In this document: positions 1 through 64,000 of the stretch, piece by piece
How the letters are laid out: every line of letters starts with the position of its first letter
How positions within the stretch are numbered: the stretch's first letter is position 1
Assembly (NCBI RefSeq): GCF_017695975.1
Contig: NZ_JAAORN010000001.1
Span: forward strand, 62,001-126,000
Direction of reading: 5' to 3'
DNA: 64,000 nucleotides
From: Prochlorococcus marinus CUG1417
GTDB taxonomy: Bacteria; Cyanobacteriota; Cyanobacteriia; PCC-6307; Cyanobiaceae
The notes under the pieces: generated by a model
The model's database searches: none
What the model saw: the letters and a program-made list of their open reading frames with translations, nothing else
Told to the model about the DNA's origin: nothing
Program-made: the position numbers and the translations under genes

Positions 1-1
1 T

Positions 2-1549
2 ACAGGAGGTAGTAAGTTAAATAAAGATTTGGCTTATAGGTTTGGAATTAATAATGATATTGATGATTCCAGTCCTATAAAAGAAAGATTATTAGTTATC
101 GAAGAAGCTTTAAAAGAGTCAAATAATGATTTGATACTAAAAAATAATAGACTAAGTAAATTAAATTCTAATCGCAGTCAAATTATTGAGGATTGTGCCT
201 CATTTAATAAAGAAATTGAAGTAAATCAAGATTCTCTTAAAGTTGTCTCGCAAAGAATTGAGGATTGTAAATCGAGATTAAATAAACTTGATACTGCTAA
301 TAATTTATTAGTTAACGAGTTAGGTCTTTTAAAAAATGAATTGCAGCCTTATCACGATAAGTTTAATCAACTACAAACCATTCAAAAGGCAAATTATGAA
401 AAAAATCAAAAATCATCATTAATATCTTTTAATGACGATTTTAATAATCTTGATAAAAAACTTGAATTACTTATTAAGGAGAGAAATACATTATTAGATA
501 AAAAGAATCAATTTGCTTTAGATAAAGAGCGTATCAATAATTCATTAAAAATTACTTTAATACAAGAAAAAAACTTGCAGGAATCTATTAAACAACTCGC
601 AATTGCTCATAATGAATGGGTAGAAAAAAGAGATCAATTTAAAAAAGAACTTTTAGATCTCGATATTCAAAAAAATTCTCTAGAGAGGGATTTAGGTTTA
701 TTGAGAAGGAAAAGAGATGAATTAAACGCTTCAATTTCAAATAAAAGGCAAGAATATAATAACTATCTGTTGAAGCTTGAATATCTTGAAAGGGATATGC
801 ATTCTCTTAAAGAAGAGATAAGAAGCGAGAAAATAAAATTAGAAAATTATAAAAAAGATTTACCTAATCCTTCCCCGGAGTTTGGAGAATATGAAGGGAA
901 GAGTCTGGAATCTTTGCAATCAGAAATTTCGATCATAAATGCAAAACTGCAAAGCTTAGAACCTGTTAATATGTTGGCTCTTGATGAATTAGAAGAATTA
1001 ATTGAGAGATTAAAAGGTTTGCGAGAAAAATTGGAAATTCTATCTAATGAAAGATCTGAATTATTGCTGAGAATAGAAACTGTATCTACGATGCGACAGG
1101 AGGCTTTTATGCAAGCATTTACAGAAGTTGATAAGCATTTTAGAGAAATTTTTGCAAATTTATCTGATGGAGATGGTTTTCTTCAACTTGAAAATCCTAA
1201 TTCTCCTTTAGAAGGAGGATTAACTTTAGTGGCTCATCCTAAAGGGAAAAATGTCAGAAGATTAGCCTCTATGTCAGGTGGAGAAAAATCATTAACTGCT
1301 TTAAGTTTTTTATTCGCTTTGCAAAAGTATAAACCTTCACCTTTTTATGCATTAGATGAGGTTGATAGTTTCTTAGATGGTATAAATGTTGAAAGATTGT
1401 CAAAATTAATATCTAATCAGTCATCAAATGCTCAATTTATAGTCGTAAGTCATAGAAGGCCTATGATTAGTGCGTCTGAACGAACAATTGGGGTTGCGCA
1501 AGCAAGAGGTGCGAATACTCAAGTTCTTGGGTTACCAAATGCTGCATAA
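2..1549 (+). CDS. smc: Chromosome segregation ATPase SMC, C-terminal part (gene runs off the left edge)
   Basis: The reading frame is open to the first base, so this is the last 515 or so residues of a larger protein (family members are about 1,200 residues). The first visible residues, [10 protein letters not shown], match the end of the SMC hinge. A long charged, heptad-rich coiled-coil arm follows to about position 1100. The head has the ABC signature [12 protein letters not shown] near position 1270 and the Walker B and D-loop [13 protein letters not shown] near 1345-1380. The Walker A half lies outside the window. SMC dimers bind DNA and compact and segregate the chromosome using ATP. 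A TTG at 29 could be read as a start, but the family alignment shows it is internal. Identity is secure; only the truncation by the window edge limits it. Confidence 0.95.
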
Positions 1550-1594
1550 ACACACTTTTTTAAATTTATACGTCAGAATGATAAAAAGAAATTT

Positions 1595-2638
1595 ATGAGC
1601 TTGTCTAACACATCTGCTAATAAGAATTTCCCTAACTCTGTTCCTAGCGAACGTTTATGGTTAAGGTCAGAATTAATGGGAACTCAAGTGATAACTACTG
1701 ATACTGGTAGGCGTCTAGGCGTAGTTGGCGAAGTTGTTGTTGATATCGATAGAAGAGAGGTGGTCGCTCTGGGGCTAAGAGATAATCCACTTACAAGATT
1801 TTTACCAGGTTTGCCAAAATGGATGCCTTTAGAAAGTATAAAGCAAGTTGGAGATGTCATATTAGTTGACTCCCTAGATTCTTTGAGTGAGAGTTTTTCT
1901 CCAGAAAGATATGGGAAGGTAATTAATTGTCAAGTGATTACAGAATCTGGTCAACTTTTGGGAAGAGTTCTTGGCTTTTCTTTTGATATTGAGACTGGGG
2001 ATTTGATATCTCTTGTCATGGGTGCTGTTGGTGTTCCGCTTTTAGGGGAGGGAGTTTTAAGTACTTGGGAAATACCTGTTGAGGAAATTGTAAGTAGTGG
2101 TACTGATAGGATTATTGTTTATGAAGGTGCCGAAGAAAAATTGAAGCAACTAAGTAGTGGACTACTTGAGAAACTTGGAGTCGGGGGTTCTTCTTGGGAT
2201 GAAAGGGAAGCAAATGGATACTCAGCAAATCTTGTACCTGTTGAGAATCAGTTACTTTCAGGTTCTGAATCAGAACAGCAAAACAATTTGGTCGAGGAAT
2301 ATGAAGAAGTTGTTGAACAAGATGATTATGAAGATGATTATGAAGATGAACTTGAATATGTTGAAATAAAGGGTTCTTCAGAGGAAATAAATAACAGAAA
2401 AAAGCTATATATGGATAATGATTATTCTGATCAGATCGAGAATCAAAATAGTGTGAGTTCAATAGATGAAAAAAACAATATTGATCTTAAGCAAAAGAAA
2501 AAATCAAATACTAATTTTGCTTCGAAAAGACCAATTCAAAATGCTACTGAAACTTTAGATATTGAACCACTAGATGAACAAAATTTAGTTCAAGATAATA
2601 AAAAATTAGAAAAGTTTGAAATTGATGATCCTTGGTAA
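1595..2638 (+). CDS. PRC-barrel domain protein with acidic tail
   Basis: This 347-residue protein starts 45 bases after smc on the same strand. Two PRC-barrel repeats are visible: residues about 22-85 (LRSELMGTQVITTDTGRRLG) and about 105-175 (GKVINCQVITESGQLLGRVL). PRC barrels are small beta-barrel modules first named from the photosynthetic reaction centre H subunit and also found in RNA-processing proteins. The last 170 residues are low-complexity and strongly acidic, with runs of Asp, Glu and Tyr near positions 2290-2370, and probably disordered. No membrane segment or catalytic motif is seen. In cyanobacteria such proteins are conserved but their role is not settled. The domain call is firm, the function unknown. 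Confidence 0.8.
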   Translation: MSLSNTSANKNFPNSVPSERLWLRSELMGTQVITTDTGRRLGVVGEVVVDIDRREVVALGLRDNPLTRFLPGLPKWMPLESIKQVGDVILVDSLDSLSESFSPERYGKVINCQVITESGQLLGRVLGFSFDIETGDLISLVMGAVGVPLLGEGVLSTWEIPVEEIVSSGTDRIIVYEGAEEKLKQLSSGLLEKLGVGGSSWDEREANGYSANLVPVENQLLSGSESEQQNNLVEEYEEVVEQDDYEDDYEDELEYVEIKGSSEEINNRKKLYMDNDYSDQIENQNSVSSIDEKNNIDLKQKKKSNTNFASKRPIQNATETLDIEPLDEQNLVQDNKKLEKFEIDDPW

Positions 2639-2641
2639 TTG

Positions 2642-3907
2642 TTAAAGTTTTTCTATTGAATTAACAATTATAGAAGCAAGTTTTTTTGCAGCACCTTTAT
2701 CGCCTCTTTCTTTTTTTAGATTTTCTCTAATACTTTTTAATTGCTCTCTATTGTTAATAAGAAATAATACTTCACTTGCAATTTTTATTGGCGAAATATT
2801 ACCTATCCTTTCAGGGACAATCATTCGTTTAGCTTTTATATTTGGCCAAGCAAAAAATTTCTTTTTTTTAAAATAGAAATTTTTAATTATAAAAGTTAGG
2901 AATCTATTAATGAATGAAATTTTTCCAATTACTCCAAAAATTCCATCCCATGCATTCATCATGTTTAAATGTTGAGTTGGTAAAACGACTAACATTGGAA
3001 GACTAATTGCTGCTAATTCTGCAGTATTTGCTCCAACAGTTGTAATTGCAAGATCACATTCTTTTAATATTTCATAGCAAGGATGTTTCTTGATTAGATA
3101 AATCTTTGTATTTTTTGATGTTTCAATTACATAATCAAAATGAGAGTCTTTGAAGTTTTTAATTGTTTTGATTTTTGATGAGTAATATTTAGCAATTGGA
3201 TTTTTATTGCTTTGAAAAAATAAATATTCACTTTTATCAGTAGTTGGAGCAATGGGAATTATAAAATTAATATTTTGATTTTCTTTAGCGATATGATCTG
3301 CAACTTCTAAGAAGAAAGGAATTCCAACAGAAAGCTTTGCTTTCTTAGAACCGGGCAACAATGCAATGTAGTGTTTTTCTTTATTTCTTAATGATATTTC
3401 GCTATTAAGTTTGATATCTGCCATTAAATCGCCAATGACTTTACATTTATATTTATATCTTCTAGGTATTAACTCTTTTACTTTTACATTCATAGCAGCA
3501 ATTTCGTTGGTCCATTTAGGCCATCGCGAAACCCATTCAGCATATGTGATATTTATATAACCTAATCTTTTGGCTAATAAAATGCTCCAAAATTGATCCC
3601 CACCAAGGAAAATAACCACCCCTTTTTTTGGCCAGTTAGCAAAAGAATGTGGCTTTATTAATAATTTCCAAAAACTTTTGGATTTTGTAATTAATTCGAA
3701 TTTATTCCATGACTTTGCAACTAAAAACTCTTTACCAGTGGCATTTGGGCAGGGAACAAGGACTAACCTAAGGGTGAGATCGGGTTTATCGTCATCACAT
3801 AGTGATTTATTTATTTTGTTAAGCTCATCCACTACAGGATTTACCCATGTAGTCAATTCACCAGGACCATTGGAAATTATAACTACTGCAACTGATTTTT
3901 TTTTCAT
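2642..3907 (-). CDS. Lipid-A-disaccharide-synthase-like glycosyltransferase (LpxB-like)
   Basis: The start chosen is the ATG at 3907, giving MKKKSVAVVIISNGPGEL. An in-frame ATG at 3928 would add seven residues and sit only 4 bases from the tRNA-Leu gene. The N-terminal SNGPGELTTWVNPVV, the mid-protein LLPGSKKAKLSVGIPFF and the C-terminal TTVGANTAELAAISLP, PMLVVLPTQHLN correspond to the nucleotide-sugar-binding elements of GT-B enzymes of the LpxB type. A short Lys/Phe-rich insertion near residues 340-360 is unusual. The enzyme would transfer a sugar at the inner membrane, perhaps in lipopolysaccharide synthesis, but this cyanobacterial group is diverged and lacks proven activity. It lies directly downstream of tRNA-Leu on the same strand, so the two may share a transcript. 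A second LpxB-related gene lies at 55656. Confidence 0.7.
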   Translation of the reverse strand: MKKKSVAVVIISNGPGELTTWVNPVVDELNKINKSLCDDDKPDLTLRLVLVPCPNATGKEFLVAKSWNKFELITKSKSFWKLLIKPHSFANWPKKGVVIFLGGDQFWSILLAKRLGYINITYAEWVSRWPKWTNEIAAMNVKVKELIPRRYKYKCKVIGDLMADIKLNSEISLRNKEKHYIALLPGSKKAKLSVGIPFFLEVADHIAKENQNINFIIPIAPTTDKSEYLFFQSNKNPIAKYYSSKIKTIKNFKDSHFDYVIETSKNTKIYLIKKHPCYEILKECDLAITTVGANTAELAAISLPMLVVLPTQHLNMMNAWDGIFGVIGKISFINRFLTFIIKNFYFKKKKFFAWPNIKAKRMIVPERIGNISPIKIASEVLFLINNREQLKSIRENLKKERGDKGAAKKLASIIVNSIEKL

Positions 3908-3932
3908 TGCAGTTAAACCAGAATACATTAAA

Positions 3933-4014
3933 TGCGGACGGCGAGACTTGAACTCGCAAGGCCGAAGCCACACGCTCCTTAGACGTGCGCGTCTACCAAT
4001 TCCGCCACGTCCGC
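3933..4014 (-). tRNA. trnL-AAG: tRNA-Leu, anticodon AAG
   Basis: The minus strand folds as a class II tRNA. The acceptor arms are GCGGACG and CGTCCGC with discriminator A at 3933. The D arm contains GGTAGACGC. The anticodon stem is CACGT/GCGTG with loop CTAAGGA, and a long variable arm GGC-TTCG-GCC precedes the T arm GCGAG-TTCAAGT-CTCGC. The anticodon read from the loop is AAG, which decodes CUU and, if A34 is deaminated to inosine, CUC. No CCA is encoded. The identity as leucine follows from the variable arm and anticodon. Confidence 0.93.
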
Positions 4015-4274
4015 AAAGGGTTTTCAGCAACCGGGCGATGCCTAAACCTTAAAAATATCATACATTATTGGCTGAAATAAGCATTTAGTTCGAAAAGAGT
4101 TTTTTTGAATATTATGAATAATTTTTCTATTGCATAAAACAAATATTTATACATATATAACGTTTTAGGTTGTATTGTAAAAAATGTCCTCTGATCACTA
4201 AAAAATTTTGTTTAATATTTTGGCAAATAATTTTTTATTTTAAGTCATTTCATTTCTTCAATTTTATTTTCATA

Positions 4275-5624
4275 ATGGTTGAAAAAGTTTTAATTGCTAA
4301 TCGTGGAGAAATAGCTTTACGAATTGTCAGAAGTTGTAGAGAACTAGGTATTGCAACCGTTGCAGTTTTTAGCACTGTAGATAAAAAAGCATTGCATGTT
4401 CAGCTTGCTGATGAGGCGGTTTGCGTCGGAGATTCATTAAGTAATAAGAGTTATTTAAATATTCCAAATATACTTGCTGCTGCTACATCGAGAGGAGTTG
4501 ATGCTATTCATCCAGGTTATGGATTTCTTGCGGAAAATGATAAATTTGCTGAGATGTGTAATGATCACGGCATAGTTTTTATTGGCCCATCTCCTAAAGC
4601 TATTAGATCTATGGGAGATAAATCTACAGCTAAAGAAACAATGGAAGCAGTTGGAGTTCCAACAGTACCTGGTAGTAAAGGCTTGTTATCAAATGTTGAT
4701 GAGGCTTATAAATTGGCAGATGATATTGGCTATCCAGTAATTATTAAAGCGACTGCTGGAGGAGGTGGAAGAGGTATGAGGTTGGTTGAAAACTCTGATA
4801 ATCTAGAAAAAATGTTTAAAGCAGCTCAAGGCGAAGCAGAAGCAGCTTTTGGTAACGATGGTCTATATATGGAGAAATTTATTAAGAAGCCAAGACATGT
4901 AGAAATTCAAATTTTGGCCGACAGGTCGGGTAATGTAGTTCATTTAGGAGAGCGAGATTGTTCAGTTCAAAGAAGACATCAGAAGTTGCTAGAAGAGTCT
5001 CCCAGTCCTGCAATTAACACTGAGCTAAGAAAAAAAATGGGGAACGCAGCTATTGCTGCTGCAAAAAGTATCGGCTACGAAGGAGCGGGGACAGTTGAAT
5101 TTTTAGTTGATGATGATGATAATTTTTATTTTATGGAGATGAATACTAGGATTCAAGTTGAACATCCAGTTACTGAAATGGTTACAGGAGTTGATTTAAT
5201 AGCAGAGCAAATTAAAATCGCAAGCGGAGCAAATTTGGAATTTAATCAGGATGATATTCAATTAAATGGTCATGCCATTGAATGTAGAATCAATGCTGAA
5301 GATCCTTCTCACAATTTCCGACCATCACCTGGAAAAATAACTGGGTGGCTTCCTCCTGGTGGCCCTGGTGTAAGGGTGGATAGCCATGTGTATACAGGCT
5401 ATGAAATACCTCCTTTCTATGACTCATTAATTGGTAAATTAATAGTCTGGGGAAAAGATCGTAATACAGCAATTAAACGCATGAATAGGGCTTTAAATGA
5501 ATGTGCGGTCACTGGTATTCCTACAACAATAAACTTTCATCTAACTTTACTGAATAAATCTAAATTTAAGCAGGGTAAGATACACACTAAATATGTAGAA
5601 GAAGAATTATTGCCAAATTACTGA
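4275..5624 (+). CDS. accC: Acetyl-CoA carboxylase, biotin carboxylase subunit
   Basis: AccC carboxylates the biotin on AccB using ATP and bicarbonate, the first step of fatty acid synthesis. The 449-residue length is normal for a stand-alone subunit. The frame extends upstream to a TTG at 4170, but the family starts at [19 protein letters not shown], so the ATG at 4275 is used. The ATP-grasp fold is intact: the glycine-rich loop [12 protein letters not shown] (near 4747), [16 protein letters not shown], the active-site stretch [12 protein letters not shown], and the metal/biotin region [16 protein letters not shown] near 5130. The gene is divergent from the tRNA-Leu transcript; the 260 bases between them must hold both promoters. 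Confidence 0.97.
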
Positions 5625-5641
5625 TAAATAATTAATTATTT

Positions 5642-5947
5642 CTATGAAATATGAGAATGTAATGCAAGTTTTATGAGCCCTTGCTGACCGACTAAAATTT
5701 CCCTTAAAAAGCTTATAACTCCGATCCAAATTACGGGTCCAACATCAACACCTCCAATAGGAGGAATTAGTTTTCTTGTTAAATTAAGAATGGAGCTTGA
5801 TGGTATTGAAATTAATAACCATAAACCTTTACTTAAATCAATTTTTGGGTACCACGTAAGTATTAATCTTATTAGAAAAACTATAGTTAGATATGAGAGA
5901 GAAATTCCTAAACTAATATCTAAAATTTGAAGAGAGTTAACAACCAA
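5642..5947 (-). CDS. YggT family (Ycf19-like) membrane protein
   Basis: This is a 101-residue protein with two hydrophobic helices, roughly residues 12-32 and 68-88, separated by a conserved-looking amphipathic stretch PSSSILNLTRKLIPPIGGVDVG, which is the hallmark of the YggT/Ycf19 family. In cyanobacteria and chloroplasts members are linked to thylakoid organisation or cell division, with no enzymatic role known. It is convergent with accC, the two stops being only 17 bases apart. The family call is well supported; the specific role is not. Confidence 0.8.
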   Translation of the reverse strand: MVVNSLQILDISLGISLSYLTIVFLIRLILTWYPKIDLSKGLWLLISIPSSSILNLTRKLIPPIGGVDVGPVIWIGVISFLREILVGQQGLIKLALHSHIS

Positions 5948-6036
5948 GAAATCACAATTATTTAACTCATCTTAATAAATAACCCATTGAAACGTATTTA
6001 ATTCGTATTATAAATTGAGAATTTAATATCTAAAAA

Positions 6037-6222
6037 GTGTTTCAAATCTCAAATTTATTACTAGCCGCAGATTTTTCTGCTGAAGTTGCAAATAATTCCG
6101 CAGTTGGAATGATAGGTAGTTTTATTGCCGCCGCTTTACTTATCGTTATTCCAGCCACTGCATTTTTAATTTTTGTCAGTCAGAAAGATTCTCTCGATCG
6201 TACTTCTACTGGAAGACGCTAG
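6037..6222 (+). CDS. psbX: Photosystem II protein PsbX
   Basis: PsbX is a one-helix subunit of the photosystem II core near cytochrome b559 that affects quinone turnover. The 61-residue product starts at a GTG at 6037, has a short N-terminal segment, a single membrane helix near residues 25-46 ([20 protein letters not shown]) and a polar tail [14 protein letters not shown], as in marine picocyanobacterial PsbX. It is followed 80 bases later by ycf66 on the same strand, a common cyanobacterial pairing. The N-terminal start is the least certain part since no ATG is available in frame upstream of the conserved region. Confidence 0.88.
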
Positions 6223-6302
6223 TTTTTATAGAAGTTTTAAGTACACTATATATATAGGGGATTTAAGTAACCCTTTTAAAAATAATATTTTGGAGAAAGA
6301 AT

Positions 6303-7235
6303 GTGGTCAATGCTAGTCTCAACTGGGCCAGTATTGTTGGTATTGTCCTCGCTGTATGTGGTGGAGGCCTTTATTTTTTAAGGTCTTTTAAACCTGCATT
6401 AGCAAGAGATTATGATGTTTTCTTTGCAGCAATAGGACTTTTGTGCGGGGGAATATTATTTTTTCAAGGCTGGAGGTTAGATCCCATACTTCAGTTTGGT
6501 CAGTTTTTGTTGGCAGGAACCACAGTTTTTTTTGCATATGAAAGTGTGCGATTGAGGGGAGTCGCTACTGATCAAGCTAGAAGGTCATCTTATTTTGATG
6601 ATGATCCTATTGCTGATGTGCCTAGAAATTCTAGAAGTCGATTTAATCAAGATTACGATAGGTTTGAAGAGGCTGAAAGGCCATCAAGAAGATTTAAACC
6701 TCAAGAAGACGAATTTGAAGAGGACTATATGGAGGGAAGATCGCGTAGAAGGAATGTTTCAAGAGCTATACCTTCTGCAGCTGCAAGTAGAAGCAGGCCA
6801 TCGATAAGAGAAGAAGGTCAGTTTGAAAATGAGGAACCTATAAGAAGAAGAAGAAGACAGACTTCTGAAGAAAAAATTAGTAATCAATCAGAAAGAAATA
6901 ACTTTGGTGAGAGACGCAACTCATCTCGCAATGCAGTTAAAACAGGATCAAGACCTAGAACAAATCGTTCAGTTTTGAAACAAGATAATATTTCTTCGCC
7001 TGATGATTCTTCTCCATTGAGAAAGAAACCCACAAGATCTTCTATTAGGCAGCAAACTTCAACAGCTCAAGTAGAAGATGCTTCATTTAAAGATATTAAT
7101 CAAGTAAAAAAAACTAATGATACGCGTAGAGTAAGTTCATCAGCTAGATCAAGTTCAAAAAATCAAAATAGTAGATATAACGTTGGAACAAATAAGAAGA
7201 AACCAAGAGATAATAGTTCTAGATTTGATGATTAA
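6303..7235 (+). CDS. ycf66: Ycf66 family protein with long Arg/Ser-rich tail
   Basis: The product starts at GTG 6303, preceded by a good ribosome site GGAGAAAG. Residues about 8-85 carry three membrane helices (WASIVGIVLAVCGGGLYFL, FFAAIGLLCGGILFF, LLAGTTVFFAYESVRLRG) matching Ycf66, a conserved cyanobacterial and plastid protein of unknown function. From residue about 95 to the end (about 215 residues) the sequence is low complexity, rich in Arg, Ser, Asp and Glu, and likely disordered. Most Ycf66 proteins have a variable tail, but this one makes up two thirds of the protein. An ATG at 6301 is out of frame. Its stop abuts that of the convergent hli gene. Confidence 0.85.
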   Translation: MVNASLNWASIVGIVLAVCGGGLYFLRSFKPALARDYDVFFAAIGLLCGGILFFQGWRLDPILQFGQFLLAGTTVFFAYESVRLRGVATDQARRSSYFDDDPIADVPRNSRSRFNQDYDRFEEAERPSRRFKPQEDEFEEDYMEGRSRRRNVSRAIPSAAASRSRPSIREEGQFENEEPIRRRRRQTSEEKISNQSERNNFGERRNSSRNAVKTGSRPRTNRSVLKQDNISSPDDSSPLRKKPTRSSIRQQTSTAQVEDASFKDINQVKKTNDTRRVSSSARSSSKNQNSRYNVGTNKKKPRDNSSRFDD

Positions 7236-7511
7236 TTATAAGATTCCTGCCCATTTTAAAAACGATTGTTTACTAAATAATTCAATCAATAATATTGCAA
7301 GGAAGCCAATCATTGCAAATCTTCCATTAGTTATTTCAGAATAACTACTCCATCCAAATTTATATTCATCTTTAATTTCTATAGATTTTTCATCTAGTTT
7401 ATTGTCTCCAATTTGTTCATTGATGTAATTTGGATCTTTTTGCTGTTCTATTAAACTCTTATTCTCTAAATTAGTGACTTCTGAGTTGGTTTGTTCTTCT
7501 TTAGAATTCAT
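7236..7511 (-). CDS. hli: High-light-inducible protein (Hli) with N-terminal extension
   Basis: Hli proteins are one-helix relatives of the chlorophyll a/b-binding antenna family that bind chlorophyll and carotenoid in thylakoids and protect photosystems under stress. The last 35 residues hold the diagnostic motif EITNGRFAMIGFLAILLIE, with the Glu, Asn and Arg that coordinate chlorophyll. About 50 polar residues rich in Glu, Asn and Lys precede it, more than in minimal Hli proteins. Its stop codon directly abuts that of ycf66. The gene lies 8 bases downstream of the ABC transporter gene on the same strand and may be cotranscribed with it. Confidence 0.9.
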   Translation of the reverse strand: MNSKEEQTNSEVTNLENKSLIEQQKDPNYINEQIGDNKLDEKSIEIKDEYKFGWSSYSEITNGRFAMIGFLAILLIELFSKQSFLKWAGIL

Positions 7512-7519
7512 TTTTTTGG

Positions 7520-9505
7520 TTAATCCTTAAAATTATACTTATCAGAAGTCAATAATTTCCAGTCTCCTTGTCCATTTAATTCTAAAATATTCTCGTGAAA
7601 ATCTTTTAAACTAGGTCTATGGCCAACACTGATAAGAGAAAGTTCTCGTTCCTTTAGTAAACTATATAGTTTTTTTTCAGTATTAATATCTAAAGCACTT
7701 GTTGCTTCATCAAGTACTGCAAATCTTGGAGAATTTAGTAAGAGTCTTGCAAAAGCTAATCTTTGTTGCTCGCCTAGGGAAAGAATTCGTGGCCAATCTT
7801 GTTTGATATCAAGATTAGGATAACGATCCACTAAGGTTTTTAAATTTACTTCATGAAGTACAGAAGTAAGGTGTTCGTCGCTAAACTTCTTAACTTCTGT
7901 GGGATAACATAATTGTTCTCTTAAAGAACCAAGTAACATATATGGTTTTTGAGGTATGAATAATAATTCCCCAATTTTTGGTTTTTTAATTACTCCCTGA
8001 TCGGGTTCCCATAAACCACTAATCATTCTTAGTAAAGATGTTTTTCCGCATCCAGATGGTCCAACAACCAAGAGTGATTGCTTATTGTCGATGCTCAAAT
8101 TTAAATTTTTAATTATTGTTTTATTTGATCCAGGTGGGCAAAGGTCAGCATTATTGATAAGAATTGAGGGGTAATTTGAAATAACATTTTGATTGCTTGT
8201 TGGGTTGGTTTGACTAATGGATTCAACTTTTGATTGGAATCCTTCTAATCTGCCAATACCGGCAGTAAATTTTGCAAGTTCTTCGATTTGATTAACAATA
8301 AAAAATAACGAACCTTCAACCATTCCAAATGCAAAGCTTGCCTGAATAAAGCGTCCATAATCAATATCACCTTTAAAGTAAGGGATTGCCATTATTAAAT
8401 ATGGAAAGAAATTTCCAGCATAATTAATGGATCTTCTCATTACGTCTATTATTACTCTCCATATAATCAGTAAATTAAAGTTTCTCACTACTTCTCCTAA
8501 GCGTCTTTCAGTTTCACTTCGCTCAGGATTCTCCCCAGAGTAAAAGGCTATTGATTCAGCATTATCTCTAATATGTACTAATCCATATCGAAAATCTGCT
8601 TCATATCTGAGTTGATCAAAGTCAATCTTTACAAGATTTTTTCCAGCAATTAAAAGTATAGAAGTTGCAAATGCAGCGTAACCAAATAAAGAAAAAGTAA
8701 GCGTTGTACTAATACTCCATAAAATAAGAATATTAAGTGAAAATGTTAGTAGGGCATCAAAAATGCCTAATGTGAAAGAAAGACTTTGCCCGGTAAAAGC
8801 TCGAGTATCATCTGTGATTCTTTGATCAGGATTATCTACATCGGTTTGTTCTTCATCATTGGGATTTAATTGGTAATAAGCTTTATTAGTCATATAATCT
8901 TTGACTAAACTTTTTGAAAGCCATTCTCTCCAAATTATTCCTAATTTATATGTAAAAAATATTTGGGAAACACGTATTGGTAGAGCCACAGCAAAACAAC
9001 AAGCGTAAATTCCCAATATCCGATAAAACCCATCTTCTTGTTTTTCTACTAAAGCATTTGTTAAATCTCTCGCAATGAAACCAATACCAGCGTTTATTCC
9101 GTTTACAGCTAAAAGCATTAATACAATTATCGCAAGGAATAACCAATGCAACCATCTACGGTTTTTTAATTGACGTCTTAAGCTAAAAAAGCTCCCTGAT
9201 CCAATTAGAAATAAGGCAGAGAAAAGTAATCCCCAGCTTCCAGCCCATATTGAATTGACAGTACTTACTACACCTCCAAAATACTTTTCAAGAAAAATTG
9301 GTTGAAAGCTTTCAAAAAAACTGATAATTCCTGTAAGACCAACAAGTACTACTCCACCAACGCAAAATAAAAGAGAAATCAAAAGCCATATGAATTGAAA
9401 TCCATTACATTGGTCTATGGGAAGAAAAAAAGGCTGAGATAACTTCCTTAATTTTTGTAATTGGTAAAGTATTTTGGATCTATTATTAACTGCTTTATTC
9501 ATCAC
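7520..9505 (-). CDS. ABC transporter, fused permease and ATPase (SbmA/BacA-like type)
   Basis: This is a 661-residue half-transporter. About six membrane helices in residues 30-410 resemble the ABC_membrane_2 (ABCD, SbmA/BacA, YddA) domain, including the stretch KAYYQLNPNDEEQTDVDNPDQRI with DNPDQRI typical of this family. The ATPase follows: Walker A GPSGCGKTS near residue 480, Q-loop FIPQKPYML, signature SLGEQQRLAFAR near 572, Walker B FAVLDEATSALD, and switch His in SVGHRPS. It acts as a homodimer in the membrane. Family members move peptides, cobalamin or fatty-acyl compounds; the substrate here cannot be told. It sits just upstream of an hli gene. Confidence 0.88.
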   Translation of the reverse strand: MMNKAVNNRSKILYQLQKLRKLSQPFFLPIDQCNGFQFIWLLISLLFCVGGVVLVGLTGIISFFESFQPIFLEKYFGGVVSTVNSIWAGSWGLLFSALFLIGSGSFFSLRRQLKNRRWLHWLFLAIIVLMLLAVNGINAGIGFIARDLTNALVEKQEDGFYRILGIYACCFAVALPIRVSQIFFTYKLGIIWREWLSKSLVKDYMTNKAYYQLNPNDEEQTDVDNPDQRITDDTRAFTGQSLSFTLGIFDALLTFSLNILILWSISTTLTFSLFGYAAFATSILLIAGKNLVKIDFDQLRYEADFRYGLVHIRDNAESIAFYSGENPERSETERRLGEVVRNFNLLIIWRVIIDVMRRSINYAGNFFPYLIMAIPYFKGDIDYGRFIQASFAFGMVEGSLFFIVNQIEELAKFTAGIGRLEGFQSKVESISQTNPTSNQNVISNYPSILINNADLCPPGSNKTIIKNLNLSIDNKQSLLVVGPSGCGKTSLLRMISGLWEPDQGVIKKPKIGELLFIPQKPYMLLGSLREQLCYPTEVKKFSDEHLTSVLHEVNLKTLVDRYPNLDIKQDWPRILSLGEQQRLAFARLLLNSPRFAVLDEATSALDINTEKKLYSLLKERELSLISVGHRPSLKDFHENILELNGQGDWKLLTSDKYNFKD

Positions 9506-9544
9506 TAGACAGGTTTTATAAGGTAAATTATAACTTTTAGCAGT

Positions 9545-9823
9545 CTATTGACCAAAACCAATAAATGAAAGTGCCCAGTCAGGTAAATTTAAGTAATGCA
9601 TTATTGTTGTATCGAATTTATGAACCTTTGGAAAAGATTTATCTAATACCCACCATAAAAGAAAGGGTAGATTAAATAAAATTTGTAATTGCCATTTATA
9701 AGTTAAAACTCTCCAAATTTTAATTAACTTAGTTTTGAGTGAATCGTCTAGCTCTTCCCAATTTTTTGATATTAAATTGAATAAGTTGTTAGATTTTGTA
9801 TTTAAGGAATCTGGTGTATTCAT
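9545..9823 (-). CDS. Conserved small hypothetical protein, 92 residues
   Basis: The family was not recognised. Residues 1-40 are polar; a Trp-rich, hydrophobic patch (LQILFNLPFLLWWVLDKSF, residues 50-68) may associate with a membrane, and the C-terminus LPDWALSFIGFGQ is also hydrophobic. It lies in line with the downstream ABC transporter gene (39 bases apart) and the upstream HIT gene (46 bases), all on the minus strand, so it probably belongs to one transcription unit. A typical ATG start and codon use like its neighbours support it being a real gene. Confidence 0.6.
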   Translation of the reverse strand: MNTPDSLNTKSNNLFNLISKNWEELDDSLKTKLIKIWRVLTYKWQLQILFNLPFLLWWVLDKSFPKVHKFDTTIMHYLNLPDWALSFIGFGQ

Positions 9824-9869
9824 TTTGTTTTTTCTTATTTATAACCCATAAACACTTCTTTCGAGAGTT

Positions 9870-10211
9870 TTAACCTGGGGGCCAATTCATTTTTCTTCCA
9901 GATAAAAAATGAATATGTAAATGAAAAACTGTTTGCCCCGATTCTGATCCAGTATTAATAACTGTTCTCCAATTAGTTAAATTTTTTGATTTAGCTATTT
10001 TGCTACCAACAAAAAGTAAATGCCCTAATAAATTTGCATCTTCTTCAATACAATCTAATAAACTAACAATTGGCTTTTTGGGAATCACTAAAAAATGTAC
10101 TGGTGCTTGCGCTTGTATATCATTAAACGCAATACATAACTCATCTTCATAAAGCTTATCGCAGGGTATTTCTTTATTAATTATTTTTTGAAATATTGTA
10201 GTTTCTGTCAT
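9870..10211 (-). CDS. HIT family nucleotide-binding protein (HinT-like)
   Basis: This 113-residue histidine-triad protein is of the HinT branch, which hydrolyses adenosine phosphoramidates and AMP-lysine. The N-terminus TIFQKIINKEIPCDKLYED, the central HFLVIPKKPI and the catalytic triad FHLHIHFLSGR near residue 98 are all present, and the length is the family norm. The final WPPG is also typical. It ends 4 bases after the stop of nothing else and starts 4 bases downstream of the def stop, so def and this gene are one operon. Confidence 0.93.
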   Translation of the reverse strand: MTETTIFQKIINKEIPCDKLYEDELCIAFNDIQAQAPVHFLVIPKKPIVSLLDCIEEDANLLGHLLFVGSKIAKSKNLTNWRTVINTGSESGQTVFHLHIHFLSGRKMNWPPG

Positions 10212-10215
10212 TAGA

Positions 10216-10821
10216 TTAATTAATAGAAATTACGTCTTTTTCGTTAAACCCTTCCTTTATAAGTTCTTTGTTCAAATCATCTTTTGATGTAACTCTATCA
10301 ACAAATAATATTCCGTTTAAATGATCCAATTCGTGTTGAATACACCTCGCTAGAAGTCCATCTGCTTTCATTTTACGTGGTCTCCCCATTTCATCTCTAA
10401 ATTTTAATTTTATAGTTGAAGGTCTTACTACATTCAAATAGACGCCAGGTATACTCAAGCAGCCTTCTTCGTATGAATTAAGAGTTGTTCCAAAGTCTGT
10501 AATTTCTGGATTAATTAATATTAGAGGTTCTGCTGCTGAATCTTCAAAATTTACATCTATAACAAGAAGCTCTTTGTTGATACCAATTTGAGGTGCGGCA
10601 AGTCCAATTCCTTTAGCTGCATACATGCTTTGAAGCATTTCTCTAGCAAGTTTTCTGATTGATTCGTCAACCTTAGTTATTCTTTTAGAATTTTGTCTTA
10701 ATACATCATCACCAAGTTTATAAATGTCTAGAGATGGCTTACCTGTTTGTTCTTTTGAAATTTTTTCTGAGCTTCCATTTGTTCTTGACTTTTTTGCAAG
10801 TTGTGAAAAATGGTTTGCCAC
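10216..10821 (-). CDS. def: Peptide deformylase
   Basis: Def removes the formyl group from the N-terminal methionine of new proteins and needs Fe2+ or another metal. All three family motifs are intact: GIGLAAPQIG, EEGCLSIPG with the metal Cys, and QHELDHLNG with the two metal His and catalytic Glu. An extension of about 30 polar residues precedes the conserved ILQYKLGDDVLRQ-like start (here IYKLGDDVLRQNSKRI); such extensions are seen in cyanobacterial forms. The gene heads a minus-strand unit with the HIT gene. It is divergent from the S9 peptidase gene, 75 bases apart. Confidence 0.96.
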   Translation of the reverse strand: MANHFSQLAKKSRTNGSSEKISKEQTGKPSLDIYKLGDDVLRQNSKRITKVDESIRKLAREMLQSMYAAKGIGLAAPQIGINKELLVIDVNFEDSAAEPLILINPEITDFGTTLNSYEEGCLSIPGVYLNVVRPSTIKLKFRDEMGRPRKMKADGLLARCIQHELDHLNGILFVDRVTSKDDLNKELIKEGFNEKDVISIN

Positions 10822-10896
10822 GTTAAAAAGTTTTTAATTAAGAGTTTAGCTATAAAAATATTAGCACTTTAATTTACTTTCTTTATAGTTTTTTAA

Positions 10897-12822
10897 ATGA
10901 GTAATGATGATAAGTTAAAAGTTAGGCAAACTGAATCTAAAAAAAAAGCTTTTAAGGAATTAACTATTATTAGGGATATCATTTTTTGGATTGATGTTGT
11001 TGGTGAAGGTCAAAATGAAAATGCCATTTTTGCAAGACCATTTAATGACAAAGGAGCGTTTCCTCAGAAATTAACAAGCAAAAAATATAATATTAAAAAT
11101 AATTTTCATGGATATGGTGGTAAATCTTATAAATGTATAAATTTTAAAAATAATTTTTATTTGATATGGATAGATCAGATTACCAAGGCAGTATGGTTTC
11201 AAATTTTTAAAGAGGCAACGTCAACTTATAGAAGCCAAAATAAATATCTCGTTTCAATTCAAGAACCTAAGCAACTCTCTAAATCAATTGATGGAAATTT
11301 TGATTCTTCATTTGTCATTTCTGAAAAAAATGTATTGTATGGTATTTGCGAAATAAATAATAGAGATTATTTATTTTCTTTAAATTTAAAAAAAACTAAA
11401 CAAGATATTAATCAAATAAAAAAATTTAAAAATTTTGCTGGAGAATTATCTTCTAATACATCTGCTAACTTACTTTCTTGGATAGAGTGGGATACTCCTT
11501 ATATGCCCTGGGAGAAAAATGAGCTGTTTTTTGCTCAAATAAATTTAGATGGCAAGATACAAAAAATAAAAAAATTCAAAAATAACTTGATAAATTCCAA
11601 AAAAAACGTTTCTTTTTTTCAACCCTATTGGATAAGTGAAACACATTTGGTATGTTCTGAAGATAGTTCTGGATGGTGGAACTTATTGTTTTTAGATGTT
11701 AGTGAAATTGAGAATATTTTTATTAAGAAAAGAGTAGAGAGAGACTTGATTGAATATGGAGCACCACAATGGGTAACTGGAATAACATTCTTTTCAGGGA
11801 ATATAAAAAATTTATTTTGCTTAGCAAAAAAAGAAAATAATTTAATAGTGGAACAATATAAAGATCTTGAATTTGTTAAAGAATTTTCTACTCCTTTTAC
11901 CTCAATAAGTGATTTCAGTGTTTTTCAGGAAAAAGTTCTTTTTAAAGGTTATGGATCTGATTTTTTTGGAATTGTATTTGAAATTGATTTTGCAAAAAAA
12001 GTTTTATCAAATTTTTCTGAGCAGATATTTTTTGATCATATAAAAGATTGTTCAAAACCTGAAACATTTTGGTTTAAAGGTTTTGAGGCTCAATCTACCC
12101 ATTCTTTTCTTTATAAGCCGCTTGTTGAAAAATTTAGAAAGCCACCGCTCCTTGTTAGAGCACATAGCGGACCAACTTCATGTTTTGATGGATCATATAA
12201 TTCTGAAGTTCAATATTGGACATCTAAAGGATTTTTTGTTGCTGAAGTCAATTATGGAGGATCATCAGGATTTGGCAAAGCATATAGAGAGAGGTTGAAT
12301 TATAAATGGGGTATTGTTGATTCTTATGATTGCAAAGCACTAGCCCTTGAATTGATTAAATCAAATAAAGTTGATAGTGAAAAAGTAGTAATTTTTGGGA
12401 ATAGTGCTGGTGGGTTAACTGCTTTTAATTGTTTATTATATGGTTCTATTTTTACAGCAGCAATTTGTAAATATCCTGTTATTGATTTGAAGGATATGCA
12501 TTACAACACTCATAGGTTTGAAAAAGATTATTTAAATTCTTTGGTAGGAAATTATGCAAAAAACCATGATGATTATATAAATAGATCACCAATAAATCAT
12601 ATTAACAAAATAAAAAAACCTATCTTATTGTTTCATGGAAAAAAAGATACAGTTATTTCATATAAACAAACTTTGAAAATTCAAGAAATTTTGATTCAGA
12701 ATAATAAATATTCAGAAGTTATTTTTTTTGATAATGAAGGGCATGGTTTTAGAAATATTGAAAATAAAGAATTAGTAATGCAAAAATCTCAGGAATTTTT
12801 AAAAAATGCTCTGAATATTTAA
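10897..12822 (+). CDS. Prolyl oligopeptidase family (S9) serine peptidase
   Basis: This is a 641-residue two-domain enzyme. The first 400 residues are the expected length for a beta-propeller lid, with repeats such as SWIEWDTPYMPWEKNELF and DSSGWWNLLF. The C-terminal alpha/beta-hydrolase carries the nucleophile in GNSAGG near residue 502, the acid in HGKKDTVI near 588 and the His in EGHGF near 614, so the triad is complete. The order and the propeller place it with acylaminoacyl-peptidase/dipeptidyl-peptidase enzymes of clan SC. No signal peptide is visible, so it is probably cytoplasmic and acts on short peptides. Its TAA overlaps the sufS stop within the palindrome TTAA. Confidence 0.88.
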   Translation: MSNDDKLKVRQTESKKKAFKELTIIRDIIFWIDVVGEGQNENAIFARPFNDKGAFPQKLTSKKYNIKNNFHGYGGKSYKCINFKNNFYLIWIDQITKAVWFQIFKEATSTYRSQNKYLVSIQEPKQLSKSIDGNFDSSFVISEKNVLYGICEINNRDYLFSLNLKKTKQDINQIKKFKNFAGELSSNTSANLLSWIEWDTPYMPWEKNELFFAQINLDGKIQKIKKFKNNLINSKKNVSFFQPYWISETHLVCSEDSSGWWNLLFLDVSEIENIFIKKRVERDLIEYGAPQWVTGITFFSGNIKNLFCLAKKENNLIVEQYKDLEFVKEFSTPFTSISDFSVFQEKVLFKGYGSDFFGIVFEIDFAKKVLSNFSEQIFFDHIKDCSKPETFWFKGFEAQSTHSFLYKPLVEKFRKPPLLVRAHSGPTSCFDGSYNSEVQYWTSKGFFVAEVNYGGSSGFGKAYRERLNYKWGIVDSYDCKALALELIKSNKVDSEKVVIFGNSAGGLTAFNCLLYGSIFTAAICKYPVIDLKDMHYNTHRFEKDYLNSLVGNYAKNHDDYINRSPINHINKIKKPILLFHGKKDTVISYKQTLKIQEILIQNNKYSEVIFFDNEGHGFRNIENKELVMQKSQEFLKNALNI

Positions 12823-14072
12823 GAATTGATTTTTAGAAAATTAATAGTATCTTTTAATTTTTCTATAAACATATCAATTTCTTCCTTATTGGTTGTGAAA
12901 TTCATGCTGATCCTAGCCGTTGATTTAATTCCAATGTATCTGTGAAGAGGTTGACAGCAATGGTGGCCACTTCTTATGCAAATTCCTTTTAAATCAAGAA
13001 TTTCAGCAATATCATTTGAATGTATATTTTTTATATAAAAGGTGGCAAGTGAGGCTCTGTCTGGATCTATCTCTGGCGATGGACCTATGATTTCAATATC
13101 TTCTATTTTAGTTAATTTTTCAAATAAATATTTAGTAATAGTCTTTTCATATTCATGAATTTCATTCAATCCAATATTGTTAATATAATTAATTGCTTCT
13201 GCAAGACCTATTGCTTCTGCAATGGCTGGAGTTCCAGCTTCAAATTTGTGTGGTAGTTCTGCCCAAGTACTTGTCTCTTCAAAAACATCTTGAATCATTT
13301 CGCCACCTCCAAAGAGAGGAGGAATTTTTTCTAGGATTTCTTTTCTTGACCAGAGGAAACCAATACCTGTAGGGCCACAAAGTTTGTGTCCTGATCCAGC
13401 TAAAAAATCTATATTAAGATCAATCACATCCAGTTTTTGATGAGCCAAACTTTGGCATGCATCTATTAATACTAAAGAACCTTTTTGTTTAGCTAATTTA
13501 GTTATTTCTTTGATTGGATTACAGCAACCTAGAGTATTACTAATATGTACTAGGCTAACAAGTTTAGTTCTAGATGTTAGTTTTGATTTAAAGTCGTCTA
13601 TATCTAATTTTCCATCTTTATCTATACCTATAAATTTTAATTTGCATTTATTTTTTGCTGCAACCATTTGCCATGGAACAATATTGCTATGATGCTCCAT
13701 TATTGATAAGAGAATTTCATCGTTTTCTTTTAATGAATATTCGCCCCATGATCTAGCTACTAGATTGATTGCTTCAGTAGCATTTCTTGTGAAAATAATT
13801 TCTTTTGTTGAATTCGCTTTTATATATTTGCTAATTAAATATCGTGCATTTTCAAATTCTTCTGTTGCTTTAGCACTTAATTGATGTGCCCCTCTATGTA
13901 CATTGGCATTAAAGTTTTTGTAATATTCATTAATTTTTTTTAAGACTTGTATTGGTTTTTGTGTTGTCGCAGCATGATCTAAATAAATAATTTGCTCATT
14001 ACTTTTTAAGTTCTTATTTAAAAGAGGAAAGTCTTTCTTCGTTATTTCAGGAAAATTTTGAATCGTTTCCAT
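12819..14072 (-). CDS. sufS: Cysteine desulfurase SufS
   Basis: SufS takes sulfur from cysteine for Fe-S assembly. The 417-residue protein has the PLP-binding Lys in GSGHKLCGP near residue 229, the HHSNIVPW and DACQSLAH active-site segments, and the catalytic Cys in RSGHHCCQPL near residue 370, as in group II desulfurases. It is the last gene of the sufB-C-D-S operon; its ATG overlaps the sufD TAA by one base (TAATG), suggesting translational coupling. No sufE or sufR gene is adjacent in this window. Confidence 0.96.
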   Translation of the reverse strand: METIQNFPEITKKDFPLLNKNLKSNEQIIYLDHAATTQKPIQVLKKINEYYKNFNANVHRGAHQLSAKATEEFENARYLISKYIKANSTKEIIFTRNATEAINLVARSWGEYSLKENDEILLSIMEHHSNIVPWQMVAAKNKCKLKFIGIDKDGKLDIDDFKSKLTSRTKLVSLVHISNTLGCCNPIKEITKLAKQKGSLVLIDACQSLAHQKLDVIDLNIDFLAGSGHKLCGPTGIGFLWSRKEILEKIPPLFGGGEMIQDVFEETSTWAELPHKFEAGTPAIAEAIGLAEAINYINNIGLNEIHEYEKTITKYLFEKLTKIEDIEIIGPSPEIDPDRASLATFYIKNIHSNDIAEILDLKGICIRSGHHCCQPLHRYIGIKSTARISMNFTTNKEEIDMFIEKLKDTINFLKINS

Positions 14073-15289
14073 TAATTCTCATTTAAAAGTTTATCAAGCA
14101 AATCCCATCTATCTTTTGAAATGGGAATAAATGAAATTATTTCTTGAAAGTAAGAACTTAATTGTAGTTTACTTGCTTCTGTTAATGTGATCCCTCTTGT
14201 TCGCATATAAAAAAGTTCTTCTTCATTTAGTTGCGAAATAGTAGCTCCATGTTTGCATTTGACATCATCAGCAATTATTTCTAATTGAGGTTTGGTATCT
14301 ATTTGCGCGAGATTTGATAAAAGTAAATTTCTGCTTAATTGGGAAGCATTAGTTCTCTGGGCAATTTTCGGAACTATTATTGAACCTTCAAATATTGCAT
14401 GTGATTTATCATCAGCAAGTGATTTATTAATTTGATCTAGAAATCCATTTGGGCCATTAAAGTCTATTTTTGTATAGGTTGAAATTTGCTCATCTTTTTT
14501 TGTTATTTGCATACCTTTGATATTTGTCTTAGCGTTTCCCGCAGATTGTTTAATACTAATTTCAAATCTCGCGTAATTGAATTTGAAATGTAAAGATCCT
14601 AAGTTGTATGCACTATTTTTTTGTTGAATTACATTGAGAGAATTTAATAAATTTGATCTGTTTTCACCGTAAGAAACAACACCATGATTTACGGAACTAT
14701 TTTCATTTAAGCAAAAGAAAGTTGATTGCGATAATGAAGAGTTTTCTTTACCAAGATTTACTTGTAATAATTCAATATCACAATTTTTTTCTAAAAATAT
14801 AACGAGAGTTTTTGCGTTTAAAGAATTACTTGATGAATGACTAAAAATTTCAATAGGAGGAATTTTTGATCCATTTATTTTTAATCCCAAAATATTATTT
14901 TTACAACTCAAAGAAAGATTTAGTAGGTCACTCCAATTTTCGTTTTGCTTAAAAAAAGATATCTGTTCCTTGATATATTTTTGTAATTCATCCTCACTTA
15001 ATTGCTGTATTGAATAATTTTTTTCTATTAATTTAATTTGGCAATTTTCACCAATTATTAATCTAATAGTACTTTGAGAATCTTTCGGATATGGAGTATC
15101 AAATTTTGAATCTTTTTCATTAACTGAGTAATCTAAAAAGTTTGAAAATTTTGATTTATTTGAAAGTCTCCATAGTTCACTTTTAGGATTAGGGAGAGGA
15201 CTTGATTGTAATTTGTGAAGACAGATTTTTTGTATTTCTGTTAGGTTTTCATCCGATTTATTAGTTTTTATTTTTTCAATAATTTCCAT
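14072..15289 (-). CDS. sufD: Fe-S cluster assembly scaffold subunit SufD
   Basis: SufD pairs with SufB and the SufC ATPase in the SufBC2D scaffold. The C-terminal half shows the SufBD core with KCKHGATISQLNEEELFYMRTRG and the GPNGFLDQINKSLADDKSHA strand repeats. The N-terminal 150 residues are poorly conserved, as usual for SufD. The family has a conserved His and Cys; the CKHGA stretch near residue 350 contains these. It is the third gene of the operon, 4 bases after sufC and overlapping sufS by one base. Confidence 0.93.
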   Translation of the reverse strand: MEIIEKIKTNKSDENLTEIQKICLHKLQSSPLPNPKSELWRLSNKSKFSNFLDYSVNEKDSKFDTPYPKDSQSTIRLIIGENCQIKLIEKNYSIQQLSEDELQKYIKEQISFFKQNENWSDLLNLSLSCKNNILGLKINGSKIPPIEIFSHSSSNSLNAKTLVIFLEKNCDIELLQVNLGKENSSLSQSTFFCLNENSSVNHGVVSYGENRSNLLNSLNVIQQKNSAYNLGSLHFKFNYARFEISIKQSAGNAKTNIKGMQITKKDEQISTYTKIDFNGPNGFLDQINKSLADDKSHAIFEGSIIVPKIAQRTNASQLSRNLLLSNLAQIDTKPQLEIIADDVKCKHGATISQLNEEELFYMRTRGITLTEASKLQLSSYFQEIISFIPISKDRWDLLDKLLNEN

Positions 15290-15293
15290 TTTT

Positions 15294-16079
15294 TTATGTC
15301 TTTTTTATAAAGTTATCAGTCCATTCATACCCTTTTTCTTCAAGCTCTAGAGCAAGATCACTCTCACCAGTTTTTATAATTTGTCCGTCTGACATAACAT
15401 GGACATAATTTGGTTTAATTTCATCTAATAATCTTTGATAGTGGGTGATAAGTATAATTCCAGTTTGTTCATTAGATATTTTTTTAATTCCTGATGCCAC
15501 TATTCTTAGAGCATCGATATCTAGACCAGAATCGGTCTCATCTAATATTGCTATTTTAGGCTCAAGTAAAGCCATTTGCAGAATTTCATTTCTTTTTTTT
15601 TCACCTCCGGAAAAGCCTTGGTTTACACTCCTTGATAGGAATGCATGATCCATTTTCACAATTTCTAACTTTTCTTTAACTAATTCTTCAAAATCAAAAG
15701 TATCCAATTCTTCTTTGTTGAGGAATTTCCTTCTTGCATTAGTTGAAACTCTTAGAAACTCAAGATTACTTACACCTGGAATTTCAATTGGATATTGAAA
15801 ACCAAGAAAAATTCCTGATTGAGATCTCTCTTCAGGTTCTAGAGAGTTTATGTTTTCACCTAAAAATTTTATGTCGCCATTTGTAATATTATACGAGGGA
15901 TGTCCTGCAATGATTTTCGAAAGAGTACTTTTGCCACATCCATTTCTTCCCATAATGGCATGGATTTCTCCAGGATAGACAGTAAGTGAAACCCCTTTTA
16001 AAATTGGAAGATTATCAGTAGATGCAGAGAGGTTTTCAACTTCTAAAATTGGATCTGATTCTTTCATTTTACTTTGCAT
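15294..16079 (-). CDS. sufC: Fe-S cluster assembly ATPase SufC
   Basis: This is a soluble ABC-type ATPase of the SufBCD complex. It has Walker [14 protein letters not shown]-loop [12 protein letters not shown], the SufC-specific signature [12 protein letters not shown], Walker [13 protein letters not shown] and switch His in LITHYQRLL. The ATG at 16079 is used; a second in-frame ATG at 16067 (MKESDPILE) is equally possible because neither has a clear ribosome site. The gene is 21 bases after sufB and 4 bases before sufD. Confidence 0.95.
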
Positions 16080-16100
16080 TTCAGTTTAGAAATTGATTAA

Positions 16101-17543
16101 TTAACCTACTGATCCCTCTAGTTTAAGTGCCAGTAACTTATCTGCTTCAGCAGCAAATTCCATAGGCAATTGATTAAATACATCTCTGCAAAAACCGCTA
16201 ACCATCATAGATACAGCCTCCTCAAATTCTATACCTCTACTTTGGAGATAAAAAAGTTGGTCTTCTGAGATTCTACATGTGCTTGCTTCATGCTCAATTT
16301 CAGAATTAGGTTGTTGGGATTTGATGTAAGGGAACGTATTTGCAGAAGCTTGATCCCCTATTAACATTGAATCACATTGACTGTAATTTCTTGATCCTGT
16401 TGCTTTTGTTCCCATTTTGACAAGACCTCTGTAGCTGTTTTTTGATTTACCTGCACTAATACCTTTGCTAACAATGGTTGATTTGGTATTGGGACCAATA
16501 TGAATCATTTTTGTGCCGGTATCTGCTTGCTGAAGATTATTGGTGAGAGCCACTGAATAAAATTCTCCTACAGATTCTTCCCCTAAAAGAAGACAGCTCG
16601 GATATTTCCATGTAATTGCCGACCCTGTTTCAACTTGAGACCAGCTAATTTTACTTCTCTTGCCTAAACATTTTCCTCTCTTGGTGACAAAATTAAAAAT
16701 TCCGCCAATACCTTCTTCATCACCCGCATACCAATTTTGTACTGTTGAATATTTTATTGATGCGTCGTCTAATGCAATAAGCTCTACAACTGCTGCATGT
16801 AGGGTATTTGTATCAAACATTGGAGCTGTACAACCTTCAAGATAACTTACAGAACTTGATTCTTCAGCAATGATTAGTGTTCTTTCGAATTGTCCTGAAT
16901 CTCCACTATTAATTCTGAAGTAGGAAGATAGATCCATAGGGCAGGTAACACCTTTTGGGATATAAACGAAAGAACCATCACTAAAAACTGCTGAATTTAG
17001 TGCTGCAAAATAATTATCACTAGCTGGAACTACTGTACCTAAATATTTTTCAATCAAATCCGCGTGATTTTTTACTGCTTCACTAATTGAGCAAAATATA
17101 ACTCCATGTTCAGCAAGTTCTTCTCTAAAAGTTGTGGCTATAGAAACACTATCAAAGACAGCATCTACTGCTACATTTGTGAGTTTTTTTTGCTCTGTGA
17201 GGGGTATCCCTAATTTATCAAAAGTTTCAAGAAGTTTAGGATCAACTTCATCTAAGCTAGAAATTTTCTCTTTTTGCTTAGGAGCAGAGTAATAAATGAT
17301 ATCTTGATAATCGATTTTGTTATATCCTAATTCTGCCCAATCAGGCTCTTTCATGTTTTGCCATTTTTTAAAGGCTTTTAATCTAAAATCAAGAAGGAAT
17401 TTGGGCTCTTCTTTCTTCTGTGAAATTAATTTTATGATATCTTCATTTAATCCCTTTGCTATTTTTTCAGTTTCAATATCAGTAACGAAACCATATTTGT
17501 AAGGCTCTTTTACTACATCTTTAACTAAATTTTCGTTGACCAT
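16101..17543 (-). CDS. sufB: Fe-S cluster assembly scaffold subunit SufB
   Basis: This is a 480-residue main scaffold on which nascent Fe-S clusters form. Landmarks include [54 protein letters not shown] and the C-terminal [20 protein letters not shown]. Length and order match cyanobacterial SufB. It is the first gene of the suf operon on the minus strand. The divergent 117-residue gene starts 95 bases away, so that short gap must hold the suf promoter; I did not recognise a SufR-type operator in it. Confidence 0.97.
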
Positions 17544-17638
17544 GTTATCAAAAATAACTTATTACAATTAGCTTTATATACTTTAACGAAAGATACCCCC
17601 AATATTGAGTTTTTTTCCTTTATTAAAACTAAAAATTA

Positions 17639-17992
17639 ATGTCTAATCATCTTGATCCCCTGTCTAACCTATTAAACATAGAAACTATTCAAGAAATTGA
17701 TAATCTTGATCTACCTATAATACAGAAACATCATTTAAGAATTCTTGCTCATTGCCTTCAAATTTTAAAAATTATCAATTTTGATAATAGTTTGGAATAT
17801 CGAAATAAAAATCCCCTGAGAGAATGGTGTGATAACCAATCTAAAAAATTTGACGATAAAAAATTTAGTGATCTTTTTTATGAACAGTTAGAGTCTACTT
17901 CGAGAAAATTAAGTGCTTTTTCAAAAAAAATTGGTAAAAATATTGAGGATTTAGAGATAGATGATTTAGTACTTCTAGTTGAAAAAGGCTGA
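17639..17992 (+). CDS. Conserved hypothetical protein next to the suf operon, 117 residues
   Basis: No family was recognised. The protein is soluble and predicted helical: residues 1-50 (LDPLSNLLNIETIQEIDNLD, HHLRILAHCLQILKIIN), then a basic segment with REWCDNQSKKF and a helical end ESTSRKLSAFSKKIGKNIED. It is divergent from sufB with 95 bases between the starts. In many cyanobacteria the gene in this place is the suf repressor SufR, but this protein shows no winged-helix or cysteine pattern to support that, so position alone should not be used to name it. Confidence 0.6.
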   Translation: MSNHLDPLSNLLNIETIQEIDNLDLPIIQKHHLRILAHCLQILKIINFDNSLEYRNKNPLREWCDNQSKKFDDKKFSDLFYEQLESTSRKLSAFSKKIGKNIEDLEIDDLVLLVEKG

Positions 17993-18147
17993 ATCCTCCT
18001 TTAATTGATCCCGAAGAAAAAATATATTTTTGTTGAGTCGTTAACAAATTCAGGTAATAAAATTTAAAAAAAAAGAAAATTAATTTACATTTGACAAATT
18101 CCTGAAAATTAATTAATTGCTTTGATACCAATTGTTTTGAAGAGAAA

Positions 18148-18188
18148 TATCAATTTTGATAATTTTTTAGTAGTCAGAGGATCCTGAC
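18148..18188 (+). other. Two small inverted repeats upstream of the DUF4912 gene
   Basis: TATCAA-TT-TTGATA (18148-18161), followed by a T run, could be a weak terminator for the preceding 117-residue gene. GTCAG-AGGATC-CTGAC (18173-18188) lies 74 bases before the GTG start of the next gene and could be a 5' leader hairpin or an operator. Both arms are perfect matches but short, so either could be chance in AT-rich DNA. Confidence 0.3.
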
Positions 18189-18261
18189 GACAGGGCAAAA
18201 AGACACACAATTCCAAAAAAAAAAGAACATACTGATCCCAAACAAAAACGGAGATTTTAAA

Positions 18262-19362
18262 GTGGCTGATGGGATCATGAATAAAGATCAATTACTCTCA
18301 CTTACCCTCAGACAATTACGTCAAGAAGCAAGTAAATTATCAGTTCCTCTATACAGTCGCAAAACAAAAGCTGTTTTAGTTGATTTAATACTCAAATATC
18401 AAGAAAAATCTACAAAAAAAACATACACTACACCCCCTGAGTCAAAATCTGAAGAAACTTTCGAGTCCAATGCTTTAAGCAGTAGTGAAGAAGTTAAAAC
18501 AAACGTAGTTTTTCTTCCCAGAGATCCAGATTGGGCTTATGTTTTCTGGCAAATTTCTGATGCAGATAGAGAAAAAGCACAGTCTTTGGGAGCTAATAAG
18601 TTATGTTTAAGATTATTTGATGCATCTGGTTCTGAAGGAAGCAACTTGAATCAAGGAACACTAAGGGAGATAGCAGTTGATAGTTACAGTACAGAATGGT
18701 ACTTGCCAATCCCACTTGCAGATAGAGATTATAAAGTTGAATTAGGTTATAAATATGGTTTTAACTGGATGTCATTGGCATTTTCTTCGATAAGCCATGT
18801 CCCTGGGTCTCATCCTTCTGAGCAAATTCTTGATAAATTTGTACCTTTTAATTTAGATTCTACCTCTGAGTCAATCCCAGATATTTCTAATTCTATTGCC
18901 TCAGAACAAAATGGTATGCATGAAAGATTATACCAAGCGGCAACTAACATTCCTCTCAGAAGAAAAGTTGGTTCTGAAGAATTTATGGAAAACGTAAATT
19001 CAACAAACCTTAATGATAATCTTACAGACTCAGGTGCTGGTAAATGGTCATCAGGCTTGAATGATTCTGGAAGCGGAATTGTTAAAAATAGATCTTTTTG
19101 GCTCGTCGCTGATGCTGAATTAATTGTTTATGGAGCTACAGAGCCTTCTGCAAAACTGACTATAGGTGGAGAAGATGTACCTCTTGCTGCAGATGGTACT
19201 TTTAGAATTCAAGTTCCATTTAGAGACGGGACTCAAAAATATGATATTAAAGCTGTTGATGTATCTGGTGAGCAAGAAAAAAGTATTTCAATGAAATTTG
19301 ATAGAACAACACCTCTTGACGATACTAATGAAAAAGATAATGCTGAGACTGAATGGTTTTGA
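18262..19362 (+). CDS. DUF4912 protein with N-terminal SAP/Rho-N-like motif
   Basis: This 366-residue protein starts at GTG 18262; an ATG at 18277 (MNKDQLLSLTLRQL) is the other likely start. Residues about 6-45 resemble the SAP/Rho N-terminal fold that binds nucleic acid. Residues about 75-190 match DUF4912, with FLPRDPDWAYVFWQISD and YKVELGYKYG. A linker rich in Ser and Asn leads to a C-terminal beta-rich part (WLVADAELIVYGATEPSAKL), which resembles an Ig-like or repeat sandwich. Conserved in cyanobacteria; molecular role unknown. The 269 bases before it hold no gene, only the hairpins at 18148-18188. Confidence 0.75.
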   Translation: MADGIMNKDQLLSLTLRQLRQEASKLSVPLYSRKTKAVLVDLILKYQEKSTKKTYTTPPESKSEETFESNALSSSEEVKTNVVFLPRDPDWAYVFWQISDADREKAQSLGANKLCLRLFDASGSEGSNLNQGTLREIAVDSYSTEWYLPIPLADRDYKVELGYKYGFNWMSLAFSSISHVPGSHPSEQILDKFVPFNLDSTSESIPDISNSIASEQNGMHERLYQAATNIPLRRKVGSEEFMENVNSTNLNDNLTDSGAGKWSSGLNDSGSGIVKNRSFWLVADAELIVYGATEPSAKLTIGGEDVPLAADGTFRIQVPFRDGTQKYDIKAVDVSGEQEKSISMKFDRTTPLDDTNEKDNAETEWF

Positions 19363-19374
19363 TCAATTAAATTA

Positions 19375-19545
19375 ATGCTAAAAAAAATTGTAGCTTTTAC
19401 TCCATTGTTTGGGGCATTAACGTTTCCACTAATAGTTCCAATTACAATTTCTAAATTTGGTGTTAACTATGGAATTATTAGTGCATTATTAATTTCATCA
19501 TTATGGTTTATCGCTATGTTAAGAACTTCCGAAATGCCTCATTAA
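19375..19545 (+). CDS. Small membrane protein, 56 residues
   Basis: This short gene starts at ATG 19375, 12 bases after the DUF4912 stop, and ends with TAA at 19545, filling the gap before pgm. The product is hydrophobic with two likely helices: LKKIVAFTPLFGALTFPLIV and YGIISALLISSLWFIAML, joined by PITISKFGVN, and a short polar end RTSEMPH. The packing, codon use and clean fit between two genes on the same strand support it. No family was recognised; it may be one of the many tiny thylakoid or plasma-membrane proteins of picocyanobacteria. Confidence 0.65.
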   Translation: MLKKIVAFTPLFGALTFPLIVPITISKFGVNYGIISALLISSLWFIAMLRTSEMPH

Positions 19546-19577
19546 TTTAGTTAGATTTTTGGAAGTTTCTTAAAAAT

Positions 19578-21215
19578 ATGAATCAAGTTAGTGTAATTAA
19601 TATCAATTCTCCTTTTCTAGATCAAAAACCAGGTACCTCTGGATTAAGAAAAAGTACTTTAAAGTTTCAGGAAGAACATTATCTAGAAGTTTTTATTGAA
19701 GCAATCTTGCAATCATTAGAAGATTTAAAATGTTCAACATTAGTAGTTGGCGGTGATGGCAGATATGGCAATATTGAAGCAATAGAAAAAATTGTACAAA
19801 TATGTATTGCTCATAAAGTTCAAAAGGTTATTGTTCCAAAATACGGTTTATTATCTACTCCTGCGACATCACATTTAATTAGAAAAGAAAACGCTATTGG
19901 TGGAATTATTCTTTCTGCAAGCCATAATCCAGGTGGGATTGATGGCGACTTTGGAGTCAAATTGAATATCTCTAATGGAGGCCCAGCGCCTGAGATAATT
20001 ACTAATAACATTTTCAAGGCTTCACAATTACTCACTAGTTATAAAATTTGTAAAATTCAATTACCTGATTTTAGTGAATATGGAACTTATCCTTACGGTG
20101 AAACCACCTTAGAAATTATTGATGGATTAACAGATTATTCTAATCTGATGGAGAAAATTTTTGACTTTGATCAAATTAGTGATTTTTTAAAAAAAGACTT
20201 CTCGTTAATCTTTGATGCAATGAATGCGGTTACAGGCCCATATGCAAAAAATATTTTTGTTGAAAAAATGGGTCTTCCATCTGATTGTGTCATGAATGGT
20301 AACCCGTTAAAAGATTTTGGAGGTTTACATCCTGATCCTAATCTTACTTACGCATCCCACTTGGCTGATTTATTACTAAATAAAAAATCTTATAGTTTTG
20401 GTGCTGCATGTGATGGAGATGGAGATAGGAATATGATTTTAGGAAGTGGATGTTTTGTAAATCCTAGTGATAGCCTTGCAGTTATAACTGCTAACACAAA
20501 ATGTGTCCCAGGTTATAAAGATGGTATTACAGGTGTTGCACGATCCATGCCAACCAGCTCAGCGGTTGATAATGTTGCCAGAGTATTAAATATACCTTGT
20601 TTTGAGACGCCTACTGGCTGGAAGTTTTTTGGAAATCTTTTAGATTCTAATTTAATTACTTTATGTGGAGAAGAAAGTTTCGGAACAGGTAGTAATCATG
20701 TGAGAGAGAAAGATGGACTATGGGCAGTTTTGTATTGGTTACAAGTTTTAGCTGAGAAAAAATGTTCGGTAAGTGATTTGATGCAGAATCATTGGAAGCA
20801 ATTTGGTAGGAATTATTATTCAAGACATGATTATGAGGCAATTCCCTCAAATATTGCCAATCAAATATTTGGCAATCTAACTTCTATGCTTGAAAATTTA
20901 AAAGGAAATAGTTTTGCTGGCCATTTAGTTAAAGTTGCAGATAACTTTTCATATTTAGATCCCATTGATAATTCCATAAGTAAAAATCAAGGTATAAGAT
21001 TAGTCCTTGATGATAATTCTCGTGTAATTGTGCGCCTTTCTGGAACTGGAACTAAGGGTGCAACATTAAGACTTTACTTTGAGAAATTTTTTAATCCTCA
21101 ACAGAATCTTTCGTTAAATCCGCAAATCGCTTTAAGACCATTAATAAATGATTTAGACGCTTTATTAAAGATTTCAAAACTTACTCAAATGGAAACTCCT
21201 ACAGTAATTACATAG
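19578..21215 (+). CDS. pgm: Phosphoglucomutase
   Basis: Pgm interconverts glucose 1-phosphate and glucose 6-phosphate, linking glycogen and sugar-nucleotide synthesis to central carbon flow. The 545 residues carry the four expected motifs: the phosphoserine in GIILSASHNPGG, the Mg-binding CDGDGDRN near residue 278, the sugar-binding CGEESFGTGS near 363, and the phosphate-binding RLSGTGTKGA near 487. The N-terminus LDQKPGTSGLRK is also typical of the alpha-D-phosphohexomutase superfamily. The start at ATG 19578 is in line with the family. Confidence 0.96.
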   Translation: MNQVSVININSPFLDQKPGTSGLRKSTLKFQEEHYLEVFIEAILQSLEDLKCSTLVVGGDGRYGNIEAIEKIVQICIAHKVQKVIVPKYGLLSTPATSHLIRKENAIGGIILSASHNPGGIDGDFGVKLNISNGGPAPEIITNNIFKASQLLTSYKICKIQLPDFSEYGTYPYGETTLEIIDGLTDYSNLMEKIFDFDQISDFLKKDFSLIFDAMNAVTGPYAKNIFVEKMGLPSDCVMNGNPLKDFGGLHPDPNLTYASHLADLLLNKKSYSFGAACDGDGDRNMILGSGCFVNPSDSLAVITANTKCVPGYKDGITGVARSMPTSSAVDNVARVLNIPCFETPTGWKFFGNLLDSNLITLCGEESFGTGSNHVREKDGLWAVLYWLQVLAEKKCSVSDLMQNHWKQFGRNYYSRHDYEAIPSNIANQIFGNLTSMLENLKGNSFAGHLVKVADNFSYLDPIDNSISKNQGIRLVLDDNSRVIVRLSGTGTKGATLRLYFEKFFNPQQNLSLNPQIALRPLINDLDALLKISKLTQMETPTVIT

Positions 21216-21249
21216 AATTGAAAAAAAATTATTTTTTCATTTTATTTAT

Positions 21250-22539
21250 ATGCATTCAGAAAATTTATTTACTAATTATTCTCAAATAGAAAATAATGCA
21301 CCTTTGGCAGATAAATTAAGACCAAAGAATTTGGATGATTTTTTTGGTCAACAACCAATTTTGAATGAGAATTCGCTTTTAAGAAGTGCAATATTAAACG
21401 ATAAGATTAGTAATTTTATTTTTTCCGGCCCTCCAGGTGTTGGAAAAACTACTCTAATTGAAATTATTTCCTTTAATACTCGTTCAAAATTAATTAAGTT
21501 AAATGCAGTGTTATCAAGCGTTAAAGAATTAAGAAATGAAATTGCTAATGCAAAAGATAGATTAATAAATTCAAAAAGAAAAACAATTTTATTTATCGAT
21601 GAGGTACACAGATTTACAGCAGTTCAGCAAGATGCTTTATTACCGTCCATAGAAAATGGAACTATAACTTTTATTGGAGCTACAACTGAAAACCCTCTCT
21701 TTGCTGTTAATAAAGCACTTGTTAGCAGGTCTCGTATTTTTACTTTGCTTCCTCTGGCAGAAAATGATTTGCAGAAAATAATACAAAAAGTTATATCTCA
21801 CTACTCTAATAAAAAAGATTCAAAAAAGGTTTATTTAACTCAAGATGCTATAAGTCATTTAATTAAATTTTCTGGTGGAGATGCAAGAACATTAATCAAT
21901 GCGCTAGAGATGGCAATAGAAACAGCTGCTGAAAATGATGCTAAAGAAATAAATATTAATCTCTCAATAGCAGAGGATGCAATCCAAAAGAAAAATATTG
22001 TTTACGACAAAAATGGTCAAAATCATTACGATGTGATAAGTGCCTTTATCAAGTCCATAAGAGGTTCTGATCCAGATGCAACTTTATTCTGGCTTGCGAA
22101 TATGCTGGAGGCTGGTGAAGATCCTAATTTTATTTTCAGAAGACTACTTATATCTGCCAGTGAAGATATTGGAATAGCTGATCCAAATGCCATAGTAGTT
22201 GTACAATCCTGTTCTGATGCGTTTGATAGAGTTGGTTTTCCAGAAGGATTATATTTTTTAACCCAGGCTTCTTTATATTTAGTTATGTGTCCAAAAAGTA
22301 ATAGCACAAAAAGTATTTTTAAAGCAATAGAAACAATCAAATCTACCAATGCTTTTTATGTTCCACTTCATTTAAAAAATAATTCTAATAGTTATGTAAA
22401 TCCTCATAATTATCCGGGTAATTGCGTCGTACAAGAATATTTACCCAAATCCTTAAAAGGTTTAAAAATATGGGAACCAAGTAATAATGGATGGGAAAAA
22501 ACTCAATATGAAGAACTGCTTAGAAGAAAAGAAAACTAA
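21250..22539 (+). CDS. rarA: Replication-associated recombination protein RarA (MgsA)
   Basis: This is a 429-residue AAA+ ATPase that acts at stalled replication forks. It has Walker A GPPGVGKTT near residue 62, Walker B FIDEVHRF near 117, the sensor region GATTENPLF, and sensor-2-like SGGDARTLINALE. The C-terminal MgsA domain is visible in YDVISAFIKSIRGSDPDATL and SNSYVNPHNYPGN. It is close to the length of the E. coli protein and has no C-terminal fusion. The stop overlaps the convergent phosphopantetheinyl transferase stop by four bases (CTAA). Confidence 0.95.
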   Translation: MHSENLFTNYSQIENNAPLADKLRPKNLDDFFGQQPILNENSLLRSAILNDKISNFIFSGPPGVGKTTLIEIISFNTRSKLIKLNAVLSSVKELRNEIANAKDRLINSKRKTILFIDEVHRFTAVQQDALLPSIENGTITFIGATTENPLFAVNKALVSRSRIFTLLPLAENDLQKIIQKVISHYSNKKDSKKVYLTQDAISHLIKFSGGDARTLINALEMAIETAAENDAKEININLSIAEDAIQKKNIVYDKNGQNHYDVISAFIKSIRGSDPDATLFWLANMLEAGEDPNFIFRRLLISASEDIGIADPNAIVVVQSCSDAFDRVGFPEGLYFLTQASLYLVMCPKSNSTKSIFKAIETIKSTNAFYVPLHLKNNSNSYVNPHNYPGNCVVQEYLPKSLKGLKIWEPSNNGWEKTQYEELLRRKEN

Positions 22540-23192
22540 AAATTTTTCGAACAACAAATAATCTCAGGATTAAAAGAAGTTTTTTCTTCGTAGGCTAAAG
22601 CTATAGTCCAATTATGGAAGTTAATCTGTGAATAATTTAAATGTATGTTTTTCTTCTTATGAATTAACTTTTTTGGTTTTTCAAAAAATTGCCAATGGTT
22701 AATGTCTTTAGCTAATTTCCCATGATCCCATTTTATAGCCGCTTCAACAGCACACCATTGATTTAATATCATATTTTTTGTCAAATAATTATTATGTATT
22801 GATTTATTGGTATGAAAAAAATATTTTTCTGCAAATTTTAAATAGTTAAAATCTCTATCTGTTCTCTCAATATCAATTCCTATTTTGCCTTTATGCCAGA
22901 CAATAGTAATGGCATCTTTACAATGACTTAAACTGATATTTCCCATGCCAGAGGGTAAACTTGGAGGTTCTCCAGGATGAGCATTAATTGGAATATCCAG
23001 GGGGTCTAAATCAAAAAGTGTTGAAAGTGAATGTCGCAAATAGGCTCTTGTTTCTAAGAATATCTTTGATCTTGAATTTGTTAGGTTTTTTGCAGTTTGA
23101 ATTTCTTCTATAGTTGCGACATCTTGCACACCTTTAATCTCATAAAACCAAATTTTTGGTATTTTATATTCATACTCATTTAATAATTTCAA
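22536..23192 (-). CDS. 4'-phosphopantetheinyl transferase
   Basis: The enzyme moves phosphopantetheine from CoA onto acyl carrier proteins. The 218 residues belong to the Sfp/HetI type: ETRAYLRHSLSTLFDLDPLD, NISLSHCKDAITIV, the Mg-binding GIDIERTDRDF and LNQWCAVEAAIKWDHGK, which stands for the usual W-x-x-KEA-x-x-K but has Val for the Lys before Glu-Ala. No ATG exists in frame before residue 82, so the start must be the TTG at 23192 or a weaker codon. This base is also the first base of the divergent peroxiredoxin ATG. A single such enzyme usually serves fatty acid synthesis in picocyanobacteria. Confidence 0.85.
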   Translation of the reverse strand: MKLLNEYEYKIPKIWFYEIKGVQDVATIEEIQTAKNLTNSRSKIFLETRAYLRHSLSTLFDLDPLDIPINAHPGEPPSLPSGMGNISLSHCKDAITIVWHKGKIGIDIERTDRDFNYLKFAEKYFFHTNKSIHNNYLTKNMILNQWCAVEAAIKWDHGKLAKDINHWQFFEKPKKLIHKKKNIHLNYSQINFHNWTIALAYEEKTSFNPEIICCSKNF

Positions 23193-23659
23193 TGGCTCTT
23201 AAGGTTGGCGACAAAGCACCAGAATTTAAATTAAAAGATTCTTTTGAGAAAGAAGTTTCTCTTAGTGATTTTAAAGGTAAAAGAATAATACTATATTTTT
23301 ATCCAAAAGATAATACTCCAGGATGTACTAAAGAAGCATGTAATTTTAAAGAGAATTGGGATTTACTCCAAAAAAATAATATTGTTGTGCTTGGCATTAG
23401 TAAGGATAATGCATCATCTCATCAGAAGTTTATAGAAAAATTTAATTTACCTTTTATTCTTTTAACTGATCCTGAACCCTTCAAAGTTTCTTCTGATTAC
23501 GATAGCTATGGATTGAAGAAATTCATGGGAAAAGAATATATGGGAATGATGAGAAATACTTTTTTAATTGACACTCAAGGTAACATCGAAAAAATTTACT
23601 TAAAGGTAAAAGCAGCAATAATGGCTGATCATATAATTGCAGACCTAGGGTTAAGCTAA
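23192..23659 (+). CDS. bcp: Thioredoxin-dependent peroxiredoxin (Bcp/PrxQ)
   Basis: This is a 155-residue peroxidase that reduces H2O2 and alkyl peroxides with thioredoxin. The peroxidatic Cys and the nearby resolving Cys are in TPGCTKEACNFKE, the 4-residue spacing that defines the PrxQ/Bcp class. The frame runs back to 23156, but the family starts at MALKVGDKAPEFKLKD, so ATG 23192 is used. No intergenic space separates it from the divergent phosphopantetheinyl transferase gene, so its promoter must lie inside that gene. It is convergent with coaX, the two stop codons overlapping by four bases. Confidence 0.94.
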   Translation: MALKVGDKAPEFKLKDSFEKEVSLSDFKGKRIILYFYPKDNTPGCTKEACNFKENWDLLQKNNIVVLGISKDNASSHQKFIEKFNLPFILLTDPEPFKVSSDYDSYGLKKFMGKEYMGMMRNTFLIDTQGNIEKIYLKVKAAIMADHIIADLGLS

Positions 23660-24345
23660 TTTTTTGTGGACAGGTGGTGAATAATCATCCCCTCCATAAC
23701 TAAATTAGGAGCATTGATAATATTTTCTTTTTGAGTCTTTAGAGATTTTGTGAGTAATTGGGAGTCTCCTCCACAGATTATTAAAATATCCTTTTCGGGA
23801 TTATATAAACTATTAATCACGCCAGTAAGAGAGTTGATTACTCCTTTTAAGATTGCTTCTTCTGTATTAATTAAAAAATCTTTGATCGGAATATCATATT
23901 GTTTGGGAACTTTAAGATTTTTTGTATTTTGTTCCATTGATTTTAATTGTGTCAGGAAACCTGGAAGCAGTTGACCTCCAATAATAGATCCATTCGACTT
24001 AAATTTTGTTATTGATAATATTGTTCCAAAATCTGCAATTAGCAAATCTTTTTTAAGAGGGTTTTTAATAATTTCTAAAGCGGCAATACAGGCAAGAGCT
24101 CTATCAACTCCAAAATAATCAGGAAGATTTGATAACTGAATATCTTTAGTTTTTATTTCATTTTCTTTTTTCAGAAAAAAATTTGGTAGTTTTCCTACTG
24201 AAGCCCAAATTAATTTATCAAGATCTATATTTTCGGGAACTTTTTGCTCTTTTTTGGTATGGAAGAATTTAGATTGATTTTTAGAATATTTTGCCCAATG
24301 AAGCCTACTATTACCTACTAATAAAAAATTTATATTGGAGACCAT
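23656..24345 (-). CDS. coaX: Type III pantothenate kinase
   Basis: CoaX phosphorylates pantothenate, the first step of CoA synthesis, and is not inhibited by CoA. The 229 residues show the family landmarks in diverged form: VGNSRLHWAKYS (the usual DxGN phosphate loop has Leu-Val-Gly-Asn here, as in other picocyanobacterial forms), DYFGVDRALACIAA, IADFGTILSITKF and GGQLLPGFLTQLKSM. The product is slightly shorter than typical CoaX (about 250). A missing Asp in the first motif leaves some doubt about activity. It lies 15 bases downstream of cysH on the same strand. Confidence 0.82.
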   Translation of the reverse strand: MVSNINFLLVGNSRLHWAKYSKNQSKFFHTKKEQKVPENIDLDKLIWASVGKLPNFFLKKENEIKTKDIQLSNLPDYFGVDRALACIAALEIIKNPLKKDLLIADFGTILSITKFKSNGSIIGGQLLPGFLTQLKSMEQNTKNLKVPKQYDIPIKDFLINTEEAILKGVINSLTGVINSLYNPEKDILIICGGDSQLLTKSLKTQKENIINAPNLVMEGMIIHHLSTKN

Positions 24346-24360
24346 TGTTTTATGATCAAT

Positions 24361-25083
24361 TTAATTATTAGTGTGTATTCCACATTCTTGTTTAATCCCC
24401 CCAAATCTTGTATCTCTGCCCTTTGCTTCAATACTATCGGGACTGCTTGAATGCCAATCGCCTACAGAAGAATAACCTTTAATAAAAAGTGGATGGGCAG
24501 GTAAATTATTCTCTTCCATATAATAAAAAATATCTTTATTTGTCCAATTTAATAAAGGTCTTAAAGAGAGTCTTTGACGTATTACGTCTATCAATTTCAT
24601 TTTGTTTCTATTTTCTGTTTGACTTGATCTAACACCGCTTGCCCAGCAGAAAATATCATATTTTTCTAGACCATTTTCCAAAGGTTTTATCTTTCTTAAT
24701 TCATGATACTTATCTAAATCACTCTCTTTATTTGTTTCCCAAAGTTTTCCGTATTTGGCCTCCATTCTTGCTGGAGATAATTCACTTTGTAGAACTTCAA
24801 CTTCTAAGGATAAATTATCAATAAGCTTTTCAGCGTAATGGTATGTTTCTGGAGCAAGGTAACCTGTATCTATCCAAAATATTTTGATTTTTTTTTGTAG
24901 ACATAATTTACTTACCATATCTAAAAGTACTGATGACTGTATACCAAAACTTGTTGTAATAGCAAATTGATTATCATACTTTTCATAACCCCATGTAAGC
25001 ATTTCTTGAGGCTTCATATCTACTAGCTCTTGATTATATTTCCTCAAGTTAGTTGGAATATCTTTGTGGATTTTTTCAATCAT
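24361..25083 (-). CDS. cysH: Phosphoadenylyl-sulfate (PAPS) reductase
   Basis: The enzyme reduces PAPS to sulfite for sulfur assimilation. The 240 residues contain TTSFGIQSSVLLDMV (PP-loop-like nucleotide site), FWIDTGYLAPETYHYAEKL and the redox Cys in the C-terminal ECGIHTNN. The paired cysteines typical of plant-type or Fe-S-binding APS reductases (CCxxRKxxPL) are absent, so it belongs to the PAPS-specific form using thioredoxin. It heads a two-gene minus-strand unit with coaX. The start at ATG 25083 gives MIEKIHKDIPTNLRKYN. Confidence 0.93.
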   Translation of the reverse strand: MIEKIHKDIPTNLRKYNQELVDMKPQEMLTWGYEKYDNQFAITTSFGIQSSVLLDMVSKLCLQKKIKIFWIDTGYLAPETYHYAEKLIDNLSLEVEVLQSELSPARMEAKYGKLWETNKESDLDKYHELRKIKPLENGLEKYDIFCWASGVRSSQTENRNKMKLIDVIRQRLSLRPLLNWTNKDIFYYMEENNLPAHPLFIKGYSSVGDWHSSSPDSIEAKGRDTRFGGIKQECGIHTNN

Positions 25084-25178
25084 TCTTCTGTTTGGTTATG
25101 AGTTGAATTTTATTTCGCTCAATTTAAAAATTATTCGTATAGTTTAATAATACATTTACGTATAACAATATTTCTCTA

Positions 25179-26360
25179 ATGAAATCAATACAAAAACCAA
25201 TAGTAATAGTTGGAGCAGGTTTTGCAGGTATGACATTTGCTTTGAATTTAAAGAATCTTAATCCTTCTTTACCAATTCTTGTGGTTGATTCTGAAACTAA
25301 CTTTATATTTAAACCTTTAATGTACGAAGTTTTAAGTAAAGAAATAAGCAGTTGGGAAGCCACCCCAAAATTTGCAAATATTTTTTCTGATGCGGGTATA
25401 ACTTTTTTAAGAAATTGTTTAACCAAGATTTCCTTCAAAGAAAATATTCTTGAATTTAGTGATGATTTAAAATTAAGTTATCAGTATCTTGTCATCTGTA
25501 CAGGATCTATTCCAAATAGTTTTTTTATAAAAGGTGTAGATGAAAATTGTTATTTTTTTAATGATGTTCACGATCTAAATAAATTAAATGCTTTTTTAAA
25601 AAAATCACAAGATACTGCGTCGCATAAAAAGTTATTCATAGTTGGAGGTGGTCCATCCGGCATCGAGTTGGCATGCAAAATTAAAGATATATTTAAATAT
25701 CAATTTGAAATTAATGTAATAGAAAAATCAAACGAAATCCTCAATAAAAACAAAATTTTTAATAGAGAACAAGCAGAGAAGGCATTAGAAAAAAGAAAAA
25801 TCAATGTTCTTCTGAATTCTACTGTTAAAGAAGTCTCAGAAACTAAGATTAGTATTTCTAGTGAGGTTGGAATAACTTCCTTGGATAAAGATATCGTTAT
25901 TTGGACTGCAGGTGTTAAACCTAATTTGTCTTACTTAGAAACTGATCAAATAACAAAAAAATTTGGACGAATTTTAGTAAATAATAATTTGCAAATAGAA
26001 AACCATAAAAACTGTTTTGCTATTGGTGATATTTCAATTATTGAGGGAATGGAGGATTTACCCATAACAGCTCAAGTTGCTATGCAGGAAGGAAATCATC
26101 TAGCTAAAAATCTAGAACTTTTAATTCAAGGAAAGGATCCTTTACCTTTTGAATTTCAGGACAATGGTGAAATGATTAGCTTAGGTACAGGTGAAGCTTC
26201 AATTTCTGGGCTTGGGGTTACTTTATCTGGCAAATTGGCTTTTGAGGCAAGAAGACTTATATATGCCTCCAAGTTGCCTGATATCACGGAAAGCTTAAAA
26301 TCTGCATCTTCATGGATATTTCAAAAAAAATCTATTTTTCAAAAGTTTCAAAAAAGATAA
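25179..26360 (+). CDS. ndbB: Type II NAD(P)H:quinone oxidoreductase
   Basis: This is a single-subunit flavoenzyme that oxidises NAD(P)H and reduces membrane quinone without pumping protons. The 393 residues have two nucleotide-binding folds: FAD at IVIVGAGFAGMTF (residues 8-20) and NAD(P)H at LFIVGGGPSGIELAC near residue 153. They also have the FAD-proximal FAIGDISIIE near 286 and the quinone-side LPITAQVAMQEGNHLAKNLE. The gene symbol is only the closest cyanobacterial paralogue name; NdbA, B and C were not distinguished. The gene is divergent from cysH with 95 bases between. Confidence 0.85.
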   Translation: MKSIQKPIVIVGAGFAGMTFALNLKNLNPSLPILVVDSETNFIFKPLMYEVLSKEISSWEATPKFANIFSDAGITFLRNCLTKISFKENILEFSDDLKLSYQYLVICTGSIPNSFFIKGVDENCYFFNDVHDLNKLNAFLKKSQDTASHKKLFIVGGGPSGIELACKIKDIFKYQFEINVIEKSNEILNKNKIFNREQAEKALEKRKINVLLNSTVKEVSETKISISSEVGITSLDKDIVIWTAGVKPNLSYLETDQITKKFGRILVNNNLQIENHKNCFAIGDISIIEGMEDLPITAQVAMQEGNHLAKNLELLIQGKDPLPFEFQDNGEMISLGTGEASISGLGVTLSGKLAFEARRLIYASKLPDITESLKSASSWIFQKKSIFQKFQKR

Positions 26361-26419
26361 TTCAATTTAAACTTTTTTGAAATATTGTTTTTGGGTATAT
26401 TGAGTTAAATAAGTTTTAT

Positions 26420-28228
26420 ATGAATTTAATTTCAGTAGTTAGTAGTAATTTTGATGCGTTTATAACGGTAGTTGTTTTAATAATGTCAATAATTTTATTT
26501 ATCAAAAATACTATTGCACCAGAATTGACTGGTCTGTTATGTGTTGGCATATTTATAGCTACAGGGGTTCTTTCTCCTGAAAAAGCTTTAGCTGGATTTG
26601 GCAGCCCTTCCTTAATCACCCTTATGGGTTTATTTGCAGTTTCTTCTGCATTATTCAAAAGCGGTGCTTTAGATAGAGTAAGAGAATTGATTTCTTCTGA
26701 AAGTATTAGAACGCCAAGGAAATTAATTTCTTTAATCGCTTTTTTGATTGCTCCAATATCTGGAATTGTCCCTAATACTCCAGTAGTGGCATCTTTATTA
26801 CCTTTGATTGAAGGTTGGTGCGAGCGAAGAAATATATCGCCATCAAAAGTTTTATTACCTCTTTCTTTTGCGACTTTACTAGGTGGAACTCTGACATTAT
26901 TAGGTAGCTCAGTAAATCTTCTTGTAAGCGATATTAGTCAACAATTAGGTTATGGCGCTTTGGAGTTATTTAGTCTGACTTCAATTGGAATTCCTGTTTG
27001 GCTAATAGGTACAACCTATATGATCCTAGTTTCTGACGTGCTTTTGCCAGATAGAGGGAGAGATAAGGAGTTTATTAAAAATGGGGATATGAATATATAC
27101 TTTACTGAAGTTACTATTCCCTCTTCTTCAGAATTAGTTGGACAATCTGTCAGAAATAGTAGATTGCAAAGACGATTTGACGTTGATGTTCTCGAATTGC
27201 AACGAAATGGGAAAGTTATTCTTCCTCCATTGGCTGATATAAAGATTGAACCTGATGATAGATTAATAATCCGCGTTACAAGGGCTGACTTATTTAGGCT
27301 GCAGCAGGAACACACCATTCTTTTGGGAGAAAATAAAACATCTTTTGACGGAGCTAATATTTTCTCAGATGATGAAGGTTCTAAAACGTTTGAAGCTCTA
27401 TTACCGGCTGGCTCAACTCTTGCTGGTGCAAGTTTGAGAGAATTAAGATTTAGGCAGCGTCATAATGCAACAGTTTTGGCATTAAGAAGAGGTCAACAAA
27501 CTGTTCAGGAGAGATTAGGCCAAGCTGTTTTACGGGCTGGAGATGTTTTATTATTGCAAGCGCCTTTAGATTCAATAAGAGGTTTGCAATCCAGTAATGA
27601 TTTGCTTGTTTTAGATCAATTTGAAGATGATTTACCCGTCTTGATAAAAAAACCAATATCAATTGCAATTGCAATAGGGATGGTTGTTTTACCTTCTGTT
27701 ACTGATATCCCATTAGTAGGTTCAGTTCTTTTAGCAGTTATTGCAATGGTTGCTTTTGGGTGTTTAAGACCTGCAGAGATACAAAAATCAATTAGGTTAG
27801 ACGTTATTTTATTGCTGGGATCCTTATCTTGTTTTAGTGTTGCTATGCAGGTAACAGGATTAGCAGATTTAATTGCATTCAATCTTAATTTTGCTCTTGA
27901 TGGTTTGCCTATGTATTGTGCACTTGTAGTAATTTTTGTATCGACCGTTATCCTTACTCAATTTATCAGTAATGCTGCTTCGGTTGCTTTGATTTTGCCC
28001 GTTGCTATTGAATTCTCAAATGTTTTAGGCATTTCACCCAATGCTTTAATAATGCTTGTTTTATTTGGAGCAAGTCAATCTTTCTTGACTCCAATGGGAT
28101 ATCAAACAAATTTAATGGTTTATGGTCCTGGAAGATATAGATTTTTTGATATCGCAAAATACGGAGCTGGATTAACAATTATAATGTCACTTATAGTGCC
28201 AGCATTGATAATTTTAAATTTCAGATAA
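26420..28228 (+). CDS. SLC13-type permease with two internal TrkA-C domains
   Basis: This is a 602-residue membrane transporter of the ion-transporter superfamily that includes divalent anion/Na+ symporters. N- and C-terminal halves each carry about five or six helices with the re-entrant motif region SGIVPNTPVVASLLP and, in the second half, FISNAASVALILPVA. Two soluble TrkA-C/RCK-C domains sit between them at about residues 225-300 (EVTIPSSSELVGQSVRNSRL) and 318-385 (EALLPAGSTLAGASLREL). Sulfate is a usual guess for this arrangement, but the substrate cannot be read from sequence. It starts the unit SLC13-ktrB-ktrA (5 and 18 base gaps), so it may move ions linked to the potassium system. Confidence 0.85.
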   Translation: MNLISVVSSNFDAFITVVVLIMSIILFIKNTIAPELTGLLCVGIFIATGVLSPEKALAGFGSPSLITLMGLFAVSSALFKSGALDRVRELISSESIRTPRKLISLIAFLIAPISGIVPNTPVVASLLPLIEGWCERRNISPSKVLLPLSFATLLGGTLTLLGSSVNLLVSDISQQLGYGALELFSLTSIGIPVWLIGTTYMILVSDVLLPDRGRDKEFIKNGDMNIYFTEVTIPSSSELVGQSVRNSRLQRRFDVDVLELQRNGKVILPPLADIKIEPDDRLIIRVTRADLFRLQQEHTILLGENKTSFDGANIFSDDEGSKTFEALLPAGSTLAGASLRELRFRQRHNATVLALRRGQQTVQERLGQAVLRAGDVLLLQAPLDSIRGLQSSNDLLVLDQFEDDLPVLIKKPISIAIAIGMVVLPSVTDIPLVGSVLLAVIAMVAFGCLRPAEIQKSIRLDVILLLGSLSCFSVAMQVTGLADLIAFNLNFALDGLPMYCALVVIFVSTVILTQFISNAASVALILPVAIEFSNVLGISPNALIMLVLFGASQSFLTPMGYQTNLMVYGPGRYRFFDIAKYGAGLTIIMSLIVPALIILNFR

Positions 28229-28233
28229 CTAAA

Positions 28234-29637
28234 GTGCAATTCAGAAGTCAAGTTTACAGCTTAAAAGATGCTTACAGAAAATTATCTGTACCTCAATTTA
28301 CTATCGTTACAGGGTTGGTTATTATTTTCTTCGGAACTTTAATTTTAAGTTCCCCTTTATGTTCATCTTCAAAGGTTGGTTTGTGGGAGGCATTTTTTAC
28401 ATCTACCTCTGCCATAACGGTTACTGGTTTGACCATTATTGATATTGGTGTTGATTTGAATTTCTTTGGTCAAGTTTTCTTGGCTTTTATGCTTTTATCA
28501 GGTGGTCTTGGATTGATGGCGATTACTACATTTCTACAAGGTTTCGTTGTAAAAGGGACAAAGCTAAGAACTAGATTAGATAAAGGAAAAACTCTGGATG
28601 AATTCGGAGTTGGAGGAATTGGCCGAACTTTTCAAAGCATTGCTATAACTGCGACTTGTATCATATCCTTTGGCGCAATTTTTTTATATTCTTTTGGATT
28701 TGTAGATATTCAGAATAATTGGGAAAGACTATGGTCCTCTATTTTTCACAGCATTTCTGCATATAACAATGCAGGATTTTCGTTAATGTCAAATAGTCTT
28801 CAAGACTATAGAACAAATTATTTGGTGAATAGTGTTTTTGTTTTTCTCATTGTTATGGGTGGATTGGGCTGGCGGGTTATTGATGATATTTGGAGTCATA
28901 AAAAAAATCTTTCTTATAAGAAATTAAGCCTTCATTCCAGACTAGTTATTAGGACAAGTTTGTCTCTAATATTTTTCGGATCATTAGGATTCTTTATCAC
29001 TGAATCATTGCTAAATAGTCAATTTTTTAGTGATTTAAATTTATTTGAACGTTTAATGTCATCTATCTTTGAAACAGTTAGTGCAAGAACTGCAGGCTTT
29101 ACAAATTTTCCGATTTCTTTAAACTCTATCTCAGATACCGGTCTCTTATTACTAATGACGCTTATGTTTATTGGAGCAAGTACGGGAGGTACTGGTGGAG
29201 GCATAAAAACAACTACATTTATTGCTTTAATGGCTGCAACTAGATCAACTTTAAGAGGTCAGAAAGATGTAATTATTAGCAATAGATTAATTTCAGATAA
29301 AGTTATTCTAAAGGCAGTTGGAATAACAGTTGGATCTTTGCTTTTTGTTCTTTTAATGGCAATGTTGCTAAGTACAACTAATACTTTTGTTAAAAAAGAA
29401 TCATTCACATTTCTAGAAATTCTGTTCACTTGTATCTCTGCATTTGCAACAGTTGGTTTTGATATTGGTTTAACCGCAAAATTAAATCATTTTGGTCAAT
29501 TTATTCTTATTGTGGGAATGTTTGTGGGCAGACTTGGGATCCTTTTGCTTTTAAGTGCTCTTTGGCAGGCTCTTTATAAGAGTAGAATAGATAGACAAAA
29601 GAGAATTGGCTATCCTAGGGCTGATCTATATGTTTAG
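28234..29637 (+). CDS. ktrB: Potassium uptake channel subunit KtrB (TrkH family)
   Basis: This is a 467-residue membrane protein with four pseudo-repeats of a K+-channel-like selectivity loop. The loops are visible at TSAITVTGLTIIDIG (near residue 65), YNNAGFSLMSNS, SARTAGFTNFPISL and FATVGFDIGLTAK, each with the conserved Gly. Na+-dependent K+ uptake is known for the cyanobacterial Ktr system. The GTG at 28234, 5 bases behind the SLC13 stop, is the start; the first ATG in frame is well inside. The partner ktrA follows 18 bases later. Confidence 0.92.
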   Translation: MQFRSQVYSLKDAYRKLSVPQFTIVTGLVIIFFGTLILSSPLCSSSKVGLWEAFFTSTSAITVTGLTIIDIGVDLNFFGQVFLAFMLLSGGLGLMAITTFLQGFVVKGTKLRTRLDKGKTLDEFGVGGIGRTFQSIAITATCIISFGAIFLYSFGFVDIQNNWERLWSSIFHSISAYNNAGFSLMSNSLQDYRTNYLVNSVFVFLIVMGGLGWRVIDDIWSHKKNLSYKKLSLHSRLVIRTSLSLIFFGSLGFFITESLLNSQFFSDLNLFERLMSSIFETVSARTAGFTNFPISLNSISDTGLLLLMTLMFIGASTGGTGGGIKTTTFIALMAATRSTLRGQKDVIISNRLISDKVILKAVGITVGSLLFVLLMAMLLSTTNTFVKKESFTFLEILFTCISAFATVGFDIGLTAKLNHFGQFILIVGMFVGRLGILLLLSALWQALYKSRIDRQKRIGYPRADLYV

Positions 29638-29655
29638 AATTGACTGAGTTTTATT

Positions 29656-30360
29656 ATGGCTGATTGGTGGCAGTGGTCTCAAAAGAGAGAAAATGAAGCA
29701 CTCACTTTTGCAGTTGTCGGCGTTGGAAGATTTGGAACCGCAGTTTGCAGAGAACTTATTAGTAATGGTGCAGATGTTTTGGCTGCAGATTATTCGGAAA
29801 AAGCTATTGATGATTTAAGGCAATTAGAACCTTCGATAGAAGCAAGAGTTGTAGATTGCACTGATGAAGAGTCTATGAAGGAATCGGGAATACTTGAAAT
29901 GAATACTGTTGTGGTGGGTATTAGTGAACCTATTGAAGCCAGTATTACTACAACTCTTATTGCTAAGGATAGTGAAGGTAGCAAAGTGAAAAGAGTAATA
30001 GCGAGAGCTACCAGTGACTTGCACGAAAAAATGTTAAAAAGAGTAGGTGCAGATAAAGTTGTTTTCCCATCTAGGATGCAAGGAGAAAGATTAGGTTTAG
30101 AACTAGTAAGACCAAACCTAATTGAAAGATTGGAACTAGATAATCAAACTGGTATAGATGAAATAACTGTTCCAGAAGAATTTATAGGAAGATCTTTAAG
30201 AGATTTAAATTTGAGGAAAAATTATTTAGTTAATGTTCTTGCCGCAGGACCTGCTGAAGAGTTAACAGTTAATCCTCCAGCAAAATATATTTTGGAAAGA
30301 GGAAATATTTTGGTAGTCATGGGTAAAACTGTTGATTTACAGAAATTGCCTCAAAATTAA
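29656..30360 (+). CDS. ktrA: Potassium uptake regulatory subunit KtrA (TrkA)
   Basis: KtrA is the cytoplasmic gating ring of the Ktr K+ channel. The 234 residues comprise a RCK-N Rossmann fold with FAVVGVGRFGTAVCREL, and the acidic stop of the second strand (ADYSEKAIDDL) fits ATP/NAD binding. A TrkA-C domain follows at about residues 160-230 (IDEITVPEEFIGRSLRDL). It directly follows ktrB, as expected for partners. Confidence 0.95.
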   Translation: MADWWQWSQKRENEALTFAVVGVGRFGTAVCRELISNGADVLAADYSEKAIDDLRQLEPSIEARVVDCTDEESMKESGILEMNTVVVGISEPIEASITTTLIAKDSEGSKVKRVIARATSDLHEKMLKRVGADKVVFPSRMQGERLGLELVRPNLIERLELDNQTGIDEITVPEEFIGRSLRDLNLRKNYLVNVLAAGPAEELTVNPPAKYILERGNILVVMGKTVDLQKLPQN

Positions 30361-30366
30361 TTATTT

Positions 30367-30669
30367 TTAATCAGATTTTTTGTAGTATCTAATCCTTTGA
30401 GGAGCTCTTTTTAGTCTTCTGATGCTTTGTTTTTCAAGTTCATCTCTAAATTTATCAGTATTTAAATTAGTTTCTGAAACAGGTCTTTTACTTTCTTTTT
30501 CGAAATATTTTTTTATACCTTCTTGAATTAACACCTTTGCCATATTACTTACTGTCCTAGATTCATTATCAGCCAAAATAGTTAATTGCTCACATATTAA
30601 TTCCGGAAGGACTACTTGAATTCTGGGGGATTTAGGCTTCCCATTAGTTGAGTTTTGGCGGGTAGCCAT
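30367..30669 (-). CDS. Ribbon-helix-helix (CopG-like) DNA-binding protein
   Basis: This 100-residue protein has residues about 15-55 (PRIQVVLPELICEQLTILAD, then NESRTVSNMAKVLIQEGIKKY) showing the beta-strand plus two-helix pattern of MetJ/Arc/CopG repressors. The C-terminal 40 residues are basic and end RRLKRAPQRIRYYKKSD. The gene is divergent from the 112-residue gene at 30787. The intergenic space holds a perfect 8-base inverted repeat that is a plausible operator for this protein (30700-30736). It is convergent with ktrA, 6 bases apart. Confidence 0.75.
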   Translation of the reverse strand: MATRQNSTNGKPKSPRIQVVLPELICEQLTILADNESRTVSNMAKVLIQEGIKKYFEKESKRPVSETNLNTDKFRDELEKQSIRRLKRAPQRIRYYKKSD

Positions 30670-30699
30670 GAGTCAATGTTGATAACTGTTACTTATAAG

Positions 30700-30736
30700 T
30701 ATACACAGTTAGTCAAGGATACTATCTTTGTGTATA
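30700..30736. promoter_or_regulatory. Inverted repeat, possible operator of the ribbon-helix-helix gene
   Basis: TATACACA at 30700-30707 and TGTGTATA at 30729-30736 are exact reverse complements 29 bases apart, close to three helical turns. They lie between the divergent starts of the CopG-like gene (30669) and the 112-residue gene (30787). Small dimeric ribbon-helix-helix proteins bind such paired sites cooperatively. The link to the adjacent regulator is inference. Confidence 0.4.
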
Positions 30737-30754
30737 TTATTAGTAAGGAAATTT

Positions 30755-30790
30755 ATGTCCGTATCAATTAATTGTTTTATTGTCCCATGA
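30755..30790 (+). CDS. Leader mini-ORF of 11 codons overlapping the next start
   Basis: ATG 30755 is preceded by the good ribosome site AAGGAA (30745-30750) and encodes MSVSINCFIVP before a TGA at 30788. That TGA overlaps the ATG of the 112-residue gene at 30787 in the arrangement ATGA. This is the usual geometry for translational coupling. The mini-ORF could be a translated leader, or the real gene could start at TTG 30772 instead. Confidence 0.3.
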   Translation: MSVSINCFIVP

Positions 30791-31125
30791 AAAATTCAAG
30801 AAAAATTGATTCTCCTAAAAGGTCGATAATTGATAAGCCGAAAAAAAGATTAGTTAATTCTGAATTTCACGATAGTGAAAATAGTGATGTTTTGGTATCA
30901 GCTGTAATTAGTCCATATTTATTAACTCATCTTCACCATATTCTTCAGCAATCTGAGTATTATGCTCAAAAAGATGGCAGAAAATCCCACGCAGCTAACT
31001 TTGCGAAACTAAGAAAAGTTTTATGTTTAGATGCAAGAAGTATGGCTGATGCTTCTGCAAAAGAGATAAAAGATGTGGATAATGATTTATCTAATAATAA
31101 ATATAATGAACAAAATGTAGCTTGA
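30787..31125 (+). CDS. Conserved hypothetical protein, 112 residues
   Basis: No family was recognised. The first 40 residues are basic and polar (MKNSRKIDSPKRSIIDKPKKRL), then a helical core HLHHILQQSEYYAQKDGRKS and ANFAKLRKVLCLDARSMAD, and an Asn/Asp-rich tail. It looks soluble with a histidine- and tyrosine-rich helix. A frame extension to TTG 30772 would add 5 residues, but the ATG at 30787 overlaps the stop of the leader mini-ORF. The gene is divergent from the ribbon-helix-helix gene and 34 bases ahead of the Nif11-like gene. Confidence 0.6.
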   Translation: MKNSRKIDSPKRSIIDKPKKRLVNSEFHDSENSDVLVSAVISPYLLTHLHHILQQSEYYAQKDGRKSHAANFAKLRKVLCLDARSMADASAKEIKDVDNDLSNNKYNEQNVA

Positions 31126-31159
31126 AGTAATAATCTATTAATAAATAGATTTTAAAAAC

Positions 31160-31390
31160 ATGTCTAGTAATGCTGAAAAGCTCTATAAATTAATAGCCAA
31201 CGATTCCAAAAAGAAACAAAGTCTGTTTATGACAGCCTTAACTAATCCAAAAAAAGCCTTAGATAAAATATGCGATATTGGCAACGAGTTAAATATTTCT
31301 GTGACTAAAGAAGAGGTTATTGAATATTTGAGCACTATTGATGATGAGGCAACTAAAATGTGGTTAATCAAGGCGCGAGGAGGTCTTTAG
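31160..31390 (+). CDS. Nif11-like leader-peptide-domain protein ending in Gly-Gly-Leu
   Basis: This 76-residue protein resembles the N11P/Nif11 leader of class II lanthipeptide precursors, including Prochlorococcus prochlorosins. Helical LYKLIANDSKKKQSLF and NPKKALDKICDIGNELNISV precede the VTKEEVIEYLSTIDDEATK region, and the chain ends KARGGL. In prochlorosins the leader ends in a double-glycine-type site followed by a Cys-rich core. Here the gene stops one residue after the Gly-Gly and only one Cys is present, so no core exists. It could be a stand-alone leader-like domain with another role. I judge the similarity by eye, so the family call is moderate. Confidence 0.55.
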   Translation: MSSNAEKLYKLIANDSKKKQSLFMTALTNPKKALDKICDIGNELNISVTKEEVIEYLSTIDDEATKMWLIKARGGL

Positions 31391-31544
31391 AAAAAGGTTT
31401 CGAATAATTATTATTTTGATTTGGAATAGGTTTTATTCTTTTGTTGTAGCCACCCCCTCCAGCCAAAGTCCAAAAAAACCAATAACTTGGAATTGCAAGA
31501 GCTGCAGCTATGAAAATCACTGCAATTTGTTCTATTCTTTTCAT
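31368..31544 (-). CDS. Small one-helix membrane protein, 58 residues
   Basis: ATG 31544 to TGA at 31368. The product begins MKRIEQIAVIFIAAALAIPS, followed by YWFFWTLAGGGGYNK: one membrane helix and a Gly-rich turn, then a basic, Asn-rich tail. Its last 23 bases overlap the end of the convergent Nif11-like gene. It fills the 225-base gap before the ABC-F gene and has a normal coding look. No family was recognised; the size and topology fit small photosynthetic or respiratory complex subunits, but I cannot name one. Confidence 0.55.
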   Translation of the reverse strand: MKRIEQIAVIFIAAALAIPSYWFFWTLAGGGGYNKRIKPIPNQNNNYSKPFSKDLLAP

Positions 31545-31615
31545 AATTTAATTTTATTCCACAAAATATTTTTTAGTAAATAAGCCACAGATTTTGTAAA
31601 TTCTATTTTAAAACA

Positions 31616-33244
31616 GTGATTAGATTTGAAGGTATAAGCAAAATTTATTCAACAGATGTTGTTTTAAAAAATATTAGTTGGGAGATTAAGAAAGGAGAAA
31701 AAGTTGGATTAGTTGGTTCTAATGGTGCAGGTAAATCAACTCAATTTAAGATTTTAATTGGAGAGGAAGAGCAAACAAGTGGAACGATCATCAAAGAGGG
31801 AAATCCTAAAATTGCTCATTTAAAGCAAGAGTTTGATTGTAATTTGAATTTTTCAGTGAGACAGGAATTAGAAAGTTCTTTTAAAGATATACAAGTTGTT
31901 GCTTTAAAACTTTTAGAAATTGAGAATAAAATGAAATCATTGGATATAAAAAAAAATTCCGAAGAACTTGAAATATTTGTAAATGAACTCGCAAAATATC
32001 AAGCAAAATTTGAAGCTTTAGGTGGTTATAAAATGCAATCTGATGTGGAAAAAATATTACCAAAATTAGGCTTTTCTATAGAAGATGCTGATAAATTAGT
32101 TGGCAATTTCTCAGGTGGTTGGCAGATGAAAGTTGCACTTGGAAAAATAATCTTACAAAAACCTGATTTACTTTTACTGGATGAACCAACTAATCATTTA
32201 GATTTAGAGACTATTTTTTGGCTGGAAGAATATCTATCATCGCTTAAAATTGCAGTTATAATAATTAGCCATGATAGATATTTCTTAGATAAATTATGTA
32301 AAAAAATAATTTTTGTAGATAGAGGAACATCTGAAACATATAATGGGAACTATTCTTTTTTTGTCGAACAGAAATCTTTAAATGAAGAATCTCAAAATAA
32401 GGCATATCAATTACAACAAAAAGAAATTGAGTTACAGAAGCTGTATATAGATAGATTTAGAGCTAGTGCAACTAGAAGTTCTCAAGCAAAGAGTAGAGAA
32501 AAACAATTAAAAAAGATTTCTAAAATTGAGGCCCCTAAAGCAAAATCAAAAAGTCCTGTTTTTAATTTTCCAGAGTGCCCTCGCTCAGGAAAATTGGTTC
32601 TTAATATCAAAAATTTGTCTCATAGTTTCGAGGATAAAATTCTTTTTTTAGATATTAATTTAAAGATTTCTTCGGGGGAGAAAATAGCAATATTGGGACC
32701 TAATGGTTGCGGCAAATCTACATTGCTTAAAATTATTATGAAAAAAATATCTCCTGAAATTGGAGAAATTAATCTTGGTAAACATAATATAATTTCAAGC
32801 TATTATGAACAGAATCAGGCTGAAGCACTTTCACTTGAAGAAAGGGTTATTGATTTGATATGTAATAAGTCTCCAGAATGGTCCCAAAAAAAAGTTAGAA
32901 CATTCTTAGGGGGTTTTGGCTTTCAAAATGAAGCTGTATTTAAATATATTAAACAACTCAGTGGGGGAGAAAAGGCAAGATTAGCTTTGGCGCTCATGAT
33001 TATTAATCCTAGTAATTTCCTCCTTTTGGACGAACCAACTAATCATTTGGATCTGCAATCTAAGGAAAACTTAGAATTAGCAATTAAAAATTATAAAGGT
33101 TCATTATTAATCATTTCTCATGATCGGTATTTTATTTCAAAGGTTGCAAATAGAATTATTGAAATTAAAGATTCAAAGTTATTTTCATATGATGGTAACT
33201 ACCAATATTATTTAGAAAAAAATAAAAAACAAAAATATTTGTAA
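31616..33244 (+). CDS. ABC-F family ATPase (Uup/EttA-like)
   Basis: This is a 542-residue soluble protein with two ABC ATPase domains and no membrane segments, the ABC-F layout whose members act on ribosomes or in translation and antibiotic protection. Domain 1 has Walker A VGSNGAGKST and signature FSGGWQMKVALGK. The linker with positively charged coiled-coil helix is at about residues 255-310 (RFRASATRSSQAKSREKQLK). Domain 2 has [13 protein letters not shown] and LSGGEKARLALAL. Both domains have LLLDEPTNHLDL. The start is GTG 31616. Confidence 0.9.
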   Translation: MIRFEGISKIYSTDVVLKNISWEIKKGEKVGLVGSNGAGKSTQFKILIGEEEQTSGTIIKEGNPKIAHLKQEFDCNLNFSVRQELESSFKDIQVVALKLLEIENKMKSLDIKKNSEELEIFVNELAKYQAKFEALGGYKMQSDVEKILPKLGFSIEDADKLVGNFSGGWQMKVALGKIILQKPDLLLLDEPTNHLDLETIFWLEEYLSSLKIAVIIISHDRYFLDKLCKKIIFVDRGTSETYNGNYSFFVEQKSLNEESQNKAYQLQQKEIELQKLYIDRFRASATRSSQAKSREKQLKKISKIEAPKAKSKSPVFNFPECPRSGKLVLNIKNLSHSFEDKILFLDINLKISSGEKIAILGPNGCGKSTLLKIIMKKISPEIGEINLGKHNIISSYYEQNQAEALSLEERVIDLICNKSPEWSQKKVRTFLGGFGFQNEAVFKYIKQLSGGEKARLALALMIINPSNFLLLDEPTNHLDLQSKENLELAIKNYKGSLLIISHDRYFISKVANRIIEIKDSKLFSYDGNYQYYLEKNKKQKYL

Positions 33245-33386
33245 TTAAAAAGTAATTATATTTGAAAGAAATTTGATTCCTTTTAATAAAGTTTACATTT
33301 GGCTAAGCATGATCACTCATTTATCTTTACATAGTTTACCTTCCTTGATTAGTCTAAAAATACAAAAATAAGTTTTAATAATTTTC

Positions 33387-33530
33387 ATGAAAAATTACGA
33401 TTTCCCAGAAAAAAAGTTTCAAATTTCTGATCCTATTGAAAGTTATTTTGAATGCATTGCTACCTGTGATATCAGTGATGGTATATGTATTTCTAGGTGT
33501 GTAGAAATACTTAAAAAGAATGAAAGTTAA
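33387..33530 (+). CDS. Twin CX3C small cysteine protein, 47 residues
   Basis: ATG 33387 to TAA 33530, just upstream of the convergent htrA stop at 33536. The product MKNYDFPEKKFQISDPIESY is followed by Cys23-x3-Cys27, six residues, Cys34-x3-Cys38 and a basic end. Twin CX3C pairs usually hold two helices in a hairpin by two disulfides, or bind a metal. It has no signal peptide. The motif arrangement and lack of other coding explanations support a real gene, although no function is known. Confidence 0.65.
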   Translation: MKNYDFPEKKFQISDPIESYFECIATCDISDGICISRCVEILKKNES

Positions 33531-33535
33531 ATCTT

Positions 33536-34657
33536 TTAGTTATTTTGTAGATTAGTTATATCAGTGGGTATTACTTTTAATTTAATAAATTGATTTCTAC
33601 GTTTCAATAATATATTTACTTGTTTATTGACACCGTTTTTACTTATTTGATCAATAACGTCTGATGCGGTTTCAATATCTTTATTGCCTACTTTTATTAA
33701 AATGTCATCTAACTTGATTCCACTTTTTTCAGCTGGACTGTTCGGCACTACATATCCAACTTTTACCACATTATTTGTTTTTTCAGAATTCCTCTCTTCT
33801 ATTAGGCTAATCCCGATCATAGGATGTATTACTTTTCCATTTTTTATAAGTTGATAGGCGATTTCCTTAGCTTTATTAATTGGGATTGCGAAGCTTAAGC
33901 CAGCGCCTGGACCTGATCTTATCAAGGTATTAATACCAATTACTTCACCATCGCTATTCAATAGTGGACCTCCAGAATTTCCAGGATTAATAGCAGCGTC
34001 TGTTTGTATCAGTTCTAGTTTTTTATCATAAATTCCTAATTGAGCAACGTTTCTATTTAGATTACTAATAATACCAAGAGTAACTGTATTTTCTAATCCG
34101 AATGGATTTCCAACTGCTATAGCCCAATCACCAACTTTAATCTTTGAAGAATCTCCCAATTTTGCTTTTGGCCAAGGTCCTTTCCCTTCAATCTTTAGCA
34201 CAGCTAAATCAGTAAAAAAGTCTTGCCCTATAAGTTTTGCGTTTAATTTTTTGCCATTGGTTAAACCAACTATCACCTTATCTGATCCATTTACAACATG
34301 AGCATTTGTCATTACAATCCCATCAGCAAATATAAATCCACTTCCTTGGTTTTGCTCTATCCTTGGTCGATTGTCATTAGGTAAATCTAATCCAAAAAAT
34401 CTTTCAAAATATGGGTCTAGAAATAGTTGAGAATTGCTTGGAAAATTTCTTTTTTTAATATATCTTTGAGTATCAATTGTCACCACAGCTGCACCCGTCT
34501 TTTCTACAGCTTTAGTTATGAAAGATTTGTTTGAATATAAATTAACTTCATTAATTTTTGGTTTACTTACTGGTTGGGATATTACTTTTGCAGGACATGT
34601 AATGCCCACTGAACTTAATGAGGCAAATAGTAAAAGCTTCTGGATGTAACTTTTCAA
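33536..34657 (-). CDS. htrA: HtrA/Deg family serine protease with one PDZ domain
   Basis: This is a 373-residue secreted trypsin-like protease for damaged proteins. A signal peptide is visible (MKSYIQKLLLFASLSSVGIT). The triad is His in MTNAHVVNG near residue 119, Asp in FFTDLAVLKI near 149 and Ser in NPGNSGGPLL near 226. One PDZ domain covers about residues 270-360 (GYVVPNSPAEKSGIKLDDIL). This matches cyanobacterial HhoA/HhoB/HtrA, which are not separable from this sequence. It is expected in the thylakoid lumen, periplasm or outer membrane. Confidence 0.92.
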   Translation of the reverse strand: MKSYIQKLLLFASLSSVGITCPAKVISQPVSKPKINEVNLYSNKSFITKAVEKTGAAVVTIDTQRYIKKRNFPSNSQLFLDPYFERFFGLDLPNDNRPRIEQNQGSGFIFADGIVMTNAHVVNGSDKVIVGLTNGKKLNAKLIGQDFFTDLAVLKIEGKGPWPKAKLGDSSKIKVGDWAIAVGNPFGLENTVTLGIISNLNRNVAQLGIYDKKLELIQTDAAINPGNSGGPLLNSDGEVIGINTLIRSGPGAGLSFAIPINKAKEIAYQLIKNGKVIHPMIGISLIEERNSEKTNNVVKVGYVVPNSPAEKSGIKLDDILIKVGNKDIETASDVIDQISKNGVNKQVNILLKRRNQFIKLKVIPTDITNLQNN

Positions 34658-34829
34658 TTGTGAATTTCTTATGTTCTTCGAGAGATTAATACACCAAATC
34701 AGTGTAGCCTAAATATAACTACTAAATAAATTAATTGAATATAGAGAATAATTTATTAACTTAAAATAGCTAAATTTATTTTTTTCGGGCTATGATATTA
34801 AAAGTATAAATCACTAATCTATAAGTTCG

Positions 34830-35093
34830 ATGACCATCCTATTTCCAATCATATATTCTGCAGCCTTAACTTATTTAGTTTGGAAAGCTTTTAAAGTAAT
34901 GTCTAATGGTTGGGGTATATCCGATAATAAAAATAAAAGTTTTAGCACTTCCAGTTTTAAACAAAAAAAGTACACAATACATCCAGAACTTTTAGATAAA
35001 TCAGGAAACATAACAGAAGAGGAACTATTAACAGTAAGATTTTCGAATGATAATGACTCTACATTAGAAGAAAAAGGTTCAACAACTGATTAA
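34830..35093 (+). CDS. DUF2973 family protein
   Basis: This is an 87-residue protein with one membrane helix at the start (ILFPIIYSAALTYLVWKAF) and a soluble tail YTIHPELLDKSGNITEEELL, the stretch that defines DUF2973 in cyanobacteria. The order is like that of small thylakoid-associated proteins; function is unknown. The gene is 172 bases downstream of and divergent from htrA, and 23 bases ahead of the next gene on the same strand. Confidence 0.75.
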   Translation: MTILFPIIYSAALTYLVWKAFKVMSNGWGISDNKNKSFSTSSFKQKKYTIHPELLDKSGNITEEELLTVRFSNDNDSTLEEKGSTTD

Positions 35094-35116
35094 TCAAATT
35101 ACATTTAAGGAAAAAA

Positions 35117-35500
35117 TTGGAATTAAGAACAAAAATCGTCTCAGCGGTCATAAGATCTCTCAAATTACCTCCAAGGTTTCGATTAAAAATGGTCAAAGAA
35201 GATCCTGTTAGGCTTGAATTAAGTCTTACCCCTTCATATGGTAAAAATCCAATTATTGTTGGATTAGTAGAATCTTTAGATCTAGTTGCTCGAAGAGATA
35301 GAGAGGGCAGAATACCTAGAGATTTGCAAGGGACTTGGGATTGGACAGTAAGGCATGGGAAAATTAGTACTGGAGGATGGAATCCAATGCTTAAAGAAGC
35401 TTTGCAAACAATGTTTGATACAGGATTGCCAGCAATTGTATATGAGGAATTAACTGGAGATGAGTATAGACCTGTTGATGGTGTTAGGCATGTTAAATAA
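35117..35500 (+). CDS. Conserved hypothetical protein, 127 residues, TTG start
   Basis: No family was recognised. The start is TTG 35117 with a good TAAGGA ribosome site six bases upstream. The protein is soluble and beta-rich by eye, with PSYGKNPIIVGLVESLDLVA, RREGRIP-like RDREGRIPRDLQGTWDWTVR and a C-terminal LTGDEYRPVDGVRHVK. Strong internal motifs such as GTWDWTVRHG suggest a conserved family. It sits directly downstream of the DUF2973 gene and upstream of a small hli gene. Confidence 0.65.
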   Translation: MELRTKIVSAVIRSLKLPPRFRLKMVKEDPVRLELSLTPSYGKNPIIVGLVESLDLVARRDREGRIPRDLQGTWDWTVRHGKISTGGWNPMLKEALQTMFDTGLPAIVYEELTGDEYRPVDGVRHVK

Positions 35501-35567
35501 TTAATTTATTATTTTTCATAAATTCTTCCCAAAAACGTTAAAATAATCTATATATCTGTAGTGAACC

Positions 35568-35714
35568 ATGAATGATGAAAATCAGACAAGATTCGGATTC
35601 GTAAATTTTGCTGAAACTTGGAATGGCCGTATGGCAATGATGGGTATTTTAATTGGCCTTGGTACTGAATTAATTACTGGGCAAAGTATCCTAAGACAAA
35701 TTGGAATTGGTTAG
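35568..35714 (+). CDS. hli: High-light-inducible protein (Hli), minimal 48-residue form
   Basis: ATG 35568 to TAG 35714. The product MNDENQTRFGFVNFAETWNG leads into the Hli chlorophyll-binding motif AETWNGRMAMMGILIGLGTE, with the Glu, Asn and Arg expected, and one membrane helix. It is a minimal one-helix Hli, unlike the longer one at 7236. It should act at photosystems during light stress. It lies convergently 3 bases from the zinc-ribbon gene stop. Confidence 0.92.
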   Translation: MNDENQTRFGFVNFAETWNGRMAMMGILIGLGTELITGQSILRQIGIG

Positions 35715-35717
35715 GTT

Positions 35718-36059
35718 TTATTTTATTTCTTCTGCCTTTACCTCTACGGTACTTTCACTTGGTTTTTGATCTAATTTATCTTTTTTGTTAATATTTTCTA
35801 AATCTGCACCACAGTTCATGCAGATTTCATTCAAACCTAGGGATATTGCACCGCAGTTACTACAGGTATTTATTTTTGACTTGTAATAATTAAAACCTAG
35901 AAACACTAGAACTAATAATAATAAAGGTATTAGAAATAAAAGTAATATTATGTTGCCAAGAAAGCTAATTAAAAAGTTTATTCCAACAAATGGAACAACT
36001 AAAAGTAATATCAAGAAATAAGTAATTAAATTTTTATTAGCTTTAAGAAAATAGTTCAC
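35718..36059 (-). CDS. Membrane protein with C-terminal zinc-ribbon
   Basis: This is a 113-residue protein with two to three N-terminal hydrophobic helices (ITYFLILLLVVPFVGINFLI, and a Leu-rich IILLLFLIPLLLLVLVFLGF) and a cytoplasmic-type CSNCGA-x8-CMNCGADL zinc ribbon (four Cys) near residues 66-85, then an acidic tail. The ribbon binds metal or mediates protein contact. It starts just 4 bases downstream of the brkB-like gene stop, so they form a pair on the minus strand. Function is unknown. Confidence 0.65.
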   Translation of the reverse strand: MNYFLKANKNLITYFLILLLVVPFVGINFLISFLGNIILLLFLIPLLLLVLVFLGFNYYKSKINTCSNCGAISLGLNEICMNCGADLENINKKDKLDQKPSESTVEVKAEEIK

Positions 36060-36063
36060 AATT

Positions 36064-36996
36064 TTAAAATTTCTTGTATCTTGTTTTTTTTGCTATTGAC
36101 ATGCTAGCAATAACAACGCTCCAACACTGTCCAAAATATAAAATTACTCCTAGAAGCCAGACCCACAAGGTAAGTACAAGAAATCCTCCGATAAAACCAT
36201 AAGCTTGAAATCTTACGCCAAGCGAGAGTATACTTTTGCTTACTGCTAAGTTCAACGTTGTTAGGCCAATTCCAATAAGAAAAGATCCAGGTAGAAGTGG
36301 TTTTAAAGGTACTTTTCTACTAGGTAAGAGGGCTTGAAGTAAAAGAGCCATTAAAGAAAATCCAATTACTGGTATTGCAAATTTACCAACTTGTAATAGA
36401 GGTAACTTTAGTAATATATCTGAAATTAAATTATTGGATTTTGAAAGATTTTCTAAAACATTACTAGGGATCATTCTAAGATTCGCACTAATCTGATCTA
36501 GTACCATTAAAAAACCAATAAAGAATACTATCAAAAAAGCTTCAATTCTATTTCTAAGAAATCTAGAAGCTTGCTCTCTCCATGCAGCATTTACTTTTTT
36601 AGAAGGAATTTCGTCCTCCCATAGTCTATCTGAGCCTCTTTGGAGAGATAAATATGCATTTCCTGCTGTAAATAGCAAAAACATAGCCCCTAGAATACCT
36701 GCCCCAAAACCTTGATCTATTAATTTAAATAACGTTGTTTCTACTAATTCAACTACTGAAGGTGGCAAAAGTTGAGAAGCAATAGCAATTATTTGTTGGT
36801 CCAAGCCTTCTTGTTTTCCTAGGAACCATGATGCTATTGAGAGTGAAATTAGAAGAATCGGGAAAAAGGATTGTAGTGTGTAATATGCAAATGCAGCACT
36901 CAAATCAATGCAGTCAGATTTACTCCATCTCTCACAAGCTCCCCACAAACTCTTAAGTATCCAAGTTGAGCTGTGCTGCAAATTTATTTTCTTCAA
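36064..36996 (-). CDS. YihY/BrkB family membrane protein
   Basis: This is a 310-residue inner-membrane protein with six helices. The family pattern is seen in DLSAAFAYYTLQSFFPILLI (residues 28-47), LFTAGNAYLSLQRG, WREQASRFLRNR and GFIGGFLVLTLWVWLLGVIL. The YihY family was once annotated as RNase BN, which is wrong; members are thought to influence lipid or ion export. It has the zinc-ribbon gene 4 bases downstream. Confidence 0.88.
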   Translation of the reverse strand: MKKINLQHSSTWILKSLWGACERWSKSDCIDLSAAFAYYTLQSFFPILLISLSIASWFLGKQEGLDQQIIAIASQLLPPSVVELVETTLFKLIDQGFGAGILGAMFLLFTAGNAYLSLQRGSDRLWEDEIPSKKVNAAWREQASRFLRNRIEAFLIVFFIGFLMVLDQISANLRMIPSNVLENLSKSNNLISDILLKLPLLQVGKFAIPVIGFSLMALLLQALLPSRKVPLKPLLPGSFLIGIGLTTLNLAVSKSILSLGVRFQAYGFIGGFLVLTLWVWLLGVILYFGQCWSVVIASMSIAKKTRYKKF

Positions 36997-37068
36997 ATAT
37001 TTTTTTTTATGCTTTTTTATTGTATCTAATTAAGAAATTTTTCAAGGAATTATGTCTTTATGATGCAA

Positions 37069-37872
37069 CTATTTTTCCAATAATAAATTGCCCCATGGCT
37101 TTAAAATTCCAACTTTTTCTATAGATCGACAAGCAATTAATGGAAAATTAACATCGCTCAAGTCTTCTCCAGGAACTAAATTTAAAGGATCTCTTTCTAA
37201 CCACTCTATAGAGCAATTGAGTTCTTCTAATAGAAGCCAGGCTGCGGCAATATCCCATATCTTAGGGGTTGATTCTATTGCTCCGAAAGTTTGTCCCATC
37301 GCTACACTTGTAAGATTTAAACTTGATACACCTAAGAGTCTGATTTTGCCAGGAAATACCGAGTTTGGTTTTTTTTGTAAAATTTTTATTGATCTACTAC
37401 ACAAAGAAACGCATTCACTTTGATGATTATTTTGGCTAGGATCTATTTTGAGATTATTTAACCAAACTCCTTTACCTTTAATGGATACAAACTTTTTTTT
37501 CAATGTAGGAATTATTAAAAAAGAAGATTGCGGTTTACCATCAACGAACCTTGCCACTGATATAGACCAGTAAGGAATACCTGCTGCAAAATTTGTTGTC
37601 CCATCGAGTGGATCGACCACCCAATAAGCTTTTGAGTTTGGAATTAACTTTTGCCCTTCTTCACTAAGGACGCCCTCACCTGGAGCTATTGAAGCTAAGC
37701 CATCTACTATTGTTTTGTCACTCCATAAATCACAACTTGTTAATAATGATCCATCTGCTTTATTGCTGGCGTTAATATTTCCAAAATCTTTTTGCTGACG
37801 TTGACTAACTAATTCAAATAAAGAATCTAATTTACTTAGTTGCTTATTAGTTAAATTTGGTGGATTCATCAT
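37069..37872 (-). CDS. Inositol-monophosphatase-family protein
   Basis: ATG 37872 overlaps the TGA of the TolC gene as ATGA, a sign of translational coupling; an upstream ATG at 37884 is less likely. The product has the metal-binding motifs GEGVLSEEGQ, WVVDPLDGTTNFAAG near residue 92 and IWDIAAAWLLLEELN near 213. Such enzymes release phosphate from inositol phosphates, histidinol phosphate, 3'-phosphoadenosine phosphate or fructose bisphosphates; the substrate is not determined here. The gene belongs to a unit with tolC. Confidence 0.88.
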   Translation of the reverse strand: MMNPPNLTNKQLSKLDSLFELVSQRQQKDFGNINASNKADGSLLTSCDLWSDKTIVDGLASIAPGEGVLSEEGQKLIPNSKAYWVVDPLDGTTNFAAGIPYWSISVARFVDGKPQSSFLIIPTLKKKFVSIKGKGVWLNNLKIDPSQNNHQSECVSLCSRSIKILQKKPNSVFPGKIRLLGVSSLNLTSVAMGQTFGAIESTPKIWDIAAAWLLLEELNCSIEWLERDPLNLVPGEDLSDVNFPLIACRSIEKVGILKPWGNLLLEK

Positions 37873-39299
37873 TTTATATTGCAAATAGAACCTTTATTTT
37901 TAATTTTAGTATTATTACTAACCAAACAATTTTTACTGATATCAAGAAAAGTTAATCTTTTTAATTCATCTAAATTCAAATTGTAATTATATATTGCATT
38001 AATATTTTTTGATTTCGCATTACTTAATTCACTTTGTCTAACAAGAACATCTTTTAGAGTTGATATTCCGACATCATATCTAAGTCTGGAAAGCCTTACA
38101 GACTCTTTGCTAGATTCAATTTCTTTAAGAGAGGAAATTATTTTCTCTTCATTTAATTTGAGATTTAAGTAGGCTTTACTAATATTTGTGGTTAAAACAT
38201 TTTTTAGATTTTCATAAGTATATTTTTCAGCTTCTGCCTCTTCTATTTTTGATTGATAGGATTTCTTATTTTGTCCGCCATCAAAAATACTCCATGCAAA
38301 ATTTAGACTTATGGTATTAGTATAATTAGATCCAGATTTTTCAAAGTCGATATTAGTTGCTAGAGAGTCACCCTTTGAAAATGTACTAGATAATGAATTA
38401 CTGATATAGATATTTGGCTTATTTTGAGCTAAAAAACTATTTGCTTGGCTCTTTTTGATTGATTGTTGAAGAATAAGGTTTTTTAATGAAAGATTTTTAT
38501 CCAAACCCTCATTTATATTTTTATTCAATTTATGATTCCAAAATCCTATTAGATTTTGCTCTTTATTAGTTTCAAAATCCTCCTTAATATTGAGAATCTC
38601 TTTGAGAGAAATTTTATTAATTTCATGTTCTATTTTCTTTTCATTAAGTGATTGTTTATCTCGAGATAATTGAGCTTCTGCTTCAAGAACTTCAAATTTT
38701 GTACCAATTCCAGCATCTAACTTCGCTTGAGCATTTTCTAAACTTGTAAATGATAAATCAAGTGTGAACTGTTTATTTTGAATATCTTGAAATGACTTTT
38801 TGTATTTGTGATACCTGATTCTTGCTTCTTGAATTAAATCTTTTTTCTTTATCTCATAATTATTTTCTGCAATTTTGTAATTTGTTTTGGCAATTTCAAT
38901 TTCGGATCCTCTAATCGGGGCAATTACATCCCATTTGATATTTAGGGATGGATTAGCAGTAAATTGTGATGTTTTTAAATTAGGTGAATTGCTATTGTAC
39001 TTTTTACCTGCAACATATTTTGGTAGCCCATTGGCTTGGAAATCTAAGGAAGGATACCTTTTGGCAATTTGACTGGAAAGATTAAAGCTTGCTGAGGCTA
39101 CTAAGTTTTGTAATGACTTTAATTCTTGATTATTCAATACAAGTTTTTCTATTTCTTGATAATCAACAAAAGTAATATTTACTCTTTCTTCTAGAACATT
39201 ATCAATATAATTTTTTGTTTCGCTCGAAAGAACATTAACAGAGTTGATACTAAAAGTAACTGGTAAGAATAAGATAGGATTTATTATTCTTCTAAGCAT
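37869..39299 (-). CDS. tolC: TolC family outer membrane efflux protein
   Basis: This is a 476-residue protein with a signal peptide (MLRRIINPILFLPVTFSINS) followed by the long alternating helices of TolC: two repeats, each with LNLKLNEEKIISSLKEI-type heptads and the signature VRLSRLRYDVGISTLKDVLV near residue 397. TolC trimers form the channel of tripartite efflux and type I secretion systems. The gene is 25 bases downstream of the radical SAM gene and overlaps the inositol-phosphatase gene by four bases (ATGA). It may be the sole TolC in a reduced genome. Confidence 0.9.
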   Translation of the reverse strand: MLRRIINPILFLPVTFSINSVNVLSSETKNYIDNVLEERVNITFVDYQEIEKLVLNNQELKSLQNLVASASFNLSSQIAKRYPSLDFQANGLPKYVAGKKYNSNSPNLKTSQFTANPSLNIKWDVIAPIRGSEIEIAKTNYKIAENNYEIKKKDLIQEARIRYHKYKKSFQDIQNKQFTLDLSFTSLENAQAKLDAGIGTKFEVLEAEAQLSRDKQSLNEKKIEHEINKISLKEILNIKEDFETNKEQNLIGFWNHKLNKNINEGLDKNLSLKNLILQQSIKKSQANSFLAQNKPNIYISNSLSSTFSKGDSLATNIDFEKSGSNYTNTISLNFAWSIFDGGQNKKSYQSKIEEAEAEKYTYENLKNVLTTNISKAYLNLKLNEEKIISSLKEIESSKESVRLSRLRYDVGISTLKDVLVRQSELSNAKSKNINAIYNYNLNLDELKRLTFLDISKNCLVSNNTKIKNKGSICNIK

Positions 39300-39324
39300 G
39301 TTTTATAGTATCGAAGATATTCGA

Positions 39325-40704
39325 TTAACCAATCAAAGTATTAATAATATCATTTGAATCATCAAGAACGTGAATTTTGGTATTTAATTGATTTTCAACT
39401 TCTTGGATATTTTTATCATCTAAAAATAAATCAGTATTAATTTTTAACATAATAGATGGGATGTAAACAGCTTCTCCTAAGTCTTTATTTTGCAGCCCAT
39501 GAATCAGGTCTTCTCCCGTTAGGAGTCCAGTTACAACTTGCTCTTGTCCCCAATAAATACTTGGTAGACCATATAAATTAATTATCAATCCATCAATTAA
39601 GTTTAATTTTTTAACTACAGGAATGAGGGCTTCATAGACTAATTTACCTACAATCCAACTAATTTTTTTTGGCTTTTTTACTTTTTTGGGTAGGTTTTTA
39701 GACTTCTCTTTTAATGTTTCTAGAAAGTTTCTAATAGTGCCAACCCCATTAGATTCTTGTGGCATATTTTCGTAGGTTTTGTAACTAGGTAGATTTGTAC
39801 CAGCAATCAAATACCATTCGTCTGCTAGCCAACAAAAACGAGTCCCATGAGTAATTTGTAGAGAGGCTTGAATTCTCTCTACTTGTTTAATAGTTTTTAT
39901 TGCGTATTCTGGGTTTATTGATTTCAATCCATCATTTTCAGGTCTAAATTTTGTAAGTCCTACAGGAACTATTGCAACTGAAAGTACTGTCTTAGAGGTT
40001 TTTTTGTAGAATTCAGCAAGTTCTAAAATTGATTTCTCAAGAATATCTCCATCGTTTATATCTGGACAAATAACAATTTGAGCATGTATTTGAATAGAGT
40101 TTTTTTCAAACCATGAAATTTGATCAAGGATCACTCCTGCTTTTTTATTTTTTAATAATTTTTCTCTTGTGGCGGGATCAGTAGCATGAACTGAAATAAA
40201 AAGTGGGGATAGTTTTTGCATAGCAATTCTTTCCCAATCTTCTTTTCTTAAATTCGTTAGAGTTAGATAAGAGCCATACAGGAAACTTAATCTATAGTCA
40301 TCATCTTTTATATAGAGGCTTTTTCTTTTACCACTTGGCTGTTGATCAATAAAACAAAATGGACATCTATTATTGCATTGCTTGATTGAGTCAAATAATG
40401 CATCCTTAAAATTTATACCTAAATTAACGTCTTGATCTTTTTCAATATTTATATTGTGAATTTCATGATTTTTATCTAAAACTGATATGTCTAAAAATTC
40501 TTCACTAATGAGAATTTGATAATCAATTAAATCTCTTGGTTTTTTCCCATTAATACTAATAATTGAATCACCTGATTCAAATCCTATTTCTTGAGCAATG
40601 GAATTAGCTTCAATACTTTCAATTTCTGCAGGGTTTATTTTATAAGTAATGTTAGGAACCAAAAGATCATTGGGATCTTCTGTGTAATTAATTTCTTGCC
40701 ACAC
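39325..40704 (-). CDS. Radical SAM protein with PDZ and DUF512 domains
   Basis: The 459 residues comprise a PDZ-like N-terminus (residues 25-60, ANSIAQEIGFESGDSIISIN), the radical SAM site CNNRCPFCFIDQQP (C-x3-C-x2-C) near residue 110, and a C-terminal DUF512 with LINLYGLPSIYWGQEQVVTG. This arrangement is the cyanobacterial DUF512 family (TIGR03279). It would bind a 4Fe-4S cluster; the reaction is unknown. It lies upstream of tolC on the same strand. Divergent from the DUF3120 gene at 40883. Confidence 0.88.
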   Translation of the reverse strand: MWQEINYTEDPNDLLVPNITYKINPAEIESIEANSIAQEIGFESGDSIISINGKKPRDLIDYQILISEEFLDISVLDKNHEIHNINIEKDQDVNLGINFKDALFDSIKQCNNRCPFCFIDQQPSGKRKSLYIKDDDYRLSFLYGSYLTLTNLRKEDWERIAMQKLSPLFISVHATDPATREKLLKNKKAGVILDQISWFEKNSIQIHAQIVICPDINDGDILEKSILELAEFYKKTSKTVLSVAIVPVGLTKFRPENDGLKSINPEYAIKTIKQVERIQASLQITHGTRFCWLADEWYLIAGTNLPSYKTYENMPQESNGVGTIRNFLETLKEKSKNLPKKVKKPKKISWIVGKLVYEALIPVVKKLNLIDGLIINLYGLPSIYWGQEQVVTGLLTGEDLIHGLQNKDLGEAVYIPSIMLKINTDLFLDDKNIQEVENQLNTKIHVLDDSNDIINTLIG

Positions 40705-40882
40705 AATTTAAGGCCACAAACTCTTATTTATATTTATTCTAAACTTATATATGACTCAAAGTGTATTAAATACTTTTAAAAAACTAAATATAGTTTTGAA
40801 ATTATGGGCCTTTAATTTATTAAAATATGTCATTCGCAGTTTTCTAAAACACGATTTAGATTAATTAAAATAACCTTTTTCA

Positions 40883-41650
40883 TTGAAAGAATTAATTACA
40901 AAAAATTTAGAAGTGAAAGATAAATTGAACTATGAATTGCAAAATACATTTGATTCATACGAAGATAGTTTTTTATCAAATCCTATATCTTTAAGATTAT
41001 GGTCTTCTTTTTTTGTAATTTTACCTATTTTTGTTCAAGCTCCTTGGGTTAGATTAGAACCAATAAGTGCTCTTTGTTTTACTTTTGTTATTCTCCTAGT
41101 GGCATTTGTTTTGAATCAGAAAGGATCAAATAAGTGGTTTATTGTCAGTTCATTATTACTTGGTGTATCAGGTAGTTGGCTTGGTGGATGTTTGTTTTGG
41201 GGATGGTTAAGCCCATTTCCTATTTTACATATACCTGTTGAGGCTGTAGTTCTCCCATTAGCTTTAATTGGATTTGGTACTAATTGGAAAATAGGTTCAA
41301 GTTTTTATATCTCTTCTTTATTTGGAACCGCAATTACCGACATTACAATATTTTTAATCGGAATTATGGATCAATGGAAGCAGGTGATTACAGCAGATTC
41401 TGAAAATGCACCTATAATTCTTCAAAAAACTTCAGAGAGTCTTATCCAAATAAAATCTCTATCTATTATTGTTTTTGTTGCTCTTATACTTTGGTTTATT
41501 TCAAAAGAAATTTTAGATTCAGCAACAATCAATACTACTAGTGGTAAAGCACTTTTAGTTTCTAGTTATGTAATTCAAACGACATTAATTGTTGATGGTA
41601 TTTTTATTGTTTTAGCAATTCTTCAACCAACTTTTAGTGGATTGGTTTAA
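40883..41650 (+). CDS. DUF3120 family membrane protein
   Basis: This 255-residue protein starts at TTG 40883 because no ATG occurs in frame upstream of the conserved part. Six or seven hydrophobic helices are seen: WSSFFVILPIFVQAPWVRLE, ISALCFTFVILLVAFVL, WFIVSSLLLGVSGSW and others, with LGGCLFWGWLSPFPILHIPV as a conserved core. DUF3120 is a cyanobacterial family of unknown function. The TAA overlaps the nadB ATG by one base (TAATG), so translation of nadB may be coupled. Confidence 0.8.
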   Translation: MKELITKNLEVKDKLNYELQNTFDSYEDSFLSNPISLRLWSSFFVILPIFVQAPWVRLEPISALCFTFVILLVAFVLNQKGSNKWFIVSSLLLGVSGSWLGGCLFWGWLSPFPILHIPVEAVVLPLALIGFGTNWKIGSSFYISSLFGTAITDITIFLIGIMDQWKQVITADSENAPIILQKTSESLIQIKSLSIIVFVALILWFISKEILDSATINTTSGKALLVSSYVIQTTLIVDGIFIVLAILQPTFSGLV

Positions 41651-43317
41651 TGTTAAGGCCTCCATTTTCGCAAGAACCGATACCAATAAATAATTGGGAT
41701 GTAATAGTTGTAGGTGCTGGAGCTGCTGGCCTTATGACTTGTCTTGAATTACCTGCAAATTTAAAAGTGCTTCTTCTAAATAGAAATACTAGTAAGGTAT
41801 CTTCCAGTAGATGGGCCCAAGGAGGAATTGCATCTGTTGTTAGACAAGATGATTCATTTGATCTTCATGCTGAGGACACTTTAAAAGCAGGAGATGGGCT
41901 GTGTGATTTTCAAGCTGTAGAAATGTTGGTTAAAGAAGCTCCAGGTTGTGTAGACAGGTTGCAGAATTTAGGGATGATTTTTGATCAAAGTGCTGATCAA
42001 CTAGCTACTACCTTGGAAGCAGCCCATTCAAGAAGAAGAGTCTTACATGTTAAAGATCGTACTGGACGAGCCTTAGTTGAAGTTCTAGAAGATCATATTG
42101 AGAATCATAAAAATATTCTTCACTGCAGGGGTGTAAGAGTCACTGAGCTTCTCATTGAAAATAAAGAATGTAGAGGAGTTCAGGTTCTTGATGGAGCAAA
42201 TTTATATTGGATTCAATCGAGAGCTGTTGTTTTGGCTACAGGTGGGGGTGGTCACTTATTTACTAATACAACAAATCCTGCTCAATCATCTGGAGAAGGG
42301 ATTGCTCTTGCATGGAAAGCAGGCGCTGCTATCGAAGATTTAGAGTTTGTGCAATTTCATCCAACCGCTTTAAAATTTTATGGCGCACCTTGCTTCTTAA
42401 TATCTGAGGCACTTAGAGGAGAAGGAGCGATTTTAGTTGATAAAAATGGTGAAAGTCCAGTTAAAAATCTTGAAAATCGTGATTTAGCTACTAGAGATCA
42501 GGTAAGTAGAGCAATTATGAAAAATATGCATGATAATAATGTAGATCATGTTGGCTTAGATCTTCGGTATATTGACCCAGAAAAAATCGTAGAGCGCTTC
42601 CCCACGATCTTAAGTCGATGCCAGGATTATGGTGTTAACCCTCTCAATGAGGTTATTCCCGTAGCTCCTGCAGCTCATTATTGGATGGGGGGCATTAAAA
42701 CTGATTTAAATGCATCTTCAACAAGAAAAGGATTATATGCCGTTGGAGAAGTCGCTTCTACAGGTGTGCATGGTGCTAATAGACTGGCAAGCAATTCACT
42801 GATGGAGTGTCTTGTTTTCGCAAGAAAAATGTCTTCAATTGTTTTAAATGACTTTTCTAAATTTCAAAAATTTGATAGATCATTTAAAGAATTTGATATT
42901 GAAGATCCTAAAGAAGGTCAAATTTCTAGAATTGCTGAAAAAATTGATGAACTAAGAAAACTATGTTGGTTAAATTTAGGAGTATCTCGAAATAAGGCAA
43001 ATATGAGTAAATTTTTAAATAATATTCAAGATGATATTTCTCAACTACAAAAAAATGCTTTACTAAGTACTCTTGAAAAAATAGAATTTCATCAAAAAAT
43101 TAAACTTAGTGAGCGCAATAGGAGGGCACTTAATCTTTTACTGGATTTAAAGAACAGACAAATAACCACCATAACCTTATTAAAAGCTTGTCTTTTTAGA
43201 GAAGAGAGTAGAGGAGGCCATTATAGAGATGATTTTCCAGCTAAAGATAAAAATTGGGAATGCCATACTAGACAAAAGTTAGATCATAAAATTCAGAAGA
43301 GGTTTATTAAAAATTAG
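41650..43317 (+). CDS. nadB: L-aspartate oxidase
   Basis: NadB oxidises L-aspartate to iminoaspartate, the first step of NAD synthesis, with FAD. The 555 residues carry the FAD fold VVGAGAAGLMTC near the N-terminus, SSRWAQGGIASVV, the flavin-binding GGGGHLFTNTTNP, the catalytic arginines in EALRGEGAIL and RDLATRDQVSRAI, and HGANRLASNSLMECLVF near 375. The 80 extra C-terminal residues are typical. It overlaps the convergent VKOR gene by 11 bases. Confidence 0.95.
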   Translation: MLRPPFSQEPIPINNWDVIVVGAGAAGLMTCLELPANLKVLLLNRNTSKVSSSRWAQGGIASVVRQDDSFDLHAEDTLKAGDGLCDFQAVEMLVKEAPGCVDRLQNLGMIFDQSADQLATTLEAAHSRRRVLHVKDRTGRALVEVLEDHIENHKNILHCRGVRVTELLIENKECRGVQVLDGANLYWIQSRAVVLATGGGGHLFTNTTNPAQSSGEGIALAWKAGAAIEDLEFVQFHPTALKFYGAPCFLISEALRGEGAILVDKNGESPVKNLENRDLATRDQVSRAIMKNMHDNNVDHVGLDLRYIDPEKIVERFPTILSRCQDYGVNPLNEVIPVAPAAHYWMGGIKTDLNASSTRKGLYAVGEVASTGVHGANRLASNSLMECLVFARKMSSIVLNDFSKFQKFDRSFKEFDIEDPKEGQISRIAEKIDELRKLCWLNLGVSRNKANMSKFLNNIQDDISQLQKNALLSTLEKIEFHQKIKLSERNRRALNLLLDLKNRQITTITLLKACLFREESRGGHYRDDFPAKDKNWECHTRQKLDHKIQKRFIKN

Positions 43318-44242
43318 AATCTCCTTGATAGCCCGTCTTTACGGCTAATTCATTTAAGTCGCGAGTACCACTGATGATTTCTCCATTTATTTCCCAAGAA
43401 GGAAATCCACTAATTCCTTTTGTTTGGCATAGCTCATACTCATTATCTTTACCATCTTTAGCGCATTCAACTACTTTTAATTCTTTAACTGCTTCCCTAC
43501 CAAATAATTGTTTCTGATCGTGGCAATGCGGGCACCAGTATGCACTATACATAAAAATGTTGTTTTCACTTAAAAATTTTGCAAATTTTACCTTCTGGGG
43601 AGAGCTTGAAGTGGTAATTATTGGCGATACATTTTCAGTGGGGCTTGCAACATTTATAGCATTAGAGGGATCAACGTTTGTAGACCAAATTAAGCCTCCT
43701 AGCAAGACACTAATTGCTACAATAAAACCTCTAAAAATCATAGGTTCTCTACTTTCAAACTTTGCTCCAATCATAGAAATTATAAAGATAGAAAACGATA
43801 AGATTGCTGAAAGTATACAAAAAAAGCAATATGCTTGAATCTTAAAAAACATTATATTGATTAATAAAAAGCTAAATGTTGATGATGAACAAGATATTAG
43901 AAATAATAACCACCATAAAAACTTATTTAGTTTTTCTTTTGGGGAAATTAAATTAAGCGAAAGTATTATTGTGATAACTAATATTGATAAATAAGTTATA
44001 AATCCAGCTAATGAGAGAGGTATATTAACTTGATTATTTTCAAATAAAGTACCCCAAGGACTATTTAAAACTGTTTCACAACCATTTTGTATCCCTGGGC
44101 ATGAAAGCGAAGTAAATAATCCCCAGTTTTTTAAAGTAATAGAACCTGTATCAACTATGCCTATAGTGCTAAGAATTCCGATTATGATTTTTGGCCATTT
44201 CAAATCTTTTTTATTTCTTCTGTTTAAAGTCTTAAGGGCCAT
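43307..44242 (-). CDS. VKOR-thioredoxin fusion disulfide-forming protein
   Basis: This is a 311-residue membrane oxidoreductase that makes disulfides in the lumen or periplasm. The N-terminal half is vitamin K epoxide reductase-like: four helices, the loop cysteines in [14 protein letters not shown] and the redox pair in CFFC near residue 138. The C-terminal half has a thioredoxin-type site [13 protein letters not shown] near residue 233 and [13 protein letters not shown]. Fused VKOR-Trx proteins are standard in cyanobacteria, where VKOR reoxidises the thioredoxin part. The final 11 bases overlap nadB. Confidence 0.92.
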
Positions 44243-44348
44243 ACAAAACGAAAGTTTGTTATTTACATTATCTATCCTAATATTATCTTGGCATGAAAAA
44301 TATATTACAAAATGCTTTTTAAATCTTTTAATTCTTATTTTTCAAGTT

Positions 44349-45713
44349 GTGAAACAAAATAGTCTCAATATAAAAGAAAAAAAACTATCTAAGATTGCAT
44401 TCAGTCATGTTGGTTGTGAGAAAAATCTTGTAGATACTGAACATATGCAAGGCTTACTATATAGAGAGGGTTATGACGTTGACAGCAATATAAATGATGC
44501 AAATGTTGTTGTTGTAAATACTTGCAGTTTTATTGAAACAGCTAGAGAAGAATCTATTAGAAAAATTCTAGAATATACAAATCAAGGAAAGGAAGTAATA
44601 GTTGCAGGCTGTATGGCTCAGCATTTTAAAGATGAACTTCTAAAAGAAATCCCTGAAATAAAAGGTTTGGTTGGAACTGGAGATTATCAAAAAATAGCCA
44701 AGGTTTTAGACAGAGTAGAAAAAGGGGAAATCGTTAATGAAGTTTCAAAAATACCTGAATTTATTGCAAATGAGGAAATGCCTCGTTTTGTAGATAAAAA
44801 CAAATTTGTTGCTTATCTTCGTATTGCTGAAGGCTGTAACTATAATTGCGCTTTTTGTATTATTCCTAAATTGAGAGGTCCCCAAAGAAGTAGAACAATA
44901 GAATCTATAGTTTCAGAAGCCAAAAGTCTTGCAAAGCAGGGAATACAAGAAATCATATTAATTAGTCAAATAACAACTAATTATGGTCAAGATATTTATG
45001 GAAAACCATCATTAGCCAAACTTTTGAATGAGCTTTCTAAAGTTCCAATTCCTTGGATCAGGATACATTATGCTTATCCAACGGGTTTAACTGATGAAGT
45101 TATTAGAGCCTTCAAAGATTCAGAGAATATAGTGCCTTACTTTGATTTACCACTTCAGCATAGTCATCCAGATGTGTTGAGGAGTATGAATAGACCTTGG
45201 CAGGCTTCTTTGAATGAATCAATTTTGGAGAAAATTAGAAAAGAAATTCCATCTGCTGTATTAAGAACTAGTCTCATTGTCGGTTTCCCAGGAGAAAAAA
45301 AAGAACATTTTGAACATCTTCTGGAATTTTTGTATAGGCACAAATTTGATCATGTAGGAGTGTTTATTTTTTCTCCTGAGGATGGAACTGCAGCTTTTGA
45401 TTTGCCAAATAGAGTATTCCCAGAGGTTGCAGAGGCAAGAAAAGATAATGTTATTTCAGTTCAACAAAATATTTCTAAAGATAAAAATCAGTCATATGTT
45501 GGTTCAAAAATGAAAGTTTTGGTAGAAAAAATATCAGATAATAACGAATTAATAGGTCGGTCCTACAATTTCGCTCCTGAAATTGATGGAAATGTGATTT
45601 TATCTATCAATAATAAAAATGATTTGAAAAATTATATTGGTAAATTTGTTGAATCAAATATTTCTTTTGCCGATGAATATGATTTGTATGGTGAGATTAT
45701 TAAAATTTTGTAG
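44349..45713 (+). CDS. rimO: Ribosomal protein S12 methylthiotransferase RimO
   Basis: RimO methylthiolates the aspartate of ribosomal protein S12. The frame runs back to 44157, but the first 64 residues are hydrophobic and unlike the family; the GTG at 44349 ([20 protein letters not shown]) gives a normal length of 454. Cluster ligands are seen in [19 protein letters not shown] and AGCMAQ for the auxiliary cluster and [11 protein letters not shown] for the radical SAM cluster. A TRAM domain ends the protein. The gene is divergent from the VKOR gene, whose start at 44242 lies 107 bases away. Confidence 0.93.
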
Positions 45714-45716
45714 TTT

Positions 45717-45809
45717 TTAAATTAATTTAACTGCTCTTAAGAGCTTATCTAATGCGAAAGCAGCTCCAAAACCAAAACCAATAAATGCAATATAGAAAAT
45801 GATGTTCAT
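45717..45809 (-). CDS. petL: Probable cytochrome b6f complex subunit PetL
   Basis: This is a 30-residue one-helix protein: MNIIFYIAFIGFGFGAAFAL then DKLLRAVKLI. The single helix with a short basic end RAVKLI is like PetL of the cytochrome b6f complex, which ends in a similar Arg/Lys-x-Leu-Ile. It lies convergently 3 bases after the rimO stop. The call rests on length and the C-terminal pattern only, so other tiny photosynthetic subunits are possible. Confidence 0.55.
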   Translation of the reverse strand: MNIIFYIAFIGFGFGAAFALDKLLRAVKLI

Positions 45810-45873
45810 TAATTTTTTTATTTTTATTTAATTTAACATCAGATGAAAAGATTAGATTTTTTCGTTTAATTTC

Positions 45874-46260
45874 TTAATCTTGGATATATGGTAATTTTTT
45901 GTATAAACATTCTTCTGCTTTTTGTAGTTCCCGGCCTAAATATAGAGCATGATCGAATCTGGTTATTAAGTCATTTCTTTCTTCAGTAATCAATATTCCA
46001 AGTTGTTTCGCACTAGTACCTTTAAAAATTTCATTACTAACTCTTTTATTTTGAGAGTCGCATTTAATTGGTTCATTTGTTTCTGGGTCAAGAGCATAGC
46101 CTTCTTCATCGATGTTATTTAAAAAGTGTTCTAAAATTATTTTATTTTCTTCTAAATCTACTTTTATAATAAAATAACCGTTTGGATCTAAATCTATATA
46201 TCTGTTGGATAGATTATTATCAATCTTTATTTTTTCATCTAAACTTTTACTAGAATCCAT
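45874..46260 (-). CDS. DUF4346 family protein
   Basis: This 128-residue soluble protein matches DUF4346 by RYIDLDPNGYFIIKVDLEEN, NNIDEEGYALDPETNEPIKC and FKGTSAKQLGILITEERNDL. In cyanobacteria this family is sometimes fused to or near tetrahydromethanopterin-like methyltransferase proteins; here it stands alone. No catalytic residues can be named. It is on the minus strand upstream of petL, 64 bases away. Confidence 0.75.
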   Translation of the reverse strand: MDSSKSLDEKIKIDNNLSNRYIDLDPNGYFIIKVDLEENKIILEHFLNNIDEEGYALDPETNEPIKCDSQNKRVSNEIFKGTSAKQLGILITEERNDLITRFDHALYLGRELQKAEECLYKKLPYIQD

Positions 46261-46321
46261 TATTAGAGGTTAATAAAAACGCATACTACTAATATAAACT
46301 TTAGAAAAGCCATATAATTTT

Positions 46322-47476
46322 TTATTTAAAGGGTATAGAATTATTCTCAAATTCAATTTCCTTCTGGGTTTGTTTATTAACTTCATTTAGCCAAGGATAA
46401 ATTATATTTTCCATATTTTTGTCAAACCACTTATGCAAGCTAACGGTCCTTTTTGCAAAAAACCCTCTCCGCCTTTTATGTTTACCCCCCGCTCCAGGAT
46501 CAAAAAAATGGATACTATTTTTTATTGCCCATTCAATTGGCTGGTAGTAGCATAATTCAAAATGTAAATTAGATATGTCTTCTTGACTTCCCCAATATCT
46601 ACCCCATAAGTTGTTTTTATTTTTAATGCACATCGACATGGCAAAAATATCATTTGAATCATTTTTTGATGCACTAAAAAGTAAAATATTTTTTTTATTA
46701 GCAACAATTTTTTCGAAAAATGTAGATGTTAGATATTTACTTCCCCAAACTCCCCACCTAGAACAATGCTGTTCATAAAAATTATGCATTTTTTTGAGGA
46801 TTTCTTGGTTGATATCATCTTCACTAAAAATTTCTACTTTTACATCTTGTTTAGTAATTGATTTTCTCTCTTTTTTTATATTTTTTCTCTGATTAGAGTT
46901 AAATCTACAAAGAAAGTCATCAAATGTCTTTTCTCCATTATTTCTCCATTCACTGCTGGAATTTATCCATTTATGGTATCCCAAAGATTTAAGATGGTTG
47001 CCCCAGCTTTCGTCAATATATAAAAAATTACAACTTAAAATTTTGTTTGTAATCGCAAAGCTTTCGATATGGTTTATGAGTAAATTTGTAATTTCTTTCT
47101 TATCTCCATTTTTTTTATAAAGAAATTGATATCCATTTACAGGACTATAAGGACTCATTCCAATTAATTTAGGGTAATAATTTAAATTCAGCTCTTGAGC
47201 CAATCTTGCAAATGATTGATCAAAAATGAATTCTCCATAGCTATGATTTTTTAAAAAAAGTGGAGCAATTCCTAATATTTCTTCATTTTTATAAGCAACA
47301 AAATATAGAGGTTGCCAACCAGTTTCTCTTGAGACACTTTTTGATATTTCAAGGTTTTTAAGCCAAGTCCATTCATAGAATGGATTTTTGATTTCATTTG
47401 TTAATTCATTCCATATCTCCTTGGATATTTCCTTGATTGACAATTTGACTTCAACTTTATGTATTTTTTGGTTCAT
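46322..47476 (-). CDS. FemAB/DUF482-like acyltransferase (GNAT fold)
   Basis: This is a 384-residue protein of the DUF482 group of GNAT-like transferases. Diagnostic stretches are EWTWLKNLEISKSVS, YGEFIFDQSFARLAQELN, FLCRFNSNQRKNIKKERK and FFDPGAGGKHKRRRGF near residue 340. Members are sometimes annotated as peptidoglycan biosynthesis/recognition proteins. Substrate unknown. It is 17 bases downstream of the RibD-like gene and probably in one unit with it. Confidence 0.8.
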   Translation of the reverse strand: MNQKIHKVEVKLSIKEISKEIWNELTNEIKNPFYEWTWLKNLEISKSVSRETGWQPLYFVAYKNEEILGIAPLFLKNHSYGEFIFDQSFARLAQELNLNYYPKLIGMSPYSPVNGYQFLYKKNGDKKEITNLLINHIESFAITNKILSCNFLYIDESWGNHLKSLGYHKWINSSSEWRNNGEKTFDDFLCRFNSNQRKNIKKERKSITKQDVKVEIFSEDDINQEILKKMHNFYEQHCSRWGVWGSKYLTSTFFEKIVANKKNILLFSASKNDSNDIFAMSMCIKNKNNLWGRYWGSQEDISNLHFELCYYQPIEWAIKNSIHFFDPGAGGKHKRRRGFFAKRTVSLHKWFDKNMENIIYPWLNEVNKQTQKEIEFENNSIPFK

Positions 47477-47493
47477 TTATTATGGAATCTTTT

Positions 47494-48144
47494 TCAAATT
47501 TTTTTGTAATGAATATGGATTTCATTATTCATTAAATTTTTAATTGATTTTATTTCCCATAGTCTTTTGAGATTAAAAATCTCATTTGTTTCTTCTTGAG
47601 GTATCCATGTATATTTACCTCCAATAATTTGTGGAATTATTGTAATTTTTATATCTGTTATTAGATCCTCTTTTATAAATGAATTTATAAGTTTTGCACC
47701 TCCTAAAAGAGCTAGATCATTTATCCCTTGTTTTTTAAGTGAAATTAAAGTTTTACTCCATGAATCTTCGAAAAAGAGTTGTTTCTCGAAGTCATTATTC
47801 GACGAATTATCAACTTTACTTGAGCTTATTAGCCATCTTCTAATTGGTTGACGAAAGTATTCCCAATTACTGTTAAATTTTTTGCTATTTGAGGCAACTA
47901 TAGAAATTGGTTGTTTTTTTGATAATGTTACTTCGTCATTACCATAGAGATTTTTAATTAGGTAAGTTGATTGATGAGCTATTAAAGTACCTAAACCAAA
48001 AATGGTGGCGTCAACCATTGATAAGTGTTGATTTAACATTCTTTTATCTTCTTCGCTTCCTAGATGCGATTCTCCACCTCCGGGAAATGCAATTCTCCCA
48101 TCAAGACTAGATGCTATAACAATTATTACTCTTGGGATACTCAA
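47494..48144 (-). CDS. RibD C-terminal-domain (dihydrofolate-reductase-like) reductase
   Basis: This is a 216-residue NADPH-dependent reductase fold without the deaminase half of RibD. Landmarks are VIIVIASSLDGRIAFPGGGE at the start, MVDATIFGLGTLIAHQSTYL and GINDLALLGGAKLINSFI near residue 140. The family includes pyrimidine reductases and pteridine/folate reductases. It overlaps the tandem pterin synthase gene by four bases (48141-48144), so the two proteins likely work on the same pterin pathway, although this is inference. Confidence 0.82.
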   Translation of the reverse strand: MSIPRVIIVIASSLDGRIAFPGGGESHLGSEEDKRMLNQHLSMVDATIFGLGTLIAHQSTYLIKNLYGNDEVTLSKKQPISIVASNSKKFNSNWEYFRQPIRRWLISSSKVDNSSNNDFEKQLFFEDSWSKTLISLKKQGINDLALLGGAKLINSFIKEDLITDIKITIIPQIIGGKYTWIPQEETNEIFNLKRLWEIKSIKNLMNNEIHIHYKKI

Positions 48145-49067
48145 GTTTGTGAGACTAAACTATTTTCAAGTTTCAACTTAAATGAATTGGTTAGCTTTTG
48201 ATCAACATAAATTTCTGCAGCATTATTTGGGCTCTCTTGGAGTCTTATTTTGTGTAATGTTGCACCAAGTTCATGTATTGGATCTTTAAGAATATCAGAA
48301 ATATATAAAGCTATATTTTCAGCAGTTGGAACACAATTCTTGAAAAATTCGATGTCTTTATTTAGAAAAGTATGATCTAGTTGTTCAACAACCAATTCAT
48401 TAATTATCTCCTGGAGTGCAGATAAGTCGCAAACCATTCCGGTTCTTTTATTAATGTCTCCTTTTACAGTTATATCGACAAGATAGTTATGACCATGTCC
48501 ATTAACTCTGGCACATTTCCCATAGATTTTTTTATTTTCATCAAAGGAAATCTCTTCTTTTGCAAGTCTATGAGCGGCTGCAAAATGAGTTTGTACTGTT
48601 AAAAATGCTTCCATGTTTTTTCCAAAATAATCTGCCCATAAATTAGGGTTTTCAAAAAGCCTTAGACTTGTAAGAGGTAAATCATCTTTTAGACGACTCC
48701 AAATAACCATTACCAATGCTTCAGTTGTGGGAAGTATACCTTCTTGATTATTAATATTAAATTCAGGCCAGACATCATTTAAAAAACGAAAATCTAATTG
48801 TCCAGTAACCTTATCTTTAATAGAGTGTTTTACATCAGAGAGATTAAGTACCATTCCATCAGAGTCTAGTTCTCCACCCATTGAAACAATAAGTTCATAA
48901 TTATGACCATGACCTGGTGCAATACTGCAATTTCCAAAAAGAGATAAATTTTCTTCTGGGGTTTTTTCAGGAAGCCAATAACGGTGACTAGAACTAAAGC
49001 AGGCACGTCGAGTTATGACGCATTCACGTCCTTTGCCATGTAATGGTTTGGATTGTGTAGAAGTCAT
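48141..49067 (-). CDS. Tandem 6-pyruvoyl-tetrahydropterin synthase/QueD-like protein
   Basis: This is a 308-residue protein made of two PTPS/QueD domains. Domain 1 (residues about 15-145) has the zinc/catalytic motif CSIAPGHGHNYEL near residue 48; domain 2 (about 155-290) has CARVNGHGHNYLVD near 186. Each has the catalytic Cys with the zinc-binding GHGHNY spacing of eukaryotic-type PTPS. Both domains therefore look active rather than one being degenerate. The products could be 6-carboxy- or 6-pyruvoyl-tetrahydropterin. The RibD-like reductase overlaps it downstream. Confidence 0.85.
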   Translation of the reverse strand: MTSTQSKPLHGKGRECVITRRACFSSSHRYWLPEKTPEENLSLFGNCSIAPGHGHNYELIVSMGGELDSDGMVLNLSDVKHSIKDKVTGQLDFRFLNDVWPEFNINNQEGILPTTEALVMVIWSRLKDDLPLTSLRLFENPNLWADYFGKNMEAFLTVQTHFAAAHRLAKEEISFDENKKIYGKCARVNGHGHNYLVDITVKGDINKRTGMVCDLSALQEIINELVVEQLDHTFLNKDIEFFKNCVPTAENIALYISDILKDPIHELGATLHKIRLQESPNNAAEIYVDQKLTNSFKLKLENSLVSQT

Positions 49068-49117
49068 AGCTTTCTGCGATAATACTATCTTAAGGTTTTA
49101 AATACGCTTTTGTCTTT

Positions 49118-49675
49118 ATGGAACAATCTATTATCAAAAAAACAGTTCATACTTTAAAGGGCAGAAGCATATTTTTAATAGGAATGATGGGTTCTGGTAA
49201 GTCACAAACTGGTTTGAAGCTGGCTGAATTATTGAAGTATAAATATATTGATTTAGATTCGTTAATAGAGAAGTTGGCAAAAAAATCAATCAATCAAATT
49301 TTTAATGATGAAGGAGAAAATAATTTCCGTGAATTAGAAGCAAGCTGCCTTAAAGAAACTATCAAAATTCCTTCATTAGTAATTTCTACTGGGGGAGGAA
49401 TAGTTACCAAATCGGAAAACTGGGGAATCTTAAGGCAGGGAATAATTGCTTGGATAGATCTTGACAAAGATATAGCAATTGAAAGATTGAAAAATGAAAT
49501 TAAAAATAGACCACTTCTTCAGGGAAAGAATCTGAATGATTTATATATGAGCATTTTTCATTCTAGAGAAAATTTGTATTCTCAAGCAGATTTAAGAATT
49601 CAAGTAAAAAGGGAAAATATTGAAGAAGTCGCTATGAAAATAATTAATGCAATTCATAAAGAAATAATTAATTAA
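49118..49675 (+). CDS. aroK: Shikimate kinase
   Basis: AroK phosphorylates shikimate in aromatic amino acid synthesis. The 185 residues have Walker A GMMGSGKSQTG, the shikimate-binding DLDSLIE and FRELEASCLKE, the STGGGIVTK loop and the lid Arg in LKNEIKNRPLLQG. The gene is divergent from the tandem pterin synthase gene, 50 bases apart. Its stop codon lies inside a 27-base (AATT)n tract shared with the convergent gene. Confidence 0.95.
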   Translation: MEQSIIKKTVHTLKGRSIFLIGMMGSGKSQTGLKLAELLKYKYIDLDSLIEKLAKKSINQIFNDEGENNFRELEASCLKETIKIPSLVISTGGGIVTKSENWGILRQGIIAWIDLDKDIAIERLKNEIKNRPLLQGKNLNDLYMSIFHSRENLYSQADLRIQVKRENIEEVAMKIINAIHKEIIN

Positions 49676-49692
49676 TTAATTAATTAATTAAT
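49666..49692. repeat. (AATT)n microsatellite covering two stop codons
   Basis: Twenty-seven bases of perfect AATT repeat (6.75 units) cover the end of aroK, whose TAA is at 49673-49675, and the end of the convergent 85-residue gene, whose stop is at 49688-49690. The repeat has TAA in every frame of both strands, so slippage by whole units would still leave both genes terminated. Confidence 0.9.
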
Positions 49693-49945
49693 CTGGCTCA
49701 ATTCTTACTGCAAACCATTTTATAACGTATCCTAATTTTATTTCTAATTCATAAGTGCTTTCTAATAATTCTTCAAAAAATTCATTATCAGGACCTTCTA
49801 TATTTTGATATATTGTTTGTGCTTCTGTCTTACTGAGCCAATTCTTTAACCATAAAATTGCTTCTTGCTTTGATACAATTTTTTCTTTTGAATCTGGCTC
49901 TAATAATACATAATGATCTGATGCTCTTATTAGTGGATTTGACAT
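49688..49945 (-). CDS. Conserved hypothetical protein, 85 residues
   Basis: No family was recognised. The protein is soluble, acidic and helical, with HYVLLEPDSKEKIVSKQEAI, LWLKNWLSKTEAQTIYQNIE and a hydrophobic C-terminus LEIKLGYVIKWFAVRIEPD. It begins next to the divergent 235-residue gene: the two start codons (49945 and 49947) are separated by a single base. The strong conservation-like patterning and tight packing support a real gene. Confidence 0.65.
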   Translation of the reverse strand: MSNPLIRASDHYVLLEPDSKEKIVSKQEAILWLKNWLSKTEAQTIYQNIEGPDNEFFEELLESTYELEIKLGYVIKWFAVRIEPD

Positions 49946-49946
49946 A

Positions 49947-50654
49947 ATGAATATTCTGCTTGGATTAATTCTTTGCTTGATTTTTCAAGGAATTTTTTTA
50001 GAAAGTTCTTTTGCTTCTGTAAATTCTAATGTACGAGAGTTTTTGGAAAATCGTGTAAATCAATGGCCAGAATTATATTTACCAAATTTTAAATTGTCGG
50101 ATACTTCTCAGGATTTAATTTATCCTCAATGGTTCGAGGGGAATTGGCTTGTTACTTCTCAAGATATAATTAATGATTCAGAAGAGCCAGTTATTTATAA
50201 AGTAAATTTCTTTAAGAATGATTCAGATTTAGTTGTTGGAAATCGTGCAAAAAATTCTGAATCTATTGGAAAAGCAATATTTGGTGATACCTTAATCAAG
50301 GTTGTAAATGATCCTCAATCTATTAATAATCAAATTACTTATTTAAAAGATGATTTTTATATCGATTCAAGAATTACAGGGAGAAATCAGATCCAAGATG
50401 ATGATATTTTTTTCGCAGATGAGCTAGTTATACAAACTGCACATAAGCCAGGTGCTTCAAGGATTAATCAGGTAGAGACCATTAGTAAATTTCAAAAATG
50501 TTCCGAAGAAATTTTGGAAGTTGATAATTCAATCAAACCATCAATTTGTGGAGTGCAATATGTTGCTTCTTATGGTTCAAAAGTTGGTGATCCTTCTATT
50601 CTTGCTATAAATACAAATAAATATAAATTGACGTTTGAATTTATTGAGAGTTAG
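49947..50654 (+). CDS. Probable secreted DUF6816-like protein
   Basis: This 235-residue protein has a signal peptide (MNILLGLILCLIFQGIFLES, cleavage after SFA). The mature part has REFLENRVNQWPELYLPNFK, YPQWFEGNWLVTSQDIIND and AKNSESIGKAIFGDTLIKVV, which I associate with the DUF6816 family of cyanobacteria and plant lumenal proteins; the assignment is from memory. It likely acts in the thylakoid lumen or periplasm. Its start lies one base from the divergent 85-residue gene. It overlaps the convergent glutathione transferase by 14 bases. Confidence 0.6.
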   Translation: MNILLGLILCLIFQGIFLESSFASVNSNVREFLENRVNQWPELYLPNFKLSDTSQDLIYPQWFEGNWLVTSQDIINDSEEPVIYKVNFFKNDSDLVVGNRAKNSESIGKAIFGDTLIKVVNDPQSINNQITYLKDDFYIDSRITGRNQIQDDDIFFADELVIQTAHKPGASRINQVETISKFQKCSEEILEVDNSIKPSICGVQYVASYGSKVGDPSILAINTNKYKLTFEFIES

Positions 50655-51366
50655 CACTAAAAAGATATTCTTCTAAGTTGTTCCTCCAAATGAAAAGATT
50701 TTCTAAATAAGGGTTGTTTATGTATTCTTGGCTCCCCTCTCCTGAAAGAATTGGTCCTGCAGACTTTGGAAATTTAAGAAGGGATAATTGAGCAGCAATT
50801 GAAATATCTGCAATTGATAAACTATCTCCGACTAAATATTTCTTGTTGATCAAGGATTTTGATAAAGCTTCCAGTAATTTTTGGAGTTCTAAATTATCTG
50901 TAGAAGACAAAATTACATTAGAAATTTTACTAAGATTTTTAAAAGGTAATTTATCAACAATACTTTTAACTGAAGAAGGTATTTCATCTGGAAGTAATGC
51001 AGTTCTTAGCTGTGGATTTTCTATTGCAGATTTTATTAGAGCTTTTCTACAAGTTGTAGCCATTGTAGTATCTGCCCAGTCTTCAATTAGTTTGCATTGT
51101 GCAAATAATATTGGGTCCTCAGGAAAAAGTGGATTGTTATCATTTTTTTTATCTATATATTCGCAAATATTTGAAGAGTCATTAATAACTTGATCATTAC
51201 TATCTACTATTACAGGTACTTGTTTTTGACCTGATAATTTAAAGATTTCAAATTGGCCTATTCCAGGTGTTACTTCTTCAACTCGATATTGTAGTTTTTT
51301 TGCATGAAGAGCCATTCTTGTTTTTAAACAAAAAGCACTATGCCTAAATTGATATAATGTAATCAT
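50641..51366 (-). CDS. Glutathione S-transferase family protein
   Basis: This is a 241-residue two-domain protein. The N-terminal thioredoxin fold has ITLYQFRHSAFCLKTRMALH, with the Ser/Cys start region, then QKQVPVIVDSNDQVINDSSN (the cis-Pro and glutathione-binding Asp/Ser). The C-terminal helical domain has YLVGDSLSIADISIAAQLSL with the N-capping motif. It could use glutathione to conjugate or reduce substrates; the exact class is not determined. Confidence 0.85.
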   Translation of the reverse strand: MITLYQFRHSAFCLKTRMALHAKKLQYRVEEVTPGIGQFEIFKLSGQKQVPVIVDSNDQVINDSSNICEYIDKKNDNNPLFPEDPILFAQCKLIEDWADTTMATTCRKALIKSAIENPQLRTALLPDEIPSSVKSIVDKLPFKNLSKISNVILSSTDNLELQKLLEALSKSLINKKYLVGDSLSIADISIAAQLSLLKFPKSAGPILSGEGSQEYINNPYLENLFIWRNNLEEYLFSANSQ

Positions 51367-51420
51367 GCTGTTTAATGTTTGTTAAAACTTAGCTAAAAAA
51401 GTAATCTATTTGTGGAGCTG

Positions 51421-51630
51421 ATGGGCGAATTTTTCTCTAATGTTGCGAGATATCCAAAGTATTTGATATCTATCATTGTTGGGGGACTTGTTGCTTTGCT
51501 TGAACCTTTATTCAAAAATAGATCAAATCCTCTCACAATAGTAGGATTGATATCTTCTGTCTTAAGTGCTTTCATAACTGTTTATTTTGTCTTGCAAGCG
51601 ATGACAAACCCAATAAACTTACAACCATAA
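51421..51630 (+). CDS. ycf33: Ycf33/DUF751 family protein
   Basis: This is a 69-residue membrane protein with the DUF751 stretch FFSNVARYPKYLISIIVGGL, and a second helix near residues 42-62. The ATG at 51421 follows GGAG by 3 bases; a GTG at 51412 would add 3 residues. The family is conserved in cyanobacteria and plastids with no known activity. The stop overlaps the rbfA ATG (TAATG), so rbfA translation may be coupled. Confidence 0.8.
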   Translation: MGEFFSNVARYPKYLISIIVGGLVALLEPLFKNRSNPLTIVGLISSVLSAFITVYFVLQAMTNPINLQP

Positions 51631-52022
51631 TGCCAAATAATTACCGTCTTGCAAAAGTTTCTTCTCTTTTGAAGAAAGAAATAACCCTTATTTTGCAGAA
51701 TGATTTAGAAAATGATCTTATTAGAGATCATTTCGTCAATATTTCTAAGATTGATTTATCAGGTGATTTGCAACACTGTAAAATTTACATAACTTCAACT
51801 GCTCAAGAGAAAGTAAGGAAAGAGATTGTGGCAAATTTGAATATTGCTAAAAGCTCCATAAGACATAGTTTAGGTAAAAGAATCGAGATGAGAAGAGTGC
51901 CAGAGATAATTTTCAAAGAAGATGTTGTTTTTGATAAAGGGTTATCAGTCTTGAAACTTCTCGATGAATTAAAAAATAAAACTCAAGACAAAAATAGTGA
52001 GGATAAGGATGCCAATAGTTGA
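51630..52022 (+). CDS. rbfA: Ribosome-binding factor A
   Basis: RbfA is needed for 16S rRNA processing and 30S assembly and in cold shock. The 130 residues contain the KH-type fold with RLAKVSSLLKKEITLILQND, LSGDLQHCKIYITSTAQEKV and LGKRIEMRRVPEIIFKED, all standard. The ATG at 51630 overlaps the ycf33 stop. The hemD start at 52009 overlaps the end of rbfA. Confidence 0.95.
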   Translation: MPNNYRLAKVSSLLKKEITLILQNDLENDLIRDHFVNISKIDLSGDLQHCKIYITSTAQEKVRKEIVANLNIAKSSIRHSLGKRIEMRRVPEIIFKEDVVFDKGLSVLKLLDELKNKTQDKNSEDKDANS

Positions 52023-52806
52023 TCTACCCCTTGATCAAAGAAATATAATAATCACTCGATCAAAAGAAGGGATATTGGATATAAAAAAGATATTCACAAG
52101 CAAGGGCGCTAATGTATTTGATTTGCCCGCAATAAGTATTGGTGATCCTGATGATTTTAATCCTCTTGACGAAGCATTAAATCAAATCAATGATTTTCAT
52201 TGGATTATTTTTTCCAGTAGTAATGGGATCAAATTTGTGGATAAAAGACTTAGATATTTTAATAGTTCATTAAAAGAGTGTTCTAAAAAAACAAAAATCG
52301 CTGTAGTCGGGCAAAAAACCTCAAAAACTCTTGATGATTTTGGGATTAAGGCTGATTTCATACCTCCAGAATTTGTTGCTGAAAGTTTAATTGATAATTT
52401 CCCCATATCTGGTTATGGACTACGAGTCTTTGTACCAAGAGTTCAAACAGGTGGTAGGGATCTAATTGCAGATCAATTTAGAAAGGCTGGTTCTCGTGTA
52501 TTTGAGGTTGCTGCATATGAAACTAGATGTCCTGACTCAATTCCCGAAGAAACAATTGATATTATTTCTAATCGAAAAGTCGATGCAATTCTTTTCTCAA
52601 GCGGTAAAACCGTATCAAATGCTGCTTCTTTACTAGAAAAAAAACTTGGTAAACATTGGTTGGAATATTTTGATCAAATTAAGTTGTTAACTATTGGACC
52701 TCAAACAACAAAAAAATGTAACAAGATTTTTGGAAGAGTTGATGGTCAGGCACAAAAATATACTTTTGAAGGACTACTTGATGAAGCAATTAATATTTTT
52801 AGTTAG
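52009..52806 (+). CDS. hemD: Uroporphyrinogen-III synthase
   Basis: HemD closes hydroxymethylbilane to uroporphyrinogen III for heme and chlorophyll. The 265 residues show the weakly conserved HemD pattern: NIIITRSKEGILDIKKIFTS, FHWIIFSSSNGIKFVDKRL, YGLRVFVPRVQTGGRDLIAD and VDAILFSSGKTVSNAASLLE. The ATG at 52009 was used rather than the GTG at 51997, both overlapping rbfA. The product also overlaps the convergent SRPBCC gene by 8 bases at its end. Diverged family, but the fold pattern is good. Confidence 0.88.
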   Translation: MPIVDLPLDQRNIIITRSKEGILDIKKIFTSKGANVFDLPAISIGDPDDFNPLDEALNQINDFHWIIFSSSNGIKFVDKRLRYFNSSLKECSKKTKIAVVGQKTSKTLDDFGIKADFIPPEFVAESLIDNFPISGYGLRVFVPRVQTGGRDLIADQFRKAGSRVFEVAAYETRCPDSIPEETIDIISNRKVDAILFSSGKTVSNAASLLEKKLGKHWLEYFDQIKLLTIGPQTTKKCNKIFGRVDGQAQKYTFEGLLDEAINIFS

Positions 52807-53269
52807 ACAAATTTTTTGTATAGTTCTTTTCAACTAAATCTTTGAACCTATTAATATTGGCCTGTAATTCGTTTGTAACCATTTTGCCTAAAATATTTTC
52901 TTCCATAAAACGCGCAATCATTTTAGGTAGCTCATAAGTTATGGCTAAATTTACTGTTGTGATTTGATCACTGTTACTTTCGAAAACTACTGATCCCTCA
53001 GTTGGCAAACCACCTATAGATTTCCATTTAAGTTTCCTTTTTTCGACCCTTTCTATAATTTGAGCTCTCCATTTAAACCTAAAACCATTTGCAGCTAAAG
53101 TCCATTCTGTTAAATCTGGTAACGTATTAGTCTCTACATCAACTGTTTTTACAGATTCTATCCAGCTCATCCAAAGTGACATTGAGTCTAAATCGCTCCA
53201 TGTATCCCATACATTTTCAAGAGGCGCATTAACAACTGTTATTACTTCATGTTTTAGCCAAGTACCCAT
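52799..53269 (-). CDS. SRPBCC family (START-like) protein
   Basis: This is a 156-residue lipid/polyketide-cyclase-type fold: HEVITVVNAPLENVWDTWSD at the start, then LSLWMSWIESVK-like SMSLWMSWIESVKTVD, FRFKWRAQIIERVEKRKLKW and the C-terminal helix ENILGKMVTNELQANINRFK. Such proteins bind hydrophobic ligands in a deep pocket. It sits 3 bases downstream of zds on the same strand, a pairing also common in cyanobacteria, and may aid carotenoid handling by inference. Confidence 0.82.
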   Translation of the reverse strand: MGTWLKHEVITVVNAPLENVWDTWSDLDSMSLWMSWIESVKTVDVETNTLPDLTEWTLAANGFRFKWRAQIIERVEKRKLKWKSIGGLPTEGSVVFESNSDQITTVNLAITYELPKMIARFMEENILGKMVTNELQANINRFKDLVEKNYTKNLSN

Positions 53270-53272
53270 GAA

Positions 53273-54727
53273 TTAACTTACTGCAAGATTTTTTGCTAAT
53301 TCGGCTTTCTTCTCTAAAATTGCAGCGGCAGCTAAATGTCCACTCATTGTAGCTCCCTCCATAGAGTCTATATAGTCTTGTTTTGTATAACTACCAGCCA
53401 TGAAGAAATTAGATATAGATGTTTTTTGATCGGGTCTGAAAGGTTCCATACCGGGAGCTTCTCTATAGAGTGATTGTGGAATTTGTACCACGTTACTCCA
53501 AAGCAATTTAAGGTTTTTTGAAGATGGGAATAGACGGCGAACCTCTTTATCTATTTCTTTTGTAATCCTTTCTGTGGATCTTCCCATCCATCTATCGCCA
53601 GGAGTTAAAACACATTGGAGAAGCGATCCCATATCTTTTTTTCTGTAGTCTGCTGGACTTGCCAGTGCTAAATCAGCAAAACAACTGAAAGAGGCATCAG
53701 CAGAATAGAGAAGGTTATCTAGTCCAATTGGTTCGTTTCCAGTATTATCTTTTTGTAATTCAGTAACCCACCCGTCATATCTTAATTGGATTGTGGCAAC
53801 AGCTACAGCTCTAAGTTTTTTTAAACCTTCAAATTCTTTAAATTGATACCATTCTTTTGGAATTATTTTTTTTATTCCAGGAACATCACAGGCAGCTAGA
53901 AATTTATCTGCAAATACTGCCTTAATTCCTTCAGGAGAAGATATTTTTAATTGATTTACTGAATAAGAGGAAGATTCTTTTTCATAAATGATTTCTTCTA
54001 CCTTATGGTTTAGATGTATTTTTGCTCCTTTGTTTGTGATGTAGTCGACAATAGGTTGAGTTAACCACTTATGCGGAGAACCTTTTAAAAGATTAAGTTT
54101 TGAGGCTTCTGTTTTTGAAGCAAACATCATAAATATAGTTAGCATGCATCTTGCTGAAATATCTTTGCAATTAATAAAACCTAAAGCGTATGCGATAGGA
54201 TCCCACATTCTTTCTAAGCTTTTTTCACTTCCACCATGGTTTAAAAACCATTCTTTAAAACTAATTTTATCTAGATCTCTAATTATTTTCATTGCGCCGT
54301 CATAGTCTATCAATCCTCTAACTATTGGGCTTGTACCTAAAGCTAAGGCATTTCTGAACTTATCTAACCAAGTAAGTTGTTCTGTCGTAAAAAAAGCTTT
54401 AAGTCCGTTAAATGGAGCACCTAGAGGGAATCTGAAGTCTAAAGATTTTAAATTACCACCATTATTAATAAATAGATGAGTATGATCTTTCGGGAGTAAA
54501 TTGTCTAGAGCTCCCACTTTTTTCATTAATTTAAAAAGATTTGCATAATTGTAAAAAAATACATGTAAACCCATTTCTATGTGGTTGCCATCCTTATCTT
54601 CCCAACTTCCCACTTTACCTCCCCAAAATGACCTGCTCTCGAAAATTTCTACTTCGTGACCTTCATCAACTAAATTGACTGCTGCTGTAAGACCAGCTAA
54701 TCCAGAACCAACTATTGCAATTTTCAC
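53273..54727 (-). CDS. zds: 9,9'-di-cis-zeta-carotene desaturase
   Basis: The enzyme (CrtQ/Zds) makes lycopene-type carotenoids from zeta-carotene, upstream of beta-carotene and zeaxanthin. The 484 residues start with the FAD fold [20 protein letters not shown], followed by [33 protein letters not shown] and the C-terminal [20 protein letters not shown], which fixes the flavin. Length and spacing fit plant-type zeta-carotene desaturase rather than phytoene desaturase. The SRPBCC gene follows 3 bases downstream. Confidence 0.95.
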
Positions 54728-54826
54728 TTTTTCTTAGAATTATAACAAATCAAGTTTGGATAACGTTTGTTCTATGCATCCTATCGGTTAAGTTTTTATA
54801 TTATAAATAGTAGAAATCCCTCGTTT

Positions 54827-55219
54827 ATGGAAAATTTAGAAGTTAAACAGGAAATTAAAAATTCTGATGATGGCAAAGGTATCTTAATTACGAATAATGC
54901 TATAGAACAAATTTCAAATTTATTAAAGGGTCAAAGTGATAAAAAAGCACTAAGGGTAGGAGTAAGATCAGGCGGTTGTAGTGGTATGAGTTATACGATG
55001 GATTTTATAGGAACTGATGAAATAAATCCCGATGATAAAGTTTATGATTATTCATTAAAAGCTGATCAAAGCTTTCAAGTGGTTTGTGATCCTAAAAGTC
55101 TTCTATATATTTATGGAATGCAGTTAGATTTTAGTAAGGAATTAATTGGAGGTGGCTTTAATTTTGTAAATCCCAATGCCTCGCAAACTTGTGGTTGTGG
55201 AAGCTCCTTTGCAGTTTAA
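54827..55219 (+). CDS. A-type Fe-S carrier (IscA/SufA/ErpA-like)
   Basis: This is a 130-residue protein that carries nascent Fe-S clusters. The start at ATG 54827 (MENLEVKQEIKNSDDGKG) was chosen over a frame extension to 54767 that adds a hydrophobic stretch unlike the family. The three conserved cysteines are in RSGGCSGMSYTMDF and the C-terminal TCGCGSSF. It would take clusters from the SufBCD system encoded elsewhere in the window. The gene is divergent from zds, 99 bases apart. Confidence 0.92.
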   Translation: MENLEVKQEIKNSDDGKGILITNNAIEQISNLLKGQSDKKALRVGVRSGGCSGMSYTMDFIGTDEINPDDKVYDYSLKADQSFQVVCDPKSLLYIYGMQLDFSKELIGGGFNFVNPNASQTCGCGSSFAV

Positions 55220-55225
55220 TAAATA

Positions 55226-55654
55226 ATGAATAACGAAATTAATCCCATCGAAGAGGATTTTAATGCAGCTTTATCAAGATATAAAGCAGGGCAAGATTTA
55301 ATTCCAATCGTTCAAGATTTTCAAAAAATTATACAGCAAATTCCAAATCATTTTGCTGCTTGGACTTGTTTATCATGGCTTCAATTACTTTTGAAAAATA
55401 ATGAAGAAGCTTTGTCAGCTGCCAGACAAGCTGTTCGATTAAATCAGCAAGATCCACAAGCAAGAATGAATTTGTCTTTAGCTCTTTTGGCTACCAATAA
55501 TAAAGGTGTTAGGGATCATATTGAGTTAATAAAAAAAATGTCTATGATGATGCCAGATGTCAAAAGTGAGTTGAAAGAATCTGTTGAAGACGGATTAAGT
55601 AGATATCCAGATTGGCCTGAGTTAACTAAAGTAAAAAAATGGTTGGAATTTTAA
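55226..55654 (+). CDS. Tetratricopeptide-repeat protein, 142 residues
   Basis: This small soluble helical protein has one clear TPR pair: WTCLSWLQLLLKNNEEALSA and ARQAVRLNQQDPQARMNLSL near residues 50-90, then a helical end. TPRs mediate protein contacts. The gene lies 6 bases downstream of the A-type Fe-S carrier and 1 base before the LpxB-related gene, so it is part of a four-gene plus-strand unit. The partner protein is unknown. Confidence 0.75.
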   Translation: MNNEINPIEEDFNAALSRYKAGQDLIPIVQDFQKIIQQIPNHFAAWTCLSWLQLLLKNNEEALSAARQAVRLNQQDPQARMNLSLALLATNNKGVRDHIELIKKMSMMMPDVKSELKESVEDGLSRYPDWPELTKVKKWLEF

Positions 55655-55655
55655 A

Positions 55656-56858
55656 TTGTTTAAGATTTTAATACTAAGTAATGGGCATGGAGAAGATCTA
55701 TCTGGCAGTTTAATAGCTAAGGAATTCGTAAAAAGTGGTTATTCTGTTCATGCTTTGCCAATTGTTGGTATGGGAAACCATTACGAAAAAGAACAAATTA
55801 AGATTATCGGTAAAACTAAAGAATTTAGAACTGGAGGAATTGGCTATAATTCTTTCAAAGGAAGACTTACTGAGATATTAGGCGGAGAAATATTTTATGT
55901 TTTAAAAAAATTATATTTAACTTTTAAAATAAAAAAAAAATATGATTATTTTTTTGTAGTTGGAGATATTGTGCCAGTTTTTTTTGCATGGGTTTGTAAG
56001 AAAGATTTTTTTACATATCTAGTTGCTTATTCCAGCCATTATGAAGGGAAGTTGAAATTACCATGGCCTTCTAAATTTTTCTTGCTCTCACAAAAAGCAA
56101 AAAAAATATATACGAGAGATTCCCTTACAGCGAATGATTTAACATTGCAATTAAAAAAGAAAGTGTCTTTTTTAGGCAACCCATTTATGGATAAGTTTTT
56201 CCCAAGAAACAAAGAATTAAATAAAACTGAATTTAGTATTGGATTATTTCCAGGAAGTAGATTCCCTGAGATTTTAGATAATTTTGTTTTTATTTTAGAA
56301 GTATTAGAGGTATTGTCAGATTTAAGATATTTTCAAAAAATTCAGTTTAATTTTGCAATAGTTAATTCTCTATCTTCATTAAAAATAAAGGAGATATTTC
56401 AAAAAAGAGGATGGTTTAAAATAGAAAATATAAAAGATAATAATCTCTTGAAATTCCAATATAAATTTTTAGAAGTCAATATATATTGGAATAATTTTGA
56501 CAAAATATTATTGAAAAGTAGATGCTGTATCAGCATGGCAGGAACAGCAGCAGAGCAAGCGATTGGATTAGGAAAACCGGTTATTCAGATTGAAGGTAAA
56601 GGTCCACAATTTACAAAAACTTTTGCAGAAGCGCAAAGACGTTTGCTTGGAAAATATGTTTTTTGTGCCACTAATTATAAAGATAAGAATGATCAAATCA
56701 ATCAGACAATAAAATTGATCATAAAAACAATATACCTTTTACAGCTGAATAAGAAGTTTATGATCTCATGTAATGAAAATGCAAAAAAAAGACTGGGTGA
56801 AAACAAAGCTTGTCTTAAAATGGTTGATGATATGAATATTGTTATAAAAAATGACTAG
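55656..56858 (+). CDS. Lipid-A-disaccharide synthase-related protein
   Basis: This 400-residue protein starts at TTG 55656, one base after the TPR stop. It matches the LpxB-related family (TIGR03492 type) by ILSNGHGEDLSGSLIAKEF, HALPIVGMGNHYEKE, GLFPGSRFPEILDNF and MAGTAAEQAIGLGKPVIQIE near residue 295. It is a GT-B-type transferase. As the first LpxB-like gene at 2642 is only distantly similar, the two are not simple duplicates. The last 8 bases overlap the next gene. Confidence 0.82.
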   Translation: MFKILILSNGHGEDLSGSLIAKEFVKSGYSVHALPIVGMGNHYEKEQIKIIGKTKEFRTGGIGYNSFKGRLTEILGGEIFYVLKKLYLTFKIKKKYDYFFVVGDIVPVFFAWVCKKDFFTYLVAYSSHYEGKLKLPWPSKFFLLSQKAKKIYTRDSLTANDLTLQLKKKVSFLGNPFMDKFFPRNKELNKTEFSIGLFPGSRFPEILDNFVFILEVLEVLSDLRYFQKIQFNFAIVNSLSSLKIKEIFQKRGWFKIENIKDNNLLKFQYKFLEVNIYWNNFDKILLKSRCCISMAGTAAEQAIGLGKPVIQIEGKGPQFTKTFAEAQRRLLGKYVFCATNYKDKNDQINQTIKLIIKTIYLLQLNKKFMISCNENAKKRLGENKACLKMVDDMNIVIKND

Positions 56859-57120
56859 GGAGAATAATCAAAATAAGTTAAAACAAATTATCGATAATTT
56901 GTTATTAATAAATTTATTTACAGTCATTTTTTTTGCAATATTTTTTATTTTTGCAATCATCATGCAATTTAATGGCATATTTATTTTTATTAATTTTATT
57001 CAGACAGTTTGGAATCCTCTTATAGTTCCATTGATAACAATTCTTATTATTGGTGCTTTAGTAAACGGTATTAATTCTTGGTGGAGGCGTAAATTGCTTT
57101 CTCAAGAAGAGGATATTTAA
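56851..57120 (+). CDS. Two-helix membrane protein, 89 residues
   Basis: The ORF overlaps the end of the LpxB-related gene by 8 bases. Two hydrophobic segments are visible (IINLFTVIFFAIFFIF-type at residues 18-40, and IVPLITILIIGALVNGINSW at 56-75), then a basic end WWRRKLLSQEEDI. The 3' 50 bases overlap the convergent epimerase gene. No family was recognised; coupling to the LpxB-related gene suggests a membrane partner. Confidence 0.6.
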   Translation: MTRENNQNKLKQIIDNLLLINLFTVIFFAIFFIFAIIMQFNGIFIFINFIQTVWNPLIVPLITILIIGALVNGINSWWRRKLLSQEEDI

Positions 57121-57997
57121 AAGTATAATTTTTGAGTTTACTACTTATTACTTTTTGTCCTTCCAATACAACTTTTGCTCCATCTCCTAACAATATTTTT
57201 AAAACCGCTCCAGGTACTGGAAGTAAATTAGGTCTATTCAGACATTTGCCTAAAGTCTGGGAAAATTCTCTCATTAATACTGGATTTGGTGCAACAGCAT
57301 TAAATACTCCCGAATACTTTTTATCAACTAATGCTTGAGTAATTAATGCACACAAATCAGTTCTATGAATCCAACTCATCCATTGCTTACCATCTCCAAT
57401 TGGTCCACCTAATCCGACTTTAAATATAGGGAGCATTTTTCCTAATGCTCCTCCATCTGCCTCTAGAACTAGGCCAATTCTAAAAATAACTAACCTTGAG
57501 AAAAATGGTTTTTCAGCAGCGACTGCTTCCCATTTTTTGCAAAGATTAGCTAAAAAGTCTTTTCCTCCAATACTATTTTCAGTGAATTCCCCAGACAAAC
57601 TTGTACCGTAATAACCTATTGCTGATCCATTTATAATGACTTTTGGGTTAATTTTTAAATTTTTAAGTGTCTTCATCATAAATGTTGTTGTGTTAATACG
57701 ACTATTTTCAATCTCCTGTTTTTGTTCAGAAGTCCATTTTTTTTCTGCTATGGGTTCTCCCATCAGGTTAATAATTCCATCGGTCTCTCTTAAAATATTT
57801 AGAAGATTTTCGTTATTCCAGTTTTTTTCTTTTGATAAATCTATTTGAAAAAACTTAAACTTATTGAAATCTAAATCAACCTTTAATTTACTTATGGGTT
57901 TTCTACTTACAATGTATATTTCGTGATTTTCATTGAGTAGTGTTGGAACTAATTCTTTCCCAACAAATCCAGTGCAGCCAAGTAGTAAAAGACGCAT
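57071..57997 (-). CDS. NAD-dependent epimerase/dehydratase, TIGR01777 family
   Basis: This is a 308-residue SDR-type protein. The frame runs back to 58165, but the first 56 residues are unlike the family and ATG 57997 gives MRLLLLGCTGFVGKELVPTL, the proper Rossmann start. Diagnostics are DGIINLMGEPIAEKKWTSEQ, NGSAIGYYGTSLSGEFTE and GDGKQWMSWIHRTDLC near residue 225, which define the group that includes the SulA/YfcH proteins. Substrate unknown. The C-terminal coding sequence overlaps the convergent two-helix gene by 50 bases. Confidence 0.88.
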   Translation of the reverse strand: MRLLLLGCTGFVGKELVPTLLNENHEIYIVSRKPISKLKVDLDFNKFKFFQIDLSKEKNWNNENLLNILRETDGIINLMGEPIAEKKWTSEQKQEIENSRINTTTFMMKTLKNLKINPKVIINGSAIGYYGTSLSGEFTENSIGGKDFLANLCKKWEAVAAEKPFFSRLVIFRIGLVLEADGGALGKMLPIFKVGLGGPIGDGKQWMSWIHRTDLCALITQALVDKKYSGVFNAVAPNPVLMREFSQTLGKCLNRPNLLPVPGAVLKILLGDGAKVVLEGQKVISSKLKNYTFKYPLLEKAIYASTKN

Positions 57998-58133
57998 ATC
58001 ATATTGATGTTTATCATTTAAGGCTATTAAATTTTTTAGAGGTTTGTAATTATTATGCCGGTATGAATTTTTTTTAATATTTTTCAAACAAGTTTTTGTA
58101 TGATAGATTTCAAATAACTTTCTTGAATTTTTT

Positions 58134-58370
58134 ATGACAGATTCTATTCCAAAGAAACCTCTCAAGAAAGGAAGCTTAGTTTTTGTCGATAGAGAAAAGT
58201 ATATAAAAAGTATCGAGGCTCTAGCTAGTGATCACGATTTACCTAATTATGTGTTTGAAGGTCCTGGAGAGATTCTCTCAGTCAAAGATGAATATGCTCA
58301 GATTCGATGGCGCAGACCTGTTCCAGATGTTTGGTTGAAATTAGAACAACTTAAAGAATATTTGCAATAA
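58134..58370 (+). CDS. ndhO: NAD(P)H-quinone oxidoreductase subunit O
   Basis: NdhO is a small stroma/cytoplasm-side subunit of the cyanobacterial NDH-1 complex involved in cyclic electron flow and respiration. The 78 residues show the family patterns LKKGSLVFVDREKYIKSIEA, PNYVFEGPGEILSVKDEYA and IRWRRPVPDVWLKLEQLKEY. The gene is divergent from the epimerase gene whose start lies at 57997, with 136 bases between. Confidence 0.95.
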   Translation: MTDSIPKKPLKKGSLVFVDREKYIKSIEALASDHDLPNYVFEGPGEILSVKDEYAQIRWRRPVPDVWLKLEQLKEYLQ

Positions 58371-58380
58371 AGTTTTGTAT

Positions 58381-59058
58381 CTAAAAATTTTTATTTTTTT
58401 TCTCTGTAGACATCTTTGATAGGATTCTTTTTGCTTCTTTGATCATTTCCTTACCATCAAATAAGTAATTATCTACATATCCTTGTGTATATCTATCAAA
58501 TTCTGATAGTGCATCTTTAACTTGTGAAAAACAATGATAAAGATCGAGGCCTAAAGCTGAAATAGACTTTGGAACTATTTGTTTGTTATAAATTTTTTCA
58601 ACTTTTTCTATTTTCTTTTGTGAAATACTAATGTAAATGCAAAAATTTTCCATTAGTTGGTCATCATATGGATCTGCAGATAGTTCTTTTATTTCGTTGT
58701 TCAAAGGTTTAATTATTTGATTAATTAATCTAGTGATTGGCGTATAAATTTCTTTGATCCAAGCTTCCACCTCTTTGTCCTTAATTGAAGAATTATATTT
58801 TTTTGAATTAAATTTATCTTCCCAATTTTCATTTAATGAATCAAATGATGAACTGGAAGAGAAAATACTTCTATCATATTGTTCTTTTTTGATAGGATCA
58901 TTTAGAGTCTCCCATGCATTTTGTATTGCAATAAAACGTTCTTTTTTCCCGCCTGCATCAGGATGATGTTTCTTAACTAAAGAACGATATGAAGATTTAA
59001 TTTCATTTCTGGTTGCATTTTTTTTGAGACCTAATTCTTCATATAAATTTTTTTCCAT
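58381..59058 (-). CDS. J-domain (DnaJ-like) protein
   Basis: This is a 225-residue protein with an N-terminal J domain, KNLYEELGLKKNATRNEIKS, and the essential HPD in HHPDAGGKK near residue 32. The remaining 150 residues are acidic and helical, with no Gly/Phe region or zinc-finger domain, so it is a type III J protein that would stimulate DnaK ATPase at particular clients. It follows cysK on the same strand by 16 bases. Its client is unknown. Confidence 0.88.
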   Translation of the reverse strand: MEKNLYEELGLKKNATRNEIKSSYRSLVKKHHPDAGGKKERFIAIQNAWETLNDPIKKEQYDRSIFSSSSSFDSLNENWEDKFNSKKYNSSIKDKEVEAWIKEIYTPITRLINQIIKPLNNEIKELSADPYDDQLMENFCIYISISQKKIEKVEKIYNKQIVPKSISALGLDLYHCFSQVKDALSEFDRYTQGYVDNYLFDGKEMIKEAKRILSKMSTEKKNKNF

Positions 59059-59074
59059 TTTTATAAATTATGGA

Positions 59075-60043
59075 TTAAAGATAACCATCTTTTCTGGCTT
59101 GAATTGGAGTATTCGATTCAAACATTGCTGTTGATAAATATCTTTCACCAAAACTTGGAAGAATAACTATCAATCTTTTATTTATTAATTCTTTTCTCTC
59201 AGCAATTTTTATAGTTGCTGCCAGAGCTGCACCGCTGCTGATGCCAGATAAAAGACCTTCTAATCGAGCTAATAAACGCCCATAATAAAATGCTTCATCG
59301 TCATCTATTTTTATAATTTCATCAATTAATTTGGTATTCAGTACTTTCGGTACGAAACCTGCTCCTATTCCTTGAATTGAATGAGATCCTGCTTTTTCTC
59401 CAGAAATGACAGCACTTTTTTTTGGCTCTACAGCATAAATTTTGCAATTTGGATTAACTTTTTTCAAAAAACGTGCGCATCCAGTAATTGTTCCTCCTGT
59501 TCCTACTCCTGTAACAAGTCCATCTAAATTGTTGTTGGATTGGGCCCATATTTCTTGAGCCGTTGTTCTTTCATGAATATCTGGATTAGCAAAGTTTTCA
59601 AATTGATTAAATTGATAGCTATTTGCAATGCTTGAAGACAAATCATTAGCTAAGTCTAAGGCTCCTTTCATTCCTTCCTCCCCTGGAGTTAGCTGTAATT
59701 CAGCTCCATATGCTCTCAACATAGCCCTTCTTTCAATACTCATCGTATCAGGCATAGTTAATATCAATTTATAGCCTTTTGCTGCAGCGACCATCGCTAG
59801 TGCTATACCAGTATTTCCACTTGTTGCTTCAATCAACGTAGTTTTATCTGGCGTTATCAATCCTTCATCTTCAGCTTTACATAACATTGAATAAGCAATT
59901 CGATCTTTTACAGAAGCAGATGGATTGAAACTTTCAAGCTTAGCTATTATTTCTGGATAACAATCAAAATACTTTCTGATTCGATTTAATTTTACTAACG
60001 GGGTATTTCCAACTAGAGAAGTTATATCATTTGCTATTTCCAT
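59075..60043 (-). CDS. cysK: Cysteine synthase (O-acetylserine sulfhydrylase)
   Basis: CysK joins O-acetylserine and sulfide to make cysteine. The 322 residues carry the PLP Lys in NPSASVKDRIAY, the TSGNTGIALA loop near residue 71, GVGTGGTITG near 178, and the C-terminal SGAALAATIKIAERKE with the PLP-ring Ser. The final YLSTAMFE is also standard. It complements cysH at 24361 in sulfate assimilation. The 152 bases ahead of the divergent 90-residue gene must hold its promoter. Confidence 0.95.
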   Translation of the reverse strand: MEIANDITSLVGNTPLVKLNRIRKYFDCYPEIIAKLESFNPSASVKDRIAYSMLCKAEDEGLITPDKTTLIEATSGNTGIALAMVAAAKGYKLILTMPDTMSIERRAMLRAYGAELQLTPGEEGMKGALDLANDLSSSIANSYQFNQFENFANPDIHERTTAQEIWAQSNNNLDGLVTGVGTGGTITGCARFLKKVNPNCKIYAVEPKKSAVISGEKAGSHSIQGIGAGFVPKVLNTKLIDEIIKIDDDEAFYYGRLLARLEGLLSGISSGAALAATIKIAERKELINKRLIVILPSFGERYLSTAMFESNTPIQARKDGYL

Positions 60044-60195
60044 GAAAAAATTATTTAAATTGCAAAATTAAATCTCCTATTTATATAATAATTGGATTTA
60101 AAGATCTTTTATATAATTTTCCAAAAGAATTTAAATTAAAATAACTTTCAGAGGAAGAATATTTATTATTATGTAAGTGTGTTTTGATAATTATT

Positions 60196-60468
60196 ATGTA
60201 TTCGTTGGAACTAAGTCTCAGATATTCACCTTTTCCACTTTCAATTCAGAAGAAAGAACTTGATGATGTTCGGAGAATTTATGATGAAATAAAAAATTCT
60301 ATGAATGAAACTTTAGAAAATACAAAGTTGATTGAATTAAGGTGTGACAAAGTCCAAGATAAATTAATTGCTGTAAGAGCTCAAGAAATTATTTCTGTGC
60401 AGATGTATGAAAAATCATCTGTAGCAACAGGATCTAAAAAACCAGGATTTTCTCTAAACATAGATTGA
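60196..60468 (+). CDS. Conserved hypothetical protein, 90 residues
   Basis: The frame opens at TTG 60184, but ATG 60196 (MYSLELSLRYSPFPLSIQKK) is the better start. The protein is small, helical and soluble, with DDVRRIYDEIKNSMNETLEN and a Lys/Ser-rich tail ending GSKKPGFSLNID. No family was recognised. It lies 8 bases ahead of the ABC ATPase gene and is probably cotranscribed with it. Confidence 0.65.
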   Translation: MYSLELSLRYSPFPLSIQKKELDDVRRIYDEIKNSMNETLENTKLIELRCDKVQDKLIAVRAQEIISVQMYEKSSVATGSKKPGFSLNID

Positions 60469-60476
60469 TTTAATAA

Positions 60477-61151
60477 ATGAGAGATGATTTTGAAAATGAA
60501 ATACCTCATATTCATTTCAAAGATGTCTCTTTTTCATATCCAGGGAAAGAGGAAAATTTAATTTTTAAATGTAATTTCTCAATAAAACAATCTGGATTTT
60601 GGATGGTAGTTGGTAAAAATGGAAGTGGAAAAAGTACTCTTTTAAAATTAATTAATGGAATTATTAAACCCAAAAATGGAATCATTAATTCTAAAGCAAA
60701 CATTGGCATGGTATTTCAAAATCCTGATCATCAAATATTGATGCCAAACTGCAGGAGTGAACTGCTTATTAATATTAATCAAGATATAAGTAATTATGAA
60801 ATTAATAAAAAAATTGAATATGTGCTTGATAAGGTAGGCCTAAATGGTTTTGAAAAAAGGCCAGTGCATACTTTAAGCGGTGGGCAAAAACAACGCTTAA
60901 CTATTGCATGCGCTCTTATAAGTAATAGAAATCTTATTCTTTTGGATGAACCTACAGCTTTACTTGATCAAAACAGCCAATTAAAAGTTTTAAAAACTAT
61001 TAAAAATCTAACAAGTGACCATAAAAAACCCTTATCCGCTTTATGGATCACTCACCGTTACGAAGAATTAACTTATGCTGATGCAGTAGCAGAATTAAAA
61101 AATGGTATTTTATCTAGATGGCAAGAACCATCAAAATTTCAAAATAATTAA
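60477..61151 (+). CDS. ABC transporter ATPase (CbiO/ECF-type)
   Basis: This 224-residue stand-alone ATPase has Walker A VGKNGSGKSTLLK near residue 43, the Q-loop MVFQNPDHQIL that marks CbiO/EcfA-like proteins, signature LSGGQKQRLTIAC near 139, Walker B LILLDEPTALLD and switch His in LWITHRYEEL. Such proteins energise uptake modules for vitamins or metals; no partner membrane gene is next to it, so the substrate is unknown. It is the last gene before the tRNA-Asn island. Confidence 0.85.
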   Translation: MRDDFENEIPHIHFKDVSFSYPGKEENLIFKCNFSIKQSGFWMVVGKNGSGKSTLLKLINGIIKPKNGIINSKANIGMVFQNPDHQILMPNCRSELLININQDISNYEINKKIEYVLDKVGLNGFEKRPVHTLSGGQKQRLTIACALISNRNLILLDEPTALLDQNSQLKVLKTIKNLTSDHKKPLSALWITHRYEELTYADAVAELKNGILSRWQEPSKFQNN

Positions 61152-61200
61152 TTAATCTACTTGTCATAAGGCACTTTAAAGAGTTAAATTCATTTTATAT

Positions 61201-61272
<72 letters not shown>

Positions 61273-61292
61273 TTTTAAAGTCTCGAAAAGTC

Positions 61293-61310
61293 ATGCAAAG
61301 TTATGCAAAG
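61293..61310 (+). repeat. Short tandem repeat of ATGCAAAG with 10-base period
   Basis: ATGCAAAG occurs at 61293-61300 and 61303-61310, 10 bases apart (one helical turn), just past the tRNA repeat. Such helically phased repeats next to an attachment core are used by recombinases as arm sites. It could also be chance. Confidence 0.35.
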
Positions 61311-61334
61311 TCACCTAAAAGGTGACTTTTTTTT
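61309..61334 (+). terminator. Strong Rho-independent terminator behind tRNA-Asn
   Basis: Stem AGTCACCT (61309-61316) and AGGTGACT (61320-61327) are exact reverse complements around the 3-base loop AAA, followed by eight T (61327-61334). It would end tRNA-Asn transcription 37 bases past the gene. It lies inside the mini-island, so the island brings its own terminator. Confidence 0.88.
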
Positions 61335-61366
61335 GCCTATGACTACCTTCTCAATGAAAAATGTCT

Positions 61367-61415
61367 AGACGAATAATGACACTATAGTGAAATTTTATTC
61401 GTCCATTATTCGTCT
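61367..61415. repeat. Perfect 12-base inverted repeat with central palindrome
   Basis: AGACGAATAATG (61367-61378) and CATTATTCGTCT (61404-61415) are exact reverse complements. The spacer holds CACTATAGTG (61380-61389), a perfect 10-base palindrome. Arms and palindrome resemble binding sites of a recombinase or repressor. Confidence 0.65.
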
Positions 61416-61434
61416 TTTTATTCATCTTTTAGCA

Positions 61435-61448
61435 AAAATATTCGTCCA
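61435..61448 (+). repeat. Left copy of the 14-base island direct repeat
   Basis: AAAATATTCGTCCA is repeated exactly at 62163-62176. Both copies lie outside the two cargo genes and near other ATTCGTC copies (61397, 61408, inverted 61368; right side 62156). Confidence 0.65.
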
Positions 61449-61490
61449 GATTTTTAGTCACTTTTCCTGCTATTTCTCACGTTTTTATCC

Positions 61491-61673
61491 TCAGTCGCAA
61501 TAAATTAAACAATTCTGATTAGTCGGATGTTTTCTACATTCCTTATCCCAAAAGTTTTGAAACTCAGAATTACATTTTTCTAGTTCTTGTGGAGTCTCAT
61601 TCAAGTTTAACCCTGCATAATTAAATGCAGTTAGGTATCTTGGAAGGACATTGAATTGATTGAATAGTTTCAT
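61491..61673 (-). CDS. Cysteine-containing small protein, 60 residues (mini-island cargo)
   Basis: ATG 61673 follows a perfect ribosome site AGGAGGT (61677-61683 on the minus strand) three bases away, which is rare in this AT-rich genome and supports translation. The product starts MKLFNQFNVLPRYLTAFNYA and has four cysteines late in the chain: Cys34, Cys46, Cys55 and Cys59 (the last in LIYCD). No signal peptide. No family was recognised. A second AGGAGG lies 26 bases upstream, without a start codon. It is divergent from the 105-residue gene with 161 bases between. Confidence 0.6.
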   Translation of the reverse strand: MKLFNQFNVLPRYLTAFNYAGLNLNETPQELEKCNSEFQNFWDKECRKHPTNQNCLIYCD

Positions 61674-61834
61674 AAGACCTCCTAGATCTATATCTATATT
61701 GTCCTCCTATTAACTTGAAATTCATAGAGTATTATTACCCGAGTAGAAGTGCTTTGAGGTATCATCAAGAATTTCCATAAAAAATAAACTATCATTTATA
61801 GAATTAATGAAAAGAAAATAATCTTTGATATTTA

Positions 61835-62152
61835 ATGTTGCGACTTCTTCCTCTACCGATTTTTATTTGCATTTATCTATTCTCTTGGTGGAGATGTAAA
61901 AAAAATATTATCGCTAGTGATGAGCAACTAAAACCATGCATTGATTGGGCATATGTAAAAAATTTACCGATCCCACCAAAACCTTCATTTATCGAGTTTT
62001 ATATTGTTTATGTTTCTTCTTTTTTTAAATTCCCCTTTGGGATAATTGTTCAACAACTACCTTTCTCAAAGAAAGTAAGATATTACGAAAGAGAAATGAA
62101 ATTAATATTTGATAAATGGAATTTAGAAAAAATTAAAAAAATAAAAAACTAA
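61835..62152 (+). CDS. Membrane-anchored hypothetical protein, 105 residues (mini-island cargo)
   Basis: ATG 61835 to TAA 62152. The N-terminus is a hydrophobic segment (LLPLPIFICIYLFSWWRC) that looks like a signal anchor, then a polar region with Trp39 and Pro-rich NLPIPPKPSFIE, a second hydrophobic stretch FYIVYVSSFFKFPFGIIVQQ (residues 55-74) and a basic, Lys-rich tail. No family was recognised. The gene is divergent from the 60-residue gene and both lie between the 14-base repeats, as if they were a cargo unit. Confidence 0.5.
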   Translation: MLRLLPLPIFICIYLFSWWRCKKNIIASDEQLKPCIDWAYVKNLPIPPKPSFIEFYIVYVSSFFKFPFGIIVQQLPFSKKVRYYEREMKLIFDKWNLEKIKKIKN

Positions 62153-62162
62153 TTTATTCGTC

Positions 62163-62176
62163 AAAATATTCGTCCA
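62163..62176 (+). repeat. Right copy of the 14-base island direct repeat
   Basis: AAAATATTCGTCCA, exact match of 61435-61448. Directly before it is TTTATTCGTC (62153-62162), also present at 61394-61403, so the two motifs appear in the same order on both sides. Confidence 0.65.
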
Positions 62177-62246
62177 TTTTCTTATTTTTTTCATATATGT
62201 CATGACATATTGTTTCATATCAAGACATATTTTGTTTAATGCTCGA

Positions 62247-62261
62247 CCGCCCGGGGAGTTT
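62247..62261 (+). repeat. Right copy of tRNA-Asn 3' end direct repeat (attR-like)
   Basis: CCGCCCGGGGAGTTT is identical to 61261-61275. Upstream of it the sequence is not tRNA, so this copy is a fragment, not a gene. It marks the far end of the mini-island. Confidence 0.8.
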
Positions 62262-62734
62262 AATAAAAATTTTAAAATTATTAAAAGACTTCACAAGTCT
62301 CTTTTTTTAATATCCATAAATTGAACTAGAAGCAAATAAAAGATTTATTAAATTTCTTATATTATTTCACGTATATATATTTTTCTGATGAATAAAAACT
62401 TACTTGATAGCGAGTCTACTTCTATCGCATTATTAGATTTTTATTAGGAATAATTAGAAAAGCAATAAGTACTTGTCGAAATATTTTTATTACTCTTTGG
62501 AATACTGAGTTAATTTGAAAATATTCTATATGCATCATCGGGTTTAATCTTTAAAAATCTCCGATTATTATTTCATTAAAATAAATATATCTTAGAAAGA
62601 ATTTTATTCACTAATTTTATATTCATAAGATCTAATTAAGAGGCTTGTAAATCTTTTTCTTTAAATTTTTAAAAATAAATTTTTGGCATCAGCTTTAATA
62701 GTTTTTATATGAAGTTAAATATTTTTAATTTTAC
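62262..62734. other. 473 bases without a gene
   Basis: After the terminator-like hairpin (62286-62308) I find no ORF with good support on either strand. A 19-codon run at 62388-62447 (MNKNLLDSESTSIALLDFY) is too short to call. The rest is AT-rich and probably decayed or regulatory DNA at the border of the polysaccharide genes. Confidence 0.6.
62286..62308 (+). terminator. Probable original tRNA-Asn terminator, displaced by the island
   Basis: AGACTT (62286-62291), loop CAC, AAGTCT (62295-62300) is a perfect 6-bp stem followed by a T run (62302-62308), 25 bases past the right repeat copy. In an uninterrupted tRNA-Asn locus this would lie 25 bases behind the end of the tRNA repeat, just where a terminator is expected. 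Confidence 0.65.
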
Positions 62735-63811
62735 TTAATTATTATGATGAACATTTTTTAAGATTTCTTGAGACCAAATTAGATTCTTTAAATACCATTT
62801 AACAGTTTTTTCAATACCTTGTTTGAAACTATATTTTGGCGCCCAACCCAATTCATTTTGTATCAAAGATGAATCAATTGAATATCTAAAATCATGTCCT
62901 GGCCTGTCTTTTACATTTGTAATTAATTTTTTAAAAGACGTTACTCTTGAAATTGATTTATCTAATATTTCGCAAATAGTTTCTAAAACTTCTCTATTTG
63001 TTTTTTCGTTTGATCCTCCTATACAATATCTTTTTCCAATTAATGCTTTTTTAGATGCAACCATTATTAATGCATCAATATGATCATCTACAAAGATCCA
63101 ATCTCTCACATTTGAGCCATCGCCATATAGTGGTATGTTTTCACCATTAATCGCTTTATTAATTGCTAATGGTATTAATTTTTCGGGAAATTGCCAAGGG
63201 CCATAATTATTACTGCAATTTGTAATTACAGTTGGCAATCCATAAGTATGATTCCAAGCATTAACCAAATGATCACTAGCAGCCTTACTTGCAGAATAAG
63301 GACTTCTAGGAGAATAAGGTGAAATTTCTGAGAACCGTCCCATTAGTCCAAGAGTTCCAAAAACTTCATCAGTGCTAACGTGAATTAATTTAAATTTATT
63401 TTTATCCTCATCAGAAAAAGAATCAAATAATTTTCTTGCAGAATAAAGAAGATTAAAAGTACCAATAATATTACTATCAATAAAATCTGATGGACTTTGA
63501 ATTGACCTATCAACGTGCGACTCAGCTGCTAAGTGAAAAATTAGATCTGGTTTAACAGAGTTAACTAATTCGTCAATTTCTTTAAGATTACAAAGATTAA
63601 TATGAAAAAATTTATATCTTTCTTTTTGTTCATTTTTCATTTTAGATAGTAAATTATTTATTGCAAACTGGTCGCTGGCATAACCTAATTTGTCAACATT
63701 AAAAATGTTTAATGAAGAATTTAGCAGTAATTTTCTTATCAGATTACTTCCTATAAAACCATAACCACCAGTTATGAGGACTCTGCAATGGTTTTTTAAA
63801 AGTACAGTCAT
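62735..63811 (-). CDS. rfbB: dTDP-glucose 4,6-dehydratase
   Basis: RfbB turns dTDP-glucose into 4-keto-6-deoxy dTDP-glucose for rhamnose and other deoxy sugars of surface polysaccharide. The 358 residues have the NAD fold ITGGYGFIGSNLIRKLL, the SDR catalytic Tyr-x3-Lys in SPYSASKAASDHLV near residue 171, the Thr-Asp-Glu site in VSTDEVFGTLG and YGPWQFPEKLIPLAINKAI. It lies 15 bases downstream of rfbA on the same strand. Confidence 0.93.
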   Translation of the reverse strand: MTVLLKNHCRVLITGGYGFIGSNLIRKLLLNSSLNIFNVDKLGYASDQFAINNLLSKMKNEQKERYKFFHINLCNLKEIDELVNSVKPDLIFHLAAESHVDRSIQSPSDFIDSNIIGTFNLLYSARKLFDSFSDEDKNKFKLIHVSTDEVFGTLGLMGRFSEISPYSPRSPYSASKAASDHLVNAWNHTYGLPTVITNCSNNYGPWQFPEKLIPLAINKAINGENIPLYGDGSNVRDWIFVDDHIDALIMVASKKALIGKRYCIGGSNEKTNREVLETICEILDKSISRVTSFKKLITNVKDRPGHDFRYSIDSSLIQNELGWAPKYSFKQGIEKTVKWYLKNLIWSQEILKNVHHNN

Positions 63812-63826
63812 TTATTTTTTTTATTT

Positions 63827-64000
63827 TTAAGATTTTATGCTGTTAGGAGTATTACCTAATAAATATTTATTTTTTGAATTAGATGAGTCTATCAATTGCA
63901 TAAGGTATTCCCCATAACCGCTTTTTAAAAGGGATTTTGATAACTTGATTAGTTGCTGATCAGAAATCCATTTTTGCCGCCATGAAACTTCTTCTGGACA
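63827..64000 (-). CDS. rfbA: Glucose-1-phosphate thymidylyltransferase, C-terminal part (runs off the right edge)
   Basis: Only the last 57 residues are visible: CPEEVSWRQKWISDQQLIKL, SKSLLKSGYGEYLMQLIDSS and a polar tail. These match the C-terminal helices of RmlA/RfbA, including the LxKSGYGxYL end. The enzyme makes dTDP-glucose, the substrate of rfbB just downstream. The rest of the gene is outside the window. Confidence 0.85.
   Translation of the reverse strand, partial: CPEEVSWRQKWISDQQLIKLSKSLLKSGYGEYLMQLIDSSNSKNKYLLGNTPNSIKS

Follow-up and report, generated by a model that had tools for sequence, protein, structure and literature searches.

What is the segment that lies behind the tRNA-Asn gene at 61261-62261, and how did it come to be there? 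In the window, by which we mean the whole 64,000-nucleotide stretch of Prochlorococcus marinus CUG1417 DNA that was analysed, CCGCCCGGGGAGTTT occurs at 61261-61275 and again at 62247-62261, with 971 bases between the copies and no third copy in the window; core to core, the segment measures 986 bp. An earlier interpretation made from the letters alone (the sequence-only reading) had reported this 15-base repeat of the tRNA 3′ end and its spacing, and both positions were reproduced exactly. With up to two mismatches allowed, the repeat has two sites in the whole genome (1,652,921 bases), so it is not scattered over many unrelated places, and a reversed-pattern control at the same tolerance gave zero sites in the own genome. 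The features of the locus are as follows.

61200..61273, plus strand: tRNA-Asn (GTT), the putative integration target (Rfam RF00005, 67.5 bits, Rfam span 61201-61272)
61261..61275, plus strand: attL-like core: left copy of the repeat, made up of the tRNA 3′ end and TTT
61307..61329, plus strand: hairpin then T run, the terminator that the element brings in immediately behind the tRNA
61368..61374, minus strand: ATTCGTC arm-type-like repeat, left end, inverted
61397..61403, plus strand: ATTCGTC arm-type-like repeat, left end
61408..61414, plus strand: ATTCGTC arm-type-like repeat, left end
61420..61426, plus strand: ATTCATC, differing from the repeat by one base; several relatives have ATTCGTC here
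61440..61446, plus strand: ATTCGTC arm-type-like repeat, left end
61491..61673, minus strand: ORF1, 60 aa, small protein
61835..62152, plus strand: ORF2, 105 aa, small island protein
62156..62162, plus strand: ATTCGTC arm-type-like repeat, right end, -103 from the unit end
62168..62174, plus strand: ATTCGTC arm-type-like repeat, right end, -91 from the unit end
62197..62231, plus strand: two 15-bp repeats (ATGTCATGACATATT / ATATCAAGACATATT) between the right arms and the core
62247..62261, plus strand: right repeat copy, attR-like core
62262..62330, plus strand: sequence apparently displaced from the tRNA by the insertion (weak match, 75-81% over 62-70 bases)

The left end starts with a hairpin and a T run, by which the unit gives the tRNA a terminator again. 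This hairpin is the single terminator-like site in 61180-62400 (0.4 expected) and is kept in relatives of the element. Over the element, Rfam returned no RNA above the gathering score except the tRNA, the second match being far below it. Six of the 12 ATTCGTC words in the 64-kb window lie inside the element; the right pair, 12 bp apart, ends 72 bp before the right repeat copy, and the two 15-bp repeats that follow are largely kept across the window family. ORF1 and ORF2 are the two longest ORFs between the repeat copies. Neither inspection of the ORFs nor tblastn with 13 integrases revealed an integrase within the element, which agrees with the earlier description of just two small genes. Family searches with ORF1 and ORF2 gave nothing over the cut-off in Pfam or NCBIfam (the Pfam matches, at E 0.04, are under it) and none in PHROGs.

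To place the repeat pair in context, 37 distinct tRNAs of the own genome were searched over 9.8-15.1 kb downstream of each (1.3 kb for tRNA-Lys) for an exact copy of at least 11 bases around the tRNA 3′ end. Such a copy was absent in 33 of the 37. It was convincing for three, namely tRNA-Asn (a 15-mer), Pro-TGG (a 30-mer, which was the maximum length tried, with its end 9.1 kb downstream) and Ser-TGA (an 18-mer at +250), while the AT-rich 11-mer found 11.4 kb downstream of tRNA-Phe is probably a chance match.

Based on blastn, the same element is present in other genomes at 88-98% identity, with 97.6% in L065, 95.3% in L036, 94.7% in L041 and 87.6% in L042. The laboratory strain MIT 9302 (L218) carries a near-identical copy as well. 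The corresponding upstream flanks (1,490 bp) are 88.7, 88.5, 88.3 and 73.8% identical. The 300 bp to the right of the second core show global identities of 73.6% (L065), 73.2% (L036), 74.2% (L041) and 70.2% (L318), against a mean of 73.1 and a maximum of 78.6 for 30 unrelated pairs of 300-bp windows; the right flank of L042, at 81.7%, exceeds that maximum and is thus not clearly unrelated. Since the element is similar and its flanks are mostly unrelated, the shared unit extends from one core to the other, which is the signature of site-specific insertion, and the comparison itself places the borders of the unit at the two cores. In L065, where the element comes second in an array, the sequence to its left is different as well (65 and 72% identity); a unit that ends at both cores and has different neighbours on each side points to insertion of the unit alone. 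Additionally, L334 (G230) holds the window element at 88.9%, preceded, as judged by eye, by the right end of an L061/L067-type unit, and no tRNA was found in that stretch. By comparison, movement of the element is well supported.

The right end of the window family was detected in 16 of 266 genomes of the genus, one in each, and in 4 of 300 genomes of the taxonomic family (own included), all within the own genus. A core with at most two mismatches follows it by 92 or 91 bases in 14 of the 16 segments, and the 14 members that could be sized span 220-2,176 bp, eight of them at 960-1,000 bp; L321 and L322 have no known left border. A left-end pattern matched 10 of 229 genomes and added L335 (1,081 bp, with ORF2 present and ORF1 absent) and L334, both missed by the right-end pattern, so that 16 genomes is a lower bound. 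No integrase was found in the 16 right-end segments by tblastn with the 13 integrases. A phage or viral source was considered and rejected: no relative of ORF2 was found in viral contigs or phage records and no element DNA in phage records, and viral contigs held no exact right-end or circle-junction pattern, exact patterns being of a kind that misses variants.

Are there sites from which such units are absent? The tRNA-Asn region was matched in 196 of 200 sampled genomes, and 60 loci were fetched with up to 12 kb downstream; the sample is not random, 26 loci being the top of the similarity list and the others mostly long contigs. A downstream core copy (CGCCCGGGGAG, at most one mismatch) lies in 24 of the 60 loci, which together contain 30 bounded units of 169 to 9,760 bp, and small units of 169-256 bp are present at the site. 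Five loci (L061, L065, L067, L069 and L081) carry tandem arrays of two or three units. Among the other 36, L037 and L038 have degenerate second copies with two mismatches; at least two thus hold a degenerate copy, and at most 34 look unoccupied in the fetched sequence. Occupation is therefore not universal among relatives, the opposite outcome having been named by the sequence-only reading as counting against integration. An intact integrase was found in one of the 30 units (L069) and a remnant in one (L077), using tblastn with the 13 integrases, a search that other integrase kinds may escape.

The flanks beyond the copies in L036, L040, L067, L069, L070 and L081 match first-copy flanks elsewhere at 84-93%. 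Thus, the sequence after the last copy matches the post-tRNA flank of L055 in L036, L040 and L069 (85% for L069), that of L066 in L067 (89%), that of L084 in L070 (93%) and that of L053 in L081 (91%). At the level of sequence comparison, these matches establish that empty tRNA-Asn sites exist in the genus, with the tRNA directly followed by the ancestral flank. For the window itself, the first part of 62262..62330 is weakly similar to what immediately follows tRNA-Asn in some other genomes: the match covers 62-70 bases (the core partly counted) at 75-81% in L093, L065, G010 and G089, recurs after a core copy in L085, and covers 44 bases at 80% in G195. The sequence common to the displaced flank and its matches is largely a terminator hairpin, and the 150 bases after the second core match in just 15-32-base pieces. 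Upstream of the tRNA, no locus among the 60 exceeds 89.9% identity to the window flank. The empty-site comparison that the sequence-only reading had proposed was thus borne out in part: displaced flanks reveal empty sites in the genus, and a sister genome that differs by the absence of this element alone was not found.

The ends of the element are conserved. Nine related units share the left end and the right end, and four of these (L039, L040, L043 and L046) have interiors unlike that of the window; L039, at 220 bp, is nearly the two ends alone. We scored the best 8-mer common to both ends in units of at least 500 bp (n = 33; L268 and L269 gave no bounded unit). The window scored 6, and scores of at least 4 and at least 5 were reached by 23 and 15 of the 33 units, respectively, compared with three and none of 3,000 random segments of window positions 1-61000. 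Nine of the 23 units are the window and its relatives and are therefore not independent. Ten of the 33 units scored at most 3; one of these is L042, a member of the window family, and two others (L072 and an L067 unit) scored 0.

Other families have a repeat word of their own at similar places, usually as two copies that lie ~103 and ~92 bases before the right end (a single exact copy in some), with one to four copies in the left end. These words are ATGTTGGGAA in L314, L079 and L081; ATGGTCGGGAA in L069 and, with variants, in L068; ATGGTGGGGAA in L313, with variants in L070, and in the right end of L064; GTTCTGGT in L136; and ATGTGTTTT in L071, L078 and L086, and in the left end alone of L082. 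L135 has ACTAGTC/ATTAGTC at the places of the window family's ATTCGTC; over 749 bp, the left part of L135 is 91% identical to L046, whose arms have the ATTCGTC word. Lambda integrase is the model for arm-type sites of tyrosine recombinases, and on this analogy the ATTCGTC-type repeats may be considered putative arm-type sites.

Bounded units with an intact tyrosine recombinase do exist at tRNA-Asn, namely L135 (7,990 bp), L136 (7,949 bp), L069 (7,101 bp), L313 (10,261 bp) and L314 (14,637 bp), and in all five the integrase points towards the tRNA. Three words are common to integrase-bearing and integrase-less units: that of L314 with L079 and L081, that of L069 with L068, and that of L313 with L070. 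Nine integrases were compared in their N-terminal part. Identity is 62-74% among those of L069, L313 and L314, whose words are alike, and 47% or less in every other pair, where the words look different by eye, with L323 as a partial exception; the number of integrases is small, and the likeness of words is a visual judgement throughout. No integrase-bearing ATTCGTC-type unit was found in 16 searched segments, the nearest being L135, in which a 68-aa helix-turn-helix protein, weakly like excisionases and below the Pfam cut-off, lies beside the integrase. The L135-type integrase had no match in the own genome at E 1e-10, and the three PF00589 proteins encoded there are other than this type. The own genome also encodes a 389-aa divergent tyrosine recombinase (G000:C1:495984-496406, L132), and a protein of 389-aa length recurs many times among the matches listed in a 200-genome search.

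Based on this evidence, we consider that 61261-62261 is probably (at roughly 0.77) a non-autonomous, site-specifically integrated miniature element, mobilised in trans by the tyrosine recombinase of another element. A near-identical piece beside unrelated neighbours in relatives makes it look like a tiny passenger of larger elements' enzymes, and the sequence-only reading's proposal of a minimal non-autonomous integrated element is supported by the restriction of the repeat to two sites in the genome and by the empty sites. In this mechanism, a visiting or co-resident larger element would supply a tyrosine recombinase belonging to the tycheposon-like class that occurs at tRNA-Asn. The enzyme would bind the arms (the ATTCGTC repeats) and the core, and would integrate the 1-kb unit at the tRNA 3′ end or excise it as a circle. 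Each integration would rebuild the tRNA, its 3′ end and a terminator being carried by the unit, and ORF1 and ORF2 would be passengers. The trans-acting enzyme, the function of the arms, the circular form and mobility at the present day are what we infer here.

More tentatively, and with somewhat less than an even chance of being right, tRNA-Asn may be the shared dock of an addressed-cassette system, in which a common core is combined with interchangeable arm repeats of ~11 bp that would name the integrase. The arms would stand at near-fixed places, ~103 and ~92 bp before the right end and usually at least twice in the left end, and free-riding cassettes, some of 169-220 bp and made up of hardly more than their ends, would use a helper's address, stack, and reload with small genes. 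Among the genomes searched, the ATTCGTC address was seen on free-riders alone.

The alternative that survives best, although we regard it as unlikely, is that the element is a dead remnant or CIME which lost its integrase, is closed as a unit to action in trans, and spreads solely in cis, when a neighbour in the array excises and takes it along, or by homologous recombination in its flanks; it overlaps the preferred reading, so that the odds of the two are not mutually exclusive. Tandem arrays at five of the 60 loci, as well as in L334, are in line with it, as is the lack of an integrase-bearing ATTCGTC-type unit in the 16 segments. In L315 and L316, ORF1 immediately follows the stop codon of the integrase, which puts part of the interior beside integrases as well, and CIMEs and accretion are documented in the available part of PMC5704250. 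However, the L065 unit is bounded by cores with differing neighbours on both sides, the end repeats and both ORFs are kept in relatives, and in three cases integrase-bearing and integrase-less units have a word in common. A specific form of decay, the single deletion of an integrase-bearing parent, was suggested by the match to L315 and L316, which starts directly after the integrase stop codon with ORF1; no tRNA was found in either stretch. Yet in L077, the unit with an integrase remnant, the ORF1-ORF2 segment has the orientation opposite to that in the window, and since the integrase points to the tRNA in all five integrase-bearing units there, an inversion or second recombination would be needed; a single deletion was therefore rejected. 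Serine-resolvase-like genes, as read from the sequence, are present in the integrase-bearing islands L135, L315 and L316 and are a possible cause of the inverted segment.

It is improbable that the element is moved by its host, with the 389-aa protein, or a recombinase of 321 aa (near tRNA-Thr) or 221 aa (near tRNA-Pro), acting on the core. The 389-aa protein is found in the own genome and, among the matches listed, in many others, and would be available without a helper, but family-specific words at similar places fit element-encoded integrases better. Words are also similar where N-termini are 62-74% identical and, with the partial exception of L323, different by eye where they are at most 47% identical. 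It is scarcely credible that the segment is plain intergenic DNA whose second tRNA end arose by chance or duplication: other routes for copying a tRNA 3′ end exist, but the presence of just two copies in the genome, the 33 of 37 tRNAs without one, the empty sites, the conserved ends and the different flanks contradict it.

With regard to the cargo of the proposed miniature element, ORF1 and ORF2 are intact in all six elements compared (window, L036, L041, L042, L065 and L318); the 973-bp unit of L271, which had been aligned by length alone, is unrelated and was excluded. Changes relative to the window, counted over both ORFs (501 bases) and over 485 other bases, were 7 and 33 in L318, 10 and 29 in L036, 12 and 32 in L041, and 3 and 15 in L065, with L042 (41 and 46) an exception to the pattern. 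Third codon positions show no clear excess of changes. The counts suggest that ORF1 and ORF2 may be under constraint and are no proof of it. Relatives of ORF2 are common in Prochlorococcus (144 matched), and ATTCGTC follows the ORF2-type gene within 60 bp in nine of the 80 loci examined from these 144. The gene thus also resides elsewhere, and its use as a marker of the element was rejected. The start of ORF1 and its upstream leader (window 61652-61760) recur at G000:C2:16034-16143 and G000:C1:42591-42685 with 84-85% identity, and also in units L071 and L082; tblastn did not find ORF1 itself at the two own-genome copies, and the recurrent sequence is perhaps a reused leader or promoter.

Among known systems, we would class the element as a CIME-like miniature of the tycheposon setting and not as a tycheposon itself, although it may work like a satellite of tycheposon-type elements. 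Tycheposons, for which Hackl et al. 2023 is said to be the founding paper, are known in Prochlorococcus and have been claimed in Methylophilaceae too. Like them, the element is integrated at a tRNA gene 3′ end, belongs to the same host genus and has a small cargo beside a tRNA, and larger units with tyrosine recombinases occupy the same tRNA-Asn. No tyrosine recombinase of its own was found among its ORFs or by tblastn with the 13 integrases, and its 986 bp lie below the 4-200 kb given for tycheposons in the available part of PMC10872708. Tycheposons are listed among proposed phage satellites in the accessible text of PMC11389934.

A CIME, as defined in the accessible part of PMC5704250, is a cis-mobilizable element, that is, a decayed ICE or IME that keeps attL and attR and is without integration genes. 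The element likewise appears to keep both att sites, in the form of its two core copies, carries two small ORFs without a family match over the cut-off and no integration or transfer genes, and occupies a site where tandem arrays have accreted. It differs from that definition in having no known ICE/IME parent, in having apparently inserted alone in at least one genome, in keeping repeats at both ends and in the 169-256 bp units at its site. The nearest documented arrangement that we found, as far as the available portion of PMC3146451 goes, is that of the ssrA islands of Dehalococcoides, which are tandem, carry RNA gene 3′-end repeats and include 15 without an integration module; they differ in their serine recombinase DsiB, their catabolic gene cargo and their host. 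The element would work like MITEs and CALINs, as these are treated in the accessible text of PMC11389934, as a hitcher that has no integrase or transposase and is moved by a relative's enzyme. In contrast to them it has a single RNA-gene target, and its borders are direct repeats instead of the terminal inverted repeats of a MITE (0 of 22 inverted pairs join the borders). In the portions available of the literature on tycheposons, CIMEs and miniature tyrosine-recombinase elements, we recognised no matching integrase-less miniature, which does not prove its absence there.

The comparison goes beyond the earlier proposal in pointing to a family within the genus, conserved ends, arm-like repeats with family words and integrase-bearing units at tRNA-Asn. 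In streamlined ocean cyanobacteria, small genes often turn over without a visible agent. Miniature elements made up of recombination sites only would explain one- or two-gene changes beside tRNAs, and they would escape integrase-first searches. Arm repeats would become a readable clue to which integrase pairs with which element, and units of one word, with and without an integrase, offer a direct test.

Two other tRNA genes of the own genome carry bounded units. At tRNA-Pro(TGG) (G000:C2 3810-3883, L131), a 9.1-kb unit is bounded by a tRNA-Pro 3′-end repeat of at least 30 bp; it contains a 221-aa integrase-domain ORF and has GGGGTAGCTA repeats in both ends, at distances unlike those in the tRNA-Asn units. 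At tRNA-Ser(TGA) (G000:C1 625455-625541, L264), a 250-bp unit bounded by an 18-bp tRNA 3′-end repeat has a tandem TTGTTGGCAGAT pair towards its right end and looks like another miniature.
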